From Mycobacterium sp. Root265 (GTDB lineage: Bacteria > Actinomycetota > Actinomycetes > Mycobacteriales > Mycobacteriaceae), in the NCBI RefSeq assembly GCF_001428895.1, contig NZ_LMJA01000005.1:62001-126000 (forward strand): 64,000 nt of DNA. Reading direction: 5' to 3'. How positions within the stretch are numbered: the first letter of the stretch is position 1; each line of letters opens with the position of its first letter. This document shows, piece by piece, positions 1-64,000 of the stretch. A program made the translations under genes and the position numbers. A model generated the notes under the pieces. It searched no databases. It saw nothing but the letters and a program-made list of their open reading frames with translations, and was not told the origin of the DNA.

Positions 1-2128
1 CCACGGTGCCGTCGGGCCCGACGGCGGGCGAGACGCGGTAGGACGCGTTGGTCGTCTTGGTCATCGTGTCGACGGTGCCGCTCCGCCGCATGATCGTCAC
101 CGTCATGTCGGCGACGAACTCGTACGCCGGCCCCGTGTAGGTGTGGAAGGCCACCGTGCCGTCGGGGCCGGCCACCACGAAGGCGACCAGCGTGCCGACC
201 ACGGTCGAGGCCTGATCCGGCAATCCTGGACGCAGTACGGTCACGGTCGTCGTCGTGGGGGCGTCGACCGTGCCGGAGCCCGTGGTCGTCACGTAGGCCA
301 CGGTGCCGCCTGCGCCGGTGACCACCTGAAGCAGCGAGCCGGCGGGGGTGTTGGCCACGGCCTCTTCGCCGGCGCGCCAGACCCACAATGTCGTCGTCGA
401 TGCCGCTCGGGCAGCGAAGCCCGCCGCACCGACCGTCGTGAAGACGAGGGTGCCGTCATCGGCGACCGTGACGGGCCCCTGCGGGGTTCCGGACAGTTCG
501 AGGTACTCGGCGTCGGCGCCCGGTCGCAGCACGCCGATGGTGGTACCCCCGGACGCGTTGGTCGCCGTCAGAGCGATGGTCCCGTTGGCCCCCACGTTCG
601 CCTGGTCCTGGGTGGCACCCGCGATGCGCAGCACTTCGCGCCGCTCGCCGTCACTGATGATCGTGACGGTGGTCTGTGTGTCTTCGGGGGCGCCTCCACC
701 GGTCGCCGCGGTCAACATGAAATCACCGGCGGCGGTCAGCATCGGTCCGCCGACGGGAGTGCCGCCCGGCACCGTCCACTGCACCGGGGTCTTACCCGGC
801 TGCAGTGTGGTGACGGTGAACTCAATGATGGTGAAATCGGCTGGGTTGTACACCACCGTGGTCAGGTGCACGGTGCCATCGTCGTTGATGAGTGGTGCGC
901 CGCCGTACACGAGACCTGCCGCCGTCGCGGTCCCCGGAGCCCGACCGGGGCCTTGCACCAGGATCTTGGTCGTGAAGGGATCTTCTGCCGTCCCCGTCCC
1001 GAAGCGTTGGGTGATCGCCACCGTCCCGCCGGGGCCGACGATGGTGCGCGGGCTCGTCCATCCTTGCGGTACGGCGACGGGAATGGTCTCGGTGACCCCG
1101 GCGACACCACCGATGAGTTGGACCGTGACAACTCGCGTGGCCCTGTGTCCCGATCCGAACAAGAACCCGGCCAGCCCGTGGGTGTGGAATCCCTTGTCGG
1201 CTGCCGACATCGTGAAGCTGTCGGTCAGTGGATCGGTGCCGTTCCAGCCGGCCGGTGCGACGTAGGTGAACGTGCCGGCGGCGTCGATGGTGACGGTGCC
1301 GCCCTTCACGGTGGACGGTGTCACCCAGAACTTGATCGGGTCGCCGTCGGGATCGGTGCCGACCACGGTGCCGGTGACGGTGTCGTCGATCTGCTCGACG
1401 TCGACTGGTGCGGCCGCCAGACGTGGCGCACGGTTGAAGAAGGTCCGGTGCAGCTCCTGGCGTGCCCACGTGAGCATCGCAAACAGTGTGGTGGGCGCGG
1501 GCGTGCGCGGACCGGCAGGGCCCAGTAGTGCGCTGACGATGGAATCGAAGATGCGCACCGGAGCGGCCAGCAGCACCTGCAGCGGTCGGGGGGCTGCACC
1601 GGACTGAACGGTGGTGACGCTCTGGGTGCTCCGCAGGGTGGGCGCGACCGGCGCGGCCTCCGGGGTGGTGACCGCCGGGACGTCCTGCAGGTCCGGCGCG
1701 GTCAGCGCAGATACGACGCCCTGGCGAGTGGACGCGACGCCCGAAGCGTCGGCGGCCTTCTTCTTCGGCGCCCGAAACGTTCCCGGCGTCCACGCGGTCG
1801 TGTGCGAACGCGCCGCGCCCGCAACGGATCTTGCCGTCAGGACCGACGGCGGCTTTTTGTCGTCCGACACGTCGTCACCGGTCGCATCGTCGCCGGCAAC
1901 ATCGTCGCCGGCCGCCGATGAGTCCGGTGGTTCGGAGTTCGGTGTGCCGGACCGGTCGTGACCGGAATCTTCGGTGCTACCGCCGTCCGTGCCTGCGCTC
2001 GTGCTGGTCGAGCCGCCGCTGTCGGAGGGATCGGCAAGGGCGATGCCGGGTGCCCACAGGACGCTCGCCCCCACGCCGAGGGCGACTGCCAGGGCCCCGA
2101 CTCGTCCGACGTACCGTGCATGATCCAT
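1..2128 (-). CDS. Secreted Ig-like / beta-propeller repeat protein (C-terminus beyond window)
   Basis: An open frame runs from ATG at 2128 to the left edge without a stop, about 709 codons. The N-terminus is a signal peptide (Val/Ala/Leu-rich core, likely cleavage after the Ala near residue 32), followed by a long Ser/Thr/Asp/Pro-rich low-complexity linker. Around residues 216-234 lies the LFAML..ARQELHRTFFN segment that precedes Ig-like modules in many mycobacterial surface proteins. A cadherin/VCBS-like module with DPDGDP follows at about 260. After residue 340 there are six or seven units of about 45-52 residues, each with a G-x-x-G-T-V/L core followed by hydrophobic-Thr-Thr, which suggests beta-propeller blades. 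Role unknown; probably exported and cell-envelope associated. Gene presence is certain from codon pattern and frame continuity; the propeller fold is inferred. Confidence 0.85.
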   Translation of the reverse strand, partial: MDHARYVGRVGALAVALGVGASVLWAPGIALADPSDSGGSTSTSAGTDGGSTEDSGHDRSGTPNSEPPDSSAAGDDVAGDDATGDDVSDDKKPPSVLTARSVAGAARSHTTAWTPGTFRAPKKKAADASGVASTRQGVVSALTAPDLQDVPAVTTPEAAPVAPTLRSTQSVTTVQSGAAPRPLQVLLAAPVRIFDSIVSALLGPAGPRTPAPTTLFAMLTWARQELHRTFFNRAPRLAAAPVDVEQIDDTVTGTVVGTDPDGDPIKFWVTPSTVKGGTVTIDAAGTFTYVAPAGWNGTDPLTDSFTMSAADKGFHTHGLAGFLFGSGHRATRVVTVQLIGGVAGVTETIPVAVPQGWTSPRTIVGPGGTVAITQRFGTGTAEDPFTTKILVQGPGRAPGTATAAGLVYGGAPLINDDGTVHLTTVVYNPADFTIIEFTVTTLQPGKTPVQWTVPGGTPVGGPMLTAAGDFMLTAATGGGAPEDTQTTVTIISDGERREVLRIAGATQDQANVGANGTIALTATNASGGTTIGVLRPGADAEYLELSGTPQGPVTVADDGTLVFTTVGAAGFAARAASTTTLWVWRAGEEAVANTPAGSLLQVVTGAGGTVAYVTTTGSGTVDAPTTTTVTVLRPGLPDQASTVVGTLVAFVVAGPDGTVAFHTYTGPAYEFVADMTVTIMRRSGTVDTMTKTTNASYRVSPAVGPDGTV

Positions 2129-3151
2129 GCGAATCCCATCCGTTGAGGCGGTGGGATTGCTGGTGTCACCGCCCGCTGATTGTGTGGCATGGCGACGGCA
2201 TTCGTGGCGCTAATGGCTCAACTAATTATCGCGGGGGTAAATCTCGTCGCTGTTCGGTGCATCCCGGGCGGCGTGCGGCCCGATCTCCGCGGGGGCTGGG
2301 TGCGAGCAGGGCAATCATGGTGATGATCTTGATCAGCTGACTTGACGTTGACAGCAATTGTCATTGACCCGCCGATCCCGGTCGGTCACCGGCCGCGACG
2401 GGACGTTCGATGATGTCGATCGTTCGTTGCGCGTCGTCGAGGAGCGCGTTGCGGCGCCGGCGCCCAGGCGCACACCGAAGGCGCGCGCAGCGACTCTGCG
2501 GTCCGTTGCTGCGGCAGCGATCGGACACCCGATTGCTTCTCCGCTCACGGCCGACTCGCCTCGGTCGCTGACGCGACTGATGGTGGAGCAGTCGAGAACC
2601 GTCCGTCGTTCGGGTGAATTTTCCGGGCCCGGCATCACTGGCATCCCGGCACAGCAACGGCAGCCCGGCGGTTCGGGGCATCGTGAGATCCTGACGTCGG
2701 CAGGACGGTCGGTGGCACCCCGCTAACTCGGCCGTCAATTTCGTCGGCGGCTGTGGAGGTCGCGCAGCGGTGTCTGGCAACGGCGCTGTCCACGCCGGGC
2801 TTGCCAGGCGCACCGCGGTGAGCTCGGCATCTACCCCGTCCTGCCCGGAACTGATCAACATTGCGAGCGAACACTTCTCGAACTCAACTGCTCGGCGAGC
2901 CCGCTACCGGAACTGCCGTGGCTCGCGCGCCGTGGCGTTGCCGCGAACGGCGGATCACCATGCCGCGGCAGCGAACTCATCGCCGCGATCCGGGCAAATT
3001 TTCTCGCCGAGAACAACAGCAATACCTGACGTAGGGTCACACCGAAAATGCCAGGCTGAACGGGTCGTGGTGCCGCGGGCATCTGAATAACGCTCCCGGC
3101 GGGCCCATTTCAGCTACGGCAGATCGTGGAAGAACCCATAGAGGAGGCGCC
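2129..3151. other. Gene-free intergenic region, about 1 kb
   Basis: Divergent spacer between the Ig-like gene (leftward) and the PE-PPE gene (rightward). Frames on both strands are Arg/Pro/Ser-rich with no domain signature, no convincing ribosome-binding sites and no conserved look, so I call none. Two palindromic words stand out: TGACA-n5-TGTCA near 2351-2365 and TTCTCG-C-CGAGAA at 3001-3013, the latter about 140 bp upstream of the PE-PPE start. Either could be an operator; neither is assignable to a regulator. Confidence 0.5.
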
Positions 3152-4570
3152 GTGAGCGCACGTCACCGAGTCAAGAAGCGCAGCCGTGCCGCCAGCGTCG
3201 TGGTGGTGCCCGCCGTAGCGGCACTGCTCGCCGCGGGAATCGTCGATCAGCCGGTGAGCCCACCGGTACCGATCGCGGTGCACCAGCAGCACCGCGTCGT
3301 CACCGCCCAGGACGTCGCATTGGCCGCGCTGGCGCTCTTCGCCGTACCGGGCGCCGGGGTCCAGTTCCCGCCGGGCGCGCTCGACACCCAGGACGGCGGC
3401 ATCTGGCGCCGCATCCAGGACGTCACCGTCCTCAACGACCCGACGCGCTACCCCGGTACCGTCACGGCGGCCTCCGTCAATGCCGGTGCCACCTGGCTGA
3501 CCGAGCTGATCTTGGCGCGTGATCCGTCCACCACGGTCAGCGGCATCAACACCGGGTCCTTCGGCGGCCGGGTCGCCGCCGAGGCGCTGAACCGGGTGGC
3601 GGCGACCGGCTACGACATGTCCAGTGTGTTCGGCGTCTTCTACGGTGACTCCAACACTCCCGGCACCGGCATCTTCGCCCGGTACGGGCCGGACGAGACG
3701 ACCTTCGGATCCGACGTTCCAGGCGGTGCCATCCAGCTACCCGATGGGACCTACCTGCGGATCAACCGTGAGTACGACCCCATCGCGTACTTCCCGAAGT
3801 ACCTGTTCAACCCGATGAGCTGGATCCAGCTGGCGGCCGGGTTCGTCTTCGAGCACTCCCGGCTGCAGGATTTCGACTTCGACGATCCCGAGAACGTCGT
3901 CACCGTCGACGGCAATGTCGTCACGGTGCGGGTGAACAGCCCGGTGATGCCGCTGCTCATGCCGCTCAAGATCCTCGGCGTGCCGAAGCGGATCATCGAC
4001 GCGTTTCAGGCGATCCTGCAGCCGATGGTGGAGAGCACCGGCATGTACGAGACGGGCAAGGTCGGATTCCTCCCGACCCCCCAGAAGCTGTTCCAACAGC
4101 TGCAGGCCGTCGCCGCCGGCTTCGAGAAGGCCAGCCAGATCCTTGCCGGGAACTACCCCGAGCCCGAGGAGCCCGGCGAGCCGCCGGTCATCACCGTGCC
4201 TGATACGACCACCGAGATCATCGACGCCATGGAGGATCGCGACGAGGAACTCAACGGACCGACCCTGAAGACCGCACGCGTCGCCGCGGCGCGGCCGCAG
4301 CGATCGATCGTCCCGGTGAAGGTGCAGGAAGAGGCTGTCGAAGACGAGATCGTCGACGAGCAGGACGACGACAAGGACGACAAGCCGTTGTCGGATATCG
4401 GTGACGACCTGAGTGAGTCGGAGTCGGAGGACGACACGACCACCGAGTCCGAAGAAGAGACCGAACCGGCGAAGGACGAAGAGTCGACCGCGCCGGAGCC
4501 CAAGGACGAGACGCCCAAGGATGCCCCCGATGCGAAGCCGGCCGCTGACAACGGCGGCGACACCCAGTAG
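3152..4570 (+). CDS. PE-PPE domain-containing secreted hydrolase-like protein
   Basis: 472 aa from GTG, with GAGGAGG placed 4-5 bases upstream. A basic N-terminus (ARHRVKKR) plus a hydrophobic stretch (residues 15-31) forms a signal peptide. Residues 70-330 fit the PE-PPE alpha/beta-hydrolase (serine hydrolase) domain found after PE and PPE modules and, in fast growers, in stand-alone secreted proteins. The nucleophile-elbow region reads NTGSFGG around Ser136, so the first Gly of the usual G-x-S-x-G is replaced by Thr; the following Y-D-P-I-A-Y-F-P segment is typical of the family. Residues 380-472 form a strongly acidic Asp/Glu/Ser/Thr-rich tail. Activity on acyl esters is possible, but the degenerate elbow leaves it uncertain. 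Confidence 0.85.
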   Translation: MSARHRVKKRSRAASVVVVPAVAALLAAGIVDQPVSPPVPIAVHQQHRVVTAQDVALAALALFAVPGAGVQFPPGALDTQDGGIWRRIQDVTVLNDPTRYPGTVTAASVNAGATWLTELILARDPSTTVSGINTGSFGGRVAAEALNRVAATGYDMSSVFGVFYGDSNTPGTGIFARYGPDETTFGSDVPGGAIQLPDGTYLRINREYDPIAYFPKYLFNPMSWIQLAAGFVFEHSRLQDFDFDDPENVVTVDGNVVTVRVNSPVMPLLMPLKILGVPKRIIDAFQAILQPMVESTGMYETGKVGFLPTPQKLFQQLQAVAAGFEKASQILAGNYPEPEEPGEPPVITVPDTTTEIIDAMEDRDEELNGPTLKTARVAAARPQRSIVPVKVQEEAVEDEIVDEQDDDKDDKPLSDIGDDLSESESEDDTTTESEEETEPAKDEESTAPEPKDETPKDAPDAKPAADNGGDTQ

Positions 4571-4580
4571 TCCACGCAGA

Positions 4581-4613
4581 AATCAGGCCCCCTCGAAATG
4601 AGGGGGCCTGATT
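4581..4613. terminator. Bidirectional hairpin terminator
   Basis: Perfect 14-bp stem (4581-4594 with 4600-4613) and a 5-base loop, lying 10 bp after the PE-PPE stop and 13 bp after the convergent cutinase stop at 4627. T residues at the right end and A residues at the left allow it to act on both transcripts. Confidence 0.85.
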
Positions 4614-4626
4614 CATGTCGTCCGTG

Positions 4627-5394
4627 TCAGCCGACCTGCGCGGCCGCCTGCACGATGGGCGCCGCCGGGGCTGCGACTCCCAGTCGGCCGGCCACGAAGT
4701 CCGCTGCCTGGACGGCCATTCCGTTGCTCTTGTAGGAGCTGTGTGCGGACCGGTCCAGTCCACCCGGGTAGCAGATCGGGTCGCCGACGGCGCACAGCTG
4801 CAGGGTCTTTGCGGCGTACAGGTCGCCGATGGCGATCGGAGGAGCGCCGCGGTCGGCGACATTGAGGACCCAGTTGTTGGGGGTGCCGAACAGGACGACG
4901 GCCGACACATGGGATGCCACGGAGGCGGGCATCGGACCGGACAGGCCGGCGGGCAACACGAAACCGGCCGGGACGCTGCTGCTGGTGCTGTAGCCGGCGA
5001 CTGCGGCGCCCTGCGAGTAGCCACCCAGCACGATCTTGGTGTCGGGGCAGTCGGCCGCGATCTGCTGAATCTTGTTGGTGGCGTCGGTAATACCGTCGAC
5101 GGCGCGTCCGAAGTCCAGCGACGCCGGGTAGTTCACCCCGTACACGCTGACCGACTGGCCCGGCAGGCGCGCATTGAGCGCATCCACAAACGACTGGCCG
5201 GTGGCGCCGACGCCGGGTCCTTCGAAGGTGCCGCGGGCGAAGACCACGGCGACGTCCGCACAGGAGTCGTCCGCGGCGTTGGCGGTCGCGGCCGGACCGG
5301 CAAACATTCCGGCGACGACGGCGAATACCGCCAGTGCGGCGAACATCGCCGATCGCGCGGCATTGACGCCCCAGGTCTGTGGCGATGTACTCAT
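4627..5394 (-). CDS. Secreted cutinase family esterase (Culp-like)
   Basis: 255 aa with a signal peptide (hydrophobic residues 14-35, A-N-A-A cleavage region near 40). The cutinase fold is marked by GGYSQG with nucleophile Ser127, Asp205 in C-A-V-G-D-P-I-C and His218 in S-A-H-S-S-Y, i.e. a complete catalytic triad. Cys45/Cys116 and Cys201/Cys208 match the two conserved cutinase disulfides. Mycobacterial Culp proteins hydrolyse medium-chain esters or phospholipids outside the cell; the substrate here is not readable. The gene is monocistronic and shares the hairpin terminator at 4581-4613 with the converging PE-PPE gene. Confidence 0.93.
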   Translation of the reverse strand: MSTSPQTWGVNAARSAMFAALAVFAVVAGMFAGPAATANAADDSCADVAVVFARGTFEGPGVGATGQSFVDALNARLPGQSVSVYGVNYPASLDFGRAVDGITDATNKIQQIAADCPDTKIVLGGYSQGAAVAGYSTSSSVPAGFVLPAGLSGPMPASVASHVSAVVLFGTPNNWVLNVADRGAPPIAIGDLYAAKTLQLCAVGDPICYPGGLDRSAHSSYKSNGMAVQAADFVAGRLGVAAPAAPIVQAAAQVG

Positions 5395-5565
5395 GAGGTT
5401 CCCCGTTCTGGAATCCGCTGTGCCATCGCTTCGGTGTAGAGGTGGCAGCTACCTGCTACAAGCCAAGATCGCCAGGCTGGATTCCGGTTACGCGGAGTGA
5501 TCCATCTCACCGCAGGCTGTGGAATGGCCGGACGGGATCCGGAGTTTCAGTCGGACCGCCCGGGC

Positions 5566-5955
5566 TCAGTCCAGGTCGGCGAGTACTCTGCGGGCGGCCT
5601 CAAGCTCGGCCTCGAGCGCAGAAACCTTGGCGGCCTGCTGAACTCGGGCTTCCTCGATGATCGAGTCGATCGGGGTGGCGAGATCCTGGTGCAGTTCCTT
5701 GGCGGCGCGCGACACGGCAGCGGCGGCGACGGCGAGGTCGCGGGCCAGGTAGCTGCTGCCCTGCTTGAGTTCGGCGCGCCACTCTCCGTCGGCGGTGCCG
5801 GTCACGGTGAGCACCAGTTCGATGGTCTTCGCCTTCTTGCCGGGCGTCTTCCTGGCCGCAGGCTTCTTGGGTGCCTCGTCGACGCGGGCCTCCGGAGCCT
5901 CGGGGGAGGCGGCCGGCAACGTCTCGGCGACCGGAGTGTCTACAGTCATGGTCAT
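5566..5955 (-). CDS. DUF6319-like conserved actinobacterial protein
   Basis: 129 aa from the ATG at 5955, chosen because AGAAGGAG sits 6 bases upstream; an in-frame ATG 54 bp further upstream (6009) lacks such a site. Residues 1-45 are Ala/Pro/Lys-rich and disordered. The middle (IELVLTVTGTADGEW) looks like a small beta domain, followed by a helical coiled-coil-like C-terminus rich in Ala, Glu and Lys. The order resembles mycobacterial proteins annotated DUF6319; function unknown, probably cytoplasmic. Confidence 0.7.
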   Translation of the reverse strand: MTMTVDTPVAETLPAASPEAPEARVDEAPKKPAARKTPGKKAKTIELVLTVTGTADGEWRAELKQGSSYLARDLAVAAAAVSRAAKELHQDLATPIDSIIEEARVQQAAKVSALEAELEAARRVLADLD

Positions 5956-6149
5956 GGCGAACTCCTTCTGAACATGGTCCGCATCAAGGCGGATCGCGGT
6001 CGCAGCCATTAGAACACACGTTCGATGAGTGTGATGTCACCCGGGATGTCGGTGCGCGTCGGCGTGTAGCCTTCACGGGAAGCAATTGGCTTGTACCGGT
6101 GTGACTTCGGTCATGCCGGGGCGGGCCGCGAAGGGGTGAGACGGCAAAC

Positions 6150-7604
6150 ATGGGCTACCCGAGTGTGGGCACCCGGTTCGGGCCGTATGAGCTGCAGTCG
6201 GTGATCGGCATCGGCGGGATGGGCGAGGTCTACCGCGCCTACGACACCCGCCGCGAGCGGATGGTGGCGCTCAAGGTGCTGCGGACCGACGTCGCAGCGG
6301 ACCCGAGCTTTCAGGCCCGCTTCCGGCGGGAGTCGCGCATCGCTGCCCGCTTGCAGGACCCGCATGTCATCCCGGTGCACGACTACGGAGACATCGGCGG
6401 CGTGCTCTACATCGACATGCGCCTGGTCGAGGGCCCCAGCCTCAGGGAGCAGGTGCGGGTCAACGGGGTGCTCCCGCCGGCGCGTGCGGTCGCGATCATC
6501 GCGCAGGTTGCCGCGGCACTGGACGCCGCGCACGGCGCGGGTCTGGTGCATCGCGATATCAAACCGGAGAACGTGCTGCTCGCAGGCGACGACTTCGCCT
6601 ACCTGGTCGACTTCGGCATCGCCTACGGCGGCGGGGAGGCGACCGTGACGAAGACCGGGCTGGTCATCGGTTCGTGCGCCTACATGTCTCCCGAACGCCT
6701 CAACGGGACGCCCGGTGGCCCGCCCTCGGACGTGTACTCGCTGACCTGTCTGCTCTTCGAATGTCTGACCGGCCGCGCCCCGTTCGAGGCTGACGACATC
6801 AGGCAGGTGATGAGCGCGCACATGTTCGCGGCGCCGCCGCGGCCCAGCGCGGAGCGACACGGGATCAGTCCCGCCTTCGACGACGTCGTCGCCAAGGGGA
6901 TGGCGAAGAACCCCGCCGATCGGTACGGCTCGGCGGGCGCTCTCGCCCGGGCTGCGGCCGCTGCGTTACACGGCGCACCCGCGCCCACCCCGCGCCCGGT
7001 GCCGCCGCCGACCAGGCCGCTTCAGGCGGCGCCGCCGAACCCGTACGTTCCGCGCCCGGCGGTGGCGCCCGCCACTAAGGCCCGACTCGGCCGCTCACAG
7101 ACGGGACTGCTGCTGGGCGCGATCGGCACGCTCGTGGTGGCCGCCGGGCTGGCCGCGGCGATCGTGTTCACCGGCGGCAGCAACGACTCACCAGCGCAGA
7201 GCCGGCTCACGGTGCCGCCGTCGTCCACCGACTCCGCGCCGCCCTCGACCACGACGACCACCAGCGCGACCGCCCTGGCCGGATTGTCGGGCACCGACGC
7301 GCTGGGCTTCGTCGGGCAGGCGGCGCGCTGCGATGCGGGGGATTCGCTGGTGGCCGCGATCAGGACCGCATCGTCGTTGGCGGTGATCTGCGATGAGTCG
7401 TCGGGCGGCTACTACTACCACGGCGAGCGACTGCGCGACGGAGCCAACGTGCGGTTGGCGAACGCCGTGCCGTCCGAGGACGGATTCGACGCGGTGAACC
7501 CGGCCGACGGCGCCCGCTATGAGGTGCGTCCGGACAAGCTGACCATCCTGAGCAACGGGCACGTCGACTCGGCGGAAAGAGCGCTGGAGTACGGATCGCA
7601 GTAG
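6150..7604 (+). CDS. Transmembrane Ser/Thr protein kinase (PknB-type)
   Basis: 484 aa. The kinase domain spans residues 10-275: Gly-rich loop GIGGMGEVYRAYD (20-32), Lys42 in ALKVL, catalytic loop HRDIKPEN with Asp136, DFG at 154-156, and S-P-E at 180-182 closing the activation segment. A Pro-rich juxtamembrane linker (278-308) leads to one membrane helix (318-340). The extracellular part (341-484) begins Ser/Thr/Pro-rich and continues as a compact domain with two Cys (AARCD, VICDE) that probably form a disulfide, similar to other mycobacterial STPK sensor domains. All catalytic residues are present, so it should be active. Ligand and substrates unknown. Paralogous in the kinase domain to the kinase at 16383-18146. 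Confidence 0.93.
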   Translation: MGYPSVGTRFGPYELQSVIGIGGMGEVYRAYDTRRERMVALKVLRTDVAADPSFQARFRRESRIAARLQDPHVIPVHDYGDIGGVLYIDMRLVEGPSLREQVRVNGVLPPARAVAIIAQVAAALDAAHGAGLVHRDIKPENVLLAGDDFAYLVDFGIAYGGGEATVTKTGLVIGSCAYMSPERLNGTPGGPPSDVYSLTCLLFECLTGRAPFEADDIRQVMSAHMFAAPPRPSAERHGISPAFDDVVAKGMAKNPADRYGSAGALARAAAAALHGAPAPTPRPVPPPTRPLQAAPPNPYVPRPAVAPATKARLGRSQTGLLLGAIGTLVVAAGLAAAIVFTGGSNDSPAQSRLTVPPSSTDSAPPSTTTTTSATALAGLSGTDALGFVGQAARCDAGDSLVAAIRTASSLAVICDESSGGYYYHGERLRDGANVRLANAVPSEDGFDAVNPADGARYEVRPDKLTILSNGHVDSAERALEYGSQ

Positions 7605-7843
7605 ATCCTGTGAGCCCGCTGCGAGGTCGCTGTACCCCCGTGACAGCAGTTAGCCAGAATCCTCACAGTGCGTAGCACTGGTATGCACAGGTCCGGGGTG
7701 TGACTCTGTGCGAATCGTCGGCCCTACAGCGCGGTAGCCGCGACAGACCAAGCCTATAACGGTGAACGTCGCTCAGCTCCAGATTATTTCGACACCACCG
7801 CCATGACCCGGTTACCGCGGGCAATGACATCTAGGGACATGCC

Positions 7844-8209
7844 ATGTTGAAGAAACACTTCCTCGCCATCGGTGCCGCAACTTTGCTGCTGCCGGCCGCC
7901 ATCGGCTTTGCCGGGCCGGCGCAGGCCGCCAACGGATTCGTCATGCCCAGTATCGACGGGATGAACCTGCAGGAAGCCGAGGACGCGGTGAACGCCGCCT
8001 CCAACAGCGTGCCGCTGGAGATGCATTCACACAACCTCAAGGGCATCAAGCAGAAGCAGCTGAGCCTGGCCGACTGGCTGGTGTGCGATCAGGTGCCCGC
8101 GGCCGGCGAGAAGATCACCAGCGCGACCGACGTGAACTTCGGCGTGGTGCGCGAGTTCGACGCCGCCCGCAACACCTGGGACGACATGGTCTCCAAGGCC
8201 TGCAGCTGA
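7844..8209 (+). CDS. Small secreted PASTA-like single-domain protein
   Basis: 121 aa with a clear signal peptide (MLKKHFLAIG..., cleavage near A-Q-A at 26-28). The mature part has the PASTA hallmark order: MPSIDGMNLQEAEDAV at 34-49, then VCDQVPAAGEKI (80-91) and a final beta strand. Cys81 and Cys120 could pair. PASTA modules bind muropeptides or polymerised cell-wall fragments in PknB and PBPs; a free secreted single module might act as a soluble sensor or decoy, but this is inference. It resembles the protein at 10364-10681 in layout and Cys positions. The 238-bp upstream spacer probably holds its own promoter. Confidence 0.8.
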   Translation: MLKKHFLAIGAATLLLPAAIGFAGPAQAANGFVMPSIDGMNLQEAEDAVNAASNSVPLEMHSHNLKGIKQKQLSLADWLVCDQVPAAGEKITSATDVNFGVVREFDAARNTWDDMVSKACS

Positions 8210-8220
8210 CCCGAAGCCGC

Positions 8221-8284
8221 CGCCGAGTGTGGGGGCTGTGCCCGGCTTCCCCCGAAAAACTGTGCACGACACCCACGCTCGGCG
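8221..8284. terminator. Long-arm inverted repeat between convergent genes
   Basis: Arms 8221-8233 and 8272-8284 (13 bp, one T/C difference giving a G·U pair) enclose a nested GGGGG/CCCCC stem. It starts 12 bp after the PASTA-like gene stop and ends 11 bp before the stop of the acyltransferase on the other strand. Placement suggests bidirectional termination; there is no U-tract. Confidence 0.5.
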
Positions 8285-8294
8285 CGCGCGGAGT

Positions 8295-10316
8295 TCACCA
8301 CCACCCGGTGGCGCCGGCCAGTTGCCGGCCCAGCTCACCGGCCATCGAGCGCACATACGTGCCCGACAAATGGTGGGCGTCGTGGTAGATCAGCACGTTG
8401 CCCTCGACGGCCCGGCAGATGTTGGGCCGACACACCGCGTCACTGAGATCGAGCAGCTGCATCATCGGGTAGTCGGCCGCGTAGTCCAGCGTCGGATTGC
8501 GCTCCTGCAGCGCCTCCTCGCGGGCCAGTCCGCAGGTGTCGGCGTCATCGCCGGCGGCCAGACAGTCGACGGGGGAGAAGAACCGCCCCTCGCGCAGCAT
8601 CCACGGGGTGTCCCGGATCCCGAGCATCGCAATGCCGTTGTCCGACAACTCTTCCCAGATGCCCAGGTAGTAATCCGGCACGTAGTCACCGGGCCCGTCG
8701 AGCACCGGCCGCGTCGTGGTGAAGAACACGAAGTCGGGGCGGTCGGCGATGATCTGCGCCAGCGCGTTGTCCGACCAGGTGCGGCATGACGGATACGGCG
8801 TGAACGGTCCCGCGATGATCGGCACCTCCGCGGTGGTCAGCGGGCAGCCCATCTTCAGGTAGGTGGTCACCCGGAAACCGTGTTCGCGGCCCAGCGCGTG
8901 TAGCGCGGTCAGCCAGTGCTCGGAATGCGAGCCGCCGGCCAGCGCGATCGTCCTGTCGGCGTGTGGGTCGCCGTAGACGCAGGTGACCACCTCCTCGCCG
9001 CCGAAGTCGGCCAGGCATCTGTCGATGGTGGTCGGCGGGACGTCGTCGGGGGCTTCCAGCCCGGTCGGGCGGACCGGCAGCCGGGCGGTCTTGCGGTTCT
9101 CGATGACCGCGCGGGCACCGGGGTAGTCGCGCAGCGACAGTGCGGTCAGCTCGGAGCCGCTGTCCCGTACCCGCTCGACGTGGTCACGCCACCCGACCGA
9201 GCCCACCGCCAGCGCGGCCACCAGACAGGCGGTGACGCTGCCGGTCAGCAGCGGGTGCCAGGACGGCCACCACCGGGTGTCCACGCAGCGCCATGTCGCG
9301 AGCGCCGCGACGACGGCCACGGCCAGGATCGCGGTGGACTCGCCGGCGCCGACGGTGTCGTCGTTGGTGTGCGCCATCCAGAAGATGAGCAGCGGCCAGT
9401 GCCACAGGTAGAACGCGAACGCCCACCCGGCGAAGGGCACGGTCCCGGTCCCGGAGCCGCCGACGATGACGAGCACCGTGGCCAGCACCGGCACCAGGGC
9501 CCACGGCCCCGGGTAGTCGGCCAACCCGTCTGCCAGGAATCCTGAGGCCACGATGGCGAGCAACCCCGCGGCCACGGCCATTTGGCTCAGCCACCCCGGC
9601 CACTGCACACGCCCGACCGCGAAGGCCGCGAGCACACCCGCCAGCAGTTCCCAGGCCCGGGTGAAGCTGCTGTAGTAGGCGACGGTCTGGTCGCCGGCGT
9701 TCTGCACGATCGCCCAGACCAGTGAGGCGATGGCGGCCGCGGCGAAGATCGCGATCAGCGCGGCCCGCCGACGGATCAGCCAGGCCACCAGCAGGACGGC
9801 CAGCAGTACCTGGGCGGCCACCGAGAGCGCCCACAGGTGTTGCAGCGGGGTGACGGTCTCGCCGGCCTGCACGTAGTCGCCTGCGGTCGTCGCCAGCAGC
9901 CAGTTCTGATAGAAGCCCAGGTTGGCCAGGGTCTGCTCGGCGAACGATTCCCAGCGGGTCTGCGGCTGCACCACCAGCGTCAGCCCGGCACCCACCGTCA
10001 GCGTCAGGACCAGCGCCGGGATCACCCGCCGGGCCCACCACCAGATCTCTGCCGGAACAGAGGTACCGCGCAGCGCGCGGATACCGACGAAGTAGCCGGC
10101 CAGCACCAGCAGCACGTCGACGCCGCCGGTGACCCGTCCGAGCCAGAAGTGACCAATGACGACGAGGGTGACCGCGACCGTCGCGACCACGTCCAGGTCG
10201 CGCCGCGTCTGCCGTGCGACCGGCGCGACGGTGACTGGGGTGTGGTGTGTTGTCTGCAAGTTCGAGGGTCCTGGACTGTCGCCGGCCCGAACCCAGGCAC
10301 GCGCGTATCGCCGCAC
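8295..10316 (-). CDS. Acyltransferase-3 / SGNH-domain membrane O-acyltransferase (OafA-like)
   Basis: 673 aa from GTG at 10316; an in-frame TTG at 10259 with AGGA upstream is an equally good start and still precedes the first helix. About ten membrane helices (residues 41-375) include the family His at 56 (VIGHF) and the G-G-V-D-V-L-L-V segment at 64-71. The C-terminal half (residues 430-673) is an extracytoplasmic SGNH module with GGSHS at 461-465 as block I and DAHHLSGTY near the end as block V. Such proteins move acyl groups across the membrane onto sugars of envelope glycolipids or polysaccharides. Acceptor unknown. It lies between two PASTA-like genes, downstream of one on the same strand. 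Confidence 0.9.
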   Translation of the reverse strand: MRRYARAWVRAGDSPGPSNLQTTHHTPVTVAPVARQTRRDLDVVATVAVTLVVIGHFWLGRVTGGVDVLLVLAGYFVGIRALRGTSVPAEIWWWARRVIPALVLTLTVGAGLTLVVQPQTRWESFAEQTLANLGFYQNWLLATTAGDYVQAGETVTPLQHLWALSVAAQVLLAVLLVAWLIRRRAALIAIFAAAAIASLVWAIVQNAGDQTVAYYSSFTRAWELLAGVLAAFAVGRVQWPGWLSQMAVAAGLLAIVASGFLADGLADYPGPWALVPVLATVLVIVGGSGTGTVPFAGWAFAFYLWHWPLLIFWMAHTNDDTVGAGESTAILAVAVVAALATWRCVDTRWWPSWHPLLTGSVTACLVAALAVGSVGWRDHVERVRDSGSELTALSLRDYPGARAVIENRKTARLPVRPTGLEAPDDVPPTTIDRCLADFGGEEVVTCVYGDPHADRTIALAGGSHSEHWLTALHALGREHGFRVTTYLKMGCPLTTAEVPIIAGPFTPYPSCRTWSDNALAQIIADRPDFVFFTTTRPVLDGPGDYVPDYYLGIWEELSDNGIAMLGIRDTPWMLREGRFFSPVDCLAAGDDADTCGLAREEALQERNPTLDYAADYPMMQLLDLSDAVCRPNICRAVEGNVLIYHDAHHLSGTYVRSMAGELGRQLAGATGWW

Positions 10317-10363
10317 CGAGCATAACCGGGCCCGGTGCGGCAGGAACTACGAGCGGGGCTGTC

Positions 10364-10681
10364 CTAGCACTTACCGGGGCGGTTGACCGCGACCGCCGTG
10401 TACGACTTGGCGGCGATCTTGGCGCCGGCCTTGGGTGCCTGCTCGCAGACCTCCCACATGACCGGGGCATTGATCCCGCCGGCCGCCGCGGGCGCCTTGT
10501 TGATGAGGTCCAGCCACGGCCCTTCCGGGCCCACCGTCTCGGTGTAGAGGCTCTGGGCGTCCTCCAGATTCATGCCCACCAGGTCCGGCATCTGCCACGT
10601 CGTCGCGGCCATCGCCGTCGGAGCGGCGACCACGGACATCAGAAGTGTTGCGGCACCGGCCACTACAAGCGTTTTCACCAT
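10364..10681 (-). CDS. Small secreted PASTA-like single-domain protein
   Basis: 105 aa with signal peptide (cleavage near A-M-A-A at 23-26). The mature domain opens with WQMPDLVGMNLEDAQ (29-43), continues VCEQAPKAGAKI (78-89) and ends in a Cys. Cys79 and Cys105 correspond to the two Cys of the protein at 7844-8209. Same PASTA-like pattern and size, so the two are probably distant paralogues. The gene sits 47 bp upstream of the acyltransferase on the same strand and may be co-transcribed with it. Confidence 0.8.
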   Translation of the reverse strand: MVKTLVVAGAATLLMSVVAAPTAMAATTWQMPDLVGMNLEDAQSLYTETVGPEGPWLDLINKAPAAAGGINAPVMWEVCEQAPKAGAKIAAKSYTAVAVNRPGKC

Positions 10682-10753
10682 TGGAACCCCCTGGGTTGTG
10701 TCGTGCCACGATAGACGACCTATCTCAGTGGATCGGCGGGTATCGCCGATTTG

Positions 10754-11839
10754 TTACGGCTGCGCGATGGCCAGCCGATCCCCGCCGTCGCGTTTGGCCG
10801 CGTACATCGCGGTGTCCGCCAGATGCAGCAACCGGTCGAAGTCGTCGGCGCCGTGCAGTTGCCCGCAGACCACGCCGACGCTGGCGGTCACCGCCGGCGG
10901 TCCCGCCGCGGCGATGGCGGCACGCAGGCGTTCGCCGACGCTGGATGCCTCCTCGGCGGGCAGGTAGTCGATCACCACGAATTCCTCGCCGCCGGTCCGC
11001 GCGATGAACGCTTGCCTGCGCAGCGCGTCGCGAAGGCGATGGGCGGTCCGCACCAGGACCAAATCGCCGACGACGTGACCGTGCCGGTCGTTGATCCCCT
11101 TGAACTTGTCGAGATCGATGACGAACACGCACATGGGATTTGGCTGGTCGGCCGACGTGGTCAGGCGCGAGACGTAGTCCAGCAGCCCGCGCCGGTTGGC
11201 CAGCGAGGTCAGTTCGTCCACGAGCGACTCGACCGAACTGTTGCGGATGAGCCAGAAGCCGAACTGGGCGAAGGGCAGGATGCCGACCGTCACCAGCAGC
11301 GACACCAGGGCCTTGCAGATGGCGAGGAAAACGGCGTCCGGTTCGGCGGACAGGCCCAGCCACACCGCGACACCCAGGACGGTCACGGTGGCGATCAGCA
11401 GATGCACCGCGGTGGCGCGCGGTCCGTGGAAGTACACCAGGTAGATGCCGGTGACCGCGAACAACGGAGTGGTCGCCATCGCGGCCATCGGGGAGCCGTG
11501 CGCCGCGCAGGCCATCGCGATGCCGATGTCGGTGAGGATGAACAGGGTGATCGACGTCCGCGGCGAAGGCCACGGGAAGAACCACCAGTAGACGGGCCAA
11601 CCGAAAGCGGCGACCGTGAGAAGGCCCATCACGGCGCGCGACACCGCCGCCGGTTCGGTGAGCTGGGTGAACTGGACGAGCACCAGCGCGATGCCCATCA
11701 CGACGCCGCCCGAGCCGATGAGCACCCGTAGCGGGACCAGATGTCCGCGGGGGCGCAGGAAGTTCAGCAACCAGTAGTGGTCGACGGGGTCGTTCCACCA
11801 ATGCGCGAGCGTGCTCGGACGATGGCTCGAGTTGGTCAT
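10754..11839 (-). CDS. Membrane-anchored diguanylate cyclase (GGDEF)
   Basis: 361 aa from ATG at 11839 (preceded by GAGAG); a start further upstream at 11941 would overlap the tspO-like gene. Residues 30-200 form about six membrane helices with no recognisable sensor family. The C-terminal GGDEF domain carries GGEEF at 283-287 and the FVIDLDKFKGINDRHGH metal/nucleotide region. The signature is compatible with c-di-GMP synthesis from two GTP. No RxxD inhibitory site precedes GGEEF, so product feedback by that site is not expected. It follows the TspO-like gene by 44 bp on the same strand, suggesting co-transcription. Confidence 0.9.
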   Translation of the reverse strand: MTNSSHRPSTLAHWWNDPVDHYWLLNFLRPRGHLVPLRVLIGSGGVVMGIALVLVQFTQLTEPAAVSRAVMGLLTVAAFGWPVYWWFFPWPSPRTSITLFILTDIGIAMACAAHGSPMAAMATTPLFAVTGIYLVYFHGPRATAVHLLIATVTVLGVAVWLGLSAEPDAVFLAICKALVSLLVTVGILPFAQFGFWLIRNSSVESLVDELTSLANRRGLLDYVSRLTTSADQPNPMCVFVIDLDKFKGINDRHGHVVGDLVLVRTAHRLRDALRRQAFIARTGGEEFVVIDYLPAEEASSVGERLRAAIAAAGPPAVTASVGVVCGQLHGADDFDRLLHLADTAMYAAKRDGGDRLAIAQP

Positions 11840-11883
11840 GTCTGTCTCTCGGGCCGATCGAAGTGGGACGGCCGGCGGGCAGT

Positions 11884-12357
11884 TCAGCGCCGGTTGAGCA
11901 CCCAGATATGGGTGGACAGCGCGGTGGCGAATGCGCACCACAGCGGGTACAGCGCCAGCGGTGCCGCCTTGACCCCGCGCACCGCGGCGGCCCGCCGCGT
12001 GAGGTCGGCGCTGCTGGCGGTGAGCAGGCCGGAGGTGATGGCCGCGGCACCGAGCTTGCGCTGGTTGAAGAACAGCCAGGACCAGCCGCCGTTGAGGATC
12101 AGGTTGATGACCAGTGAGCCGATGTAGGTGCGGCGCACCTCCGGGGGTGAGTCATCCAGGGTCTGCGCCGAGACCACGGCGATATCGGTGTACAGCGATG
12201 TCCAGGCGATCGGGAACGCCTGACGCGGGGGCTGATACGGCGGCTTGCGCAAGGTGGCGTACCAGGCCGATTCCACGGCGGGTCGGGTGGCCAGCGTGCC
12301 GGCCACCGCCGTGGCGGCGACGGCCAGTGCGGTCGGGGCAAGCGTGCGGATCTGCAA
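11884..12357 (-). CDS. TspO/MBR family membrane protein
   Basis: 157 aa from TTG at 12357, chosen because GGAG lies 8-9 bases upstream and the product then has normal TspO length; an ATG at 12420 would add 21 residues and overlap the upstream gene. Five membrane helices with TspO landmarks: WYATLRKPPYQPP, AWTSLY, and the W-S-W-L-F-F-N-Q-R segment. TspO proteins bind tetrapyrroles and cholesterol-like ligands in bacteria and are tied to stress signalling. It lies between the flippase-like gene (66 bp upstream) and the diguanylate cyclase (44 bp downstream), all on the minus strand. Confidence 0.87.
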   Translation of the reverse strand: MQIRTLAPTALAVAATAVAGTLATRPAVESAWYATLRKPPYQPPRQAFPIAWTSLYTDIAVVSAQTLDDSPPEVRRTYIGSLVINLILNGGWSWLFFNQRKLGAAAITSGLLTASSADLTRRAAAVRGVKAAPLALYPLWCAFATALSTHIWVLNRR

Positions 12358-12423
12358 GGAGACGCTCCAGGATCGATGTGGTTCGGTGCTGGTCAGATAT
12401 CCACAAACCGCTGTCGGCAAACC

Positions 12424-14805
12424 TCAGATCATGTCGTTGCGGGTCAGCCAGCGCATCACCGGCCAGCCCACGAACACCGGCAACCAGCAGGTCAGCACCC
12501 GGTACAGCAGCACCGACGGCACCGCGACCGCGGCGGGCACACCGAACGCGGCGAGGCCACCGATCAGCGCCGCCTCCACCGCGCCGACACCGCCGGGGGT
12601 CGGCGCCGCCGAGGCCAGGGTGCCGCCGATCATGGTGACCACCGTGACCGTGACGAACGACGTATCGCCGCCGAATGCTTCGATGCTCGCCCACAGTGCC
12701 AGTGCGGATCCCAGAGTCGTTCCGGCGGCGCCCAATACGATCAGCCCCAGCCGCTTGGGCTCCCGGGACAGCTCCCATAGGTCGGTCTTGACCTCCTGCA
12801 GTCTGGGCCGCACGGCCGACGCCAGCCAGCGACGCAGGTTCGGTACCGCCAGGAAAACGCCGACCAGGCCGAGCGCGACGCCGGCCACCAGGTACAGCAC
12901 GGTGGCGCTCGGCACGAAATGCTGAAGGTTCGCCGAGGTGCCCGCGACGGCGGTGAACAGGATGAGCAGCGCCACGTGCACCATCACCTGCACGCTCTGC
13001 TGCAGGGCGACGGCGGCGGTGGCGCGCATGGTGCTCAGCCCGCCCTTCTGCAGCACCCGGGTGCTCAGCGCGAGCCCGCCCACCCCGGCCGGGGTGGTGG
13101 TCGCGGCAAAGGTGTTGGCCACCTGCATGATCGCCAGGTGGCGGAAGCGCACCAAGCCGTCGGCGCACGCCCACAGCGCGCCCGCGGCGCCGAGGTAGCG
13201 CAGCGCCGAGACCGCCAGGCCGAGCAGCGCCCACCACCAGTTGGCATTGCCCAACTCATCGAAGAACGCCGGCACCGTGCTGATGAACGGATAGGCCACA
13301 TAGACCAGCGCCACCAACAGCACCAGCTGGACGAGCTGTACCCGGGTGAACCGGGTGATCGTCTCGGTGCTGATCTTGTCGGCGCCGGTCTGGTGCTGCA
13401 CCTGTTCGCGGGCCGCGGCGATGACGGCCTTGGCATCGGTCACCGAGTCGCGGATGCGGGCGGGCACAGCCGTTTTGGTGAGTCGTCGCGACGCCGTCAA
13501 CACGGTGTCGCGGCCGAAGGCGTCGATCGCCGCGGACACCGCCGAGGCCGGGTCGTACATCGAAGAGGTGGTCACCAACAGCTGAGCGATATCGGATTGC
13601 AGCTGCGCGTCGGTGGCGCCGTATTCGGCGTTGTCGAATCCGCCGAACTGCACCCGCCCGTCGTGCACGGTGATTTCCCCGCAGCACAGGTCGCCGTGCG
13701 AGATCTGGCTCTGGTGCAGGGTGTGCAGGGCTTGCCAGACGTCGGCCACCGCGGCGGCATCCGCGCTCAGCGGGGTCCCGCGGGCGGGCTTGCGCGCGTA
13801 GAGCGTCCAGCCGCGGTCCAGCGCGCTCACCGTCACCGACGAGATGTTGGACAGCCCCAGATCGTCGATGGCGATGGCCATCAGGGCTCGGTGCTCGACG
13901 GCGCGGCGCATCGAGGCCTGCAGCGGAGCCGTCTCATCGGTGCGCAACCGGAACTTGCGCCACAGCTGGCTCAGCGCGCCGCCGCTGCGCTGGTTCGGTC
14001 CGTACAGCTCGACGACTGCGGTGCTGTCCGGGCCGGTTGCGGCCAGCACCAGCGGGCCGGGTCCGGGTGGCCGGATGACCGCGAGCGCCGAGACCACGAA
14101 ACCGCGCCGGGTCAGCGCCCGCACCGCCCCGTCGAGCGGGACCTCCAGGGCGGGTGTGCCGACCACCCACACCACCAGTGCGCCGACGAACCAGCCGACG
14201 GCCAGGCCCAGCAGTGAGCGGGCCGGGACGACGGCGCTGACGAACAGATGGATCGGCACGAACGCCAGCAGCAGCGCCCACCAGTACCGGCGCAGCCGCC
14301 GCGACAGCCAGGGCCCGGACACGGTGAGCACCGCGGCCAGCAGCGCGATCCAGCGGGGGTCGTCCAGGAACTGGGACAGCTGGGTGTCCAGGCGATCGCC
14401 CAGATCGAAATGCCACTGCGGCGCCGCGATACCCCGGCCGCTGATCGACAGCGCCAGCACGGCCAGCACGCCGGCCGCGGCGTAGGCGGCCAGCAGCGTC
14501 CAGTGCCTGCCGATGACCAGCTGGACAAGGATGACGAACGGCAGCGCGAGGATGGCCACGCCGTAGGCCAGATAGACCAGGTTGGACTGGGTCGGGGTGA
14601 GCACGCCGATGATCTCGGACACCGACCGTTCCAGGGCCACCCAGTCATTGCGGGTGATCAGTGAACTGGTGATGACGACGCCGAGGAACGCCGCCGACAG
14701 CACCACTCGCAGGATCTCGTTGGTGCGCCGGGTCAGCGGTTGCAGCAGGCTGCCGGTGACGCTGATGTCACGACCGTCTACGCGCACGGTGAACAACGTA
14801 ACCAT
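12424..14805 (-). CDS. MprF-like (lysylphosphatidylglycerol synthase TM family) protein with internal kinase-like domain
   Basis: 793 aa from ATG at 14805 (an upstream ATG at 14913 would run into the divergent promoter region). Residues 20-240 contain about six or seven membrane helices. Residues 240-420 form a soluble domain resembling the APH/ABC1 kinase fold: HGDL at 370-373 with Asp372, but the following Asn is Glu (CCGEI) and the DFG position reads G-G-F-D. Residues 440-785 are the LPG_synthase_TM flippase domain, with TTTPAGVGGL and PTPGGVGAVE signatures. There is no lysyltransferase domain, so it is not a classical LysX/MprF. Likely a lipid flippase or transporter with a degenerate, possibly nucleotide-binding module. 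It may head the tspO/diguanylate cyclase operon. Confidence 0.85.
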   Translation of the reverse strand: MVTLFTVRVDGRDISVTGSLLQPLTRRTNEILRVVLSAAFLGVVITSSLITRNDWVALERSVSEIIGVLTPTQSNLVYLAYGVAILALPFVILVQLVIGRHWTLLAAYAAAGVLAVLALSISGRGIAAPQWHFDLGDRLDTQLSQFLDDPRWIALLAAVLTVSGPWLSRRLRRYWWALLLAFVPIHLFVSAVVPARSLLGLAVGWFVGALVVWVVGTPALEVPLDGAVRALTRRGFVVSALAVIRPPGPGPLVLAATGPDSTAVVELYGPNQRSGGALSQLWRKFRLRTDETAPLQASMRRAVEHRALMAIAIDDLGLSNISSVTVSALDRGWTLYARKPARGTPLSADAAAVADVWQALHTLHQSQISHGDLCCGEITVHDGRVQFGGFDNAEYGATDAQLQSDIAQLLVTTSSMYDPASAVSAAIDAFGRDTVLTASRRLTKTAVPARIRDSVTDAKAVIAAAREQVQHQTGADKISTETITRFTRVQLVQLVLLVALVYVAYPFISTVPAFFDELGNANWWWALLGLAVSALRYLGAAGALWACADGLVRFRHLAIMQVANTFAATTTPAGVGGLALSTRVLQKGGLSTMRATAAVALQQSVQVMVHVALLILFTAVAGTSANLQHFVPSATVLYLVAGVALGLVGVFLAVPNLRRWLASAVRPRLQEVKTDLWELSREPKRLGLIVLGAAGTTLGSALALWASIEAFGGDTSFVTVTVVTMIGGTLASAAPTPGGVGAVEAALIGGLAAFGVPAAVAVPSVLLYRVLTCWLPVFVGWPVMRWLTRNDMI

Positions 14806-14925
14806 GCCGGGACGCTGTACGCGCGAAGCGCGACGTTCGGCGCTGTGAGATGATCCCGGTATTCGCAGCCGGCGTGAGGGATTCCGCATGGCGCACAGCA
14901 CCGAACCCAACAATGTGGAGCCTCA

Positions 14926-16296
14926 ATGCGTGCCGATCGAATCGTAGAAGTCCTGCTGGCGGCGATAGCCGCGGTGGTTTCCGCGCTGGCGCTGGCCGCC
15001 GCGACGACGTGGCCGACGGCGGCGGTGATCGCCGGCGGACTGGTTGTCGGGGTGTTGGCCGGCGCGGTCGGCAGGGCCATCGCGTCGGGACGCTCAGCCT
15101 TGCCGGGCCGGGTGGTCGTCGGTGTCGCGGTCGGGGCGCTGCTCGGGGAACTGGCCGCCATGGTGGTGTTCGGCGGAGCCATCGACGCCGAGTTGACCAG
15201 GCAGGCGTCGCCGCGCACCGAGCTGGCGGCAACCGCACTGGAGCAGGCCCGCCAGGCGCGCACCGGACTCGACGACGCGGTCGTCCGGGCCGAGCAGCGC
15301 CGCGACGAAGCGCTCGTGGTGGCGCGCTGCGAGGTCAATCCCGCTGCGGACTGCCCGCAGAGCCGGATCACCGGCCGACCCGGCAGCGGCCCCGGCGCGC
15401 GCACCGCCGACGACTTCCTGGGCGATGCCGACCGTGCGCTCGACGCGGCGATGGCCGAGCGGGACAGCCGGGCCGCCGCATTGGACTCCGAGGTGGAGGT
15501 GCGGGGACAGGCCCTGACCTCGGCCCGCGACGCGCAGCTGACCGGAGGTATCGGGGCCCGCTGGCAGGCGATGAACGCCTACACGCTGGACCATCCCGGC
15601 CCGCTGGTGCTGCGGTCGCTGATCGCGGCGTTGTTCGCGCTCTTGACGCTGCTACCGATGTTGTTGACGCGGTGGCGGGGGACCACGACGCAGGACGCCG
15701 AGACCGCGGCCGAAACCGCGATCGCGGTGAAGCGCGCCGAGGTGCGGGCGCAGGTCGATCAGCTGTGGGCCGAGCAGGAGTTGAACAGCGCCCGGATGGC
15801 GGTGGAGGCGCAGAACGCGATAGACGCCGAGCGGCAACGCCGCCGGGTCGCCGAGGCCCTCGGTCCGGCGCGCGACGAGGAGACGGCACCGACTGCGCTG
15901 CCCGTTGCGTCCAGTAGAGAACCGGAAACGTCCAAGGAACTGGAGCCGCACCGGGGCGGCGGGGTGCCGATCATTCCCGATGTCACGCGGGCCGCGGTCC
16001 GGTTCATCCGGCCGTTCGTGCCGCAGATCGTCGCCGGTGCCATAGATAACGCGACCAAGCCGATACGGCAGGTGTTCGAAGAGACCGAGGAATTCCACTT
16101 CACGATGCGGCGCACGCACCGGGTCACGGTGGAATCCGAGGGTGGCGAGCAAGCCCAGCAGTTGACGACGGAACGCGAATGGGTGGACGTATCCCGACCG
16201 CGGATCGAGTCGCGCCGGGGTGTCGTGCTCGACGGATCCGACGATCGCCGGGAGATCGATGCCGGGGACGGCCCACGTGAGTTGCCGCCGGCGTAA
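14926..16296 (+). CDS. DUF4407 domain-containing membrane protein
   Basis: 456 aa from ATG, with GGAG 5 bases upstream. Three closely spaced helices (about 7-27, 32-52, 62-82), a 145-residue extracytoplasmic part that looks coiled-coil (Ala/Arg/Glu/Gln-rich, with one Cys pair RCEVN..DCPQ), and a fourth helix at 228-248. A charged cytoplasmic region follows, with a long helix (260-315), a linker, and a C-terminal segment rich in Arg/Glu. This is the DUF4407 architecture. No biochemical role is known. Divergent from the MprF-like gene with only 120 bp between, so the promoters are shared or overlapping. Confidence 0.85.
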   Translation: MRADRIVEVLLAAIAAVVSALALAAATTWPTAAVIAGGLVVGVLAGAVGRAIASGRSALPGRVVVGVAVGALLGELAAMVVFGGAIDAELTRQASPRTELAATALEQARQARTGLDDAVVRAEQRRDEALVVARCEVNPAADCPQSRITGRPGSGPGARTADDFLGDADRALDAAMAERDSRAAALDSEVEVRGQALTSARDAQLTGGIGARWQAMNAYTLDHPGPLVLRSLIAALFALLTLLPMLLTRWRGTTTQDAETAAETAIAVKRAEVRAQVDQLWAEQELNSARMAVEAQNAIDAERQRRRVAEALGPARDEETAPTALPVASSREPETSKELEPHRGGGVPIIPDVTRAAVRFIRPFVPQIVAGAIDNATKPIRQVFEETEEFHFTMRRTHRVTVESEGGEQAQQLTTEREWVDVSRPRIESRRGVVLDGSDDRREIDAGDGPRELPPA

Positions 16297-16382
16297 CTGT
16301 CTCGTCATGACATTTTTGCCAGGTGTGATGTAACTTCGATCGACAGATCGAGGCCCCGGGGGCCTTCGCCGAGAGGAAACCG

Positions 16383-18146
16383 GTGGACGCGACACCTTTC
16401 GGCCACTATCAGCTCCAGGAGCTGATCGGCCGGGGCGGGATGGGCGAGGTTTACCGGGCCTACGACACCAAGACCGATCGCGTCGTCGCCCTCAAGGTGC
16501 TGCCGCCGCAGCTGGCGCAGGACAGCGTCTTCCAACAACGGTTCCGCCGGGAGTCTCAGGCGGCCGCCGGCGTCAACGATCCGCATGTGGTGCCGATCCA
16601 CGGTTACGGCGAGATCGACGGCCGGTTGTATCTGGACATGCGGCTCATCGAAGGCCGCACGCTCGGCGCGATGCTCTCCGAGACCGACAAGGCGCTTGAT
16701 CCGGCGTTCGCCGTGCAGATCATCGAGCAGGTGGCCTCCGCGCTGGACGCGGCCCATCAGCTGGGTCTGATCCACCGCGATGTGAAGCCGTCGAACATCC
16801 TGCTGACCAAGCAGCAGAACTTTGCGTATCTGATCGACTTCGGGTTGGCCCGCACCGCCGGCGAGTCCGGGATGACCACGGCAGGCAGCACGCTGGGCAC
16901 GTTGGCCTATATGGCACCCGAGCGTTTCGACGGTGGGTTCGCCGATGCCCGGGCCGACACCTATGCGCTGACGTGTGTGCTCTACGAATGCCTGACCGGG
17001 GCTCGGCCCTACCCGGCGGACAGCCTCGAGCAGCAGATCGCCGGGCACATGGTGTCCCCGGCGCCCAAGCCGTCGGACGCCAATCCGCGCCTCGGCGCCT
17101 TCGACGAGGTCATCGCGAAGGGCATGTCCAAGAAGCCGGAGAAGCGCTATCAGACCGGCGCCGAGCTGGCGGCGGCCGCCAGGCGGGCCCTGGCCGCGCC
17201 GGTGCGGGTCACCGGTTCGGGACGGCACACCGCGGCGCGCTCCGCTGCCGGCGGTGGGCGACGGTTGCCGCAGCGTGCGCTGGTGGTGGCCGGGGTGCTG
17301 GTGCTCGTCGGCGCCGGGGCGGTCGGCGCGTGGAAGTGGTGGGACGCACGCCCGACGCAGGACTTCCCAGAAGGCGCGGTACCCGCCATCGCGGCCGCCG
17401 TGCCCGCGGATCTACGCGCGGACGGCACGCTGGTCATCGGGGTCAACGTGCCCTACGCCCCCAACGAGTTCACCAACTCCGAGGGCGAGATCGTGGGCTT
17501 CGACGTGGATCTGATGGACGCGGTCGCCCGCACGATGGGGCTGACCACGCAGTACCGCGAGAGCGAATTCGACGACATCATCCCCGCGGTGCAGGACGGC
17601 TCGCTGGACGTCGGGATGTCGTCGTTCACCGACACGCTGGATCGCCAGAAGCTGGTCGACTTCGTCACCTATTTCGAGGCGGGCACGCTGTGGGCCCAGC
17701 AGCGGGACTCCTCGATCGACCCGGCGGCGGCGTGTGGGCTACGGGTTGGCGTGGCGCACAGCGTACTTCAGGAAACGGTGGAGATTCCGGCCAAGAGCGA
17801 CGCGTGCGTGGCGGCCGGGCTGGCGCCGATCGAGAAGGTGGTGTTCACCCGGCAGGACGACGTGACCGCCGCGCTGATCGCCGGGGAGATCGATGCCATG
17901 TCCGCGGATTCACCGGTCACCGGGTTCGCGATCAAGCTCAGCGGCGGGGCACTGGTGCCCGCGGGTGAGGTGTTCGATTCGGCGCCGTACGGCTGGCCGG
18001 TCGCCAAGGGCTCTGCGCTGTCGGGGCCGTTGTCGCGGGCGTTGGAACACCTGATCAAAACGGGCGAGTACAAGACCATCGCGACCATGTGGGGCGTGGA
18101 GCGCGGGCTCATCGACGCGCCGCAACTCAACGGGGCCGCGCGGTAA
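16383..18146 (+). CDS. Ser/Thr kinase fused to extracellular solute-binding domain (SBP_bac_3)
   Basis: 587 aa from GTG, with GAGAGGAAA just upstream. Kinase domain residues 8-270: GRGGMGEVYRAYD (16-28), Lys38, HRDVKPSN with Asp133, DFG 152-154, APE 178-180; all catalytic residues intact. One membrane helix at 299-317 is followed by a complete family-3 solute-binding domain (about 340-580) with GFDVDLMDAVAR at 372-383 and clamshell segments SLDVGMSSFTDTLDRQ and MSADSPVTGF. In ABC systems such domains bind polar amino acids or similar small molecules; here it replaces the usual PASTA or NHL sensor, predicting a kinase gated by a small extracellular metabolite. No transporter genes adjoin it. 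The kinase half is paralogous to the one at 6150. Confidence 0.94.
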   Translation: MDATPFGHYQLQELIGRGGMGEVYRAYDTKTDRVVALKVLPPQLAQDSVFQQRFRRESQAAAGVNDPHVVPIHGYGEIDGRLYLDMRLIEGRTLGAMLSETDKALDPAFAVQIIEQVASALDAAHQLGLIHRDVKPSNILLTKQQNFAYLIDFGLARTAGESGMTTAGSTLGTLAYMAPERFDGGFADARADTYALTCVLYECLTGARPYPADSLEQQIAGHMVSPAPKPSDANPRLGAFDEVIAKGMSKKPEKRYQTGAELAAAARRALAAPVRVTGSGRHTAARSAAGGGRRLPQRALVVAGVLVLVGAGAVGAWKWWDARPTQDFPEGAVPAIAAAVPADLRADGTLVIGVNVPYAPNEFTNSEGEIVGFDVDLMDAVARTMGLTTQYRESEFDDIIPAVQDGSLDVGMSSFTDTLDRQKLVDFVTYFEAGTLWAQQRDSSIDPAAACGLRVGVAHSVLQETVEIPAKSDACVAAGLAPIEKVVFTRQDDVTAALIAGEIDAMSADSPVTGFAIKLSGGALVPAGEVFDSAPYGWPVAKGSALSGPLSRALEHLIKTGEYKTIATMWGVERGLIDAPQLNGAAR

Positions 18147-18187
18147 TCCCGTGCCGGGCGCCATGCTCACTGCGCGCTGAAAATCGG

Positions 18188-18250
18188 GGGTGGCAAGTGC
18201 CCACCTCGGAGCGACATCTCAGCGACAAATCGTCTTTGTCGCTCGTTGCC
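18188..18250. repeat. Intergenic hairpin with AGCGACA repeats, related to the 47-kb inverted-repeat arms
   Basis: A 9-bp perfect stem (18221-18229 with 18235-18243, 5-base loop) lies about 75 bp after the kinase/SBP stop. The flank upstream (GTGCCC..CC...AGCGACA...AGCGACAA) matches about 27 of 35 positions of the arms at 47231 and 47690. It may terminate the kinase transcript and seems to be a third copy of a dispersed element. Confidence 0.45.
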
Positions 18251-18321
18251 GGGGTGGCGGTGCGCTCAGAGCGTGATCGGACCCCATATCGCGATCTGTG
18301 TGCACGCTCGGGGAGCGGTGG

Positions 18322-18453
18322 TCAGCGCTTCTTGTTGTTGAAGACGTCGTCGGTCGTGTTGCCGGACGAATCTCCGCGCTTGGCCGCGCGTTTCTCCTTG
18401 AGAGACTTGCCGGTTTTCTTCGTCATGCTTTGACGCGGAGACTTGTCGGCCAT
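18322..18453 (-). CDS. Conserved 43-aa basic protein
   Basis: 43 aa from ATG at 18453, with GAAGGGG 5 bases upstream. The sequence is almost entirely charged or polar, starting MADKSPRQSMTKK, with K-S-L-K-E-K-R-A-A-K-R in the middle and ending V-F-N-N-K-K-R. No signal or membrane segment. Very short Lys/Arg-rich proteins with this MADKSPRQ-type start recur in mycobacteria; nucleic-acid or ribosome binding would fit the charge, but function is unknown. The mRNA could fold GGCCCCCTC/GAAGGGGCC (18456-18476) over the ribosome-binding site. Confidence 0.7.
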   Translation of the reverse strand: MADKSPRQSMTKKTGKSLKEKRAAKRGDSSGNTTDDVFNNKKR

Positions 18454-18455
18454 GG

Positions 18456-18476
18456 TGGCCCCTTCGATGAGGGGGC
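18456..18476 (-). promoter_or_regulatory. Leader hairpin overlapping the ribosome-binding site of the 43-aa gene
   Basis: Nine-position stem with one mismatch and a 3-base loop; the 3' arm contains the GAAGGGG ribosome-binding site of the gene starting at 18453. Such a fold could limit translation initiation. Based on sequence pairing only. Confidence 0.35.
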
Positions 18477-18564
18477 CTGAGGTGGTCCCTGTTCCTCGAC
18501 CATACACCTCGGTGCGACCGATCTGGCGGCGCGAATTTTATTGGGAATTTTCGATTTTCGTGTC

Positions 18565-19422
18565 TCAGTCCGCGCTGCGCAGCCGCACCATCCGGGTCGT
18601 CGAACTCTCGTCGAGCTCAACGACATCCGTGCGGGATCGCAGAAAATCACTGAAAGACCGGAATCCCAGCGACTTTTCGCTGAACGACGGATCCATCCGC
18701 TTCATCTGCGCCTTCAGCGCCGAGTTGTGCAGCCAGTCGACGTCGTCCTTCTCCAGCCCGATCTGCAGTGCGCGCGTCAGCAGCGCGGTCGCCGCGGTCT
18801 GCGGGTCGGGTTCCTCGGGCTCGGACTTCTTGCGCCGGGTGTTCTTCTGCGGTTCGGTGACCGGTTCGGGTTCGAACACCGGCACCCCGGGCAGCGCGTC
18901 GTAGACGACGAACTCGTCGCAGGCGGCGGCCAGCGCGCGACTGGAGGAGCCGGCGACCCCGATACCCACCACGTAGCGGCCCAGCCGTTTGCAGCGCTGC
19001 GCCAGGGCGATGTAATCAGAGTCTCCGGCCACGATCACCACATGGGTCAGGTCGGGCAGCCGGAACATGTCCTCGACGGCGTCGACCGCCAGCCGGATGT
19101 CGGCGCCGTTCTTGCCGTACGCGGCGGCGGGGAAGAGTTGCACCAGATCGACCGCACGGCCCACCACCTGCTGGCGGTATCCGGCATTGACGTCTGCCGA
19201 CCAGTCGGCGTACGCCCGGGTGAGAACGAGCGTCCCGAATGACGACGTGAAGTCCAGAATCGCGCCGACGTCGACGGTCGCGCGGTTCAGCTTCTCGGTT
19301 TCCAAGCCCTTCGCCTTGTCGCGCTGAAACGAGTTGCGGCCGTTGACCTGGTCGTATCTCGATATCACGATGTTGTCGAAGTCGAGGTAGACCGCGACGC
19401 GGGTGGCGGCGGTTTCTGTCAT
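18565..19422 (-). CDS. NYN (PIN-like) domain protein with C-terminal OST-HTH/LOTUS domain
   Basis: 285 aa from ATG at 19422, with GGAG 3-4 bases upstream. N-terminal NYN domain (residues 6-180, LabA/DUF88 class) shows the metal-binding acidic residues: VYLDFDN with Asp14/Asp16, ADIRLAVD with Asp108, and VAGDSDY with Asp134/Asp136. A Lys/Arg/Glu/Pro linker (185-208) is followed by an OST-HTH/LOTUS-like domain (210-283: W-L-H-N-S-A-L-K ... S-L-G-F-R-S-F-S-D-F-L). NYN domains are metal-dependent RNases, and LOTUS domains bind RNA or recruit partners. An RNA-cleaving or RNA-marking role is likely but unproven. Divergent from the desaturase gene, with 119 bp between them. Confidence 0.9.
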   Translation of the reverse strand: MTETAATRVAVYLDFDNIVISRYDQVNGRNSFQRDKAKGLETEKLNRATVDVGAILDFTSSFGTLVLTRAYADWSADVNAGYRQQVVGRAVDLVQLFPAAAYGKNGADIRLAVDAVEDMFRLPDLTHVVIVAGDSDYIALAQRCKRLGRYVVGIGVAGSSSRALAAACDEFVVYDALPGVPVFEPEPVTEPQKNTRRKKSEPEEPDPQTAATALLTRALQIGLEKDDVDWLHNSALKAQMKRMDPSFSEKSLGFRSFSDFLRSRTDVVELDESSTTRMVRLRSAD

Positions 19423-19541
19423 GACTCCAGTCTTGCGCATCCGCGCACCGACTTGGCGCACATCGCGGTCGGGGCATAGGCTTGAGGGCACACCGCAGGT
19501 GGTCCGGACCCTCGCCGCCGCACATCGGACCAGGAACTCAG

Positions 19542-20627
19542 GTGGCAATCAGCGATATCGCGGAATACGCGAACATGAGTAGTGCCGACGTCGAGGCATT
19601 CGGGGCAGAACTGGACCGCATCCGCAGCGATGTGGAGGAGAGCCTGGGTGCCAAGGACGCGTCCTACATCCGGCGGACCATTGTGTTCCAGCGCACCCTG
19701 GACCTGGCGGCCCGGCTGACCATTGCCGGGACCCGCTCCAAGACCGGCTGGATCATCGGCACGTCCGCGCTGGCGTACGCCAAATCCGTTGAGAACATGG
19801 AGATCGGGCACAACGTCAGCCATGGCCAGTGGGATTGGATGAACGATCCGGAGATCCATTCCACCAGCTGGGAGTGGGACATGGTGGGGCCCTCGTCGCA
19901 GTGGCAGTACTCGCACAACTACCGCCACCACGTGTTCAGCAACGTGCTCGGGGTCGACGACGATCTCGGGTTCGGTGTGCTGCGGGTGACCCGCGACCAG
20001 CCATGGAAGCGGGAGCACCTGTTCCAACCGCTGCGAAACTTCCTGCTGGCGCTCATCTTCGAGTGGGGGATCGCCCGGCACGGCTACCACTCGGATCGTG
20101 AACGCGCCGATTCCGAGGAAGCCAAGGATGCGGTGACGCAGAAGATGCTCGCCAAGATCCGCAGGCAGGTGACCAAGGACTACCTGGTGTGGCCGGCCCT
20201 CAGCGGCAGGCGGTGGCGGCGCGCGCTGGGCGCCAACCTCAGCGCCAACCTGTTGCGCAACCTGTGGACCTACGTGGTGATCTTCTGCGGGCATTTCCCC
20301 GACGGCGTACAGCAGTTCACCCCGGAGTCCATCGAGAACGAGACCAGGGCGGAGTGGTATCTGCGCCAGATGCTGGGCGCGGCGAACTTCAAGGCCGGAC
20401 CGGTGCTGGCGTTCTCCAGCGGCAACCTCTGCTACCAGATCGAGCACCACCTGTTCCCCGATCTGCCGAGCAACCACTACCCGCAGATCGGCGAGCGGGT
20501 ACGCGAGCTGTGCGAGAAATACGATCTCGCCTACACCACCGGTTCGCTGCCGCGGCAGTATCTGCAGACGCTGCGGACCATCTTCCGGCTGGCGCTGCCC
20601 GACCGCCCCGACGCGGCCCGGGTGTAG
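19542..20627 (+). CDS. DesA3-like membrane acyl-CoA/fatty acid desaturase
   Basis: 361 aa from GTG at 19542 (AGGA 9 bases upstream; the start Met-Ala-Ile-Ser-Asp matches DesA3). Three His clusters typical of membrane di-iron desaturases: GHNVSHGQW, HNYRHH, and QIEHHLFPDLPSN near the C-terminus, plus conserved blocks ENMEIGHN, MNDPEIHS.SWEWDMVG and NLWTYVVIFCGHFPDG. DesA3 of M. tuberculosis makes oleoyl-CoA from stearoyl-CoA with an electron-transfer oxidoreductase; this copy lacks the roughly 60-residue C-terminal extension of DesA3, and no oxidoreductase gene adjoins. The stop codon abuts the ATG of the next gene, so both are probably translated from one mRNA. Confidence 0.92.
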   Translation: MAISDIAEYANMSSADVEAFGAELDRIRSDVEESLGAKDASYIRRTIVFQRTLDLAARLTIAGTRSKTGWIIGTSALAYAKSVENMEIGHNVSHGQWDWMNDPEIHSTSWEWDMVGPSSQWQYSHNYRHHVFSNVLGVDDDLGFGVLRVTRDQPWKREHLFQPLRNFLLALIFEWGIARHGYHSDRERADSEEAKDAVTQKMLAKIRRQVTKDYLVWPALSGRRWRRALGANLSANLLRNLWTYVVIFCGHFPDGVQQFTPESIENETRAEWYLRQMLGAANFKAGPVLAFSSGNLCYQIEHHLFPDLPSNHYPQIGERVRELCEKYDLAYTTGSLPRQYLQTLRTIFRLALPDRPDAARV

Positions 20628-21398
20628 ATGTCGACGGCGGAGTCCCCCACACGGGACGAGGGCAACTCGGCCGCCGCCGACCTGCAGGCCGGGCTGACCC
20701 GGCTGGCCGGACTGGTGGCCGACAGCCTCGGACTGGCGCAGGTGCTCGCCGAGGTCGCCGCGTCGGCCGTCCGCGCGGTGCCGGGCGCCGATGGTGTCGG
20801 GGTCACGCTGATGCACGGGGAACACGGGGACAGGACCGTCGTGGCGTCGGCGGCCAGCGCGCCGTTCGTCACCGAACTCGACGAGATCCAGTACGGGCTG
20901 CTGCAGGAGGGGCCGGGCGTCACCGCGGCCGAGGCGGGACGCACCGTGTGGTCGGGTTCGCTGGGCGGCGACCAGTCCTGGCCGCGGTTCGGCCCGCGGG
21001 CCGGGCGCCTGGGGGTGCACAGCGCACTGGCGTTGCCGCTGATCGTCTCCGATCGCGTGGTCGGCGCGATCACCGTCTACGCCTACGGCAAGAACAGTTT
21101 CGACGAGCACGCCGCGCAGTTCGGGGAATTGTTCGCCAAGCCGGCTGCGGTCGCGGCGCACAACGCGCGCATCCTCGCCGACGCGTTGGCGCTGACGGAT
21201 CAGTTGCAGACGGCGTTGTTGACCCGACCGGTCATCGATCAGGCGATCGGCATCATCCGGTCGCGCACCGGCCGCAGCGCCGCCGAGTCGTTCGATCAGC
21301 TGCGGGCGATGAGCCAGGCCGAGCACCGCAAACTGGCCGCGGTGGCCGAACGCGTCGTCGAGGAGGCGGTGCGCCGGGCGCGTGCCCGGCGTCGTTGA
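20628..21398 (+). CDS. GAF and ANTAR domain-containing regulator
   Basis: 256 aa; the ATG immediately follows the desaturase TAG. A GAF-type sensor domain spans about residues 20-180 (PGADGVGVTL ... LGVHSALALPLI..VVGAITVYAY). The C-terminal ANTAR domain (about 190-250) has QLQTALLTRPVIDQAIGI and A-E-S-F-D-Q-L-R-A-M-S. ANTAR domains bind tandem RNA hairpins and cause antitermination; GAF binds small ligands or senses redox. Coupling to the desaturase suggests control of membrane-lipid functions, but no target hairpin pair is evident here. The stop codon lies inside a 35-bp tandem duplication. Confidence 0.9.
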   Translation: MSTAESPTRDEGNSAAADLQAGLTRLAGLVADSLGLAQVLAEVAASAVRAVPGADGVGVTLMHGEHGDRTVVASAASAPFVTELDEIQYGLLQEGPGVTAAEAGRTVWSGSLGGDQSWPRFGPRAGRLGVHSALALPLIVSDRVVGAITVYAYGKNSFDEHAAQFGELFAKPAAVAAHNARILADALALTDQLQTALLTRPVIDQAIGIIRSRTGRSAAESFDQLRAMSQAEHRKLAAVAERVVEEAVRRARARRR

Positions 21399-21452
21399 TT
21401 CCCCGGTCGCTGCGCTCTGCCCGGCGTCGTTGATTCCCCGGTCGCTGCGCTC
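21383..21452. repeat. Perfect 35-bp tandem duplication across a stop codon
   Basis: 21383-21417 and 21418-21452 are identical; a decayed third unit follows (21453-21478). The first unit includes the last codons and TGA (21396-21398) of the GAF-ANTAR gene. Looks like a recent slippage or replication duplication. Confidence 0.85.
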
Positions 21453-21614
21453 CAGCCCGCCGACGTTGACCCCTCGGGTACAGGTCACGGGGTGTAACGT
21501 GGGGGAAGTTGGGAACCCAGCCGGTCCGGGATGAGTCAGCCGTCCGCCGTTGCACTCGCCGAGCGTCAGCTCGCGCCGGACACTCAGGTGACATCCGCCT
21601 TTTAGGGATCACCC

Positions 21615-22808
21615 TTGACTGCTGTATCCAACGCACCCTCCTTCCACTTCTCGGGCACCCCGGTGCTGGAGCGCCCGCGCGGCCGCACCCCGTCCGTCGG
21701 CCTGCTCAGCACCTATCCGCCCACTCCCTGCGGGCTGGCGAATTTCAGCGCAGCACTGGCCGACGGACTGTCCGCCAACGGTTCGCGCGTCAACGTCGTG
21801 CGGGTGGCCGATGGGCCGCCGAGCCTCAGCGGGCGCGTCGTCGGCGAACTCGTCAATGGCTCCTCGACGTCGGTGGCCGCCTGCGCGGAGCTGCTCAACG
21901 ACAGTGATGTCGCCGTCATCCAGCACGAGTTCGGCATCTACGGCGGCACCGACGGTGACGAAGTGGTCGATATCCTTGGCGGACTGAGCATTCCGTCCAT
22001 CGTCGTGCTACACACCGTGCCCGGTCACCCCACCCCGCATCAGCGCTCGGTGCTCGAAGCGGTGATGAGCCTGGCCCATCATGTGGTCGTGATGTCCGAC
22101 TCGGCCGGGGCGTTGCTGCGCTCCGGGTTCGACGTCGAACGCCGGAAGGTCTCCACGATCCCGCACGGGTCGACCGCCCCGACCGGCCTGCCCACCAAGC
22201 GTGCCGGTAGGCCGACGATGCTGACCTGGGGATTGCTCGGTCCCGGCAAGGGCGTCGAGCGGGTCATCGATTCGATGGGGGCGCTGCAGGGGCTGCGGGG
22301 CAACCCGCGCTACCTGATCGCCGGCCGGACCCATCCGAAGGTGCTGGCGCATGAAGGTGAGGCCTATCGCGAGGCTCGTGCCGAACAGGCGCAGCGACTC
22401 GGGGTGACGGGCTCGGTTTCCTTCGACGCCACCTACCGCAGCACGGCCTCGCTGGCGGCGCTGGCGCAGAGCGCGGCTTTGGTGGTGCTGCCGTATGACT
22501 CCACCGAACAGGTCACCTCCGGGGTCCTGGTGGACGCGATCGCCAGCGGACGTCCGGTGGTCGCGACCGCCTTCCCGCACGCGGTGGAGCTGCTCGGCAG
22601 CGGCGCCGGACTCATCGTCGCCCACGATGATCCCGACGCGATGACGGCAGCGCTGCGGTCGGTCCTGTCCGATCCTCGGCTGGCCGGCGGCATGGCTGCC
22701 GAAGCGCGGCGGCTCGCGCCCACCATGGCCTGGTCCCTGGTCGCAAAGTCTTATCAGGCTGTGGCGCAGCAGATCTCGAAGCCGCGGGAACGCACATGGG
22801 CGTTCTAG
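21615..22808 (+). CDS. GT4 family glycosyltransferase
   Basis: 397 aa from TTG with AGGGAT upstream. GT-B fold: N-terminal VGLLSTYPPTPCGLANFSAAL and C-terminal nucleotide-sugar domain with LTWGLLGPGKGVERVIDSM, the loop around S-T-E-Q-V-T-S-G-V-L-V-D-A-I-A-S-G-R-P-V-V and GAGLIVAHDD. The E-x7-E-like motif is replaced by EQVTSGVL, as in several GT4 members. Cytoplasmic; uses a nucleotide sugar, donor unknown. First of three coupled genes (13-bp overlap with the next) encoding this enzyme, a toroid glycosidase-like protein and a GH130 protein. A promoter likely lies in the 21453-21600 spacer. Confidence 0.9.
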   Translation: MTAVSNAPSFHFSGTPVLERPRGRTPSVGLLSTYPPTPCGLANFSAALADGLSANGSRVNVVRVADGPPSLSGRVVGELVNGSSTSVAACAELLNDSDVAVIQHEFGIYGGTDGDEVVDILGGLSIPSIVVLHTVPGHPTPHQRSVLEAVMSLAHHVVVMSDSAGALLRSGFDVERRKVSTIPHGSTAPTGLPTKRAGRPTMLTWGLLGPGKGVERVIDSMGALQGLRGNPRYLIAGRTHPKVLAHEGEAYREARAEQAQRLGVTGSVSFDATYRSTASLAALAQSAALVVLPYDSTEQVTSGVLVDAIASGRPVVATAFPHAVELLGSGAGLIVAHDDPDAMTAALRSVLSDPRLAGGMAAEARRLAPTMAWSLVAKSYQAVAQQISKPRERTWAF

Positions 22809-23812
22809 AACCCGGATTCGAACATCTGCTCGCGTTGTCGGATCACCACGGCACCTTTGAGCACGCCTGCGGTGCGCAGCCGCGGCGCGAGCACGGCTAC
22901 TGCACCGACGATATGGCCAGGGTGCTGGTGGTCACCACCCGGGAACCCGACGCCGGTGATGCGGTACGCGGTTTGGCCAAGGTCGCGGTCAGGTTCCTCG
23001 ATGAGGCGCAGGCCTACCTCGGCGGTTGCCGAAATCGCATGGACCACACCGGGCGATGGACCGATGCGTACGCGTTCGACGACTGCTGGGGCAGATGCCT
23101 GTGGGGACTGGGCTCCGCTGCCGCGCACAGTGACAACGGGTTGATTCGCAGGCTCGCGGTGATCCAGTTCGAGCGGGCCGCCCACGGCCGTTCGACGTGG
23201 CCGCGGGCCATGGCCTTCGCGGCCATCGGGGCGGCCGAGCTGCTCAGCGTCGACCCCGCCAATGCCGCCGCACGCAAGCTGGTCGGCGATTACGCCGCCG
23301 GTCTGTCCGAAGCGAACGGTGACACCGACTGGCCGTGGCCGGAGGCCCGCCTGAGCTACGCCAACGCGGTACTCGCGGAGGCGATGATCGCCGCCGGTGG
23401 CGCGCTCGACGACGCCGCGCTGTGCCAGCGCGGGCTGGACCTACTGGGCTGGCTGATCGGGCAGGAGACGTCCGGCGGTCACCTGTCGCCGACACCGGCC
23501 GGTGGCTGGGCCGCGGGTGAGCCGCGGCCGGGCTTCGACCAACAGCCGATCGAGGTGTCCTCGCTGGCCGACGCCTGTGCGCGCGCGTCGACGGTGGATG
23601 CCGCGGCGATCTGGCCGGACACCGTGCGCGCCGCGGCCGCCTGGTTCCAGGGCGACAACGATGCCGGGGCGGTGATGTGGAATGCCGAGACCGGTGGGGG
23701 ATTCGACGGTCTGCACGCCGACGGTGTGAACCTCAATCAGGGCGCGGAATCGACACTGGCGCTGCTGTCGACCTTTCAGCAAGCCCGGCGGTTCGTCGGC
23801 GTGACCCAGTGA
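22796..23812 (+). CDS. Toroid (alpha/alpha)6 glycosidase-like protein of GT4-GH130 operon
   Basis: 338 aa starting inside the end of the glycosyltransferase gene. Helix-rich with repeating W/D/G motifs (GYCTDDMARVLVV, DDCWGRCLWGLG, STWPRAMAFAAIGAAEL, DWPWPEARLSYANAVLAEA, NLNQGAESTLALL), the look of an (alpha/alpha)6 barrel as in GH families that act on mannans or uronides. In other bacteria this unit is often fused to or next to a GT4 enzyme and a GH130 phosphorylase. No signal peptide, so cytoplasmic. Catalysis is not demonstrated; Asp/Glu residues in TDD and WPEA are candidates. It overlaps the next gene by GTGA. Confidence 0.75.
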   Translation: MGVLEPGFEHLLALSDHHGTFEHACGAQPRREHGYCTDDMARVLVVTTREPDAGDAVRGLAKVAVRFLDEAQAYLGGCRNRMDHTGRWTDAYAFDDCWGRCLWGLGSAAAHSDNGLIRRLAVIQFERAAHGRSTWPRAMAFAAIGAAELLSVDPANAAARKLVGDYAAGLSEANGDTDWPWPEARLSYANAVLAEAMIAAGGALDDAALCQRGLDLLGWLIGQETSGGHLSPTPAGGWAAGEPRPGFDQQPIEVSSLADACARASTVDAAAIWPDTVRAAAAWFQGDNDAGAVMWNAETGGGFDGLHADGVNLNQGAESTLALLSTFQQARRFVGVTQ

Positions 23813-25287
23813 CGGCGGTGCGGGATGCGTTGGTCACCCGGAGCCCACAACGGCTGATCGCCGACCGGTCCCGCGTCATCACCACCCTGTTCGTGCCGGG
23901 GCAGGAGGGATTCGAGGCGCATGAATCCCGGGCCGGAGCGGCGCTGCGGCGGGTGCTCGCGCTGAGCGAGGACGACGTGCAGGTGTCGATGAACGATGTG
24001 ATGACGCGCTTCGGCGGGCGACACCGCGATCTGGTGGTGACCTTCGGCAAACATGCCCGTGAGCTCACCGACCGGCTGGATCCCGATATGGAGTTGTCAC
24101 CGGATCGCATGCTGCTGCTGGGAGCGACGTTCACCAACGAAGTGGCGATCGAGGGTGCCGCCCTGTGCAATCCGAGCATCGTTGCGCACCCCGATCAGGG
24201 GGCCACCGCGCCGGGCAGCCTGCGATTCGTGATGAGTGTGCGCGGCATCGGCGAGGGACATCGGTCCTCGATAGGGTTCCGCACCGGAACCATCGACGAC
24301 ACGGGTGTCGCCGTCATCGACAAGCCGGTGCCGTTCGCCGCAGCCGGGTTGACGACACCGACGCTGCTCGACGCGTCGGTTTTCCGCCACGAGTTGGCAC
24401 GCGCGCACGAGGCGGAGGCCGCGGAGTACGTGCTCGCGGGGCTGGGGGAACGATTCACCCGGACCGACCTTGAGGGCCAGTTGGACTGGCTGCACCGCCA
24501 TCGCGTCACCCGCAGGCACGCACCGGAGACGATCGACCTGATCCGGTCGATAGCTGACCGCGCTTACGCCATCGAATTCGCTTCGGACACCGATCTTTCC
24601 GAGCGCGTGCTGTGGCCGGCGACCGAGGCGGAAGCCGTCGGCATGGAGGACGCGCGTTTGGTGCGCTTCGTCGACGACGACGGTTCGGTGGTCTACCACG
24701 CCACCTACACCGCCTACAGCGGATCGCGGATCAGCCAGCAGCTGTTGACCACCGACGATTTCCTGTCCTTCACCTCCGGGCCCCTGGTGGGCGACGCGGC
24801 GGCGAACAAAGGGCTGGCGTTGTTCCCGCGCCGAGTGAACGGCCGTTTCGCCGCCATGTCACGGTCGGATCGGGAATCGAACAGCGTCGCCTTCAGTGAT
24901 GACCTCTCGGTGTGGACCACGACGTTGCCGTGTCAGCGGCCGCTGCAGGCGTGGGAGACGTTGCAGTTGGGCAATTGCGGCCCGCCGCTGGAAACCGAGG
25001 AGGGCTGGCTGGTCCTCACCCACGGGGTCGGGCCGATGCGGACCTACCGGATCGGGGCGATTCTGCTCGATCTGGATGACCCCACCCGGATGATCGGCCG
25101 GCTTCGCCGACCGTTGCTGACTCCGACTCCCGACGAGCAGGACGGCTACGTGCCCAATGTCGTCTACTCCTGCGGCGCCCTCGTGCACGCCGACACCCTG
25201 GTTCTGCCGTACGGGATCGGGGATGCCCAGATCGGTATCGCGACCGTGCCGATGCCCGATCTGCTGGCACTTCTGACGTCCTCGTAG
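23809..25287 (+). CDS. GH130 family glycosidase/phosphorylase
   Basis: 492 aa from GTG at 23809, which shares GTGA with the previous stop (translational coupling). After an N-terminal helical extension (1-115), the five-bladed propeller of GH130 is visible: EARLVRF-type blade motif as GMEDARLVRFVDDDGSVVYHATYTAY, then RVNGRFAAMSR, WETLQLGNCGPPLETEEGWLVLTHG (cut here into blades) and the terminal YGIGDAQIGIATVP. GH130 enzymes are inverting mannoside phosphorylases or beta-1,2-mannosidases; members with the N-terminal extension like this one are seen beside GT4 genes. Cytoplasmic. Mannose-containing substrate is family-based inference. Confidence 0.85.
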   Translation: MTAVRDALVTRSPQRLIADRSRVITTLFVPGQEGFEAHESRAGAALRRVLALSEDDVQVSMNDVMTRFGGRHRDLVVTFGKHARELTDRLDPDMELSPDRMLLLGATFTNEVAIEGAALCNPSIVAHPDQGATAPGSLRFVMSVRGIGEGHRSSIGFRTGTIDDTGVAVIDKPVPFAAAGLTTPTLLDASVFRHELARAHEAEAAEYVLAGLGERFTRTDLEGQLDWLHRHRVTRRHAPETIDLIRSIADRAYAIEFASDTDLSERVLWPATEAEAVGMEDARLVRFVDDDGSVVYHATYTAYSGSRISQQLLTTDDFLSFTSGPLVGDAAANKGLALFPRRVNGRFAAMSRSDRESNSVAFSDDLSVWTTTLPCQRPLQAWETLQLGNCGPPLETEEGWLVLTHGVGPMRTYRIGAILLDLDDPTRMIGRLRRPLLTPTPDEQDGYVPNVVYSCGALVHADTLVLPYGIGDAQIGIATVPMPDLLALLTSS

Positions 25288-25323
25288 CCGACCCGATGTG
25301 AGCTGTCTGCATAGTCTGTCCGC

Positions 25324-26214
25324 ATGCTCACCGAACTTGCCGCGCTCCCCGGCGGCACCTACCGCATGGGATCACCGGACTTCTATCCCGAGGAAGCGCC
25401 GGCGCACGACGTCACCGTCTCACCGTTCGCGATCGAGCGGCACCCGGTGACCAATGCCCAGTTCGCCGAGTTCGTGGCCGCCACCGGACATGTCACCGTC
25501 GCCGAGCAACAACTCGACCCCGCGGCATTTCCCGGTGCGCCCGCCGACGAGCTGGTACCGGGTGCGCTGGTGTTCCAGCCGACATCCGGGCCGGTGAACT
25601 TGCGGGACTGGCGGCAGTGGTGGACGTGGGTGCCGGGGGCGTCATGGAAGCACCCGAAGGGCCCGGCTTCGACGGTCGAGGATCGGCCCGACCATCCGGT
25701 GGTACAGGTTGCCTACCCCGACGCTGCCGCCTACGCGGCATGGGCGGGACGGCGATTGCCGACGGAGGAACAGTGGGAGTACGCCGCCCGCGCGGGTGCG
25801 GTATCGGCCTATGCGTGGGGCGACGACGTCCGTCCCGGTGGCACGCTGATGGCCAACACCTGGCAGGGAGACTTTCCGTATCGCAACGACGGTGCCCTCG
25901 GCTGGGCCGGCACCTCACCGGTCGGTACCTTCCCCGCGAACGGATTCGGACTGCTCGACATGATCGGCAACGTGTGGGAGTGGACTTCCACCCGCTACGC
26001 TCCGCGGCACGGCGCACGTCCCGAGGTGTCCGGATGCTGCCCGGCGCCGGGCGGCGACCCGACGGTCAATCAGGTACTCAAGGGTGGCTCACACCTGTGC
26101 GCACCCGAGTACTGCCACCGCTACCGGCCGGCGGCCAGGTCATCACAATCACAGGACAGTTCGACCACCCACATCGGTTTTCGCTGCGTCGCCGACACCG
26201 TTCAGGCGGCGTAA
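25324..26214 (+). CDS. Formylglycine-generating enzyme (SUMF1/FGE)
   Basis: 296 aa. FGE-sulfatase fold: GGTYRMGSPDFYPEEAPAHDV at the N-terminus, PVTNAQFAEFV, GRRLPTEEQWEYAARAG, GNVWEWTS, and the C-terminal GGSHLCAPEYCHRYRPAAR with the paired active-site Cys259 and Cys264. It oxidises the Cys of C-x-P-x-R in type I sulfatases to formylglycine using O2 and copper. The matching client with CTPTR is encoded 1 kb downstream (27194-28546), so the pair forms a maturation module. Near-identical in logic to Rv0712 next to atsA in M. tuberculosis. Confidence 0.95.
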   Translation: MLTELAALPGGTYRMGSPDFYPEEAPAHDVTVSPFAIERHPVTNAQFAEFVAATGHVTVAEQQLDPAAFPGAPADELVPGALVFQPTSGPVNLRDWRQWWTWVPGASWKHPKGPASTVEDRPDHPVVQVAYPDAAAYAAWAGRRLPTEEQWEYAARAGAVSAYAWGDDVRPGGTLMANTWQGDFPYRNDGALGWAGTSPVGTFPANGFGLLDMIGNVWEWTSTRYAPRHGARPEVSGCCPAPGGDPTVNQVLKGGSHLCAPEYCHRYRPAARSSQSQDSSTTHIGFRCVADTVQAA

Positions 26215-26325
26215 TCGGCGACGAAACGCTGATCCATAGCCACTGGCCTAGGGCTTTACCTGGCAGCAGGTGGCGTAACACGCACAGTATCGCCACCAGC
26301 TGAGATCGGTGGCACAGTTCTTGAC

Positions 26326-27138
26326 ATGACCCGGCGTCCGCACATTCCACCAAAGGACTTTCCACGTCCTGCGAACCGGGATTACGCGGGAACCCGAGCG
26401 GATGCCGCCCGATGGGCACGCGATGTCCTGCGCGGAAAGATCCTCGATGGTGTCTACGGAGGGCTTGCCGCGGCACGCCCGATGCTGCCGTCGGAGGCCG
26501 AACTCGCGGCCGAGTTCGATGTCAGCCGCAACGCGATCCGCGAGGCGCTGGAACTGCTGCGCGGCGAAGGTCTGATCACCCGGGTGCAGGGTGCGGGAAC
26601 GTTCGTCACGGGCGCCAAATTGAGCCAGCGTCTCGACCGCCTCGAAGGTCTCGCCGAATCTCTCGCCGGTCATCAACTGCCGGTGGACAATACGGTGCTC
26701 TCCGTGCGCGAGTCGGTGGCCTCACCGTTCGTGGCCGCCAAACTGCAACTACCCGAGAACTCGCCGATCATCTTCATCGAACGGCTGCGGTCGGTGGGTG
26801 GGGTGCCGTTGTCACTGGACACCACATCGCTGCGCGTCGGTGCGATTCCCGTGGACGCCAATCTCGATCGTCAAGATGTGTTCGCGATGATCGAGCGGGA
26901 ACTCGGCGTGCGCCTGGGCTGGGCCGAGGTCACTGTGGAATCTGTCGCAGCCGACGCGAACACGGCGGGGCTGCTGCAAATCCGCGCCGGTGCACCCCTA
27001 CTGCTCCTGCACCGACTCACGTTCCTCGAAGACGGCACGCCCTTCGACTTCGAATCTGTGCGCTACCGGGGCGACAGGTGCTCCTTGGTGACCACCGCAG
27101 CGCGGGAACCCGATCAGCAGTCCCCGCCGCCAAAGTAG
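26326..27138 (+). CDS. GntR family transcriptional regulator with UTRA domain
   Basis: 270 aa. Residues 28-95 hold the winged helix (LPSEAELAAEFDVSRNAIREAL, then LLRGEGLITRVQGAGTFV). Residues 105-255 form a UTRA effector domain of the HutC group (IIFIERLRSVGGVPLSLDTTSLR ... GAPLLLLHRLTFLEDGTPFDFESVRYRGD, given here in parts). HutC-type regulators sense small carbon or sulfur metabolites. Placed between FGE and the sulfatase (55 bp to the latter), it most likely controls that module. The 111-bp spacer upstream may contain its operator. Confidence 0.92.
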   Translation: MTRRPHIPPKDFPRPANRDYAGTRADAARWARDVLRGKILDGVYGGLAAARPMLPSEAELAAEFDVSRNAIREALELLRGEGLITRVQGAGTFVTGAKLSQRLDRLEGLAESLAGHQLPVDNTVLSVRESVASPFVAAKLQLPENSPIIFIERLRSVGGVPLSLDTTSLRVGAIPVDANLDRQDVFAMIERELGVRLGWAEVTVESVAADANTAGLLQIRAGAPLLLLHRLTFLEDGTPFDFESVRYRGDRCSLVTTAAREPDQQSPPPK

Positions 27139-27193
27139 CCGGCACCCCCTTTCCGCTTCACCCTTCACCCATATCGAGAGAGGTCGCTCAACC

Positions 27194-28546
27194 ATGCCCA
27201 AAAAACCCAATATCGTCTACTTTCACGTCGACAACCTAGGTATGGGTGAGCTCGGCTGCTACGGCGGCGGCATTCTGCGGGGCGCGGACACTGCCCGGAT
27301 GGACGCCTTTGCGGCCGAGTCGCTCAAGCTGTCGCACTTCGTCGTCGAACCGCAGTGCACGCCGACCCGATCGGCCCTGATGACCGGGCGCTACCCGATC
27401 AGGTCGGGCAACCACACCATCGCGCTCGGTGGTAACGGCGGCGGCATCGTGGCGTGGGAGCGCACCATGGGGGACATCCTGTCCGAAGCCGGTTACGCCA
27501 CAGCGTGTTACGGGAAGTGGCATATCGGCGCCGAGGACGGCCGGTGGCCTACTGACCACGGATTCGACGAGTGGTATGGGCCGGCCCGCACCTACGACGA
27601 GTGCCTGTGGCCCGACGATCCCTGGTACAACGGCGATCGCGACGGCTACTCCTACATGTACGACGGCACCAAGGCCGACGGTGTGCGCACCACCGACGAG
27701 CAGCTGACGGTCAAGCTCAAGGGCGAGGTTGACGGCGAGTACGACCGTCGGGCAAAGGAGTTCATGAAGCGTAGCGTGGCGGCCGACAAGCCGTTCTACC
27801 TCTACCACAACCACTCGCTGATGCACTTCCCGATGGAGGTGCGCCCGGAGTTCAAGGGTAAGAGCACCAACGGCGCGTGGGGTGATTCACTGCTGATGCT
27901 CGATCACGACTTCGGGAGCATCCTGGACACGCTCAAGGAACTGGGCATCGAGGACAACACCATCGTCATCATGGCCGGGGACAACGGCGCCGAGGACCAC
28001 CTGGCGGGCCGCGGCACCGCCGGGTTCTTCGACGGCTCCTACTTCAGCTCGGCAGAAGGCGGCATCCGTACACCGTGCCTGATCCGCTGGCCGGACCAGG
28101 TCGCCCCGCGTGAGAGCAACGAGATGGTGCACGTCACCGACATGTTCCCCACCCTGTTGCGCTGGGCGGGCTGCGAGGTCCCCGACGACCGCATCATCGA
28201 CGGAATCGACCAGCGCGAATTCTTCGGCGGTGCAGAAGAATCCAAGCGGGACGGCTGCATGGTGTGGCTCAACGAGGAACTCCACGCGGTGAAGTGGTCA
28301 CAGTTCAAGATCAACTTCAAACGCCAGCAGCATTTCCACGACCCGGAGATCCCGCTGGGCTTCGCGCGCATCACCAACCTGCTGGAGGACCCGAAGGAGC
28401 GCGAAGCCGTCAACCAGACCTGGGTGCGGTGGTGGGTCATGCAGCACGCCTACCGCTTCATCCAGGAATTCGATGCCACCGTCGAGCAGGAAGAACTGAT
28501 CCCCGCCGGCGCACCGATCGATTTTGTCCCGGCCCGCAACCAGTAG
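27194..28546 (+). CDS. Type I (formylglycine) sulfatase / arylsulfatase
   Basis: 450 aa, GAGAGG upstream. Sulfatase signature Cys55-Thr-Pro-Thr-Arg59, the target of the FGE encoded upstream. Metal ligands: Asp13-Asn14 (H-V-D-N-L-G, in place of the usual D-D-L-G), and Asp263-Asn264 in IMAGDNGAED. YGKWHIG and HNHSLMHFP carry the usual Lys/His of the active site. No signal peptide, so it acts in the cytoplasm on an imported sulfate ester, or is exported otherwise. Length is short for arylsulfatases (about 450-550). Substrate unknown; sulfate released would feed the sulfur genes at 31-36 kb. Confidence 0.93.
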   Translation: MPKKPNIVYFHVDNLGMGELGCYGGGILRGADTARMDAFAAESLKLSHFVVEPQCTPTRSALMTGRYPIRSGNHTIALGGNGGGIVAWERTMGDILSEAGYATACYGKWHIGAEDGRWPTDHGFDEWYGPARTYDECLWPDDPWYNGDRDGYSYMYDGTKADGVRTTDEQLTVKLKGEVDGEYDRRAKEFMKRSVAADKPFYLYHNHSLMHFPMEVRPEFKGKSTNGAWGDSLLMLDHDFGSILDTLKELGIEDNTIVIMAGDNGAEDHLAGRGTAGFFDGSYFSSAEGGIRTPCLIRWPDQVAPRESNEMVHVTDMFPTLLRWAGCEVPDDRIIDGIDQREFFGGAEESKRDGCMVWLNEELHAVKWSQFKINFKRQQHFHDPEIPLGFARITNLLEDPKEREAVNQTWVRWWVMQHAYRFIQEFDATVEQEELIPAGAPIDFVPARNQ

Positions 28547-28556
28547 CACTAGTACC

Positions 28557-30530
<1,974 letters not shown>

Positions 30531-30863
30531 TCAGCCGACGGGCAGCGCCAGGTACGTCACCACCAGAGCGGCCTGGACGATCACGGCGACCCCCATCCCC
30601 GGTAGGTACCGCGGGGCCGCGCCGCGGGGGTTTCGCCGCAGCTGATGGCGGCGGAGCGCCCCGACGGCGAACACTCCCGCGGCGAGCACGGCCGCCGCGG
30701 CCACCACCGCGAGGCGTGCCGGGTTCCCGCCGACGTCGATCGTGCCGTCCCGCAGCAGCACCAGCACGCCGGACGCGGCGATCGCAAGCGCGGTACGGGT
30801 CCACGCCAGAGCCGTCCGCTCGGCCTGCAGGCCGCGGTCCTGCTCGAGTGCTTCGCGCGTCAT
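30531..30863 (-). CDS. DUF202 family membrane protein
   Basis: 110 aa from ATG at 30863, which shares ATGA with the stop of the gene before it. DUF202 signature [19 protein letters not shown] at the N-terminus and three membrane helices. The partner gene encodes a related DUF202/YidH protein; such pairs are common in actinobacteria. Function unknown. Convergent with the gyrB-like gene, whose stop ends at the adjacent base. Confidence 0.85.
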
Positions 30864-31213
30864 CGCAGGGTGCCGGTGATCGCGAGACCGATTGTGACCA
30901 CACCCAGCATCGCCAGGCCCGCGGTCAGGTAGGTCACCGCGGCGGCGCGCGGCAGCGGCTTGTCGTACCTCATCGCGCGGTCGACCTGAACCCATCGGTG
31001 CAGCCCGGCGACCGCGGTCAGGATCGCCAGCGCACCGACCGAGACGCCCAGCAGCTGGCGCAGACCGGGAACCGCGACCTCGGGCATGAATTGCACCACC
31101 GCGACCGCGGCGGCCAGCAGCCCGAGCGATGTGCGCTGCCAAGCCAGGAAGGTGCGTTCGTTGGCCAGCGTGAACCGGTAGTCGGGTTCGATCTCGGTGT
31201 CCTGAATATCCAC
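30860..31213 (-). CDS. YidH/DUF202 family membrane protein
   Basis: 117 aa from GTG at 31213, with GGAAAGG about 10 bases upstream. DUF202 signature [20 protein letters not shown] followed by three membrane helices; Asp/Glu-rich N-terminus ([13 protein letters not shown]). First gene of the overlapping pair. Divergent from the sulfonate ABC operon with a 143-bp spacer that contains direct repeats. Confidence 0.87.
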
Positions 31214-31261
31214 GGCTGCAAGCCTTTCCGATGGCGCGAGATACGGCCAGCGTCGGTGTGG

Positions 31262-31302
31262 TGGCGTAACTCCGATGTCGCCGGCGTACAGATGGCGTAA
31301 CT
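31262..31302. promoter_or_regulatory. Direct repeats in divergent promoter region
   Basis: TGGCGTAACT occurs at 31262-31271 and 31293-31302, 31 bp apart (three helical turns), each followed within 2 bp by GATG. Lies between the DUF202 pair and the ABC-transporter operon; fits a dimeric activator or repressor site. Regulator unknown. Confidence 0.4.
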
Positions 31303-31356
31303 GATGCGCAACCTCAGATGACAGCGAGGTAACAGAAGCGGTCGAGGCTTGTGCCC

Positions 31357-32811
31357 ATGGACGACGATCAACATCGCATTGGCGGCCGGTGGCGGGCCCG
31401 GTCGGCAGCACTGCTGAGCGCACTCGCGGTGGGCGGGGGACCGCTGCTGACGGGGTGCGGCGTGCTGTCCGAACCGACCGTCGTGGTCAATGTCGGCTAC
31501 CAATCCAAGACCATCAACACCATCAACGCCGGCACCCTGCTGCGTGACCGCGGTGACTTCGAGAACGCGCTGAAGGAAGTGGGTGCGGCCACCGGCGCCA
31601 AATACCGGGTGGTGTGGCAGGACTTCGCGTCCGGGGCTCCGCTGACCGCGCAGATGATCGCCAGCCACGTCGACATCGGCTCGATGGGTGACTACCCGCT
31701 GCTCACCAACGGGTCCAAGACCCGCAAGTACGACGACGCGGCCACCGAGATGATCGCCACCACCGGCTACAACATGCGCGGGTCGCTGAACCAGGTTGTG
31801 GTACCGGTTGATTCGTCGGCGCGCTCACTCGAGGACCTGGTGGGCAAGAAGGTGTCGACCAGTCTCGGTTCGGCGGGTGACGGAATGTTCTCCTCGGCGC
31901 TTGCCGGCGGCGATATCGCCAAGGACGCCGTGCACATCGTCAACCAGGACCCCTCGGTGGGCGCCTCGGCGATCGACGGCCGGCAGGTCGATGCCCTGGC
32001 CCAGTTCGTCCCGTGGCCACAGCTGGTGGTCTACCGCGATCAGGGCCGGCTGCTCTATGACGGCGGCGACAACAACGTGCCCACCTTCCACGGGGTGGTG
32101 GTCCGCAAGCAGTTCGCCGAGGGGCGCCCCGAGGTGATGGCGGCGTTCATGCGGGCCATGAAAGCGACGACCGACGAGATCGTCGCGCGGCCACTGCAGG
32201 CCGCGCTGCGGGTGGGCGAGTTGACCGGTATCGAACCCGAGGTCATCTACCTCTACAACGGCCCCAACGGTTTGGTCAGCTTCGACATGACGCTCAAGGA
32301 GCAGTTCCTGGGCGCCTTCGCCAAGGTCAAGGATTATCTGGTCGGGCGCGGTTCGGTGACCCCGGATTTCGACATCGCCGGGTTCCTGGACGACGGCTAT
32401 CTGCGCGATTTATTCGGACAGCAGTACCCGCAGCGCCGCGCCGACATCACCAATCCGATGACGCTGGCCGGTTTCGACGACGTGTGTGACATGCCGGTCG
32501 ACGATCCGGCGCAGGCCTCCGAGGTCTGGGCATCGGGGAGTGCCGCCGAGGTCGCTGCGACCCCGACCTGCCTGCTGCGCCGTGTCGCCGAACAAGAACA
32601 GGTGCGCGCCGCCTACGTGCCCGACACCCTCACCGGACTGCGGATCTTCGCCGATCACGCTGTCTGGCTTCACGATCCGTCCGCTGTACCCGCCCAGCGC
32701 TACAAACCGTTCGCCACCGCTGTCGGGGCGGACACCTACCGTGCCCGACATCCGCAGGCTCGCGACGTCGACTACAGCGCCGCAGTCGGCCAGTCCCGCA
32801 CCGCGGGCTGA
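31357..32811 (+). CDS. Sulfonate/nitrate-type ABC transporter substrate-binding lipoprotein
   Basis: 484 aa from ATG at 31357 (a GTG two codons earlier is also possible). Lipoprotein signal with L-L-T-G-C at Cys34. Residues 45-300 fit the periplasmic NMT1/SsuA-type fold ([59 protein letters not shown]). It is about 140 residues longer than usual; residues 330-484 are a C-terminal extension with two Cys (VCDMP, PTCLL) not typical of SsuA/TauA. Binds an organosulfur or related anion outside the membrane for the permease and ATPase encoded next. Confidence 0.88.
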
Positions 32812-32839
32812 TCCACCCCACCCAGGAGAGGACACACCG

Positions 32840-33727
32840 ATGACCCAGATCATGAACCGGCCCCTGGCGGCACCGCCGCCGACACTGTCCCCGCCGCGCG
32901 GGACGGGTACATCCCTGCGCCGCAGGCTGGTCGGCCTGCTACCGGCCTCCGTCGCGCGGCGCGCCCCGGCGCTGGTGCTACCGCTCATCCCGATCGTCGC
33001 GTTCCTGGTGCTCTGGCACCTGTTGACCGCCAACAACGTCGTCGCCTGGTTGCGGTTCAATCGGATGCCGTCGCCGGACGCGGTGCTGAGCACGCTGCTC
33101 GCCCGGGTCAGCACTGGCACCTACTACGACGATCTGCTGGCCAGCCTGCAGCGGATTCTGCTCGGATTCGGGCTTGCCGCGGTGATCGGGATCGGGGTAG
33201 GCGTGCTCGTGGGCCGCTCCGAGGTCGCCCGGATGACCCTCCGGCCGTTCATCGAACTGATCCGGCCGATCCCCGCGATCGCGTTGGTGCCGCTCACCAT
33301 CCTGCTGTTCCCGTCGAGCGAGCAGGGCATCGTCTTCATCACGTTCTTCGCCGCGTTCTTCCCGGTGGTGGTCAGCACCATCCACGCCATGGACTCGATG
33401 CCCAAGGTGTGGGAGGAGGCCGCGCAGACCATGGGTGCGGGCCGGATGTCGCTGCTGTTCCATGTGGTGATCCCGGGTGCACTGCCCGGCATCTTCGCCG
33501 GACTGTCGGTGGCGATGGGCGTGGCCTGGATCTGCGTGGTGAGCGCGGAGATGATCTCGGGCCAGTTCGGTATCGGGTACTACACCTGGCAGGCCTACGG
33601 TCTGCTCGACTACGCGGGCGTGGTGGTCGGCATGATCTCCATCGGCGCGCTGGGGCTGGGCACCGCCTGGCTGGTCGAACGCGTCGGCCGTCGCGTCAAC
33701 CGCTGGCTGCCGAGGGCGTCCCGATGA
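32840..33727 (+). CDS. ABC transporter permease (SsuC/TauC type)
   Basis: 295 aa from ATG at 32840 with GGAGAGGAC upstream. Six membrane helices; the coupling loop EEAAQTMGAGRMSLLFHVVIPGALPGI contains the EAA signature. The N-terminal 35 residues are Pro/Arg-rich and cytoplasmic. 28 bp after the binding-protein gene and overlapping the ATPase gene by ATGA, so the three are one operon. Family (BPD_transp_1) imports sulfonates, taurine or nitrate-like anions. Confidence 0.92.
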   Translation: MTQIMNRPLAAPPPTLSPPRGTGTSLRRRLVGLLPASVARRAPALVLPLIPIVAFLVLWHLLTANNVVAWLRFNRMPSPDAVLSTLLARVSTGTYYDDLLASLQRILLGFGLAAVIGIGVGVLVGRSEVARMTLRPFIELIRPIPAIALVPLTILLFPSSEQGIVFITFFAAFFPVVVSTIHAMDSMPKVWEEAAQTMGAGRMSLLFHVVIPGALPGIFAGLSVAMGVAWICVVSAEMISGQFGIGYYTWQAYGLLDYAGVVVGMISIGALGLGTAWLVERVGRRVNRWLPRASR

Positions 33728-34473
33728 GCACCGGCGCCGTCAACCTCCAACAGCTGCAACTCGGTTTCGACGGTGTGGTGGCGGCGGACATCACTCTGAC
33801 CATCGATCCCGGCGAGGTCGTCGTGTTCCTCGGCCCGTCCGGCTGCGGCAAGTCGACCATCCTGCGCGCCCTGGCCGGGCTGCTCACCCCGATGGGCGGA
33901 ACCGCCACCGTCGACGGTGCGCCCGTGGCCGGCAACGCCGCTCAGTGCGCCATGGTGTTCCAGGAAGACGCACTGCTGCCGTGGCGCACCGCCCTAAAGA
34001 ACGTGCAGTTCCCGCTGAAACTGCGCGGTGTGCGCGGCCGGGAACTCAAGGAGAAGGCCACCACCCGGCTGGAACAGGTCGGACTGGGCGACTATCTGGA
34101 CCACCTGCCCAGCCAGCTGTCCGGCGGGATGCGTCAGCGCGTTCAGCTTGCCCGCACCCTGGCGTGTGAACCCCACGTGATGCTGATGGACGAGCCGTTC
34201 GGCGCGTTGGATGCCCAGACGCGCCTGGAAATGCAGCAGCTGCTGATGTCGGTCTGGGAGACCCAAAAGATGACGCTGCTGTTCGTCACCCACGATGTCG
34301 ACGAGGCACTGTTGCTCGCCGACCGGATCGTGCTGTTGAGCCACCGGCCCGCCACGGTCGCCGAGGTCATCACGATCGAGAAACCCCGCACGCCCGAAGC
34401 CCAGTTCGAGGAGTCCTACCAGCGTCGCCGTCGCGCCATCCTGGAGTTCCTCGGCCACCGTCCGGCCGCCTAG
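33724..34473 (+). CDS. ABC transporter ATPase (SsuB/TauB type)
   Basis: 249 aa from the ATG overlapping the permease stop. Walker A GPSGCGKS at 37-44, Q-loop VFQEDALLPW, signature LSGGMRQR from residue 132, Walker B LMDEPF with Asp156/Glu157, and H-loop THDVDEA. The ALLPWRTALKNV segment is typical of the nitrate/sulfonate/taurine subfamily. Energises uptake through the adjacent permease. Confidence 0.94.
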   Translation: MSTGAVNLQQLQLGFDGVVAADITLTIDPGEVVVFLGPSGCGKSTILRALAGLLTPMGGTATVDGAPVAGNAAQCAMVFQEDALLPWRTALKNVQFPLKLRGVRGRELKEKATTRLEQVGLGDYLDHLPSQLSGGMRQRVQLARTLACEPHVMLMDEPFGALDAQTRLEMQQLLMSVWETQKMTLLFVTHDVDEALLLADRIVLLSHRPATVAEVITIEKPRTPEAQFEESYQRRRRAILEFLGHRPAA

Positions 34474-34501
34474 CTTTTCTGCAGTCGTTCAAGGAGATTC
34501 A

Positions 34502-35989
34502 ATGAGTATCACCGTCCCTGGGTTCCGTGCGGCCGCGACCGGTCCGTCGCTGCGTTCACCGGCGGTGCTGCGCACCGAGGTGCTCGCGGGTCTGGTCGTC
34601 GCGCTGGCGCTGATCCCCGAGGCCATCGCGTTCTCGGTGATCGCCGGCGTCGACCCCCGGGTGGGTCTGTTCTCGACGGTCACCATGGCCATCGCGATCG
34701 CCTTCACCGGGGGACGGCCCGCGATGATCACGGCCGCGACCGCGGCGGTGGCGCTGGTGGTCGCGCCGGTGTCGCGGGAGTACGGCGTGGGGTATCTGGT
34801 CGCCACCATCCTGCTGGCCGGCGTCATCCAACTGGTGCTGGCGTCGCTCGGGGTGGCCCGGCTGATGCGGTTCATCCCGCGCAGCGTGATGGTGGGTTTC
34901 GTCAACGCGCTGGCAGTCCTGGTGTTCGCCTCCCAACTGCCGCATCTGATCGGTGTGCCGTGGCTGGTCTATCTGTTGGTCGCCGTCGGCCTGCTGCTGA
35001 TGGTGGCACTGCCGAAGCTGACCACAGCGGTGCCGCCACCGCTGCTGGTGGTGCTGGTGCTCACCGCCGCGGTGGTGGTGTTCGGATGGCAGGTGCCCGA
35101 CGTGGGAGATCAAGGGGCCTTGCCGGATTCGCTGCCGATCCCCGGTCTGCCGGATGTGCCGCTCACCCTGCACACGCTGCAGGTCATCGCGCCGTACGCG
35201 TTGGGGGCGGCCGCGGTCGGGCTGCTGGAATCGTTGATGACCGCCAAACTCGTGGACGAAATCACCGACACCCCGTCCAACAAGACCCGAGAGGCGGGCG
35301 GACAGGGCTTCGCGAACGTGGTGACCGCGTTGTTCGGCGGCATGGGCGGGTGTGCCGTGGTGGGGCAGACGATGATGAACGTCAAGGTCGCCGGCGCGCG
35401 AACCCGGCTGTCCACCTTGATGAGTGGGGTGTTCGTGCTGATCCTCGTGGTGGCGCTCGGCGATCTCGTCGGACGCATCCCGATGGCTGCGCTCGTCGCG
35501 GTGATGATCGTGGTGTCGGCGGCGACGTTCGATTGGCACAGTGTGGCGCCCCGCACGCTGAAGATCTTGCCGCGCAGCGAGACCCTGGTGATGCTGGTGA
35601 CGGTCTCGGGCACGGTCGCGACCGGGAATCTCGCCGTCGGCGTGGGTCTCGGTGTGCTTGCCGCGACGCTGGCCTTCGCGCGGCGCGTGGCGCACTTCAC
35701 CTCGGTTCAGGCGATGGAGGGTCCCGACGGCACCCGCACCTATCAGGTGCGCGGTGACCTTTTCTTCGTGTCCAGCAACGACCTCGTGCACCAGTTCGAC
35801 TACGGCAACGACCCGGACGACGTGGTGGTCGACCTGTCCGGAACGTCGGTGTGGGACGCCTCCTCGGTCGCCACGCTGGATGCCATCCGGAGCAAATACG
35901 CGTCCCGGGGGAAGGCTGTGCGCTTCACCGGGTTGGACCCGATCAGTCTGGACCGGCTCAACCGGTTGTCGGGACGGTTGGGCGCGTAG
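34502..35989 (+). CDS. SulP family anion permease with STAS domain
   Basis: 495 aa; 28 bp after the ABC ATPase, with AAGGAG upstream, so part of the same operon. About 10-12 membrane helices (residues 20-390) with SulP landmarks VALALIPEAIAFSVIAGVDP and GGMGGCAVVGQTMMNVK, followed by a cytoplasmic STAS domain (about 405-495: VRGDLFFVSSNDLVHQF, VVVDLSGTSVWDASSV). SulP proteins import sulfate or bicarbonate by symport. Beside sulfonate uptake and a sulfatase, sulfate is the likelier substrate. Confidence 0.92.
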   Translation: MSITVPGFRAAATGPSLRSPAVLRTEVLAGLVVALALIPEAIAFSVIAGVDPRVGLFSTVTMAIAIAFTGGRPAMITAATAAVALVVAPVSREYGVGYLVATILLAGVIQLVLASLGVARLMRFIPRSVMVGFVNALAVLVFASQLPHLIGVPWLVYLLVAVGLLLMVALPKLTTAVPPPLLVVLVLTAAVVVFGWQVPDVGDQGALPDSLPIPGLPDVPLTLHTLQVIAPYALGAAAVGLLESLMTAKLVDEITDTPSNKTREAGGQGFANVVTALFGGMGGCAVVGQTMMNVKVAGARTRLSTLMSGVFVLILVVALGDLVGRIPMAALVAVMIVVSAATFDWHSVAPRTLKILPRSETLVMLVTVSGTVATGNLAVGVGLGVLAATLAFARRVAHFTSVQAMEGPDGTRTYQVRGDLFFVSSNDLVHQFDYGNDPDDVVVDLSGTSVWDASSVATLDAIRSKYASRGKAVRFTGLDPISLDRLNRLSGRLGA

Positions 35990-36026
35990 GCGTGCGCCGT
36001 CCTCCCTTGTGCCGGGATGGACGAAA

Positions 36027-36056
36027 TGGCTGCTTCATAGACATGCGAAGCAGCCA
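36027..36056 (+). terminator. Hairpin after SulP gene
   Basis: Perfect 10-bp stem (36027-36036 with 36047-36056) and 10-base loop, 37 bp after the SulP stop. No T-run. Likely ends the ABC-SulP operon. Confidence 0.65.
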
Positions 36057-36215
36057 AATCGTCGATTTCGGCGCAAGCGTAATGGCTAGTTCATCTAACT
36101 GAGCCAGGCAGTGATCGGTACTACGCCTGCCTAACAAAAATTCGGTTCCGGATCGCCGCAAACACCGCTGCGCGCTGCGCAAATGCGCGTAAGCGATCGT
36201 GTCCGAACTGCCGCC

Positions 36216-36270
36216 CGTATGACTGTGATTCACGGCACGCTATGCGCTACATTGTGACGGCAGTCATACG
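36216..36270. promoter_or_regulatory. Split inverted repeat upstream of small membrane protein
   Basis: Perfect 10-bp arms (36216-36225 and 36261-36270) with 35 bp between, ending 13 bp before the ATG at 36284. Could be a looped double operator or a 5'-UTR hairpin that ends at the ribosome-binding site. Confidence 0.45.
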
Positions 36271-36283
36271 AAAGGGCGCGATC

Positions 36284-36433
36284 ATGAGCGGTGTACTTCT
36301 GGGCATAGTGTTGGTCTTGCTGGGCGCCGGTTCCATCGCCGCCGTCGTGGCCGCCGCCGTCCTCGGATACGGCACGATCGCCCTCGCGATCGGCATCGTC
36401 TCCAGCGCGGCCTTCGCCGCCAAGACGGTCTGA
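36284..36433 (+). CDS. Small two-helix membrane protein
   Basis: 49 aa from ATG at 36284 with AAAGG 9-10 bases upstream. Almost entirely hydrophobic: two membrane helices (MSGVLLGIVLVLLGAGSIAA and a second Ala/Ile-rich helix) with Lys only near the end. An in-frame start at 36242 would give 63 aa but add a charged head without a ribosome-binding site. Function unknown; the preceding inverted repeat suggests regulated expression. Confidence 0.6.
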   Translation: MSGVLLGIVLVLLGAGSIAAVVAAAVLGYGTIALAIGIVSSAAFAAKTV

Positions 36434-36466
36434 ACGCCCGGATCTGACTCCCCGGCGGTTGCCGGG

Positions 36467-37636
36467 TCAGTACCTCACGGTCGTATGGGCGTCGATGTAC
36501 TCGAAATCGAACTGCTCACCCAGGCCGGGTAGTGACGGCATGTCCACGTGACCGTCCTTGGCCAGCGGATCCACGTTCGCGAGTTGATGCGGCGGCACCC
36601 AGTCATAGTCCACATGAGGGTGAAGCAGTCCGCGCTCGTACCAGGGTGCATTGGGTGAGGCGCCGACCAGCGCCAGGTTGGCCGCGCCGTGCCCGTGGAT
36701 CTCGCACGTCATGCCGAACGCATCAGCGAGGTGTGCAGCTTTGAGCGCCGGAGTGATTCCGCCGGTGTTCATGGCGCCGGCACGCAAGATGTCGCAGGTG
36801 CCGAGCACCCAGTCGGCCCGGGACCGGTGCCGTCCCGCGACGGTCTCCGGGCCCACCACGGGTGTTGCCACCTGCTCGGACAACCACCGGTAGGACTGCG
36901 TCGAGTACTCGTCCATCGGTTCCTCGAACCACGCGAACTTCAATTCGTCGAGGGCCCTGCCGATCTGCAACGCCTGGGTCCGCGAATACCAGTGATATCC
37001 GTCGAGCATCAGATCGATACCCGGGCCGACCGCCTCCCTGACCGCGGCGCACGCCGCGATATCCCGTTCGACACTCGGCGCACCCTCGATGGGCGGCATC
37101 CAGGTGTGCAGCTTGATCCCGCGGTAGCCGCGCTCCACCAACTCGACGGCAAAGTGTGCGTAGTCCTCCGGGGTGGCCAACCCGCCCGGTATGTCGTCGC
37201 CGCACATGACGCTCCCATAGGCGAGCACTCGTTCCTTGAAGCCACCCAGAAGCTTCCACACGGGTGTGCCGAAGCGCTTTCCGGCCAGGTCCCACAACGC
37301 CTGATCCACATAGCTCAGGGTGTGGTCCGGCAGTTCCGCCGCGCGCGAGCGTGAACGTCGGAAGAGATCCTCGCCGATGTGTTCCCGCATCAACGGATCG
37401 GTGTTCGTGAGCACGGGCCGCAGGTGTTGTTCCACCTGGTCGGCCCGAAGGTAGGCCGGTTTCCCGACGACCACGCCTTCGGCGCCGTCGGTGTCGCGCA
37501 CCCGCAGCAGCGCCAGCGTGATCTCGGTGCGTGGCCCGGGATGGTCATGGCCGTCCGAGTCGAGGACTGTCATCTTGGCGCTCTGGAACAGTTGAACGCT
37601 GACGGTTTCGATCACCGGCGAGCTGTGGGCGGTCAC
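36467..37636 (-). CDS. Enolase-superfamily (mandelate racemase/acid-sugar dehydratase-like) enzyme
   Basis: 389 aa from GTG at 37636 (AAAGGAT upstream), overlapping the MFS stop as GTGA. Barrel motifs: GIKLHTW with Lys175-x-His177, metal ligands Asp212 (LDGYHW), Glu238 (WFEEP) and Glu264 (GPE), then ILRAGAMNTGGIT and CEIHGHG with His314 as second base. Mg-assisted abstraction of a proton alpha to a carboxylate is the family reaction; acid sugars are the usual substrates, the exact one not readable. Coupled to an importer, so it probably handles an exogenous compound. Confidence 0.9.
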   Translation of the reverse strand: MTAHSSPVIETVSVQLFQSAKMTVLDSDGHDHPGPRTEITLALLRVRDTDGAEGVVVGKPAYLRADQVEQHLRPVLTNTDPLMREHIGEDLFRRSRSRAAELPDHTLSYVDQALWDLAGKRFGTPVWKLLGGFKERVLAYGSVMCGDDIPGGLATPEDYAHFAVELVERGYRGIKLHTWMPPIEGAPSVERDIAACAAVREAVGPGIDLMLDGYHWYSRTQALQIGRALDELKFAWFEEPMDEYSTQSYRWLSEQVATPVVGPETVAGRHRSRADWVLGTCDILRAGAMNTGGITPALKAAHLADAFGMTCEIHGHGAANLALVGASPNAPWYERGLLHPHVDYDWVPPHQLANVDPLAKDGHVDMPSLPGLGEQFDFEYIDAHTTVRY

Positions 37637-38919
37637 TTGTGGATCCTTTCGATGTCGGAGTCCGAAACCTGTTGTGCAGCTTCGTCTTCGTCGAGTTCGG
37701 TGGTTGTTCGATTGTGGAAGGTGAAGAAGGCGGTAGACGTTGCCACGACGACCACCACCGCGAGAAAGGCGAACAGCGCGCGCGGCCCAGCCAGCAGGAT
37801 GGTCGGAGTCAGCAAGGCGAACGCCGCGGCCAGGCCGCGGGCCGCCGCGATGATCGCGCCCTGGGCCGTGGAGCGCAGCAAGGTCGGAAACGATTCCTGG
37901 GTCCAGAGTTTCATCATGGCCTCGCTGGCGAACACGGTGCCGATGGCCCAGAGGACCAGCATCGTCGAGAGCGTGAAGGTCGTCGGTCCGGCGATCGCGG
38001 GTAGCGCAGAGCCCGCCACCGAGCACAACGCGCCGAACACGAACCACTTCATCCGGTTGGGGCCGTCGACGACCTTCATCAGCACGAACACCAGGAAGAA
38101 GCCCACCGCGGTGGCGATCAGCTTGACCGTCGAGAAGTGACTCACGGTGGACCCGGCGACCTTGACGAACATGTAGGCGCCGAACTGGCCGTTGGTGTTA
38201 CTGCCCAGGTTCATGAGTGCGTAGAAGATGATCAGGGCCGTGAACGACAGCACGTAGGGCGGTTTCATCAGTTCGCGCAGCGCGCCCTTCGACCGCGTCC
38301 CGGTGGCGTCATCGAGCGCGACGGCGCGGGCGGTCTGCCAACGATCGGATTCGGGCAGGCTGATCCGGGCGAGCAGGGTCAGCAGTGTGACCAGTCCGAT
38401 GTGGGCGTACATGATCTGCGCGCCGCTGCGGCCCGAGTCGCCGAACACCGAGCCGAGCGCCAGGCTGGCGATGGTGCCGAGTTTCCAGAGCAGGTGCGAG
38501 AAGGTCACCAGACTGCCGCGCTGGCCGGCCTTGGCGGCCTCGGCGATCGTCGCCAACGAGACGGGCAGGTCGGCCCCGGCGCCCAGGCCGATCAGCACCA
38601 GGCCCGACACGAGATAGCCGTATGTCGGCGCGAGAATGACCACCACTGCGCCCAGCAGGATCACCGCCATGGTCACCAGGAAGACCGAGCGGCGCCCGAA
38701 CCGGTCGCCGAGGCGTCCGCCGATCACGGAGCCGATGGCGATGGCCACGGTGAGGGAGGCCGAGGCGGCGCCGATCTGCCCGGCGCTCAAGCCCATGCTG
38801 TCGCTGAGCATGACGACGGCGGTCCCGCTGGTGACGATGGCGGCAGCGTCGATATAGGACGCCATCCCCGCGACAAATGCTGTCCACCATATGGATCGGG
38901 CAGTTGTTTCCGGTCTCAT
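37633..38919 (-). CDS. MFS transporter (metabolite:H+ symporter / sugar-porter type)
   Basis: 428 aa from ATG at 38919, GAGGAG upstream. Twelve membrane helices; GGRLGDRFGRRSVF between helices 2 and 3 and VLIGLGAGADLPVSLATIAEA are MFS signatures. It is followed by the overlapping enolase-family gene, and together they look like import and first catabolic step for one acid sugar. A perfect LacI-type palindrome lies 41 bp upstream of its start. Confidence 0.92.
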   Translation of the reverse strand: MRPETTARSIWWTAFVAGMASYIDAAAIVTSGTAVVMLSDSMGLSAGQIGAASASLTVAIAIGSVIGGRLGDRFGRRSVFLVTMAVILLGAVVVILAPTYGYLVSGLVLIGLGAGADLPVSLATIAEAAKAGQRGSLVTFSHLLWKLGTIASLALGSVFGDSGRSGAQIMYAHIGLVTLLTLLARISLPESDRWQTARAVALDDATGTRSKGALRELMKPPYVLSFTALIIFYALMNLGSNTNGQFGAYMFVKVAGSTVSHFSTVKLIATAVGFFLVFVLMKVVDGPNRMKWFVFGALCSVAGSALPAIAGPTTFTLSTMLVLWAIGTVFASEAMMKLWTQESFPTLLRSTAQGAIIAAARGLAAAFALLTPTILLAGPRALFAFLAVVVVVATSTAFFTFHNRTTTELDEDEAAQQVSDSDIERIHK

Positions 38920-38959
38920 TGTCAGCTCCTCATCGAGTTAACCGCCCGCTTCCGCAATG

Positions 38960-38971
38960 TGAAACGTTTCA
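38960..38971. promoter_or_regulatory. LacI/GalR-type operator palindrome
   Basis: Perfect 12-bp palindrome TGAAACGTTTCA with central CG, the usual LacI-family operator form, 41-52 bp upstream of the MFS ATG (38919). No LacI-family gene is in the window, so the regulator must be encoded elsewhere. Confidence 0.65.
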
Positions 38972-39076
38972 ATTTCTGCGGTGGGTGAAGGGTAGATCAC
39001 ACCGGCGCCGACGATCCAACACTCGTTGAGCATCGATTGATACCGAAAGTGGATCGGCTTACGATTGAACACCCTG

Positions 39077-40690
39077 CTAAACCCGCAACCGCAACCCGAG
39101 CCCGGTGGCCCGTACGGCCTGCCGGTCGATCGCTGCGCGCACCTCGGCTTCGGATCCCACCACCCGCACGCGGCGCTGGGCCCGTGTCACCGCGGTGTAG
39201 AACAACTCCCTGGTCAGCAGCCGGGAATCCTCCGGAGGCAGCAGCACCGTCACCTCGGCGGCCTGGCTGCCCTGCGACTTGTGGATCGTCATCGCGTGCA
39301 TGGTCTCCACCTCCGCCAGCCGGCCCGGGGTGAACGACAAGGCGCCGACCGCCACCCGCAAGCCGTCCGGTGATGCCACCGTCACTCCGGTGTCCCCGTT
39401 GTACAACTTGAGTCCATAGTCGTTGGCGGTCACCAGGATCGGCCGTCCGGCGTACCACGTGGACCACAGCGGCTCGCCGGTCGCCTCGGTCAGCCACCGT
39501 TCCACCTGACGGTTCCAGTGCGCCACCCCGAACGGGCCGCGCCGGTGCGCGCACAGCAACCGGTGCTCCTCCAGCGTTTGCAGCGCGGTCGCCGTGTCGC
39601 CGAGCACGCACGCCTCCCGCAACCGAAGTGCCTGCGGCAACAGCACATCGCGCAACGACTGGGCCGAGCGCAGCCACTCGATGTGCTCCCCACCGGAACG
39701 CAGCACCTGCAGCGCGGCGTCGGCATCGCCGTCGCGCACCGCGGCGGCCAGATCACCGATGTCGGCCCCGAACCGATGCGAGGTCCGCAACGACGCCACC
39801 CGTGACGCGCCCAGCCCCTGCACCAGATCCGCCAGCACCGCACCGGCTTCCACCGATGCCAGCTGATCCGGATCACCCACCAGCAGCAGCCGGGTGTCCG
39901 GGCGCACGGCCTCCAACAATCGGGCCATCATGGTCAGCGACACCATCGAGGTCTCGTCGACGACGATGACATCATGCGGAAGCCGGTTGCCGCGGTGATG
40001 GCGGAAGCGCGAGGAGGTGTCCGGCCGCGACCCGAGCAGCCGGTGCAACGTGGTGGCCTGCAGACCGGTCAGCCGGGACCGGTCCGCCTCGTCGAGTTCG
40101 TCGACAGCGGTCTGCACCGCCTCCTGCAACCGGGCGGCTGCCTTGCCGGTGGGCGCGGCCAGCGCGATCCGCGGGGAAGGCCTGTTCTCCAGCGCCGCCT
40201 GCTCGGCGAGCAGGGCCAGCAGCCGCGCCACCGTCGTGGTCTTGCCGGTGCCCGGCCCACCGGTGAGCACCGTGAGTCCCTGGGAGAGCGCCATGTTGGC
40301 CGCTTCGCGCTGCTCTGCGTAGTCGTCGTCGAACAGCCGCAGTACGTCCGGAGCCTGCCCGGGGGGAACGGTCCCGGCCAGTGCCAGCACATCGGCGCAC
40401 ACCTGCTGCTCCTCCAGCCAATACCGGTCCAGATAGAGCAGGTCGCCGAACAGTCGCAGCACCGGCGGTGTCTGGGCCAGCGGGCTCGCCGCCACCGCTG
40501 CCAGCCAGTCATCGGCCACCAGGTCCACCGACGCTGCGGCCGCACGCAGATCCACGCACACCGAGCCGCCGCGCAGCGCTCGCACGACCAGCCGCACGGC
40601 CAGCGCCACGTCCTCCGAGGTCTCCCCGGCCAGTGCCGTCAACCGTTGTGCCACCTGGATATCGGCGGATTCGAAGTCGTCGATGATCAT
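39077..40690 (-). CDS. recD: RecBCD exonuclease subunit RecD
   Basis: 537 aa from ATG at 40690, which overlaps the recB stop (ATGA). SF1B helicase: Walker A GGPGTGKTTT with Lys150, VIVVDETSMVS (motif II), LLLVGDPDQL (III) and the C-terminal TIHKSQGSQ and ELFYTAVTRAQRRV motifs. 5'-3' helicase that, with RecB and RecC, processes double-strand ends. Somewhat shorter than M. tuberculosis RecD (about 575 aa), so the true start may be slightly upstream within recB. Last gene of recC-recB-recD. Confidence 0.94.
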   Translation of the reverse strand: MIIDDFESADIQVAQRLTALAGETSEDVALAVRLVVRALRGGSVCVDLRAAAASVDLVADDWLAAVAASPLAQTPPVLRLFGDLLYLDRYWLEEQQVCADVLALAGTVPPGQAPDVLRLFDDDYAEQREAANMALSQGLTVLTGGPGTGKTTTVARLLALLAEQAALENRPSPRIALAAPTGKAAARLQEAVQTAVDELDEADRSRLTGLQATTLHRLLGSRPDTSSRFRHHRGNRLPHDVIVVDETSMVSLTMMARLLEAVRPDTRLLLVGDPDQLASVEAGAVLADLVQGLGASRVASLRTSHRFGADIGDLAAAVRDGDADAALQVLRSGGEHIEWLRSAQSLRDVLLPQALRLREACVLGDTATALQTLEEHRLLCAHRRGPFGVAHWNRQVERWLTEATGEPLWSTWYAGRPILVTANDYGLKLYNGDTGVTVASPDGLRVAVGALSFTPGRLAEVETMHAMTIHKSQGSQAAEVTVLLPPEDSRLLTRELFYTAVTRAQRRVRVVGSEAEVRAAIDRQAVRATGLGLRLRV

Positions 40691-43600
40691 GGACGCCCCA
40701 GAAGGTCGGACAGTGCGATGGTCAGCGCGGCCGGGGGGTCCCAGCTGAAGACACCGGCGGGATGGCCGTCCTGCACGGGGGTGAGCGCACCACACATGCC
40801 GCGCACGAACAGATACATCACCCCACCGAGGTGGCGCTGCGGGTCGTAGCCGGGCAACCGCCACGACAGATAGCGGTGCAGCACCACGCTGTACAGCAGC
40901 GCCTGCAGCGGATAGTCGGAGTGCAGCATGGCCTCGACCATGCGTTCGCGGCCGTAGTCGGCGGCGGTGAGCGGCGTATCGGCGATGCCCAGCCAGTTGG
41001 TCTTGTAGTCGACGATCACGAACCGCTCACCGATCCGCAGCACCGCGTCCACCGAGCCCGACAGATATCCCCGCAGCGGTTGCCGGCCCAGCGCACCCGC
41101 CGACAATCGGCCCGCGTAGGACGCCAGCGGGTCGTCGGTGCTCAGATGCTCGGCCAGCAGTGCGCCGACGTCGGACAACCGCGCGAACGTCCCGGCCGCG
41201 ATGTCGCCGCCGGCCAGTGGGAACTCGAAGTCCAACTCCCGCAACCGGTCCGGCAGGCCGATCTGGCGCAGCGTGACCCCGGGCGCCAGCGGGCCCAGGT
41301 CGGTGTCGTGCATCGGGACGAGTGCTGCGGCCAGCTCCTCGGCAGCCACCGTCACCGGCCAGCGCGCGGCGTGCTTGCGCACGTGCTCGGCCAATTCGGT
41401 GGCCAGATCGGCTGCGAACGGGTCGGCGGTCTCCAGCACCGCGTGCACCAGCGAGCCGAAGGCCGCCCCGCTGGGAAGCTCGGCCATCGGCGAGGGCACA
41501 TCCGCGCCGGAAGCCGGTGCCACCAGCGGGATATCGGCCACCTCATCGTCGAGTTCGGCCACCTCCGGCTCACTGGACACCGGGGACTCTTCGGCGGCCC
41601 GCAGCAGACCGGAGTACGAGGTGCGCCGCCACGAGGTGTCGATGGCGCGGTGAAAATGGCGCACCGCGAGTTCGGTGGGCGCCGGTGGCGTCGGTGCCGG
41701 GGTGATCGGCTCGATCAGCGATTCCTCCAGCACCGGGCCGCCGGCTTCCTCCCACGCGCGCAGCCGGGCCAGCGCATCGAGGTCGGAGACCTTGGCGGGG
41801 CTGCAGACGGCCGGCACCTCGGCCTCGCCGGGCGAGCGGCCCCGCATCAGCCGCGACAGCCCGCCGTTGGGTTCGTCCCAGGACGGCGCCCACCACGCCA
41901 CCACCTGCGAGCAGGCGCGCGTCATCGCCACGTAGGTCAGTCGGCTGTCATTGGCGGCGGCCTCGGCCTTGCCGGTGCGCAGCACCACCGGATCGGGGTC
42001 GCCCACGTAGAGGCAGCGGACGCCTTCGTCGTGGTACAGAACCGGATTCGGGTCCGGCGAGTATCGGTTGAACGCGAACGGCAGATACACGATCGGGTAC
42101 TGCAGGCCCTTGGAGACCCACACCGTCATGATCTGCACCGCGGCGGCGTCACTGTCGAGGCGACGGTTGCGTTCGGCCGACCCGGCCTCCTCGATTGTCT
42201 GGGTGCGCAGCCAGTCGCGTAGCGCGGGCAAACCGAAACCTTCACGGTGCGCGGCGTTCTGCAGCAATTGGGTGACGTGGGCCAGGTCGGTCATCAACCG
42301 CTCGCCGCCCTGCCAGGACAGCACCTGCTTGCCCATACCGCCCAGCTGCGCGGCCTCCAGCACCGCGGCCACCCCGCGTTCCCTGGCGTGCCCAGCCCAG
42401 CTCCGCAGCTCCTCGGCGACCCGGTCGGTCAGCGGGTCACCTCCGGCGGCAAGGCTTTCCGCGGTTTCGCGGAAGAACACCGTCGACGCCGCCGCCCGGA
42501 CCAGGCCGGGGCGGTGCGGCTGCTCGAACGCCTCCAGCAGGCACAGCCAATCCTGCGCGGCGGCCGAGGCGAACACATTCGAATCCCCGGTGTACACCGC
42601 GGGGATACCGGCCTCGGCGAGCGCGGTGTCGCAGGCCCGGGCGTCCTTGTGGGTTTCCACGATGACGGCGATATCGCGGGCCTCCAGCGGCCGTCCCGCG
42701 AAGGTGGCGCCGCCGGCCAGCAGCGCGCCGATATCGGCGGCCAGGTCTCGGCCGATGTGCTCACGGAGACGGTCGATCCCGATGGTTCGGGTGCCCTTGC
42801 CGCTGCGGGTCACCACCCGCAACCGGAACGGATCGTTGCGCGGTGCACCGGACAGGCGGTGGCCCCGATGATGCGCGGACACCTCGTGTACGACGATTCC
42901 GGGACCGCCGAGTTGTGCGCCGCCGAGCACCACCTGCAGCCGGTTCACCAGGGCGGCGTCGCTGCGCCAGTTGATGCCGAGGGTCTGCTTGTCCCCGGCG
43001 GTTTCCGCGGCCCGCAGGTAGGTGTCGATATCACCGCCGCGGAAGGCGTAGATGGCCTGTTTCGGGTCGCCGATCAGGATCAGCGTCGACTGCCCGGCGA
43101 AGGCCCGCTCGATGACCTGCCACTGCACCGGATCGGTGTCCTGGAACTCGTCGACCATGACCACCGGCCAGCGTTGTGGCATTCGCACCCGGGCCGCCGA
43201 ATCGGGGTCGGCCAGCGCGTCGGCCAGTCGGGTCAGCAGATCGTCGTAGCCCAGTACGCCGCGGCGCCGTTTGCGGATCTCCAACTCCGCCAGCACATCC
43301 CGGGCGAAGCTCAGGCACTCCGCGGTGAGCGAGTCCGGGTCGGCCTCCAGCGGCCGCAGTTCGGTCGCCGGGTTGCGCACCACCTGGGACGCGAGCTTCT
43401 GGGCGTCACGGTAACTCAGCCGGGGTGCGTCGGAGTCATTGCCGAACCGGGCCAGGTACAGGTCGTCGACGATCTCGGACACCAGTTCGTCGAGGCTCTC
43501 CACCAGGGTGACGCCGCTGTCGCTGTCACCGGCCACACCAAGGGATTTCAGCACGATGTGGCAGAACTGATGCGTGGTCGCAATGGTGGCGGCATCGAAT

Positions 43601-43938
43601 CCGGCCAATGCGTCGCGCAGCCGCTGATGCCGCGCGCCGCGGTCCTCGGCGATCAGGTGGCGCAGCAGATCGTTGTCCGCCGCCGATGGATCCGCGAAAG
43701 CGGCGAGCGCGCCCACGATCTGGCCGCGCACCCGTTCGCGTAGTTCCTGGCTGGCGGCCCGGCCGAAGGTGATGAGCAGCATCTCGTCGAGGGTGGCCCG
43801 GCCCTCGGCGACCATCCGGGTCACCAAACCGGCCAGCGCGAAGGTCTTGCCGGTGCCGGCGCTGGCCTCCAGCACCGTGGTCGATCCCGGCGCGGGCAGG
43901 GGCCCGGTGAGGTCGAAGGTGCGCACCTCATCGCTCAT
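40687..43938 (-). CDS. recB: RecBCD exonuclease subunit RecB
   Basis: 1083 aa from ATG at 43938 (GGAG 8 bases upstream). UvrD-type helicase: EASAGTGKTFA with Lys31, VMVDEFQDTDPVQW, GDPKQAIYAFRGGD and VSKGLQYPIVYLP. The C-terminal nuclease domain keeps Asp977-Tyr-Lys979 (VDYKTNW) and the YPLQALLYSV stretch. 3'-5' helicase and sole nuclease of the complex. Lies 23 bp after recC. In mycobacteria RecBCD works mainly in single-strand annealing rather than main end resection. Confidence 0.95.
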   Translation of the reverse strand: MSDEVRTFDLTGPLPAPGSTTVLEASAGTGKTFALAGLVTRMVAEGRATLDEMLLITFGRAASQELRERVRGQIVGALAAFADPSAADNDLLRHLIAEDRGARHQRLRDALAGFDAATIATTHQFCHIVLKSLGVAGDSDSGVTLVESLDELVSEIVDDLYLARFGNDSDAPRLSYRDAQKLASQVVRNPATELRPLEADPDSLTAECLSFARDVLAELEIRKRRRGVLGYDDLLTRLADALADPDSAARVRMPQRWPVVMVDEFQDTDPVQWQVIERAFAGQSTLILIGDPKQAIYAFRGGDIDTYLRAAETAGDKQTLGINWRSDAALVNRLQVVLGGAQLGGPGIVVHEVSAHHRGHRLSGAPRNDPFRLRVVTRSGKGTRTIGIDRLREHIGRDLAADIGALLAGGATFAGRPLEARDIAVIVETHKDARACDTALAEAGIPAVYTGDSNVFASAAAQDWLCLLEAFEQPHRPGLVRAAASTVFFRETAESLAAGGDPLTDRVAEELRSWAGHARERGVAAVLEAAQLGGMGKQVLSWQGGERLMTDLAHVTQLLQNAAHREGFGLPALRDWLRTQTIEEAGSAERNRRLDSDAAAVQIMTVWVSKGLQYPIVYLPFAFNRYSPDPNPVLYHDEGVRCLYVGDPDPVVLRTGKAEAAANDSRLTYVAMTRACSQVVAWWAPSWDEPNGGLSRLMRGRSPGEAEVPAVCSPAKVSDLDALARLRAWEEAGGPVLEESLIEPITPAPTPPAPTELAVRHFHRAIDTSWRRTSYSGLLRAAEESPVSSEPEVAELDDEVADIPLVAPASGADVPSPMAELPSGAAFGSLVHAVLETADPFAADLATELAEHVRKHAARWPVTVAAEELAAALVPMHDTDLGPLAPGVTLRQIGLPDRLRELDFEFPLAGGDIAAGTFARLSDVGALLAEHLSTDDPLASYAGRLSAGALGRQPLRGYLSGSVDAVLRIGERFVIVDYKTNWLGIADTPLTAADYGRERMVEAMLHSDYPLQALLYSVVLHRYLSWRLPGYDPQRHLGGVMYLFVRGMCGALTPVQDGHPAGVFSWDPPAALTIALSDLLGRP

Positions 43939-43961
43939 GCGGTTCACTCCGCAAGCGTCGT

Positions 43962-46900
43962 TCACGGCGCCACCCCTTCGGCCTGCAGCAGCGGCAGCCA
44001 CAGCCGCTGCGCGTACTCGTCGAGGCCCACCAGTTCGTCCAGGCCGGGGTCGCGGCCCCACACTCGTGCGATTGCCGGGTCGTCACGATCGTTGCGCCAG
44101 CGGTAGTTTGCCGCTTGCGTCGGGTCGTCGCCGACGTGGCGGGCCCCGGCCCACGCATAGGAGGTCTTGATCGGCAGCGGGAGCGGGCGCCGCCGGCCCT
44201 CGTCGTACATGGCGACGAGATCGCGCAGCAGGACCACGGAGTCGTTCGGGCCGTCCAGGCCCTGGATGCGCGGAGTGGTGCCGCGCGGCGGCCTGCCGAT
44301 GCACACCGCCGACCACTGCTGCCCGCGCTGAGCTGTCAACGCCAGCAACGGAATCCAGGAGGCCAGCAGGTGTTGACCGCCGAGCTTGGAGTAGGTGACG
44401 CTGACCAGCCGATCGGCGAAGACAGAGTTCACCGTCCCGGTGAGCCGTCGCCCCGCCCCGAGGTCGATGTCCACGTCGAATGCCTGGCCGTCGGCGCGAC
44501 GGTAGCGCAGTGCCTCGGCCGCCAGCAGGGCGGCCTGATCGCGCAGCCGCACCGACAGCCGCCAGCCCAGCTTTCCCGGCGGTAGCGTGCCGCGCCGCCA
44601 TTCGGCCTGTTGCGCGTCCTGCGGGGTCATCCCGCGCATGATGTCGCCGAGCATCCGGTCGCCGACCGTCCATTCCTGCAACGCGTCGATCTCGACGGGC
44701 ATCACATCGGACACTCCGTCCACATCCCACGGCAGGGTGTAGTCCAGCGCCCGGAAGAAGCCCTTGACCGGGTTCTTGAAGAACGCGATCAGATCGGCCA
44801 GCGACACGTCGCCGGTCGGGTGTTCGGGCAGTGGACCGGAGATGAAGTCCGGTTGCGGGCCGCGCGTGCCCGCCATCGCGCGGGCGGTGTCGAGCACCGT
44901 CGGGTCGAAGGTGAACGGCGAATCCGGGATCAGCCGGCCCGGCTGCACGTTCTGGACGTCGAAGGGCTGCAAGGGATGCCGGGTCACCAGTTGGTCGACG
45001 GGGCCGGCGGCGGTGGCTTGCAGGGTGTCGAGGAGTTCGGCGATCGGCACCGCGGGGGGCCGCGGCTGCCCGCTGTACTCGTTGGCGCCGGTATAGGTGA
45101 TCACCAGGGTCTGGGTGGCGGCGCCGATCGCGTCGAGCAGGAGTTGGCGGTCCTCGGAGCGGATATCGCGCTCACCGGTCATCGGGTCGCGGGCCAGCGC
45201 ATCGTCACCGTCGACGGCGCCGAGGCGTGGGAAGACTCCATCGTCCAGGCCGACCAGGCACACCACCCGGTGCGGCACCGAGCGCATAGGCACCATCGTG
45301 CACACCGTCAGCGTGCCGGTCCGGAAGTTGGCGCGGGTGGGGCGCCCGGCCAGGTGCCGGTCCAGCAGCGCGCGAATATCGCTGAGGCGCAGCAAGACGG
45401 AGCCTGCGCCCGAGCTCTCGGCGATATCGGCGAACTCGCGTTGCACCTGGGCGGCCGGCCATTCCTCGTCGTCGAAGGCCAGCGCCTCGATACCGTCGGT
45501 GAGTGTCTGCAGCCAGTCGGCAAGGGTGCGGGTACCGCTCATGGCGTGGATGGTGTCCGTGAGCTTCTGCACGAAGTCGGCGAAGCGGCCGGCCAGTTCC
45601 ACCCGGTTGCTGCTGACATCGTCGAGCGGCAGCGTGGTGCCCAGCCAGGCGCGGGAATCGTCGGACATGGCGACCCCGGCGAGTACCCGGTCGACGCCGA
45701 ATCGCCAGGTGTTGTGCAGGAATTCGACGCCGTAGGGTGTCCGGTGCGGCTGGTCGAAGCCCCACCGGATGTTCGCCTCGCGCACCCACCCGGTGACGGC
45801 GTCCAGATCGTCATCGGTGAAGGAGAACCGGGCCCGCACCGGGGCGGCCGAGGCGATGTTGAGCACCTCGCTGGCCCCGGCCCGGCCACCGGCAAGCACC
45901 AGAAGTTGCGCGGCCACCGACAGCAACGGATTCGTCTGCACCAGAGCACGATCGGCCAGCCGCACCCGCAGCCGGTGCGCCGGGTGCGCGTTGCGGACCA
46001 CCTCGCCGAGCCCGAACCCGGCGGTGATCAGGGGTGCGTAGGTCTCGATGTCCGGGCACATGACCAGAATGTCGCGGGGTTCCAACGTGGGGTCGTCGGC
46101 GAGCAGGCCGAGCAGCACCTCGCGGAGGACGTCGATCTGTCGGGCCGGGCCGTGGCAGGCGTGCACCTGGACGGAGCGGTCGGATTCTTGGTGGGTCCGG
46201 CCGTCGGGACGTACCGCGTCGGCGGCGATGTCGGATTGCAGCCAGCCCAGCAGGGTGTCGGGATAGGTTGCGGTGGATAGGTATTCGTCGGTTGTCGGCT
46301 CGGGCAGGGCGCGCTGGAGTTCGCGCAGGTCCCGGCCCAGGGTGGCCAGCAGTGGATGCCCGACATCGCGGTGGCTGGTGTCGTCGCGGCGGGGAATGGC
46401 GCCGCGGCGGCCGGACAGTGCGCGCCACAGGTTGTCACTGGGGTGTGGCAGCCACAGGTGCAGGTCGTGGTGGACGGCCAGCGCGCCCAGCAGTTCGATC
46501 TCGGTGGAGGGCAGCCGGGTGTGCCCGAACAGCGAGATGCGCTCGGGCAGGTCGCTGCGTCCGGCGCGGAGCCGGGCCAGTGTCTCGGCGTGCCGGATGT
46601 GCGGCGCGGGGGCGTCGATGCGCTGGATCAGCCTGTCCCACAAGGGCTGTTGCCAGGACAGGTCGGCGGGCAGGTCGTCCCAGTCGGTGAGCAGCTGGGG
46701 ACGTTGCCGCGCGTAGGAGGCGTAGAGGCCGGCGAGCCGTCGGGCGACGGCGTAGCGACGGCCCTGGCGGAGTTCCCGTTCCTCCGCGGCGGTGTGATGG
46801 CCGAGGTGGGCGGCGAGTGTGGTGCACCAGGGTTCGTCGAGGCTGTCGTCGATGACGTCGAGCAGCGGCCACACCATGGCATCGGCGGCCCACGGGTCGG

Positions 46901-47132
46901 TGGTCGTGGTGCCGGTCAGCTCGGCGATCAGGGAGCGAGGGTTGCGGAACTGCACGCCGGCACAGATGCCGAGGTGGTTGGACAGCCGTTGGCTGAGCCA
47001 GCGCTCGACGCCCTTGGCGGGCACCAGCACCAGTTCGGTGGCGAACGGGTCGGTGAGCGGCTGGGCCAGCATGGCACCCAGTCCATCGGCGAGCTGATCG
47101 GTCCGCTCGGCGCGGTGCAGGTGCAGAGCCAT
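43962..47132 (-). CDS. recC: RecBCD exonuclease subunit RecC
   Basis: 1056 aa from ATG at 47132 (MALHLHRAERTDQL matches RecC). RecC scaffold domains: N-terminal inactive helicase-like part with LVPAKGVERWLSQRLS, ISLFGHTRLPS.E.ELLGAL and ILVMCPDIE; C-terminal inactive nuclease-like part. Recognises Chi and holds RecB and RecD. First gene of the operon; the 219-bp upstream spacer also contains the left arm of an inverted repeat (47231-47284). Confidence 0.94.
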   Translation of the reverse strand: MALHLHRAERTDQLADGLGAMLAQPLTDPFATELVLVPAKGVERWLSQRLSNHLGICAGVQFRNPRSLIAELTGTTTTDPWAADAMVWPLLDVIDDSLDEPWCTTLAAHLGHHTAAEERELRQGRRYAVARRLAGLYASYARQRPQLLTDWDDLPADLSWQQPLWDRLIQRIDAPAPHIRHAETLARLRAGRSDLPERISLFGHTRLPSTEIELLGALAVHHDLHLWLPHPSDNLWRALSGRRGAIPRRDDTSHRDVGHPLLATLGRDLRELQRALPEPTTDEYLSTATYPDTLLGWLQSDIAADAVRPDGRTHQESDRSVQVHACHGPARQIDVLREVLLGLLADDPTLEPRDILVMCPDIETYAPLITAGFGLGEVVRNAHPAHRLRVRLADRALVQTNPLLSVAAQLLVLAGGRAGASEVLNIASAAPVRARFSFTDDDLDAVTGWVREANIRWGFDQPHRTPYGVEFLHNTWRFGVDRVLAGVAMSDDSRAWLGTTLPLDDVSSNRVELAGRFADFVQKLTDTIHAMSGTRTLADWLQTLTDGIEALAFDDEEWPAAQVQREFADIAESSGAGSVLLRLSDIRALLDRHLAGRPTRANFRTGTLTVCTMVPMRSVPHRVVCLVGLDDGVFPRLGAVDGDDALARDPMTGERDIRSEDRQLLLDAIGAATQTLVITYTGANEYSGQPRPPAVPIAELLDTLQATAAGPVDQLVTRHPLQPFDVQNVQPGRLIPDSPFTFDPTVLDTARAMAGTRGPQPDFISGPLPEHPTGDVSLADLIAFFKNPVKGFFRALDYTLPWDVDGVSDVMPVEIDALQEWTVGDRMLGDIMRGMTPQDAQQAEWRRGTLPPGKLGWRLSVRLRDQAALLAAEALRYRRADGQAFDVDIDLGAGRRLTGTVNSVFADRLVSVTYSKLGGQHLLASWIPLLALTAQRGQQWSAVCIGRPPRGTTPRIQGLDGPNDSVVLLRDLVAMYDEGRRRPLPLPIKTSYAWAGARHVGDDPTQAANYRWRNDRDDPAIARVWGRDPGLDELVGLDEYAQRLWLPLLQAEGVAP

Positions 47133-47230
47133 CGAGGTCAGCGTAGTGCGCGGGTGCGACAGCCTCGGGCGGTATCGGCCGTGCGTAGCGCCGAGGAAAG
47201 TTGGTCGCGACCGGCGTGCTGGCGCCGCGT

Positions 47231-47284
47231 CGAAAAAAGGCGGCACTCGAGTTGCCCGCCTATGCGCGACAACCGAGCGACAAC
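47231..47284 (+). repeat. Left arm of long inverted repeat
   Basis: 54 bp, matching the reverse complement of 47690-47742 at about 50 positions with one indel; a central 24-bp block is identical. Contains two GCGACAAC units. A shared TGGCGCCG word just outside both arms extends the similarity further. Lies 99 bp upstream of recC and 67 bp upstream of the 111-aa gene. Confidence 0.85.
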
Positions 47285-47351
47285 CCGGGTGCGCCAGTTG
47301 CAGCGAGCAGCCTGCGAAGCGGTTGTCGGACTCCTCCGGCATCGTGTCGGC

Positions 47352-47687
47352 ATGAAAGCGGAAGCCTTGATGCGGGTGAAGGGGCTAGATCTGCGCTACC
47401 TGCTGAGCTGGTTGTTGGCCGATTCCGGGTCCGCGACCGTGCCGGAATTGGTGGATCGGCTCGCGATGTACGGATTCGACGTCGACGGCCGACCGTCCAA
47501 GACGGTATCGGATGCCTTGCGGTGGGAGGTGCGGCACGGGCGGGTGCGGCAGCACGGTCGGGGCCTGTATGGGCCGGGGCCGACTCCGCGCGCCACCGAG
47601 TACCGAATACATCAGCGGATCATTCGGCTGCGCGTGCAGGCCGGAACACTGGCGAGCGAGCGGGCAGTGATCTCCGGCTACCTCTGA
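47352..47687 (+). CDS. 111-aa winged-helix-like protein framed by inverted repeats
   Basis: 111 aa from ATG at 47352. Residues 28-74 (TVPELVDRLAMYGFDV..RPSKTVSDALRWEV, R-H-G-R-V-R-Q-H-G-R-G-L-Y) have the spacing of a winged helix with a G-R-G-L-Y wing like AbiEi-type antitoxin HTH domains. The C-terminus (ATEYRIHQRIIRLR) is helical and basic. Similar small proteins with the VKGLDLRYLLSWLL start occur in mycobacteria; none has a known role. Both sides carry arms of a 53/54-bp inverted repeat. It could be a small DNA-binding protein acting on those repeats, or cargo of a minimal mobile element. Confidence 0.72.
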   Translation: MKAEALMRVKGLDLRYLLSWLLADSGSATVPELVDRLAMYGFDVDGRPSKTVSDALRWEVRHGRVRQHGRGLYGPGPTPRATEYRIHQRIIRLRVQAGTLASERAVISGYL

Positions 47688-47689
47688 GC

Positions 47690-47742
47690 GTTGTCGCTGG
47701 GTTGTCGCTCATAGGCGGGCAACTCGAGTGCCGACTTTTTCG
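47690..47742 (-). repeat. Right arm of long inverted repeat
   Basis: 53 bp starting 2 bp after the 111-aa gene stop, opposite in orientation to 47231-47284. Contains two GTTGTCGC units and the identical 24-bp core. It sits 60 bp from the echA3 stop, so it may also act as a transcription barrier. Confidence 0.85.
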
Positions 47743-47802
47743 GCGCCAACAGGGCTGCAGGCGCGACCGGCGCGGCCACAGCGCGCCCGCCGATCCCGAA
47801 AA

Positions 47803-48516
47803 TCAGCTCAGCGACATCTTGAACTCGGCCGCCAGACCGTCGATCCCGGCCTGGATCGCCGCCAGAGCCGACGACCGCGCCTTCAGCTTGCTGGCCACGT
47901 GCGACTTCAGGTGCAGCGTCGCCGCATACTCCGCCGCTACTTCCTGAGCTCGCGCCAACACTGCCTCGCGCTCCACGATCTCGTCGAGCCAGCCACCGGC
48001 GATCGCCGCGTCCCCGGCGAACACCGCGGCCACCGACACCGCACGCGAGAAGGCCGGCGCCGTCAGTCGTGCCCGCATGATCTCCAGCGCCGCCACCGGC
48101 AGCGTCATCCCGATCGCGACCTCGTTGGCCTGGCAGCGCGACCGCTCCGAGCCCACTCGATGGTCACCGCTCAGCAGCAGGAAGGACCCCATCGCGATCG
48201 CGGGTCCCGTCGCGGCCATCACCACCGGCGCCGGGAAGGCCAGTGTCCGGATCGCCAATTCGAAACCGCCGGCGAGCATCCCGTGCCCGGCGTCCGCGTC
48301 ACCGGAGGCGAACACGCTCAAATCGAATCCGCCGCTGAACACCCGATCGTTGCCGGCCAGCACCACGGCCTTGACCGTGCCCGCGGCGATATCGGTCTCG
48401 GCCTGATCCAGGGCGGCGTTGATGGCGGCCTGCATGGCCGGCGACAGGGCGTTGACCTTGCCATCGTCGAGCGTGATGGTCGCGACGGCTTCGTGAACAG
48501 CGTAAGTGGCGGTCAT
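47803..48516 (-). CDS. echA3: Enoyl-CoA hydratase/crotonase family protein EchA3
   Basis: 237 aa. Crotonase fold: VFSGGFDL oxyanion-hole segment, MAATGPAIAMGSFLLLSGDHRV, and QANEVAIGMTLP with Glu in the catalytic region. Close in sequence pattern and in location (next to recC) to Rv0632c EchA3. Acts on acyl-CoA thioesters in the cytoplasm; short of a complete pair of catalytic Glu, so hydratase activity is probable but not certain. Single gene here, separated from recC by the inverted-repeat element. Confidence 0.88.
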   Translation of the reverse strand: MTATYAVHEAVATITLDDGKVNALSPAMQAAINAALDQAETDIAAGTVKAVVLAGNDRVFSGGFDLSVFASGDADAGHGMLAGGFELAIRTLAFPAPVVMAATGPAIAMGSFLLLSGDHRVGSERSRCQANEVAIGMTLPVAALEIMRARLTAPAFSRAVSVAAVFAGDAAIAGGWLDEIVEREAVLARAQEVAAEYAATLHLKSHVASKLKARSSALAAIQAGIDGLAAEFKMSLS

Positions 48517-48527
48517 ATGCCCGGACT

Positions 48528-49364
48528 TTACGGAGCGCGGTGCTTAATTCCGATGGCGGGGCTGGAGTGGTGCCGTCCGTTCGACGTCTCGGGCGAGATC
48601 CAGGGGAACTCCAGCTCGGTGGTCTCGTCGGACTGCCGGGTGCGCCAACGGTCCTGGGTCTCGCGCACCGCCCGGTTCATCCGATCGATCTCGGCGCGGA
48701 ACACCTCGGGCTGGGTCTCCTTGGAGGCGTAGTGGAAATACGTGAGCACACTGCGCAGCAGTTCCAGCTTCCGCTTCTCCCGCTTGGCCAGGTCGTGGGT
48801 GGTCATCAGTTCCAGCCGCTGCACCGGCTGCAGGGTCGCCCAGTCCAGCACCACCGCGGCGTCGAACTCGCGGCGTTTACCACCGGCGGGCCGATCTCCG
48901 TAGTACACCGTGCCCTCGAAGCGGGCCCGGATCTGACCGCCGAACTCCTCACGGCTGATCGCCGAATCCCACACAGTTCGCCATTCCTGCCCGGGCGCGA
49001 GTTGGGTGAGTTCGCTGGGCAACCGGAGTTCGGCCACCTCGGGCAGTCCGTCCGCGCGGGCGTCCTCGTAGCGGCCGACCGTCAGCGGATGCGCGAATTC
49101 GAACCTGATGTTGTGCGCCGCGGACTGCCCGAAGTTGCGCACCACGAGTTCGATGACATGCCAGTCCGAGGGGTGCGGTTCCATGTAGACCACCACGTGC
49201 GGCCGCAGCTCATCACTCTTGATCAGGCGATTCCGTTTGAGCGCACGCGCGGTGAACAGCAGCGCACTCAGCCCGAGCGCCAGTCCGGCCCACGCTGCGA
49301 TCGTCAGCCATCCGGCCGACCCCAGGCCGCTCAGATCGGCCCACCGATCCCTAAACCATTCCAC
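48528..49364 (-). CDS. Single-pass membrane protein of unknown function
   Basis: 278 aa. One membrane helix near the N-terminus (about 18-40), then a charged cytoplasmic or extracytoplasmic domain with WRTVWDSAISREEFGGQIRARFEG and a Lys/Arg/Glu-rich helical part. Beta-sandwich-like segments (VIELVVRNFGQSAAHNIRFEF) resemble domains seen in phage or defence-associated membrane proteins. No family assigned. 11 bp upstream of echA3, so probably co-transcribed with it. Confidence 0.75.
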   Translation of the reverse strand: MEWFRDRWADLSGLGSAGWLTIAAWAGLALGLSALLFTARALKRNRLIKSDELRPHVVVYMEPHPSDWHVIELVVRNFGQSAAHNIRFEFAHPLTVGRYEDARADGLPEVAELRLPSELTQLAPGQEWRTVWDSAISREEFGGQIRARFEGTVYYGDRPAGGKRREFDAAVVLDWATLQPVQRLELMTTHDLAKREKRKLELLRSVLTYFHYASKETQPEVFRAEIDRMNRAVRETQDRWRTRQSDETTELEFPWISPETSNGRHHSSPAIGIKHRAP

Positions 49365-49424
49365 CGCGACCTCACCTGATCATCCGATTGCGCCTCGGAC
49401 ATTAGCGCTTCGCTGATGATCGCG

Positions 49425-49445
49425 TAAACCGCAGCGCGCGGTTTA
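49425..49445 (-). terminator. Hairpin downstream of DUF2235-like gene
   Basis: Perfect 8-bp stem (49425-49432 with 49438-49445), 5-base loop, 11 bp past the stop of the gene at 49457. T-rich side is on the minus strand only in part. Confidence 0.55.
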
Positions 49446-49456
49446 GCTGGCGGGGT

Positions 49457-50323
49457 TCAGGATGCGGTGGCGAGTGCCCGTGGCCGCAACGGTGTGGCCG
49501 GTGCGCTCGCCATCAACCGCTCGCCGCGGTCCAGCCAGTCCTGATCGGCCCATTCGACCTGGGCGGGCAGCCGGCGCCAGTACCGCGGATGCGCCCGCAC
49601 GTGCATCTGGACGCTGGCGTGCACGACGGCGTCCTGGGGCAGCCGGCGTAGCCCCATGTTCAGTGCCGAGCTTTCCGACTCGGCATGCGCAGAAGGTGCG
49701 CGGTCCACCCGCAACCCGGCCTGCTCGGCGCCGTCGAGCATCCAGTCGAGCGTCAGTGGGCTGGAGACGATGTCGCGGTGCGAGCCGCGGAACCACACCT
49801 CGTCCACACCCTCGACGCGCTGCAGGTTCGGTGCGCCGTCGATGGCCACCGCGTGGCGGCCCGCGATCACGTTGACCGGCCCGGCGGTCCCGCGGATGCG
49901 GGTGGAATCCCACAGGCCCAGGAAGCGGACCGGCAGCGTGATGTCGTCGTGCTCGGCCAGGCCGGCCGCGACCTCGGTGACGTGACGCCACTCCTGTGCG
50001 GTGCGGGTGGTGCGCGGCAGCGCGTAGGTGGACAGCATGTAGCTGCGCAGTTCGCCGTCGAGCACACCGATGGTGCCCAGCAGGCGGGTCAGCGCCTGGG
50101 CGCAGGCCGCGCCGCTACCGGCGCCGAAGACGTAGACGTTGTCACCGGGATGCCAGTGATCGACGAGGTGCGTGTAGGCCGAGGCGACCGATGCGCGGGC
50201 GTCCTCGGGACGCCGGTTGGTGTATTGCCGCCAGCCGACCTGTCCGGCGTGGTCGACGAGCCGGAAGAGGGCCGTGGCATTGCTTTCCCCGGAGTGGTCG
50301 AAACACAACACGATGTTCTTCAT
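49457..50323 (-). CDS. DUF2235-like alpha/beta hydrolase with altered nucleophile elbow
   Basis: 288 aa from ATG at 50323 (an in-frame start 105 bp upstream lacks a ribosome-binding site). Order fits DUF2235: N-terminal K-N-I-V-L-C-F-D-H-S-G, central VYVFGAGSGAACAQALTRLLG, ALPRTTRTAQEW, VRFLGLWDST and VDEVWFRGSHRDI. In typical members the elbow is G-F-S-R-G-A; here G-A-G-S-G-A, so Gly occupies the nucleophile position and Ser is shifted by one. The N-terminal D-G-T is D-H-S. Either catalysis is lost or Ser works from the shifted site. Cytoplasmic; role unknown. Confidence 0.78.
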   Translation of the reverse strand: MKNIVLCFDHSGESNATALFRLVDHAGQVGWRQYTNRRPEDARASVASAYTHLVDHWHPGDNVYVFGAGSGAACAQALTRLLGTIGVLDGELRSYMLSTYALPRTTRTAQEWRHVTEVAAGLAEHDDITLPVRFLGLWDSTRIRGTAGPVNVIAGRHAVAIDGAPNLQRVEGVDEVWFRGSHRDIVSSPLTLDWMLDGAEQAGLRVDRAPSAHAESESSALNMGLRRLPQDAVVHASVQMHVRAHPRYWRRLPAQVEWADQDWLDRGERLMASAPATPLRPRALATAS

Positions 50324-50521
50324 GGCCACCCCCGGCGATGCAACGCAAACGATCTCTAGCGAACAATTCTGCCAACACGCCTCCCAGCTACCAAGGCGTA
50401 ATCTCGCTGAAGAGTCGTCAGTATTCAACGAATTTCAGCGTCAGAAGGCTAACTTGCCGCGGAATCGGTTGTCTGTCCACCAAATGACGTACACCGTCAA
50501 TTGTTTGCAGGCAACTTCGGG

Positions 50522-51622
50522 TCAGGAAAGCGGCAGAACCGCGCCCGCGCTGGCCAGGTCGCCGTGGACCTGCAGGGACTCCGGAGCCGTACCGGGCGGA
50601 ACGTCGTAGGCGAAGGCGACGTCGACAGGTTGGCCCGGGTACAGCACCGCCGAGATGCCACCGAGGTAGAACGTGCTCTCGGTTTCGGTGTTGTAGGTTT
50701 GCCCGCCGGCGTTGAGTACCTGCTGGTCGGCGAGGAACGTGGCCGGCAGTGCACCGTTGTTGAGCAGTGTCAGGCGCACGACGACGAACTCGCCGGAGGC
50801 CGTCTTGGTGAGCATCTCGTTGTCGACGGCCGACACGGTCGGGGTGACCTCCACACCGTTGCTGGTGATGGTGACTTCGCCGTCGGCGACCTGTCCGCCT
50901 GCGCCGGTGACCTCGCCGGCGGTGGTCTCGGTGGGGTCGGTGGAATCCGTTGCGGGGGCGGTCGTCCCAGCAGTCTCGGTGGTCCCGTCAGCCCCGGTGG
51001 CCTCAGTCGCGCCGGTGCCGGGATCGGCGAAGGCGAACGCCCACACCAGCACCGCCACCAGCACGATGAGCAGTCCGCCGACGCCGATGAGGTAGCCCTT
51101 GAGCGGACCGGACGGGCCGGACGCAGGCTCGGCCGGCGGTGCGGTGGCCGCGAACGCGAGGGCTTCGGGCGGCGGCGGAGCCGTCGGGACCGCCGCGGCG
51201 GGCGGTTCGGGCAGCTTCACCACGGCGGTGGGCTGATCCTGATCGACGAGTCCGACGACGGTGGTCGTCTGATCTTCGGCCGTTTCCGGCTCGTCGACGG
51301 CGGCGGGCTCGACCTCTGGCTCGATCTGCTCGCCCGCTTCGGCGGGCTCCTCGACCGCCTCGGGCTCGGACGCGGCGTCCGGCTCGGGGGCTTCGACCTC
51401 GCTGACCGGCTCGGCCTTACCGGCCTCTTCCCAGGACGGCATCGTCATGTCCTCGGGCCACGGCGGCAGCTCCGAGGGCCATGCGGAAGTCTCTTCGGTG
51501 GACGCAGACGCATCGGAAGCCTCGGGGCCGTGATCACTCCACGTGGCACCGTCCCAATAGCGTTGACCCCCGGATCCGTCGGGATCGGGGTACCAGCCGG
51601 CCGTGGTCGGCGGTGTCGTCAT
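50522..51622 (-). CDS. DUF2510/DUF4352-type membrane protein
   Basis: 366 aa from ATG at 51622 with GGGAGGAAA upstream. N-terminal DUF2510 module GWYPDPDGSGGQRYWDGATW (9-28), then a long Glu/Pro/Ala acidic linker, one membrane helix (about 190-212), a Thr/Gly-rich stalk, and an extracytoplasmic DUF4352-like domain (about 250-366: VVVRLTLLNNGALPATFLAD, YPGQPVDVAFAYDVPPG). Position between echA3 and the glyoxalase-II-like gene corresponds to Rv0633c in M. tuberculosis. Function unknown. Confidence 0.85.
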   Translation of the reverse strand: MTTPPTTAGWYPDPDGSGGQRYWDGATWSDHGPEASDASASTEETSAWPSELPPWPEDMTMPSWEEAGKAEPVSEVEAPEPDAASEPEAVEEPAEAGEQIEPEVEPAAVDEPETAEDQTTTVVGLVDQDQPTAVVKLPEPPAAAVPTAPPPPEALAFAATAPPAEPASGPSGPLKGYLIGVGGLLIVLVAVLVWAFAFADPGTGATEATGADGTTETAGTTAPATDSTDPTETTAGEVTGAGGQVADGEVTITSNGVEVTPTVSAVDNEMLTKTASGEFVVVRLTLLNNGALPATFLADQQVLNAGGQTYNTETESTFYLGGISAVLYPGQPVDVAFAYDVPPGTAPESLQVHGDLASAGAVLPLS

Positions 51623-51722
51623 GCGGGGTTTCCTCCCTATGCGCGCCACCGGGGCGCTGTGACCTCGCAGAATAGTCCAGGCGGAGGTACGCCGCGAGAG
51701 TATTGCGGGTCGGGCGGCGCTG

Positions 51723-52442
51723 TCAGCCGCCCATCAGCATGCGCCACTGGTCCAGATTGCTGGCGCGGTAGACGTAATTGGACCGCTTCACATCCGAAAG
51801 CGGGGCACTCGGTTCCGTCGAGTACCAGTGGCCTGGGAAGACGGTCGGATCGCCCGTCAGTGTGGACAGCGCCTGCAGACTGCGGAACATGTCGTCGACG
51901 TTGCCGCCCGGGAAATCGGTGCGCCCGCAGCCCTCCAGGAACAGCGTGTCCCCGGCGACCAGTCGTCCGTCCAGCAGGAAGCACTGGCTGCCCGGGGTGT
52001 GCCCGGGAGTGTGCAGCAGTTCGATGTCGATATCGCCGACGTTGACCTTGTCGCCGTGCTCGTGAGCGGTCAGATCACTCATGGCGATCCCGGTGACCTG
52101 TGAAACCCATTCGGCCTCAAGCGCATTCACGTGCACCGGCACGCTGACGCGCTCCAGCAGCTCGGCCACGCCGGCCAGCGTGAAGCCCATCATGGTGCCG
52201 CCGACGTGGTCGGGGTGGTGGTGGCTCACCAGCACACCGGAGAGGTGCATGCCGTCGGCCTCGAGTGCGTCGACGAGCTCGCCTGCCGAGTACGCGGGGT
52301 CCACCACCATGGCGTCACCGGTTTCCCGGTCGCCGATCAGGTAGGCGAAGTTGCGCATCTGCTGGGCAATCGGGTCGGCGGCCGCGAAATCGCGACCCGA
52401 GAGCAGCTGGCGGAAGTACAGGCGATCTGCGTCGGAAGCCAT
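51723..52442 (-). CDS. Metallo-beta-lactamase-fold hydrolase (glyoxalase II-like)
   Basis: 239 aa. Metal-binding motif H74-H-H76-P-D78-H79, then LLHTPGHTPGSQC, VAGDTLF with the bridging Asp and FPGHW. The fold is that of glyoxalase II / persulfide dioxygenase enzymes; the short C-terminus lacks the glutathione-binding helical domain, as expected for a mycobacterium using mycothiol. Substrate probably a thioester or persulfide. Corresponds in place to Rv0634c. Confidence 0.9.
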   Translation of the reverse strand: MASDADRLYFRQLLSGRDFAAADPIAQQMRNFAYLIGDRETGDAMVVDPAYSAGELVDALEADGMHLSGVLVSHHHPDHVGGTMMGFTLAGVAELLERVSVPVHVNALEAEWVSQVTGIAMSDLTAHEHGDKVNVGDIDIELLHTPGHTPGSQCFLLDGRLVAGDTLFLEGCGRTDFPGGNVDDMFRSLQALSTLTGDPTVFPGHWYSTEPSAPLSDVKRSNYVYRASNLDQWRMLMGG

Positions 52443-52659
52443 GGCGACACTCTAGGGGGACGTGCCTGGGCGTCGAAAATCCCAGTTACGTGCGGCGCGC
52501 GCCGTGCACCGCCGAGCGGGGCAGCCGCCCGGCACGGGAATGCTCGGAGAGGTGGTCGCCGTCGAGGCGATGGCCACCTTGGGTCGGAATCTGGCCAACT
52601 GCGCAATACCCGCTGGTGCAAAAACCGCACGAAATCGGGTGTTTAAGGGCACAGCCGTT

Positions 52660-52690
52660 AAATCTCGTATTTGACATGCAGGATTTGTAG
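52660..52690 (+). promoter_or_regulatory. Candidate NsrR operator / promoter of nsrR-hmp
   Basis: AAAT-n5-ATTT at 52660-52672, overlapping TTGACA (52671-52676) and followed by ATGCAGGATTT, resembles the AT-rich double half-sites used by NsrR. It sits 11-41 bp before the nsrR ATG. The match is weak by eye. Confidence 0.3.
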
Positions 52691-52700
52691 CGTCAGTCCC

Positions 52701-53150
52701 ATGCAACTCACCCGGTTCACCGATCTGGGGCTGCGCACCATGATGCTGCTGGCCGCGGGCGACGCGGCCGAACGCCGCATCACCACCCGCAGCATCGCCG
52801 TCGGTGCCGATGCCTCCGAGCATCACATCGCCAAGGCCGTCGCGCGCCTGGTGGAACTCGGCATGGTGAACGCCCGGCGCGGACGGGTGGGCGGGCTCTC
52901 GCTGACCGAAGCCGGCCGCACCGCGTCGGTGGGCTGGCTGGTGCGCCGACTCGAAGGTGACGCCGAGGTCATCGACTGCGACGGCGGTGCCACCCCCTGC
53001 CCGCTGATCGCCGGGTGTCGATTGCGCCGCGTGCTGGGCGAAGCCAAAGAGGCCTTCTATCGCGAACTCGACAAGCACACCCTCGAAGACTTGACCGGTG
53101 GCGGCTTGCTGCCGGTCGTGACTCTCCCGCTGGAAAGGATCACCCGATGA
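52701..53150 (+). CDS. nsrR: Rrf2-family nitric oxide-sensing repressor NsrR
   Basis: 149 aa from ATG at 52701. Rrf2 winged helix (QLTRFTDLGLRTMMLLA, SEHHIAKAVARLVELGMVNARRG) and three Cys, Cys93, Cys100 and Cys106, that ligate the NO-sensitive [Fe-S] cluster as in NsrR. NO would displace cluster ligands and relieve repression. Its stop overlaps the hmp ATG by ATGA, so it autoregulates with its target. This pair is absent from the equivalent M. tuberculosis locus. Confidence 0.92.
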   Translation: MQLTRFTDLGLRTMMLLAAGDAAERRITTRSIAVGADASEHHIAKAVARLVELGMVNARRGRVGGLSLTEAGRTASVGWLVRRLEGDAEVIDCDGGATPCPLIAGCRLRRVLGEAKEAFYRELDKHTLEDLTGGGLLPVVTLPLERITR

Positions 53151-54286
53151 CCGTCACCACCCCCGCACAGGACCTGGAGCCCGCGCACGCCGACATGATC
53201 ACGGCCACGCTGCCCTTGGTCGGGGCCAATATCGACGCGATCACCCGGTCCTTCTATCAACGACTGTTCGAGGCGCACCCGTCGCTGCTGCGCAACCTGT
53301 TCAACCGGGGCAATCAGGCCCAGGGCGCCCAGCAGCGCGCACTGGCCGCGTCCATCGCGACCTTCGCGACCCACCTGGTGAACCCCGACCTGCCGCACCC
53401 GGCCGAACTGCTGTCGCGGATCGGGCACAAACACGCGTCGCTGGGCATCACCGCCGACCAGTACCCGATCGTGCACGAGCATCTGTTCGCCGCGATCGTC
53501 GAGGTGCTGGGCGCCGACACCGTCACCGCCGAGGTCGCCGAGGCCTGGGACAGCGTCTACTGGATCATGGCCGACACCCTGATCGACATGGAGCGTGCGC
53601 TCTATGAAGAGGCCGGGGTGGCCGCCGGTGACGTCTACCGGCGCGGGCGGGTCGCGGGCCGGGTGGACGACCCGTCCGGGGCGATTCTGGTGACCGTGGA
53701 CGGCCTGGACGCGACGTTCGAGCCGGGGCAGTACGTGTCGGTCGGGGTGACGCTGCCCGACGGCGCGCGCCAGCTGCGGCAGTACAGCCTGGTCAATGCG
53801 TCCGGTAGTGGTGAGCTGACGTTCGCGGTCAAGCCGGCCGGCGAGGTGTCGGGCTGGATCCGGGACAACCTGCGGGTCGGCGACCTGATCGACATCACCG
53901 TCCCGTTCGGTGATCTGCCGACCCCGCAGCCGGGCGCCCCGCTGGTGCTCATCTCCGCGGGCATCGGCATCACGCCGATGCTCGGCATCCTGGAAGCACT
54001 GCCGGCCGATGCCCGCGTGCAGGTGTTGCATGCCGACCGCAGCGAGCAGACCCACCCGCTGCGGGAGCGTCAGCGCGAACTCGTCGAGAAGCTGCCCAAC
54101 GCGACGCTGCAGCTCTGGTACGAGGACCTGCTGTCCTTGGATGGGGTGGAGTTGCCCGCCGACGCCGAGGTCTACCTCTGCGGCAACGACGGATTCGTGC
54201 GCGCGGTGCGCGAGCAGCTGGTCGGCCGTGGCGTGACCCGGGTGCACTGCGAGCTGTTCAGCCCCAACGACTGGCTGTTGTCCTGA
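53147..54286 (+). CDS. hmp: Flavohemoglobin / nitric oxide dioxygenase Hmp
   Basis: 379 aa from the ATG overlapping the nsrR stop. Globin domain (residues 10-145) with proximal His96 (GHKHASLGI); FAD domain with RQYSL (211-215) and GQYVSV; NAD(P)H domain with SAGIGITPMLGIL and YLCGNDGFV and the ending LFSPNDW. Converts NO + O2 to nitrate using NAD(P)H. Controlled by the adjacent NsrR. Confidence 0.94.
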   Translation: MTVTTPAQDLEPAHADMITATLPLVGANIDAITRSFYQRLFEAHPSLLRNLFNRGNQAQGAQQRALAASIATFATHLVNPDLPHPAELLSRIGHKHASLGITADQYPIVHEHLFAAIVEVLGADTVTAEVAEAWDSVYWIMADTLIDMERALYEEAGVAAGDVYRRGRVAGRVDDPSGAILVTVDGLDATFEPGQYVSVGVTLPDGARQLRQYSLVNASGSGELTFAVKPAGEVSGWIRDNLRVGDLIDITVPFGDLPTPQPGAPLVLISAGIGITPMLGILEALPADARVQVLHADRSEQTHPLRERQRELVEKLPNATLQLWYEDLLSLDGVELPADAEVYLCGNDGFVRAVREQLVGRGVTRVHCELFSPNDWLLS

Positions 54287-54288
54287 GT

Positions 54289-54339
54289 TACGTGGCTTCA
54301 GCTTCGTGACCATGCTTGTCGCGGAACTGAAGCCACGTA
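54289..54339. repeat. Inverted repeat with 13-bp arms
   Basis: Arms 54289-54301 and 54327-54339 are perfect complements (TACGTGGCTTCAG type), 25 bp apart, 2 bp after the hmp stop. Near-copies of the word occur at about 54359 and 54936, on both sides of the pseudogene. May terminate hmp or be a dispersed repeat. Confidence 0.65.
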
Positions 54340-54485
54340 CGTCCGGGCGCCGAATTCCGTACCTGGGTTCAGCCGCGGCCGGTTTCTCCACACGAAACTG
54401 ATGCCTGGGATGTCGGCCGGAACTTATCCACAGGGGCCCGAAACCTGGCATCGGATCTGTCGGCGAAAGGTGCCAGCATCTGGCC

Positions 54486-54934
54486 ATGGGGGTCGTGATC
54501 GGCAGTGAAGCGTTGGCGGCGGGCACGGTGACCCGTCACGAGCTACGGACGCGCTATCGCCGCATGTTCCCCGACATCTACGGACCGATCGAACCGTCGG
54601 TGCGGGACAGGGCCCGCGGGGCGTGGCTGTGGTCGCGGCGCCGAGGAGTGATCGCAGTAGTCGCGGCCTCGGCGTTGCATTACGCGAAGCGGATCGACGA
54701 TGACGTGCCGATCGAGATGCTGTGGCGCAACACCCATCCCTCAAGATCGCCGTGCAGTACGACGGCCGCCACCACCAGACCGACCGCGTGACCTACGTCC
54801 GCGACCAGAAGGTCAACCGGGCGCTGACGGCACTGGGCTGGATCGTCGTCCGGGCCATCGCCGAGGATTCCGACGCCGACGTGGTCGGCCGCGTCGCCGC
54901 CGCGTTGTACAGCCGCGGGTGGCGGGCCGCGTGA
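54486..54934 (+). pseudogene. Internally deleted DUF559 family gene
   Basis: From ATG 54486 the frame encodes the start of a mycobacterial DUF559 protein (IGSEALAAGTVTRHELRTRY, RARGAWLWSRRRGVIA, VPIEMLWRNTHPS). At about 54735 the reading jumps by one frame to the C-terminal nuclease-like end (VQYDGRHHQTDRVTYVRDQ, LGWIVVRAIAEDS, ALYSRGWRAA) ending at 54934. The usual middle of about 150-180 residues is missing. So an out-of-frame internal deletion has broken the gene; intact relatives are about 280 aa with a Vsr/restriction-endonuclease-like C-terminal fold. Confidence 0.8.
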
Positions 54935-55075
54935 GTAACGTGAGTTCAGCATGGATGCGCCGACGCTCACGCGGCCGAAGCGAGGCAGGGGAGAAGGCCA
55001 ATTCGTCGACCCGGCTTGAGTATCGTGGCGGCGAGGCCCGTGAGAGCCCCAAAAATGAGCCACAGACCAGCCGTT

Positions 55076-55105
55076 TTGGAGCCGGGAACAGGGAGAATGT
55101 ACCCT
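55076..55105 (+). promoter_or_regulatory. Candidate promoter for tRNA-Thr/tRNA-Met/rpmG-hadABC
   Basis: TTGGAG (55076-55081) and TACCCT (55100-55105) spaced by 18 bp, 33 bp before the tRNA-Thr. Typical SigA-like spacing; weak -35. Confidence 0.35.
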
Positions 55106-55137
55106 CTTTAAGGCCCTACGGCCGCAGGTAGTGCAAG

Positions 55138-55210
55138 GCCCCCTTAGCTCAGTCGGTAGAGCGTTTCCATGGTAAGGAAAAGGTCAACGGTTCGATTCCG
55201 TTAGGGGGCT
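55138..55210 (+). tRNA. tRNA-Thr (anticodon GGT)
   Basis: 73 nt cloverleaf. Acceptor 55138-55144 pairs with 55203-55209, discriminator T at 55210; anticodon loop ATGGTAA gives GGT. T-loop GGTTCGATTCC standard. CCA is not encoded. Matches the tRNA-Thr before rpmG and hadA in M. tuberculosis. Confidence 0.95.
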
Positions 55211-55247
55211 CGGTAGACGCTCGGCGGAGCTCCGCCGCGTCGATCGG

Positions 55248-55321
55248 GGCGGTGTAGCTCAGCTGGTTAGAGCGCACGACTCATAATCGTGAGGTCGGGA
55301 GATCGAGCCTCCCCACCGCTA
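55248..55321 (+). tRNA. tRNA-Met (anticodon CAT, elongator type)
   Basis: 74 nt. Acceptor 55248-55254 pairs with 55314-55320 (one G·U), discriminator A; anticodon loop CTCATAA gives CAT. The G1-U72 pair argues against initiator. T-loop reads ATCGAGC with A in place of the usual T54, while stem GGGAG/CTCCC pairs well. CCA not encoded. Confidence 0.93.
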
Positions 55322-55348
55322 CAGGTAGAACAACGAGAGGCAAGAGAC

Positions 55349-55516
55349 GTGGCGTCGAGTACCGACGTACGGCCGAAGATCACTTTGGCCTGCGAGGTGT
55401 GCAAGCACCGTAACTACATCACCAAGAAGAACCGGCGGAACGATCCCGATCGCCTGGAGATCAAGAAGTTCTGCCCGAACTGTGGTCACCACCAGCCCCA
55501 TAAAGAGTCGCGGTAG
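55349..55516 (+). CDS. rpmG: 50S ribosomal protein L33
   Basis: 55 aa from GTG at 55349, with GAGAGG upstream. L33 sequence: [20 protein letters not shown] ending [14 protein letters not shown] (two CxxC). The four Cys show the zinc-binding (C+) form. Positions it as rpmG2 of the hadABC locus. 27 bp after the tRNA-Met gene, with 9 bp to hadA, so one transcript. Confidence 0.96.
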
Positions 55517-55525
55517 CCCTTCGTC

Positions 55526-56002
55526 GTGACACTGTCGGAGAAAATCGTCGGGATGCATTACCGCTATCCCGACGCCTACGAGGTTGGCCGCGAGAAGATC
55601 CGTGAGCACGCCATCGCCGTCAAGAACGATGATGCTTTCTACTTCGATGAGGCTGTCGCCGCCGAGCTCGGGCATGACTCGCTGCCGGCGCCGCTGACGT
55701 TCATTTGCATCTTCGGGTTGACGGCGCAGTTGGCATTCTTCGACGATGCGAACATCGGCATCCACGACGCTCAGATCGTGCAGGTCGATCAGGAGCTGAA
55801 GTTCCAGCGGCCGATCCGGGCCGGGGACAAACTGTATTGCGACGTCTACGTGGAATCGGTCCGGAAGGCACACGGCACCGACATCATCGTCACCAAGAAC
55901 ATCATCACCAACGACAGCGGTGACGTCGTCCAGGAGGCCTTCACGACCCTCGCGGGGCGTTCAGGCGACGGAGAAGAGGGCTTTTCAGATGGCACTGCGT
56001 GA
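55526..56002 (+). CDS. hadA: (3R)-hydroxyacyl-ACP dehydratase subunit HadA
   Basis: 158 aa from GTG at 55526. Hot-dog fold non-catalytic partner: N-terminal KIVGMHYRYPDAYEVGREKI, FICIFGLTAQLAFFDDANIG, IVQVDQELKFQRPI. HadA binds HadB to form the FAS-II dehydratase acting on medium-long 3-hydroxyacyl-AcpM in mycolic acid synthesis; target of thiacetazone-type drugs. It overlaps hadB by 14 bp. Confidence 0.96.
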   Translation: MTLSEKIVGMHYRYPDAYEVGREKIREHAIAVKNDDAFYFDEAVAAELGHDSLPAPLTFICIFGLTAQLAFFDDANIGIHDAQIVQVDQELKFQRPIRAGDKLYCDVYVESVRKAHGTDIIVTKNIITNDSGDVVQEAFTTLAGRSGDGEEGFSDGTA

Positions 56003-56417
56003 GTTCAGTTCGGTAAGCGTCGGCGACACCCTTCCCGAGAAGGTCATCCCGTTGACCCGTCAGGATCTGGTCAACTACGCCGGCGTTTCTGGCGACCTGA
56101 ACCCGATCCACTGGGACGACGAGATCGCCAAGCAGGTCGGCCTCGACACCGCGATCGCGCACGGCATGCTCACCATGGGTCTCGGTGGCGGCTACGTCAC
56201 CTCCTGGGTCGGCGACCCGGCCGCCGTGACCGAGTACAACGTCCGCTTCACCGCGGTTGTGCCGGTGCCCAACGACGGCGTCGGCGCCGAGATCGTGTTC
56301 AACGGCCGCGTGAAATCGGTTGAGCCCGAGGACAAGTCGGTGACGATCGCGATCTCCGCCACCACCGGTGGCAAGAAGATCTTCGGCCGCGCCATCGCGA
56401 CCGCGAAGCTGGCCTGA
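55989..56417 (+). CDS. hadB: (3R)-hydroxyacyl-ACP dehydratase subunit HadB (catalytic)
   Basis: 142 aa from ATG at 55989. MaoC-type catalytic hydratase motif GDLNPIHWDD with Asp36 and His41, then AIAHGMLTMGLGGGY. Provides the active site to both HadAB and HadBC dimers of FAS-II. One base separates it from hadC. Confidence 0.96.
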   Translation: MALREFSSVSVGDTLPEKVIPLTRQDLVNYAGVSGDLNPIHWDDEIAKQVGLDTAIAHGMLTMGLGGGYVTSWVGDPAAVTEYNVRFTAVVPVPNDGVGAEIVFNGRVKSVEPEDKSVTIAISATTGGKKIFGRAIATAKLA

Positions 56418-56418
56418 C

Positions 56419-56928
56419 ATGGCCTTACGCACAGACATCCTCGGGATGGTCTACAAGTACCCCGAGGTCTTCGTGGTGGGCCGCGAGCAGGTCAAGCAGT
56501 TCGCGCTCGCGGTGAAGTCGCCCGATCCGGCGTCGCTGCACGAAGAGGCCGCCGCCGAGTTGGGCCATGACACCCTGGTCGCCGGTCCGACGTTCGTCTC
56601 CATCGTGGCACTGCTCGTCCAGCAGGACTTCTTCCGCAACGTCGACGTCGGCATGGAGACCATGCAGATCATCCAGGTCGACCAGCGCTTCGTGTACCAC
56701 CGCCCGATCAAGGTGGGCGACCGGCTGCACGCCGAGCTGGAGATCAAGTCGGTGGAGAACCGCTTCAACGCCGACATCGTGGTGACCCGCAACGTCCTGA
56801 CCGACGATGACGGCGGGATCATCATGGAGGCGTTCACCACGTTGATGGGCCACGAAGGCGACAACTCGGTGTCGGTGCGCTACGACCGTGAGACCGGACA
56901 GGTGCTCCGGGCCGCGGTAGGGGAGTAG
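56419..56928 (+). CDS. hadC: (3R)-hydroxyacyl-ACP dehydratase subunit HadC
   Basis: 169 aa from ATG at 56419. Hot-dog fold, homologous to HadA (YKYPEVFVVGREQVKQFALAV, AAAELGHDTLVAGPTFVSIVALLVQ cut here, IIQVDQRFVYHRPI). Forms HadBC with HadB for long-chain, late mycolate elongation. Catalytic Asp/His absent, as usual for HadC. Confidence 0.96.
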   Translation: MALRTDILGMVYKYPEVFVVGREQVKQFALAVKSPDPASLHEEAAAELGHDTLVAGPTFVSIVALLVQQDFFRNVDVGMETMQIIQVDQRFVYHRPIKVGDRLHAELEIKSVENRFNADIVVTRNVLTDDDGGIIMEAFTTLMGHEGDNSVSVRYDRETGQVLRAAVGE

Positions 56929-56965
56929 CGACCTAGGGGATTAGTAACTCGCATGTGGGCCGATG

Positions 56966-57041
56966 TACACTCGGTCCTCGGGGTTTTCCCACTACAGCGC
57001 GCTGTCCGTCGGTTCGGAAATCGGCCGATCGGAGAGCGCGC
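56966..57041 (+). promoter_or_regulatory. Candidate promoter and leader hairpin of tRNA-Trp/secE/nusG
   Basis: TACACT (56966-56971) is a mycobacterial-type -10; the -35 is weak. Downstream, 56997-57003 pairs with 57035-57041 (7 bp), with further CCG/CGG pairing inside, ahead of the tRNA at 57064. May be a hadC terminator or leader structure. Confidence 0.3.
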
Positions 57042-57063
57042 AGTTATGTGAAGCCTCGAACGA

Positions 57064-57136
<73 letters not shown>

Positions 57137-57204
57137 CTCAACTGAATACTCGACAAGTGTGGACACTGGAAGGTGACCACACGTACACAGACGAAAGGCA
57201 TGCG

Positions 57205-57648
57205 GTGAGCGACGATCAACCGCCTCTGGGGCCTTCGGCAGGCGAAGGGCCAGAGGACGGCCAGACGAGCGGTGCCGCCGCCGTTCCCGCCGGACCGCTG
57301 CGCCCCACCGGAAAGCGGTCGCGACGCACGGCAGCCGAACCGGCCGGAGGCGCCGTCGCGGTGTCCGACGCCGAGGACGCGGATGACGCCGGATCCGATG
57401 ACAAGCCGGCCAAGCGCACGAAGCCGGCCAAGGCTGCGAAGACGGGCGAGGAACGGGTCAATCCGTTCCAGTTCGTCTGGACCTACCTGAAGCAGGTCAT
57501 CGGAGAACTGCGCAAGGTCATCTGGCCGAACCGCAAGCAGATGGTCACCTACACCACCGTGGTCTTGGTGTTCCTGGCCTTCATGGTCGCGCTGATCGGT
57601 GGTGTCGACCTCGGGCTTGCAAAGCTCGTGGCGATCATCTTCGGCTGA
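57205..57648 (+). CDS. secE: Preprotein translocase subunit SecE
   Basis: 147 aa from GTG at 57205 with AAAGG upstream. Long charged N-terminal extension (about 85 residues, Ala/Pro/Asp/Lys-rich) typical of actinobacterial SecE, then [29 protein letters not shown] amphipathic helix (given in part) and one membrane helix. Essential clamp of SecYEG. Upstream of nusG by 30 bp. Confidence 0.95.
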
Positions 57649-58449
<801 letters not shown>

Positions 58450-58502
58450 GTTTTCGGGCCCGGATATCGGCTGGGCCCATCGAGAGAAGGAAAAACCAGA
58501 GC

Positions 58503-58931
58503 ATGGCCCCCAAGAAGAAGGTCACCGGGCTGATCAAGCTCCAGATCCAGGCCGGGCAGGCCAACCCTGCGCCGCCCGTGGGTCCGGCGCTCGGCCAGCA
58601 CGGCGTCAACATCATGGAATTCTGCAAGGCGTACAACGCCGCGACGGAGTCGCAGCGCGGCAACGTCATCCCCGTGGAGATCACCGTCTACGAGGACCGC
58701 AGCTTCACGTTCGCGCTGAAGACCCCGCCCGCCGCCAAGCTGCTGCTCAAGGCCGCAGGCGTGCAGAAGGGTTCGGGCACCCCGCACACCACCAAGGTCG
58801 CCACGGTGACCTGGGATCAGGTGCGCGAGATCGCCGAGACCAAGAAGGAAGACCTCAACGCCAACGACATCGACGCCGCCGCGAAGATCATCGCCGGCAC
58901 CGCACGGTCGATGGGCATCACGGTCAAGTAA
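58503..58931 (+). CDS. rplK: 50S ribosomal protein L11
   Basis: 142 aa from ATG. L11 hallmarks: [35 protein letters not shown] (in part) and the C-terminal rRNA-binding domain ending ARSMGITVK. Site of thiostrepton action with 23S rRNA. Followed by rplA. Confidence 0.97.
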
Positions 58932-59010
58932 GTCGCCCCAAGGCACCGGAAAAATTTGTGGGAGAGCCCGCTTCGGCTCGCCAACCACATCCTCTGAACT
59001 GGAGATATGA

Positions 59011-59724
59011 ATGAGCAAGAACAGCAAGGCATACCGCGAAGCCGCCGAGAAGGTGGACCGCGACAATCTCTACACCCCTCTTGAGGCCGCACGGCTGGCC
59101 AAGGAGACCTCCTCGAAGAAGCAGGACGCCACCGTCGAGGTTGCGGTCCGCTTGGGTGTCGACCCCCGCAAGGCGGACCAGATGGTGCGTGGCACCGTCA
59201 ACCTGCCGCACGGCACCGGTAAGACGGCCCGTGTCGCGGTGTTCGCCGTGGGTGAGAAGGCTGAGCAGGCTGTCGCAGCCGGCGCCGATATCGTCGGCAG
59301 CGATGACCTGATCGAGAAGATCCAGGGCGGTTTCCTGGACTTCGACGCCGCGATCGCCACCCCTGACCAGATGGCCAAGGTCGGTCGCATCGCGCGCGTC
59401 CTGGGCCCGCGTGGTCTGATGCCGAACCCCAAGACCGGCACCGTGACCGCTGACGTCGCCAAGGCCGTCAACGACATCAAGGGCGGCAAGATCAACTTCC
59501 GCGTCGACAAGCAGGCCAACCTGCACTTCGTGATCGGCAAGGCGTCCTTCGACGAGAAGGCCCTCGCCGAGAACTACGGTGCCGCGCTCGACGAGATCCT
59601 GCGCGCCAAGCCGTCGTCGTCCAAGGGGCGTTACGTCAAGAAGGTCACCGTCTCCACCACCACCGGCCCGGGCATCCCCGTCGACCCGGCGGTCACCCGT
59701 AACTTCACGGAGGATCAGGTCTGA
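59011..59724 (+). CDS. rplA: 50S ribosomal protein L1
   Basis: 237 aa from ATG, CTGGAG upstream. L1 motifs [30 protein letters not shown] and [14 protein letters not shown]. Builds the L1 stalk and represses its own operon by binding mRNA in other bacteria. Last gene before the strong terminator. Confidence 0.97.
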
Positions 59725-59743
59725 GAGTGACCCGCAGCTCGTC

Positions 59744-59772
59744 CCGAAGCCCCGCCATTGGCGGGGCTTCGG
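59744..59772 (+). terminator. Strong hairpin terminator after rplA
   Basis: Perfect 13-bp stem (59744-59756 with 59760-59772), 3-base loop, then TGTTTCTGG. Starts 19 bp after the rplA stop. Confidence 0.88.
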
Positions 59773-59882
59773 TGTTTCTGGGGTTGGGTCAGTATGCGGA
59801 CCGCATTTTGGTTTCCGGTGCAAACAACCGAGTATGCCGGAGGGACGTGTAGTCAGCCATTGGGACAGGCATGTGTCACGAT

Positions 59883-61756
<1,874 letters not shown>

Positions 61757-61771
61757 CCAGAGGCCCAGATA

Positions 61772-63193
61772 ATGGTCGAGTACGGTAAAGCCTTGCAGGT
61801 CAGCGCAACTCCGATTCCTGGTCTGATGGTCGTCGATCTACCAGTGCATGGGGACAACCGTGGCTGGTTCAAGGAGAACTGGCAGCGCGAGAAGATGGTT
61901 GCCGCTGGACTCCCGGACTTCGGCCCGGTCCAGAACAACGTGTCGTTTAATGACGCCGTAGGAACGACGCGCGGTATCCACGCCGAACCGTGGGACAAGT
62001 ATGTCTCGGTGGCCACAGGCCGGATCTTCGGAGCGTGGGTGGATCTGCGTGCCGGTCCGACCTTCGGCACCGTGTTTACGGCCGAGGTCGACGCATCTCG
62101 CGCGGTATTCGTACCCCGCGGGGTAGGCAATGCATTTCAGACACTGGAGCCGAAAACCGGTTACGTCTATCTGGTGAATGATCACTGGACGGCGGATGCG
62201 CAGTATGCGGCCGTGAACCTCGCTGACGGGACACTTGCCATCGACTGGCCGATTCCACTGGCAGACGCTGAGTTGTCGGCAAAGGATCGGGCTCACCCAG
62301 CGCTGGGAGATGTCACACCGGTCTCAGCACGCAAGACCTTGGTGCTGGGGGCGGGTGGTCAACTAGGTCGTGCCCTGCGCGAATTGTATTCGGATGCATC
62401 ATATGTCGAGTTCGCGGAGCGTTCCGATCTGGATCTCGCCGGCGATGTGGGCGGTGCTCGCCGGTGGCGCGACTACGACACGGTGATCAACGCTGCGGCG
62501 TATACCGCTGTCGATGCTGCCGAGACATCAGATGGCCGAGCTGCGGCGTGGGCCACCAATGTGACCGGCGTCGCCGAGTTGGCCCGGGTCGCCACCACCT
62601 ACGCTCTGACCCTCGTGCACATCTCCAGTGACTATGTGTTCGACGGCAGCGCGGACGGGCCGTACCGAGAGGATGATCCTGTTGCCCCGCTCGGTGTTTA
62701 CGGGCAGACCAAGGCTTCGGGGGATCAGATCGTGGCGACGGTGCCGCGCCACTACATCGTGCGAACATCGTGGGTGATCGGCGACGGGCGTAACTTCGTG
62801 CGCACCATGCTGTCGTTGGCTGAACGCGGCATCAATCCCTCGGTGGTGAACGATCAGTGTGGCCGCCTGACATTCACCAACGAGATCGCCGGATCCATCA
62901 GGCATTTGTTGGAATCGGATGCGCCCTACGGCGTGTACAACGTCACCGGGTCCGGGCCGACCATGTCGTGGGCCGATATCGCCCGACGAACCTTTGAGCT
63001 CGCCGGGCACGACCCAAATCGCATCACCGGAGTCAGCACTTCGAATTATTTCGCCGATGCTGCAGGACCGACTGCGCCGAGGCCGAGTAACAGTGCGCTG
63101 GATCTGACGAAGATCGAGGCGACGGGGTATTCGCCCGACGATGTCGATCTGAGACTGAAGCGATACTGCGAGGCGGCGGGGAAGTCGGGCTGA
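61772..63193 (+). CDS. Fused dTDP-4-dehydrorhamnose 3,5-epimerase / reductase (RmlC-RmlD)
   Basis: 473 aa. Residues 5-182 are a cupin epimerase (RmlC): DNRGWFKENWQRE, TRGIHAEPWDKYV with catalytic His70, VPRGVGNAFQTL, TGYVYLVNDHW with the Tyr acid near 133. Residues 187-473 are the SDR reductase (RmlD): VLGAGGQLGRAL (191-202), HISSDYVFDGS, YGQTK with Tyr310/Lys314, and RTSWVIGDG. Both catalytic sets look intact. One chain thus does the last two steps, the intermediate passing between active sites. With rmlA and rmlB the pathway is complete. Confidence 0.95.
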   Translation: MVEYGKALQVSATPIPGLMVVDLPVHGDNRGWFKENWQREKMVAAGLPDFGPVQNNVSFNDAVGTTRGIHAEPWDKYVSVATGRIFGAWVDLRAGPTFGTVFTAEVDASRAVFVPRGVGNAFQTLEPKTGYVYLVNDHWTADAQYAAVNLADGTLAIDWPIPLADAELSAKDRAHPALGDVTPVSARKTLVLGAGGQLGRALRELYSDASYVEFAERSDLDLAGDVGGARRWRDYDTVINAAAYTAVDAAETSDGRAAAWATNVTGVAELARVATTYALTLVHISSDYVFDGSADGPYREDDPVAPLGVYGQTKASGDQIVATVPRHYIVRTSWVIGDGRNFVRTMLSLAERGINPSVVNDQCGRLTFTNEIAGSIRHLLESDAPYGVYNVTGSGPTMSWADIARRTFELAGHDPNRITGVSTSNYFADAAGPTAPRPSNSALDLTKIEATGYSPDDVDLRLKRYCEAAGKSG

Positions 63194-63211
63194 GCAATCG
63201 GTCGGTGAGCT

Positions 63212-64000
63212 TCACTCTGGCTCCACCGGTATCGCGACGGTGGCCAGCAGCGCCCGATGGTCGGACCCCGGGATGTCGACCGTGTGGATCGACTGCGCCG
63301 CTGAGTTGCGGGTCAGCACGTGGTCGATGGTGATCAGCGGCGGGATCGCGGGGTGCGGTGAATAGGTGGGTGAGAAGCCCGCCCCGGTCTGGTTGACCGC
63401 ATCGCGGTAACCGACGTCCAGGAGGTCGCGGAACTGGCGCATATCGGGCGTGGCATTGAAGTCGCCGGCGATGATCACCGCGGCCGGGCCGGCGGTCTCG
63501 GCGTAGTCCGCGAATTCGGACTTGGCGGCGGTGATCCGGTGGTTCCACTCATCGAACGTGTTGGCGCCGGCTGCGAGTGGTGACATCAGGTGCACGCTGG
63601 CGACCAAGGGATCATTCGGTACGCCGGGCACGCGCACGCGCGCGGCGATGAAATTGCTTCCGTACCTTGACGGCGGAAGTGCGATGAGCGGGTATCGACT
63701 CCACAGGCCCATACCGCCGGCGCCGGGTCGGGGGATCAGGATCGAGTAGGGAAAGGTCTTGCGAAGTCCGCCGTCCCGGAATCGCGCCGCGGCCTCGGCC
63801 GTCAGCTCGGACATCGTGATGATGTCGGCGCTGTCGACGGCCAGGTCGATGAAGGCTGCCGCATGAGCCTCACCCTTCTGGATATTCGAGGAAAGCACCC
63901 GTAGTTCGGCGGTGCTAGGGCCGAGGTCGGACGTCTGCCCGAGGTTGTGCCAGGGCACCTGGATTGCCACGGAGATTGTCAGCAGGACGATGCCTGCCAG
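63212..64000 (-). CDS. Endonuclease/exonuclease/phosphatase family membrane protein (N-terminus beyond window)
   Basis: Stop at 63212; the frame stays open to the right edge, giving 262 visible residues. The first ones (LAGIVLLTISVAIQVPW) end a membrane helix, so the catalytic domain is outside. EEP motifs: SSNIQKGE, TMSELTAEA with metal Glu, IIAGDFNATPD, TIDHVLT and GSDHRALLA with the catalytic Asp-His. Likely a phosphodiesterase or nuclease-like enzyme on the outer face; substrate unknown. Convergent with rmlCD, 18 bp apart. Confidence 0.88.
   Translation of the reverse strand: MAGIVLLTISVAIQVPWHNLGQTSDLGPSTAELRVLSSNIQKGEAHAAAFIDLAVDSADIITMSELTAEAAARFRDGGLRKTFPYSILIPRPGAGGMGLWSRYPLIALPPSRYGSNFIAARVRVPGVPNDPLVASVHLMSPLAAGANTFDEWNHRITAAKSEFADYAETAGPAAVIIAGDFNATPDMRQFRDLLDVGYRDAVNQTGAGFSPTYSPHPAIPPLITIDHVLTRNSAAQSIHTVDIPGSDHRALLATVAIPVEPE

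Follow-up and report, generated by a model that had tools for sequence, protein, structure and literature searches.

A conserved mycobacterial unit of a winged-helix gene and inverted arms, with arm pairs dispersed at helically phased spacing

The window, that is, the whole 64-kb stretch of Mycobacterium sp. Root265 DNA analysed here, contains a gene (47352..47687, plus strand) for a 111-aa winged-helix protein of an unnamed family, which is enclosed by two inverted arms of 51 nt each. The left arm (47234..47284, plus strand) carries the core TGCCCGCCTATGCGCGAC at 47253-47270 and, 11 bp inward of it, a second GCGAC unit, and the right arm (47690..47740, minus strand) has its core at 47704-47721 on the minus strand. 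The arms are 94% inverted-complementary with 405 nt between them, and their match score of 42 compares with a maximum of 14 (2/118) in 118 control windows from related loci, which were scored in the same way over a slightly narrower span, so that a chance inverted repeat is ruled out. The inverted-repeat arms of the original prediction are thus real, and its coordinates agree, with the gene starting 67 bp inside the left arm and stopping 2 bp ahead of the right arm. The reading frame of the gene stays open upstream of 47352 (443 aa), and 47352 is taken as the probable start codon on the basis of homologues and of the promoter, a match to the RecA-NDp/PafBC motif at 47323..47345 (plus strand; TTGTCGGAC - 8 nt - CATCGT) that ends 6 nt short of the ATG. 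By these features, the segment reads as one copy of a conserved unit made up of an outer arm, a leaderless promoter of apparent PafBC type, the winged-helix gene and another outer arm. A scan of the window returned a single additional arm core (TGCCCACCTCGGAGCGAC, 18198..18215, plus strand, 1 mismatch), which has the second GCGAC unit and lies far from the gene.

The flanking genes are presumably recC and echA3, names that are carried over from the original prediction, and they enclose the gene in the window and in five further loci of its clade or genus (L077, L078, L119, L360 and L361). In four relatives without the gene at this place, the flanks are separated by ~1.8 to 2.8 kb that hold different open frames, and no clean empty site was found among the relatives compared there. 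A simple insertion between adjacent recC and echA was rejected on these relatives.

Homologues of the protein are encoded in 174 of 298 genomes of the genus, mostly as a single copy, and profile matches across the order were obtained in 23 of 298 genomes and 2 of 76 genera. Arms were called at 80 homologue loci with named records, the best 80 of 171 relatives, by allowing at most 2 mismatches within 300 bp of the gene. Inward arms were present on both sides at 57 of these loci, on the left only at 14, and on neither side at 9, whereas the background amounted to 22 further arm matches in 520 kb of flank at the same loci. At several left-only loci an arm pair lies upstream of the gene instead, and right arm and stop codon overlap at many loci. 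Gene and arms thus occur together. The original prediction had set against any functional unit the joint finding of arms at many loci without the gene and of the gene without arms; arms do occur gene-free at many loci, but at 71 of the 80 gene loci a core is found left of the gene. Among distant homologues inspected by eye, a compact arm pair adjoins the gene in Nocardia (L121), and in another genus the pair lies upstream in L324 and downstream in L325. At five loci (L118, L120, L085, L088 and L133) the arms are multiplied locally in tandem on one or both sides of the gene, with a spacing of ~84-142 bp, and in L118 the left and right tandem units have sequence in common. At L107, on a contig labelled as an Acidobacteria MAG and perhaps mis-binned, the gene lies inside 80-nt inverted repeats.

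By comparison of flanks on both strands, the 80 loci fall into 23 neighbourhoods, and the protein tree, in which few branches are well supported, requires 21 changes for 20 neighbourhood labels. Three in-place inversions were seen (L148 and L118 relative to their own group, and L101 relative to L136 and L156), and the inverted block of L148 runs from outer arm to outer arm. Four relocated units were compared with their relatives: in L103 and L086 homology begins at the outer end of the left arm and stops short of or near the stop codon, and in L134 and L093 it is shorter. Locus L048 lies in a genome (G235) that has the gene elsewhere; at the place where the G097 locus has the gene, it holds a gene unit with an internal deletion, and so offers a direct way for a gene unit to become a gene-less pair. 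Target duplications in 31 elements averaged 1.29 against 1.13 (SD 0.24) in permuted sets, which is no significant excess. Of the mobile cassette that was among the original suggestions, what holds is that gene and arms changed place and orientation over evolution; the target-duplication excess that could accompany such a cassette was lacking in the 31 elements. Taken together, the unit would seem to be mobilised, and only rarely.

The arms were also predicted to be copies of a dispersed repeat, which is confirmed by the exact core pattern TGCCCGCCTnnnAGCGACA: 1,267 occurrences in 160 of the 298 genus genomes, 0 to 58 per genome, against 2 matches to a reversed control pattern. Cross-tabulation of gene and exact core gave 121 genomes with both, 53 with the gene only, 39 with the arm only and 85 with neither, such that 39 of 160 arm-bearing genomes are without the gene and 53 of 174 gene-bearing genomes are without an exact core. 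The gene is present in 41 of the 44 genomes with at least 10 exact arms and in 13 of the 14 with at least 20. When nine of the 39 arm-only genomes were searched with the profile, eight gave nothing and one a weak match (E 0.66). Beyond the core, a looser shared outer part of ~45 bp, in which GTCAC is frequent, can be seen by eye. Inward inverted pairs account for the majority of cores in five of six fully listed genomes; in the sixth, G105, 14 of 35 cores are paired at exact match, and 15 of the 19 sites fetched from it belong to one family of ~300-bp elements (L283-L299) that have the pair in their middle, two of the 15 being half copies.

In the genome from which the window comes, eight cores with 0 or 1 mismatch were counted by eye, two of them beside the gene. 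In the eight own-genome arms whose surroundings were inspected, the first GCGAC unit is followed 11 bp inward by a second. Counts in this genome were limited to 0 or 1 mismatch because, with 2 mismatches allowed, the reversed control was matched at least as often. The window's doubled core unit, GCGACAACnnAGCGACAAC, was rare, with 5 of 298 genomes having it. Two HNH-type genes of this genome, which we take to be 13E12/DUF222 genes, have an arm upstream (G000:C12 near 46435, L333 and L362; G000:C6 near 62148, L342 and L363). Their HNH motif was found by pattern search, their mutual homology starts within 4 bp of the arm, which is one-sided, and their leaders read TTGTCGGTG-8-TATGTT-6-ATG by eye; one of the two copies has its long open frame in a different register from the ATG of the leader. 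A general link of arms to HNH genes of 13E12 type was rejected, the HNH pattern being confined to this genome among searched loci of mostly 3 kb.

The lengths of the dispersed pairs are periodic. Among 66 pairs of up to 125 bp from the five fully listed genomes other than G105 (one duplicate and one pair longer than 125 bp were dropped), the best period was 11.15 bp (bootstrap 10.6-11.65), and none of 2000 smoothed nulls matched the periodicity, although p values are optimistic because pairs were treated as independent and some are orthologous. Lengths cluster near 58, 69, 80, 91 and 102, whereas an extra cluster at 42-50 bp fits the period poorly and is the reason why the period peaks at 12.2 in a list of 75 pairs with a 72-bp cut-off. 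One orthologous pair set has a length step of 13, and in G105, which was left out, 7 of 7 pairs share one spacing. For comparison, fits to lac looping in cells are given as 11.08 and 11.60 bp per turn in the account of PMC1762422. Arm pairs thus sit at helically phased spacing, as do DNA loops in cells.

Many pairs occupy identical places in different species. Of 16 site groups examined, 15 have at least two paired members, and in 13 of these 15 the pair lengths differ by no more than 2 bp (69/59/46 and 91/69 in the remaining two). Spacers and outer flanks mostly differ between orthologues, as judged by eye, whereas the cores persist; core conservation is in part selected for because sites were picked by exact cores, which leaves the spacer turnover unaffected. 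In two G247/G265 groups, spacers and outer flanks are still alike.

Upstream of the gene, TGTCR starting 28 nt before the start codon, together with A at -11 and T at -7, was found at 60 of 77 starts, a count that rises to 66 of 77 when shifts of the start by up to 3 are tolerated, and at 1 of 12,600 control ATGs. No start was assigned in L100, L112, L152 and L153, and these four of the 80 loci stand outside this count. The RecA-NDp/PafBC motif is described as tTGTCRgtg-8nt-TannnT in PMC5656591, and an alternative form as TGTCGG-10N-TAnnnT in PMC8151990; the family promoters have the same spacing, and the first T of the -10 element is T in only 1 of 73. The short distance from motif to ATG implies a leaderless message. 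The gene is therefore likely to have a leaderless promoter of the PafBC DNA-damage type and would be induced by DNA damage. A leader palindrome acting as operator was ruled out, dyads being no better than in shuffled sequence. Neither the damage-type promoter nor the helical phasing of dispersed pairs figured in the original prediction.

The window protein had no family match in Pfam or NCBIfam, some family members have weak matches to AbiEi_4, DUF3489 and HTH_20, and plasmid and phage records contained no homologue match at the limits used. A search by sequence for a relative of solved structure gave one match (E 1), which was judged not credible. The AlphaFold model has the predicted winged-helix fold together with a long helix, and the predicted fold resembles the PadR, Fur and Pex regulators, a likeness of fold only. 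Purifying selection acts on the protein. It has no catalytic domain, such that movement of the unit would require other enzymes, and no invariant or near-invariant histidine was found in a 72-member alignment. Associations between protein and arm positions are present, but the statistics ignore ancestry and were not used as evidence. On a MAG contig (L117:3989-5476), no stop separates the winged-helix frame from a long downstream frame, into which it continues and which resembles, by eye, an enoyl-CoA hydratase-type protein; L154 looks similar.

We consider it somewhat probable (about 0.55) that these observations reflect a REPtron-like unit that moves rarely and encodes a protein, induced by damage, that binds arm pairs and bridges them. 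On DNA damage, active PafBC would induce the winged-helix protein, which would bind arm cores as double-stranded DNA, and two arms bound on the same side of the helix would be bridged. Bridging would loop the two arms of the gene itself, as a form of self-control, and would join the ends of dispersed pairs, and units and pairs might occasionally move, invert or shorten through host repair or replication enzymes. The product that binds the arms, another of the original suggestions, is thus part of the preferred reading, and each of the three suggestions would hold to some extent. Such a unit would be an analogue of the REP/RAYT pair in which the transposase is replaced by a DNA-binding protein. 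A further-reaching proposal, which we advance tentatively and hold to be on balance doubtful, is a self-spreading DNA-architecture system, in which the damage-induced protein bridges its own dispersed sites, gene and sites spread together with no enzyme of the system's own, and loops have been selected for helical phase over genus-scale time.

A damage-induced regulator of transcription or architecture whose regulon consists of paired operators, the arms being selected looping sites and movement incidental, would also account for the helical spacing, for cores kept at orthologous sites while most spacers turned over, for the likeness of the predicted fold to PadR, Fur and Pex, and for purifying selection on the protein. 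We regard it as rather unlikely, given that crude gene calls at 72 pair sites (29 tandem, 18 convergent, 9 divergent and 16 overlapping a called frame) place only 9 between divergent genes, so that few sit where two promoters meet, that exact copy numbers range from 0 to 58 per genome, and that the G105 sites are for the most part (15/19) copies of one element. It is distinctly improbable that the arms are the ends of an unrelated transposon family with the winged-helix gene as passenger: arms do exist without the gene, and the two HNH-type copies share homology from within 4 bp of their arm, but the link of gene to arms spans 23 neighbourhoods and other genera, the HNH pattern is confined to one genome (loci mostly of 3 kb), no transposase was noticed inside arm pairs in an unsystematic look, and the homologue is absent from plasmid and phage records at the limits used.

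The pairs might instead be RNA hairpins, as terminators or mRNA stabilisers, with the helical spacing accidental. A pair is able to fold back on itself, and at the three variable core bases a comparison across genomes shows more matches within pairs than in permuted sets (z 2.6 to 4.9). When permutation was done inside each genome (pooled p 0.0016), however, an excess was left in G097 only and none in the other four of five, so that an RNA stem at these bases is unsupported in four genomes. The outer arms match barely above permuted pairs (0.37 against 0.35 from 45 to 10 bases out, and 0.38 against 0.32 over the last ten bases), Rfam gave no family at gathering score in 8 loci, and RNA loops have no need of 11-bp phasing. 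We give this explanation very little credence; the lack of a complementarity excess within pairs in four of five genomes leans towards arm cores acting as double-stranded DNA sites, as the bridging reading supposes.

If that reading is true, a REP-like repeat system with a DNA-binding protein rather than a transposase would be tied to the mycobacterial damage response, and an intensively studied genus would be its host. In the natural pairs, whose period agrees with the living-cell value, evolution would have recorded DNA looping, and each pair would be a ready test of helical phasing. A literature search returned no title or abstract opening describing this mycobacterial repeat, and the arm-gene unit was found undescribed in the literature searched.

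MITEs are short gene-less inverted-repeat elements, and the mycobacterial pairs are like them in being short and multi-copy, in having terminal inverted repeats and in including one internally deleted gene unit, but not in target site duplication, of which the 31 elements have no excess. In an unsystematic look, no autonomous element or transposase partner with the same ends was noticed, the arm of the HNH-type genes being one-sided. The 13E12/DUF222-HNH genes, as we take them to be, share the upstream arm and leaders that fit the same promoter motif (two own-genome copies, by eye), but encode a different protein, and among the loci searched their arm link was seen in that genome only. Operator pairs of the lac type, in the account of PMC1762422, likewise place two sites on one helix face at ~11 bp per turn, although lac is one operon and the mycobacterial system comprises dozens of dispersed pairs and a self-framed gene. 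TIRtrons (TIR-associated tyrosine transposases), as presented in PMC3733652, likewise have long terminal inverted repeats that frame the gene and can form moderately abundant families, as the mycobacterial arms do, but they encode a tyrosine transposase, which the mycobacterial unit is without. The closest comparison is with REP/REPIN repeats and RAYT (TnpA-REP) genes, termed REPtrons (PMC3116915, PMC8266576, PMC3733652). In the descriptions given there, as in the mycobacterial unit, a mostly single-copy gene is framed by repeats that are dispersed as inverted doublets. REPtrons, however, encode an IS200/IS605-type transposase with HUH and catalytic tyrosine, where the mycobacterial unit has a predicted winged helix, and REPs have a small palindrome with a GTAG (or CGTC) tag at its end, whereas the arm consensus has no conserved tag. 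In arms, GTAG is confined to cores whose variable bases are CGT; the core is not palindromic by eye, and single arms, unlike REPs, are no palindromes. Membership in REP/RAYT is thus ruled out by the lack of a conserved histidine pair and of the GTAG tag, and, as far as REPtrons are described in those sources, pair spacing that follows the helix and a PafBC-type promoter are features of the mycobacterial unit.
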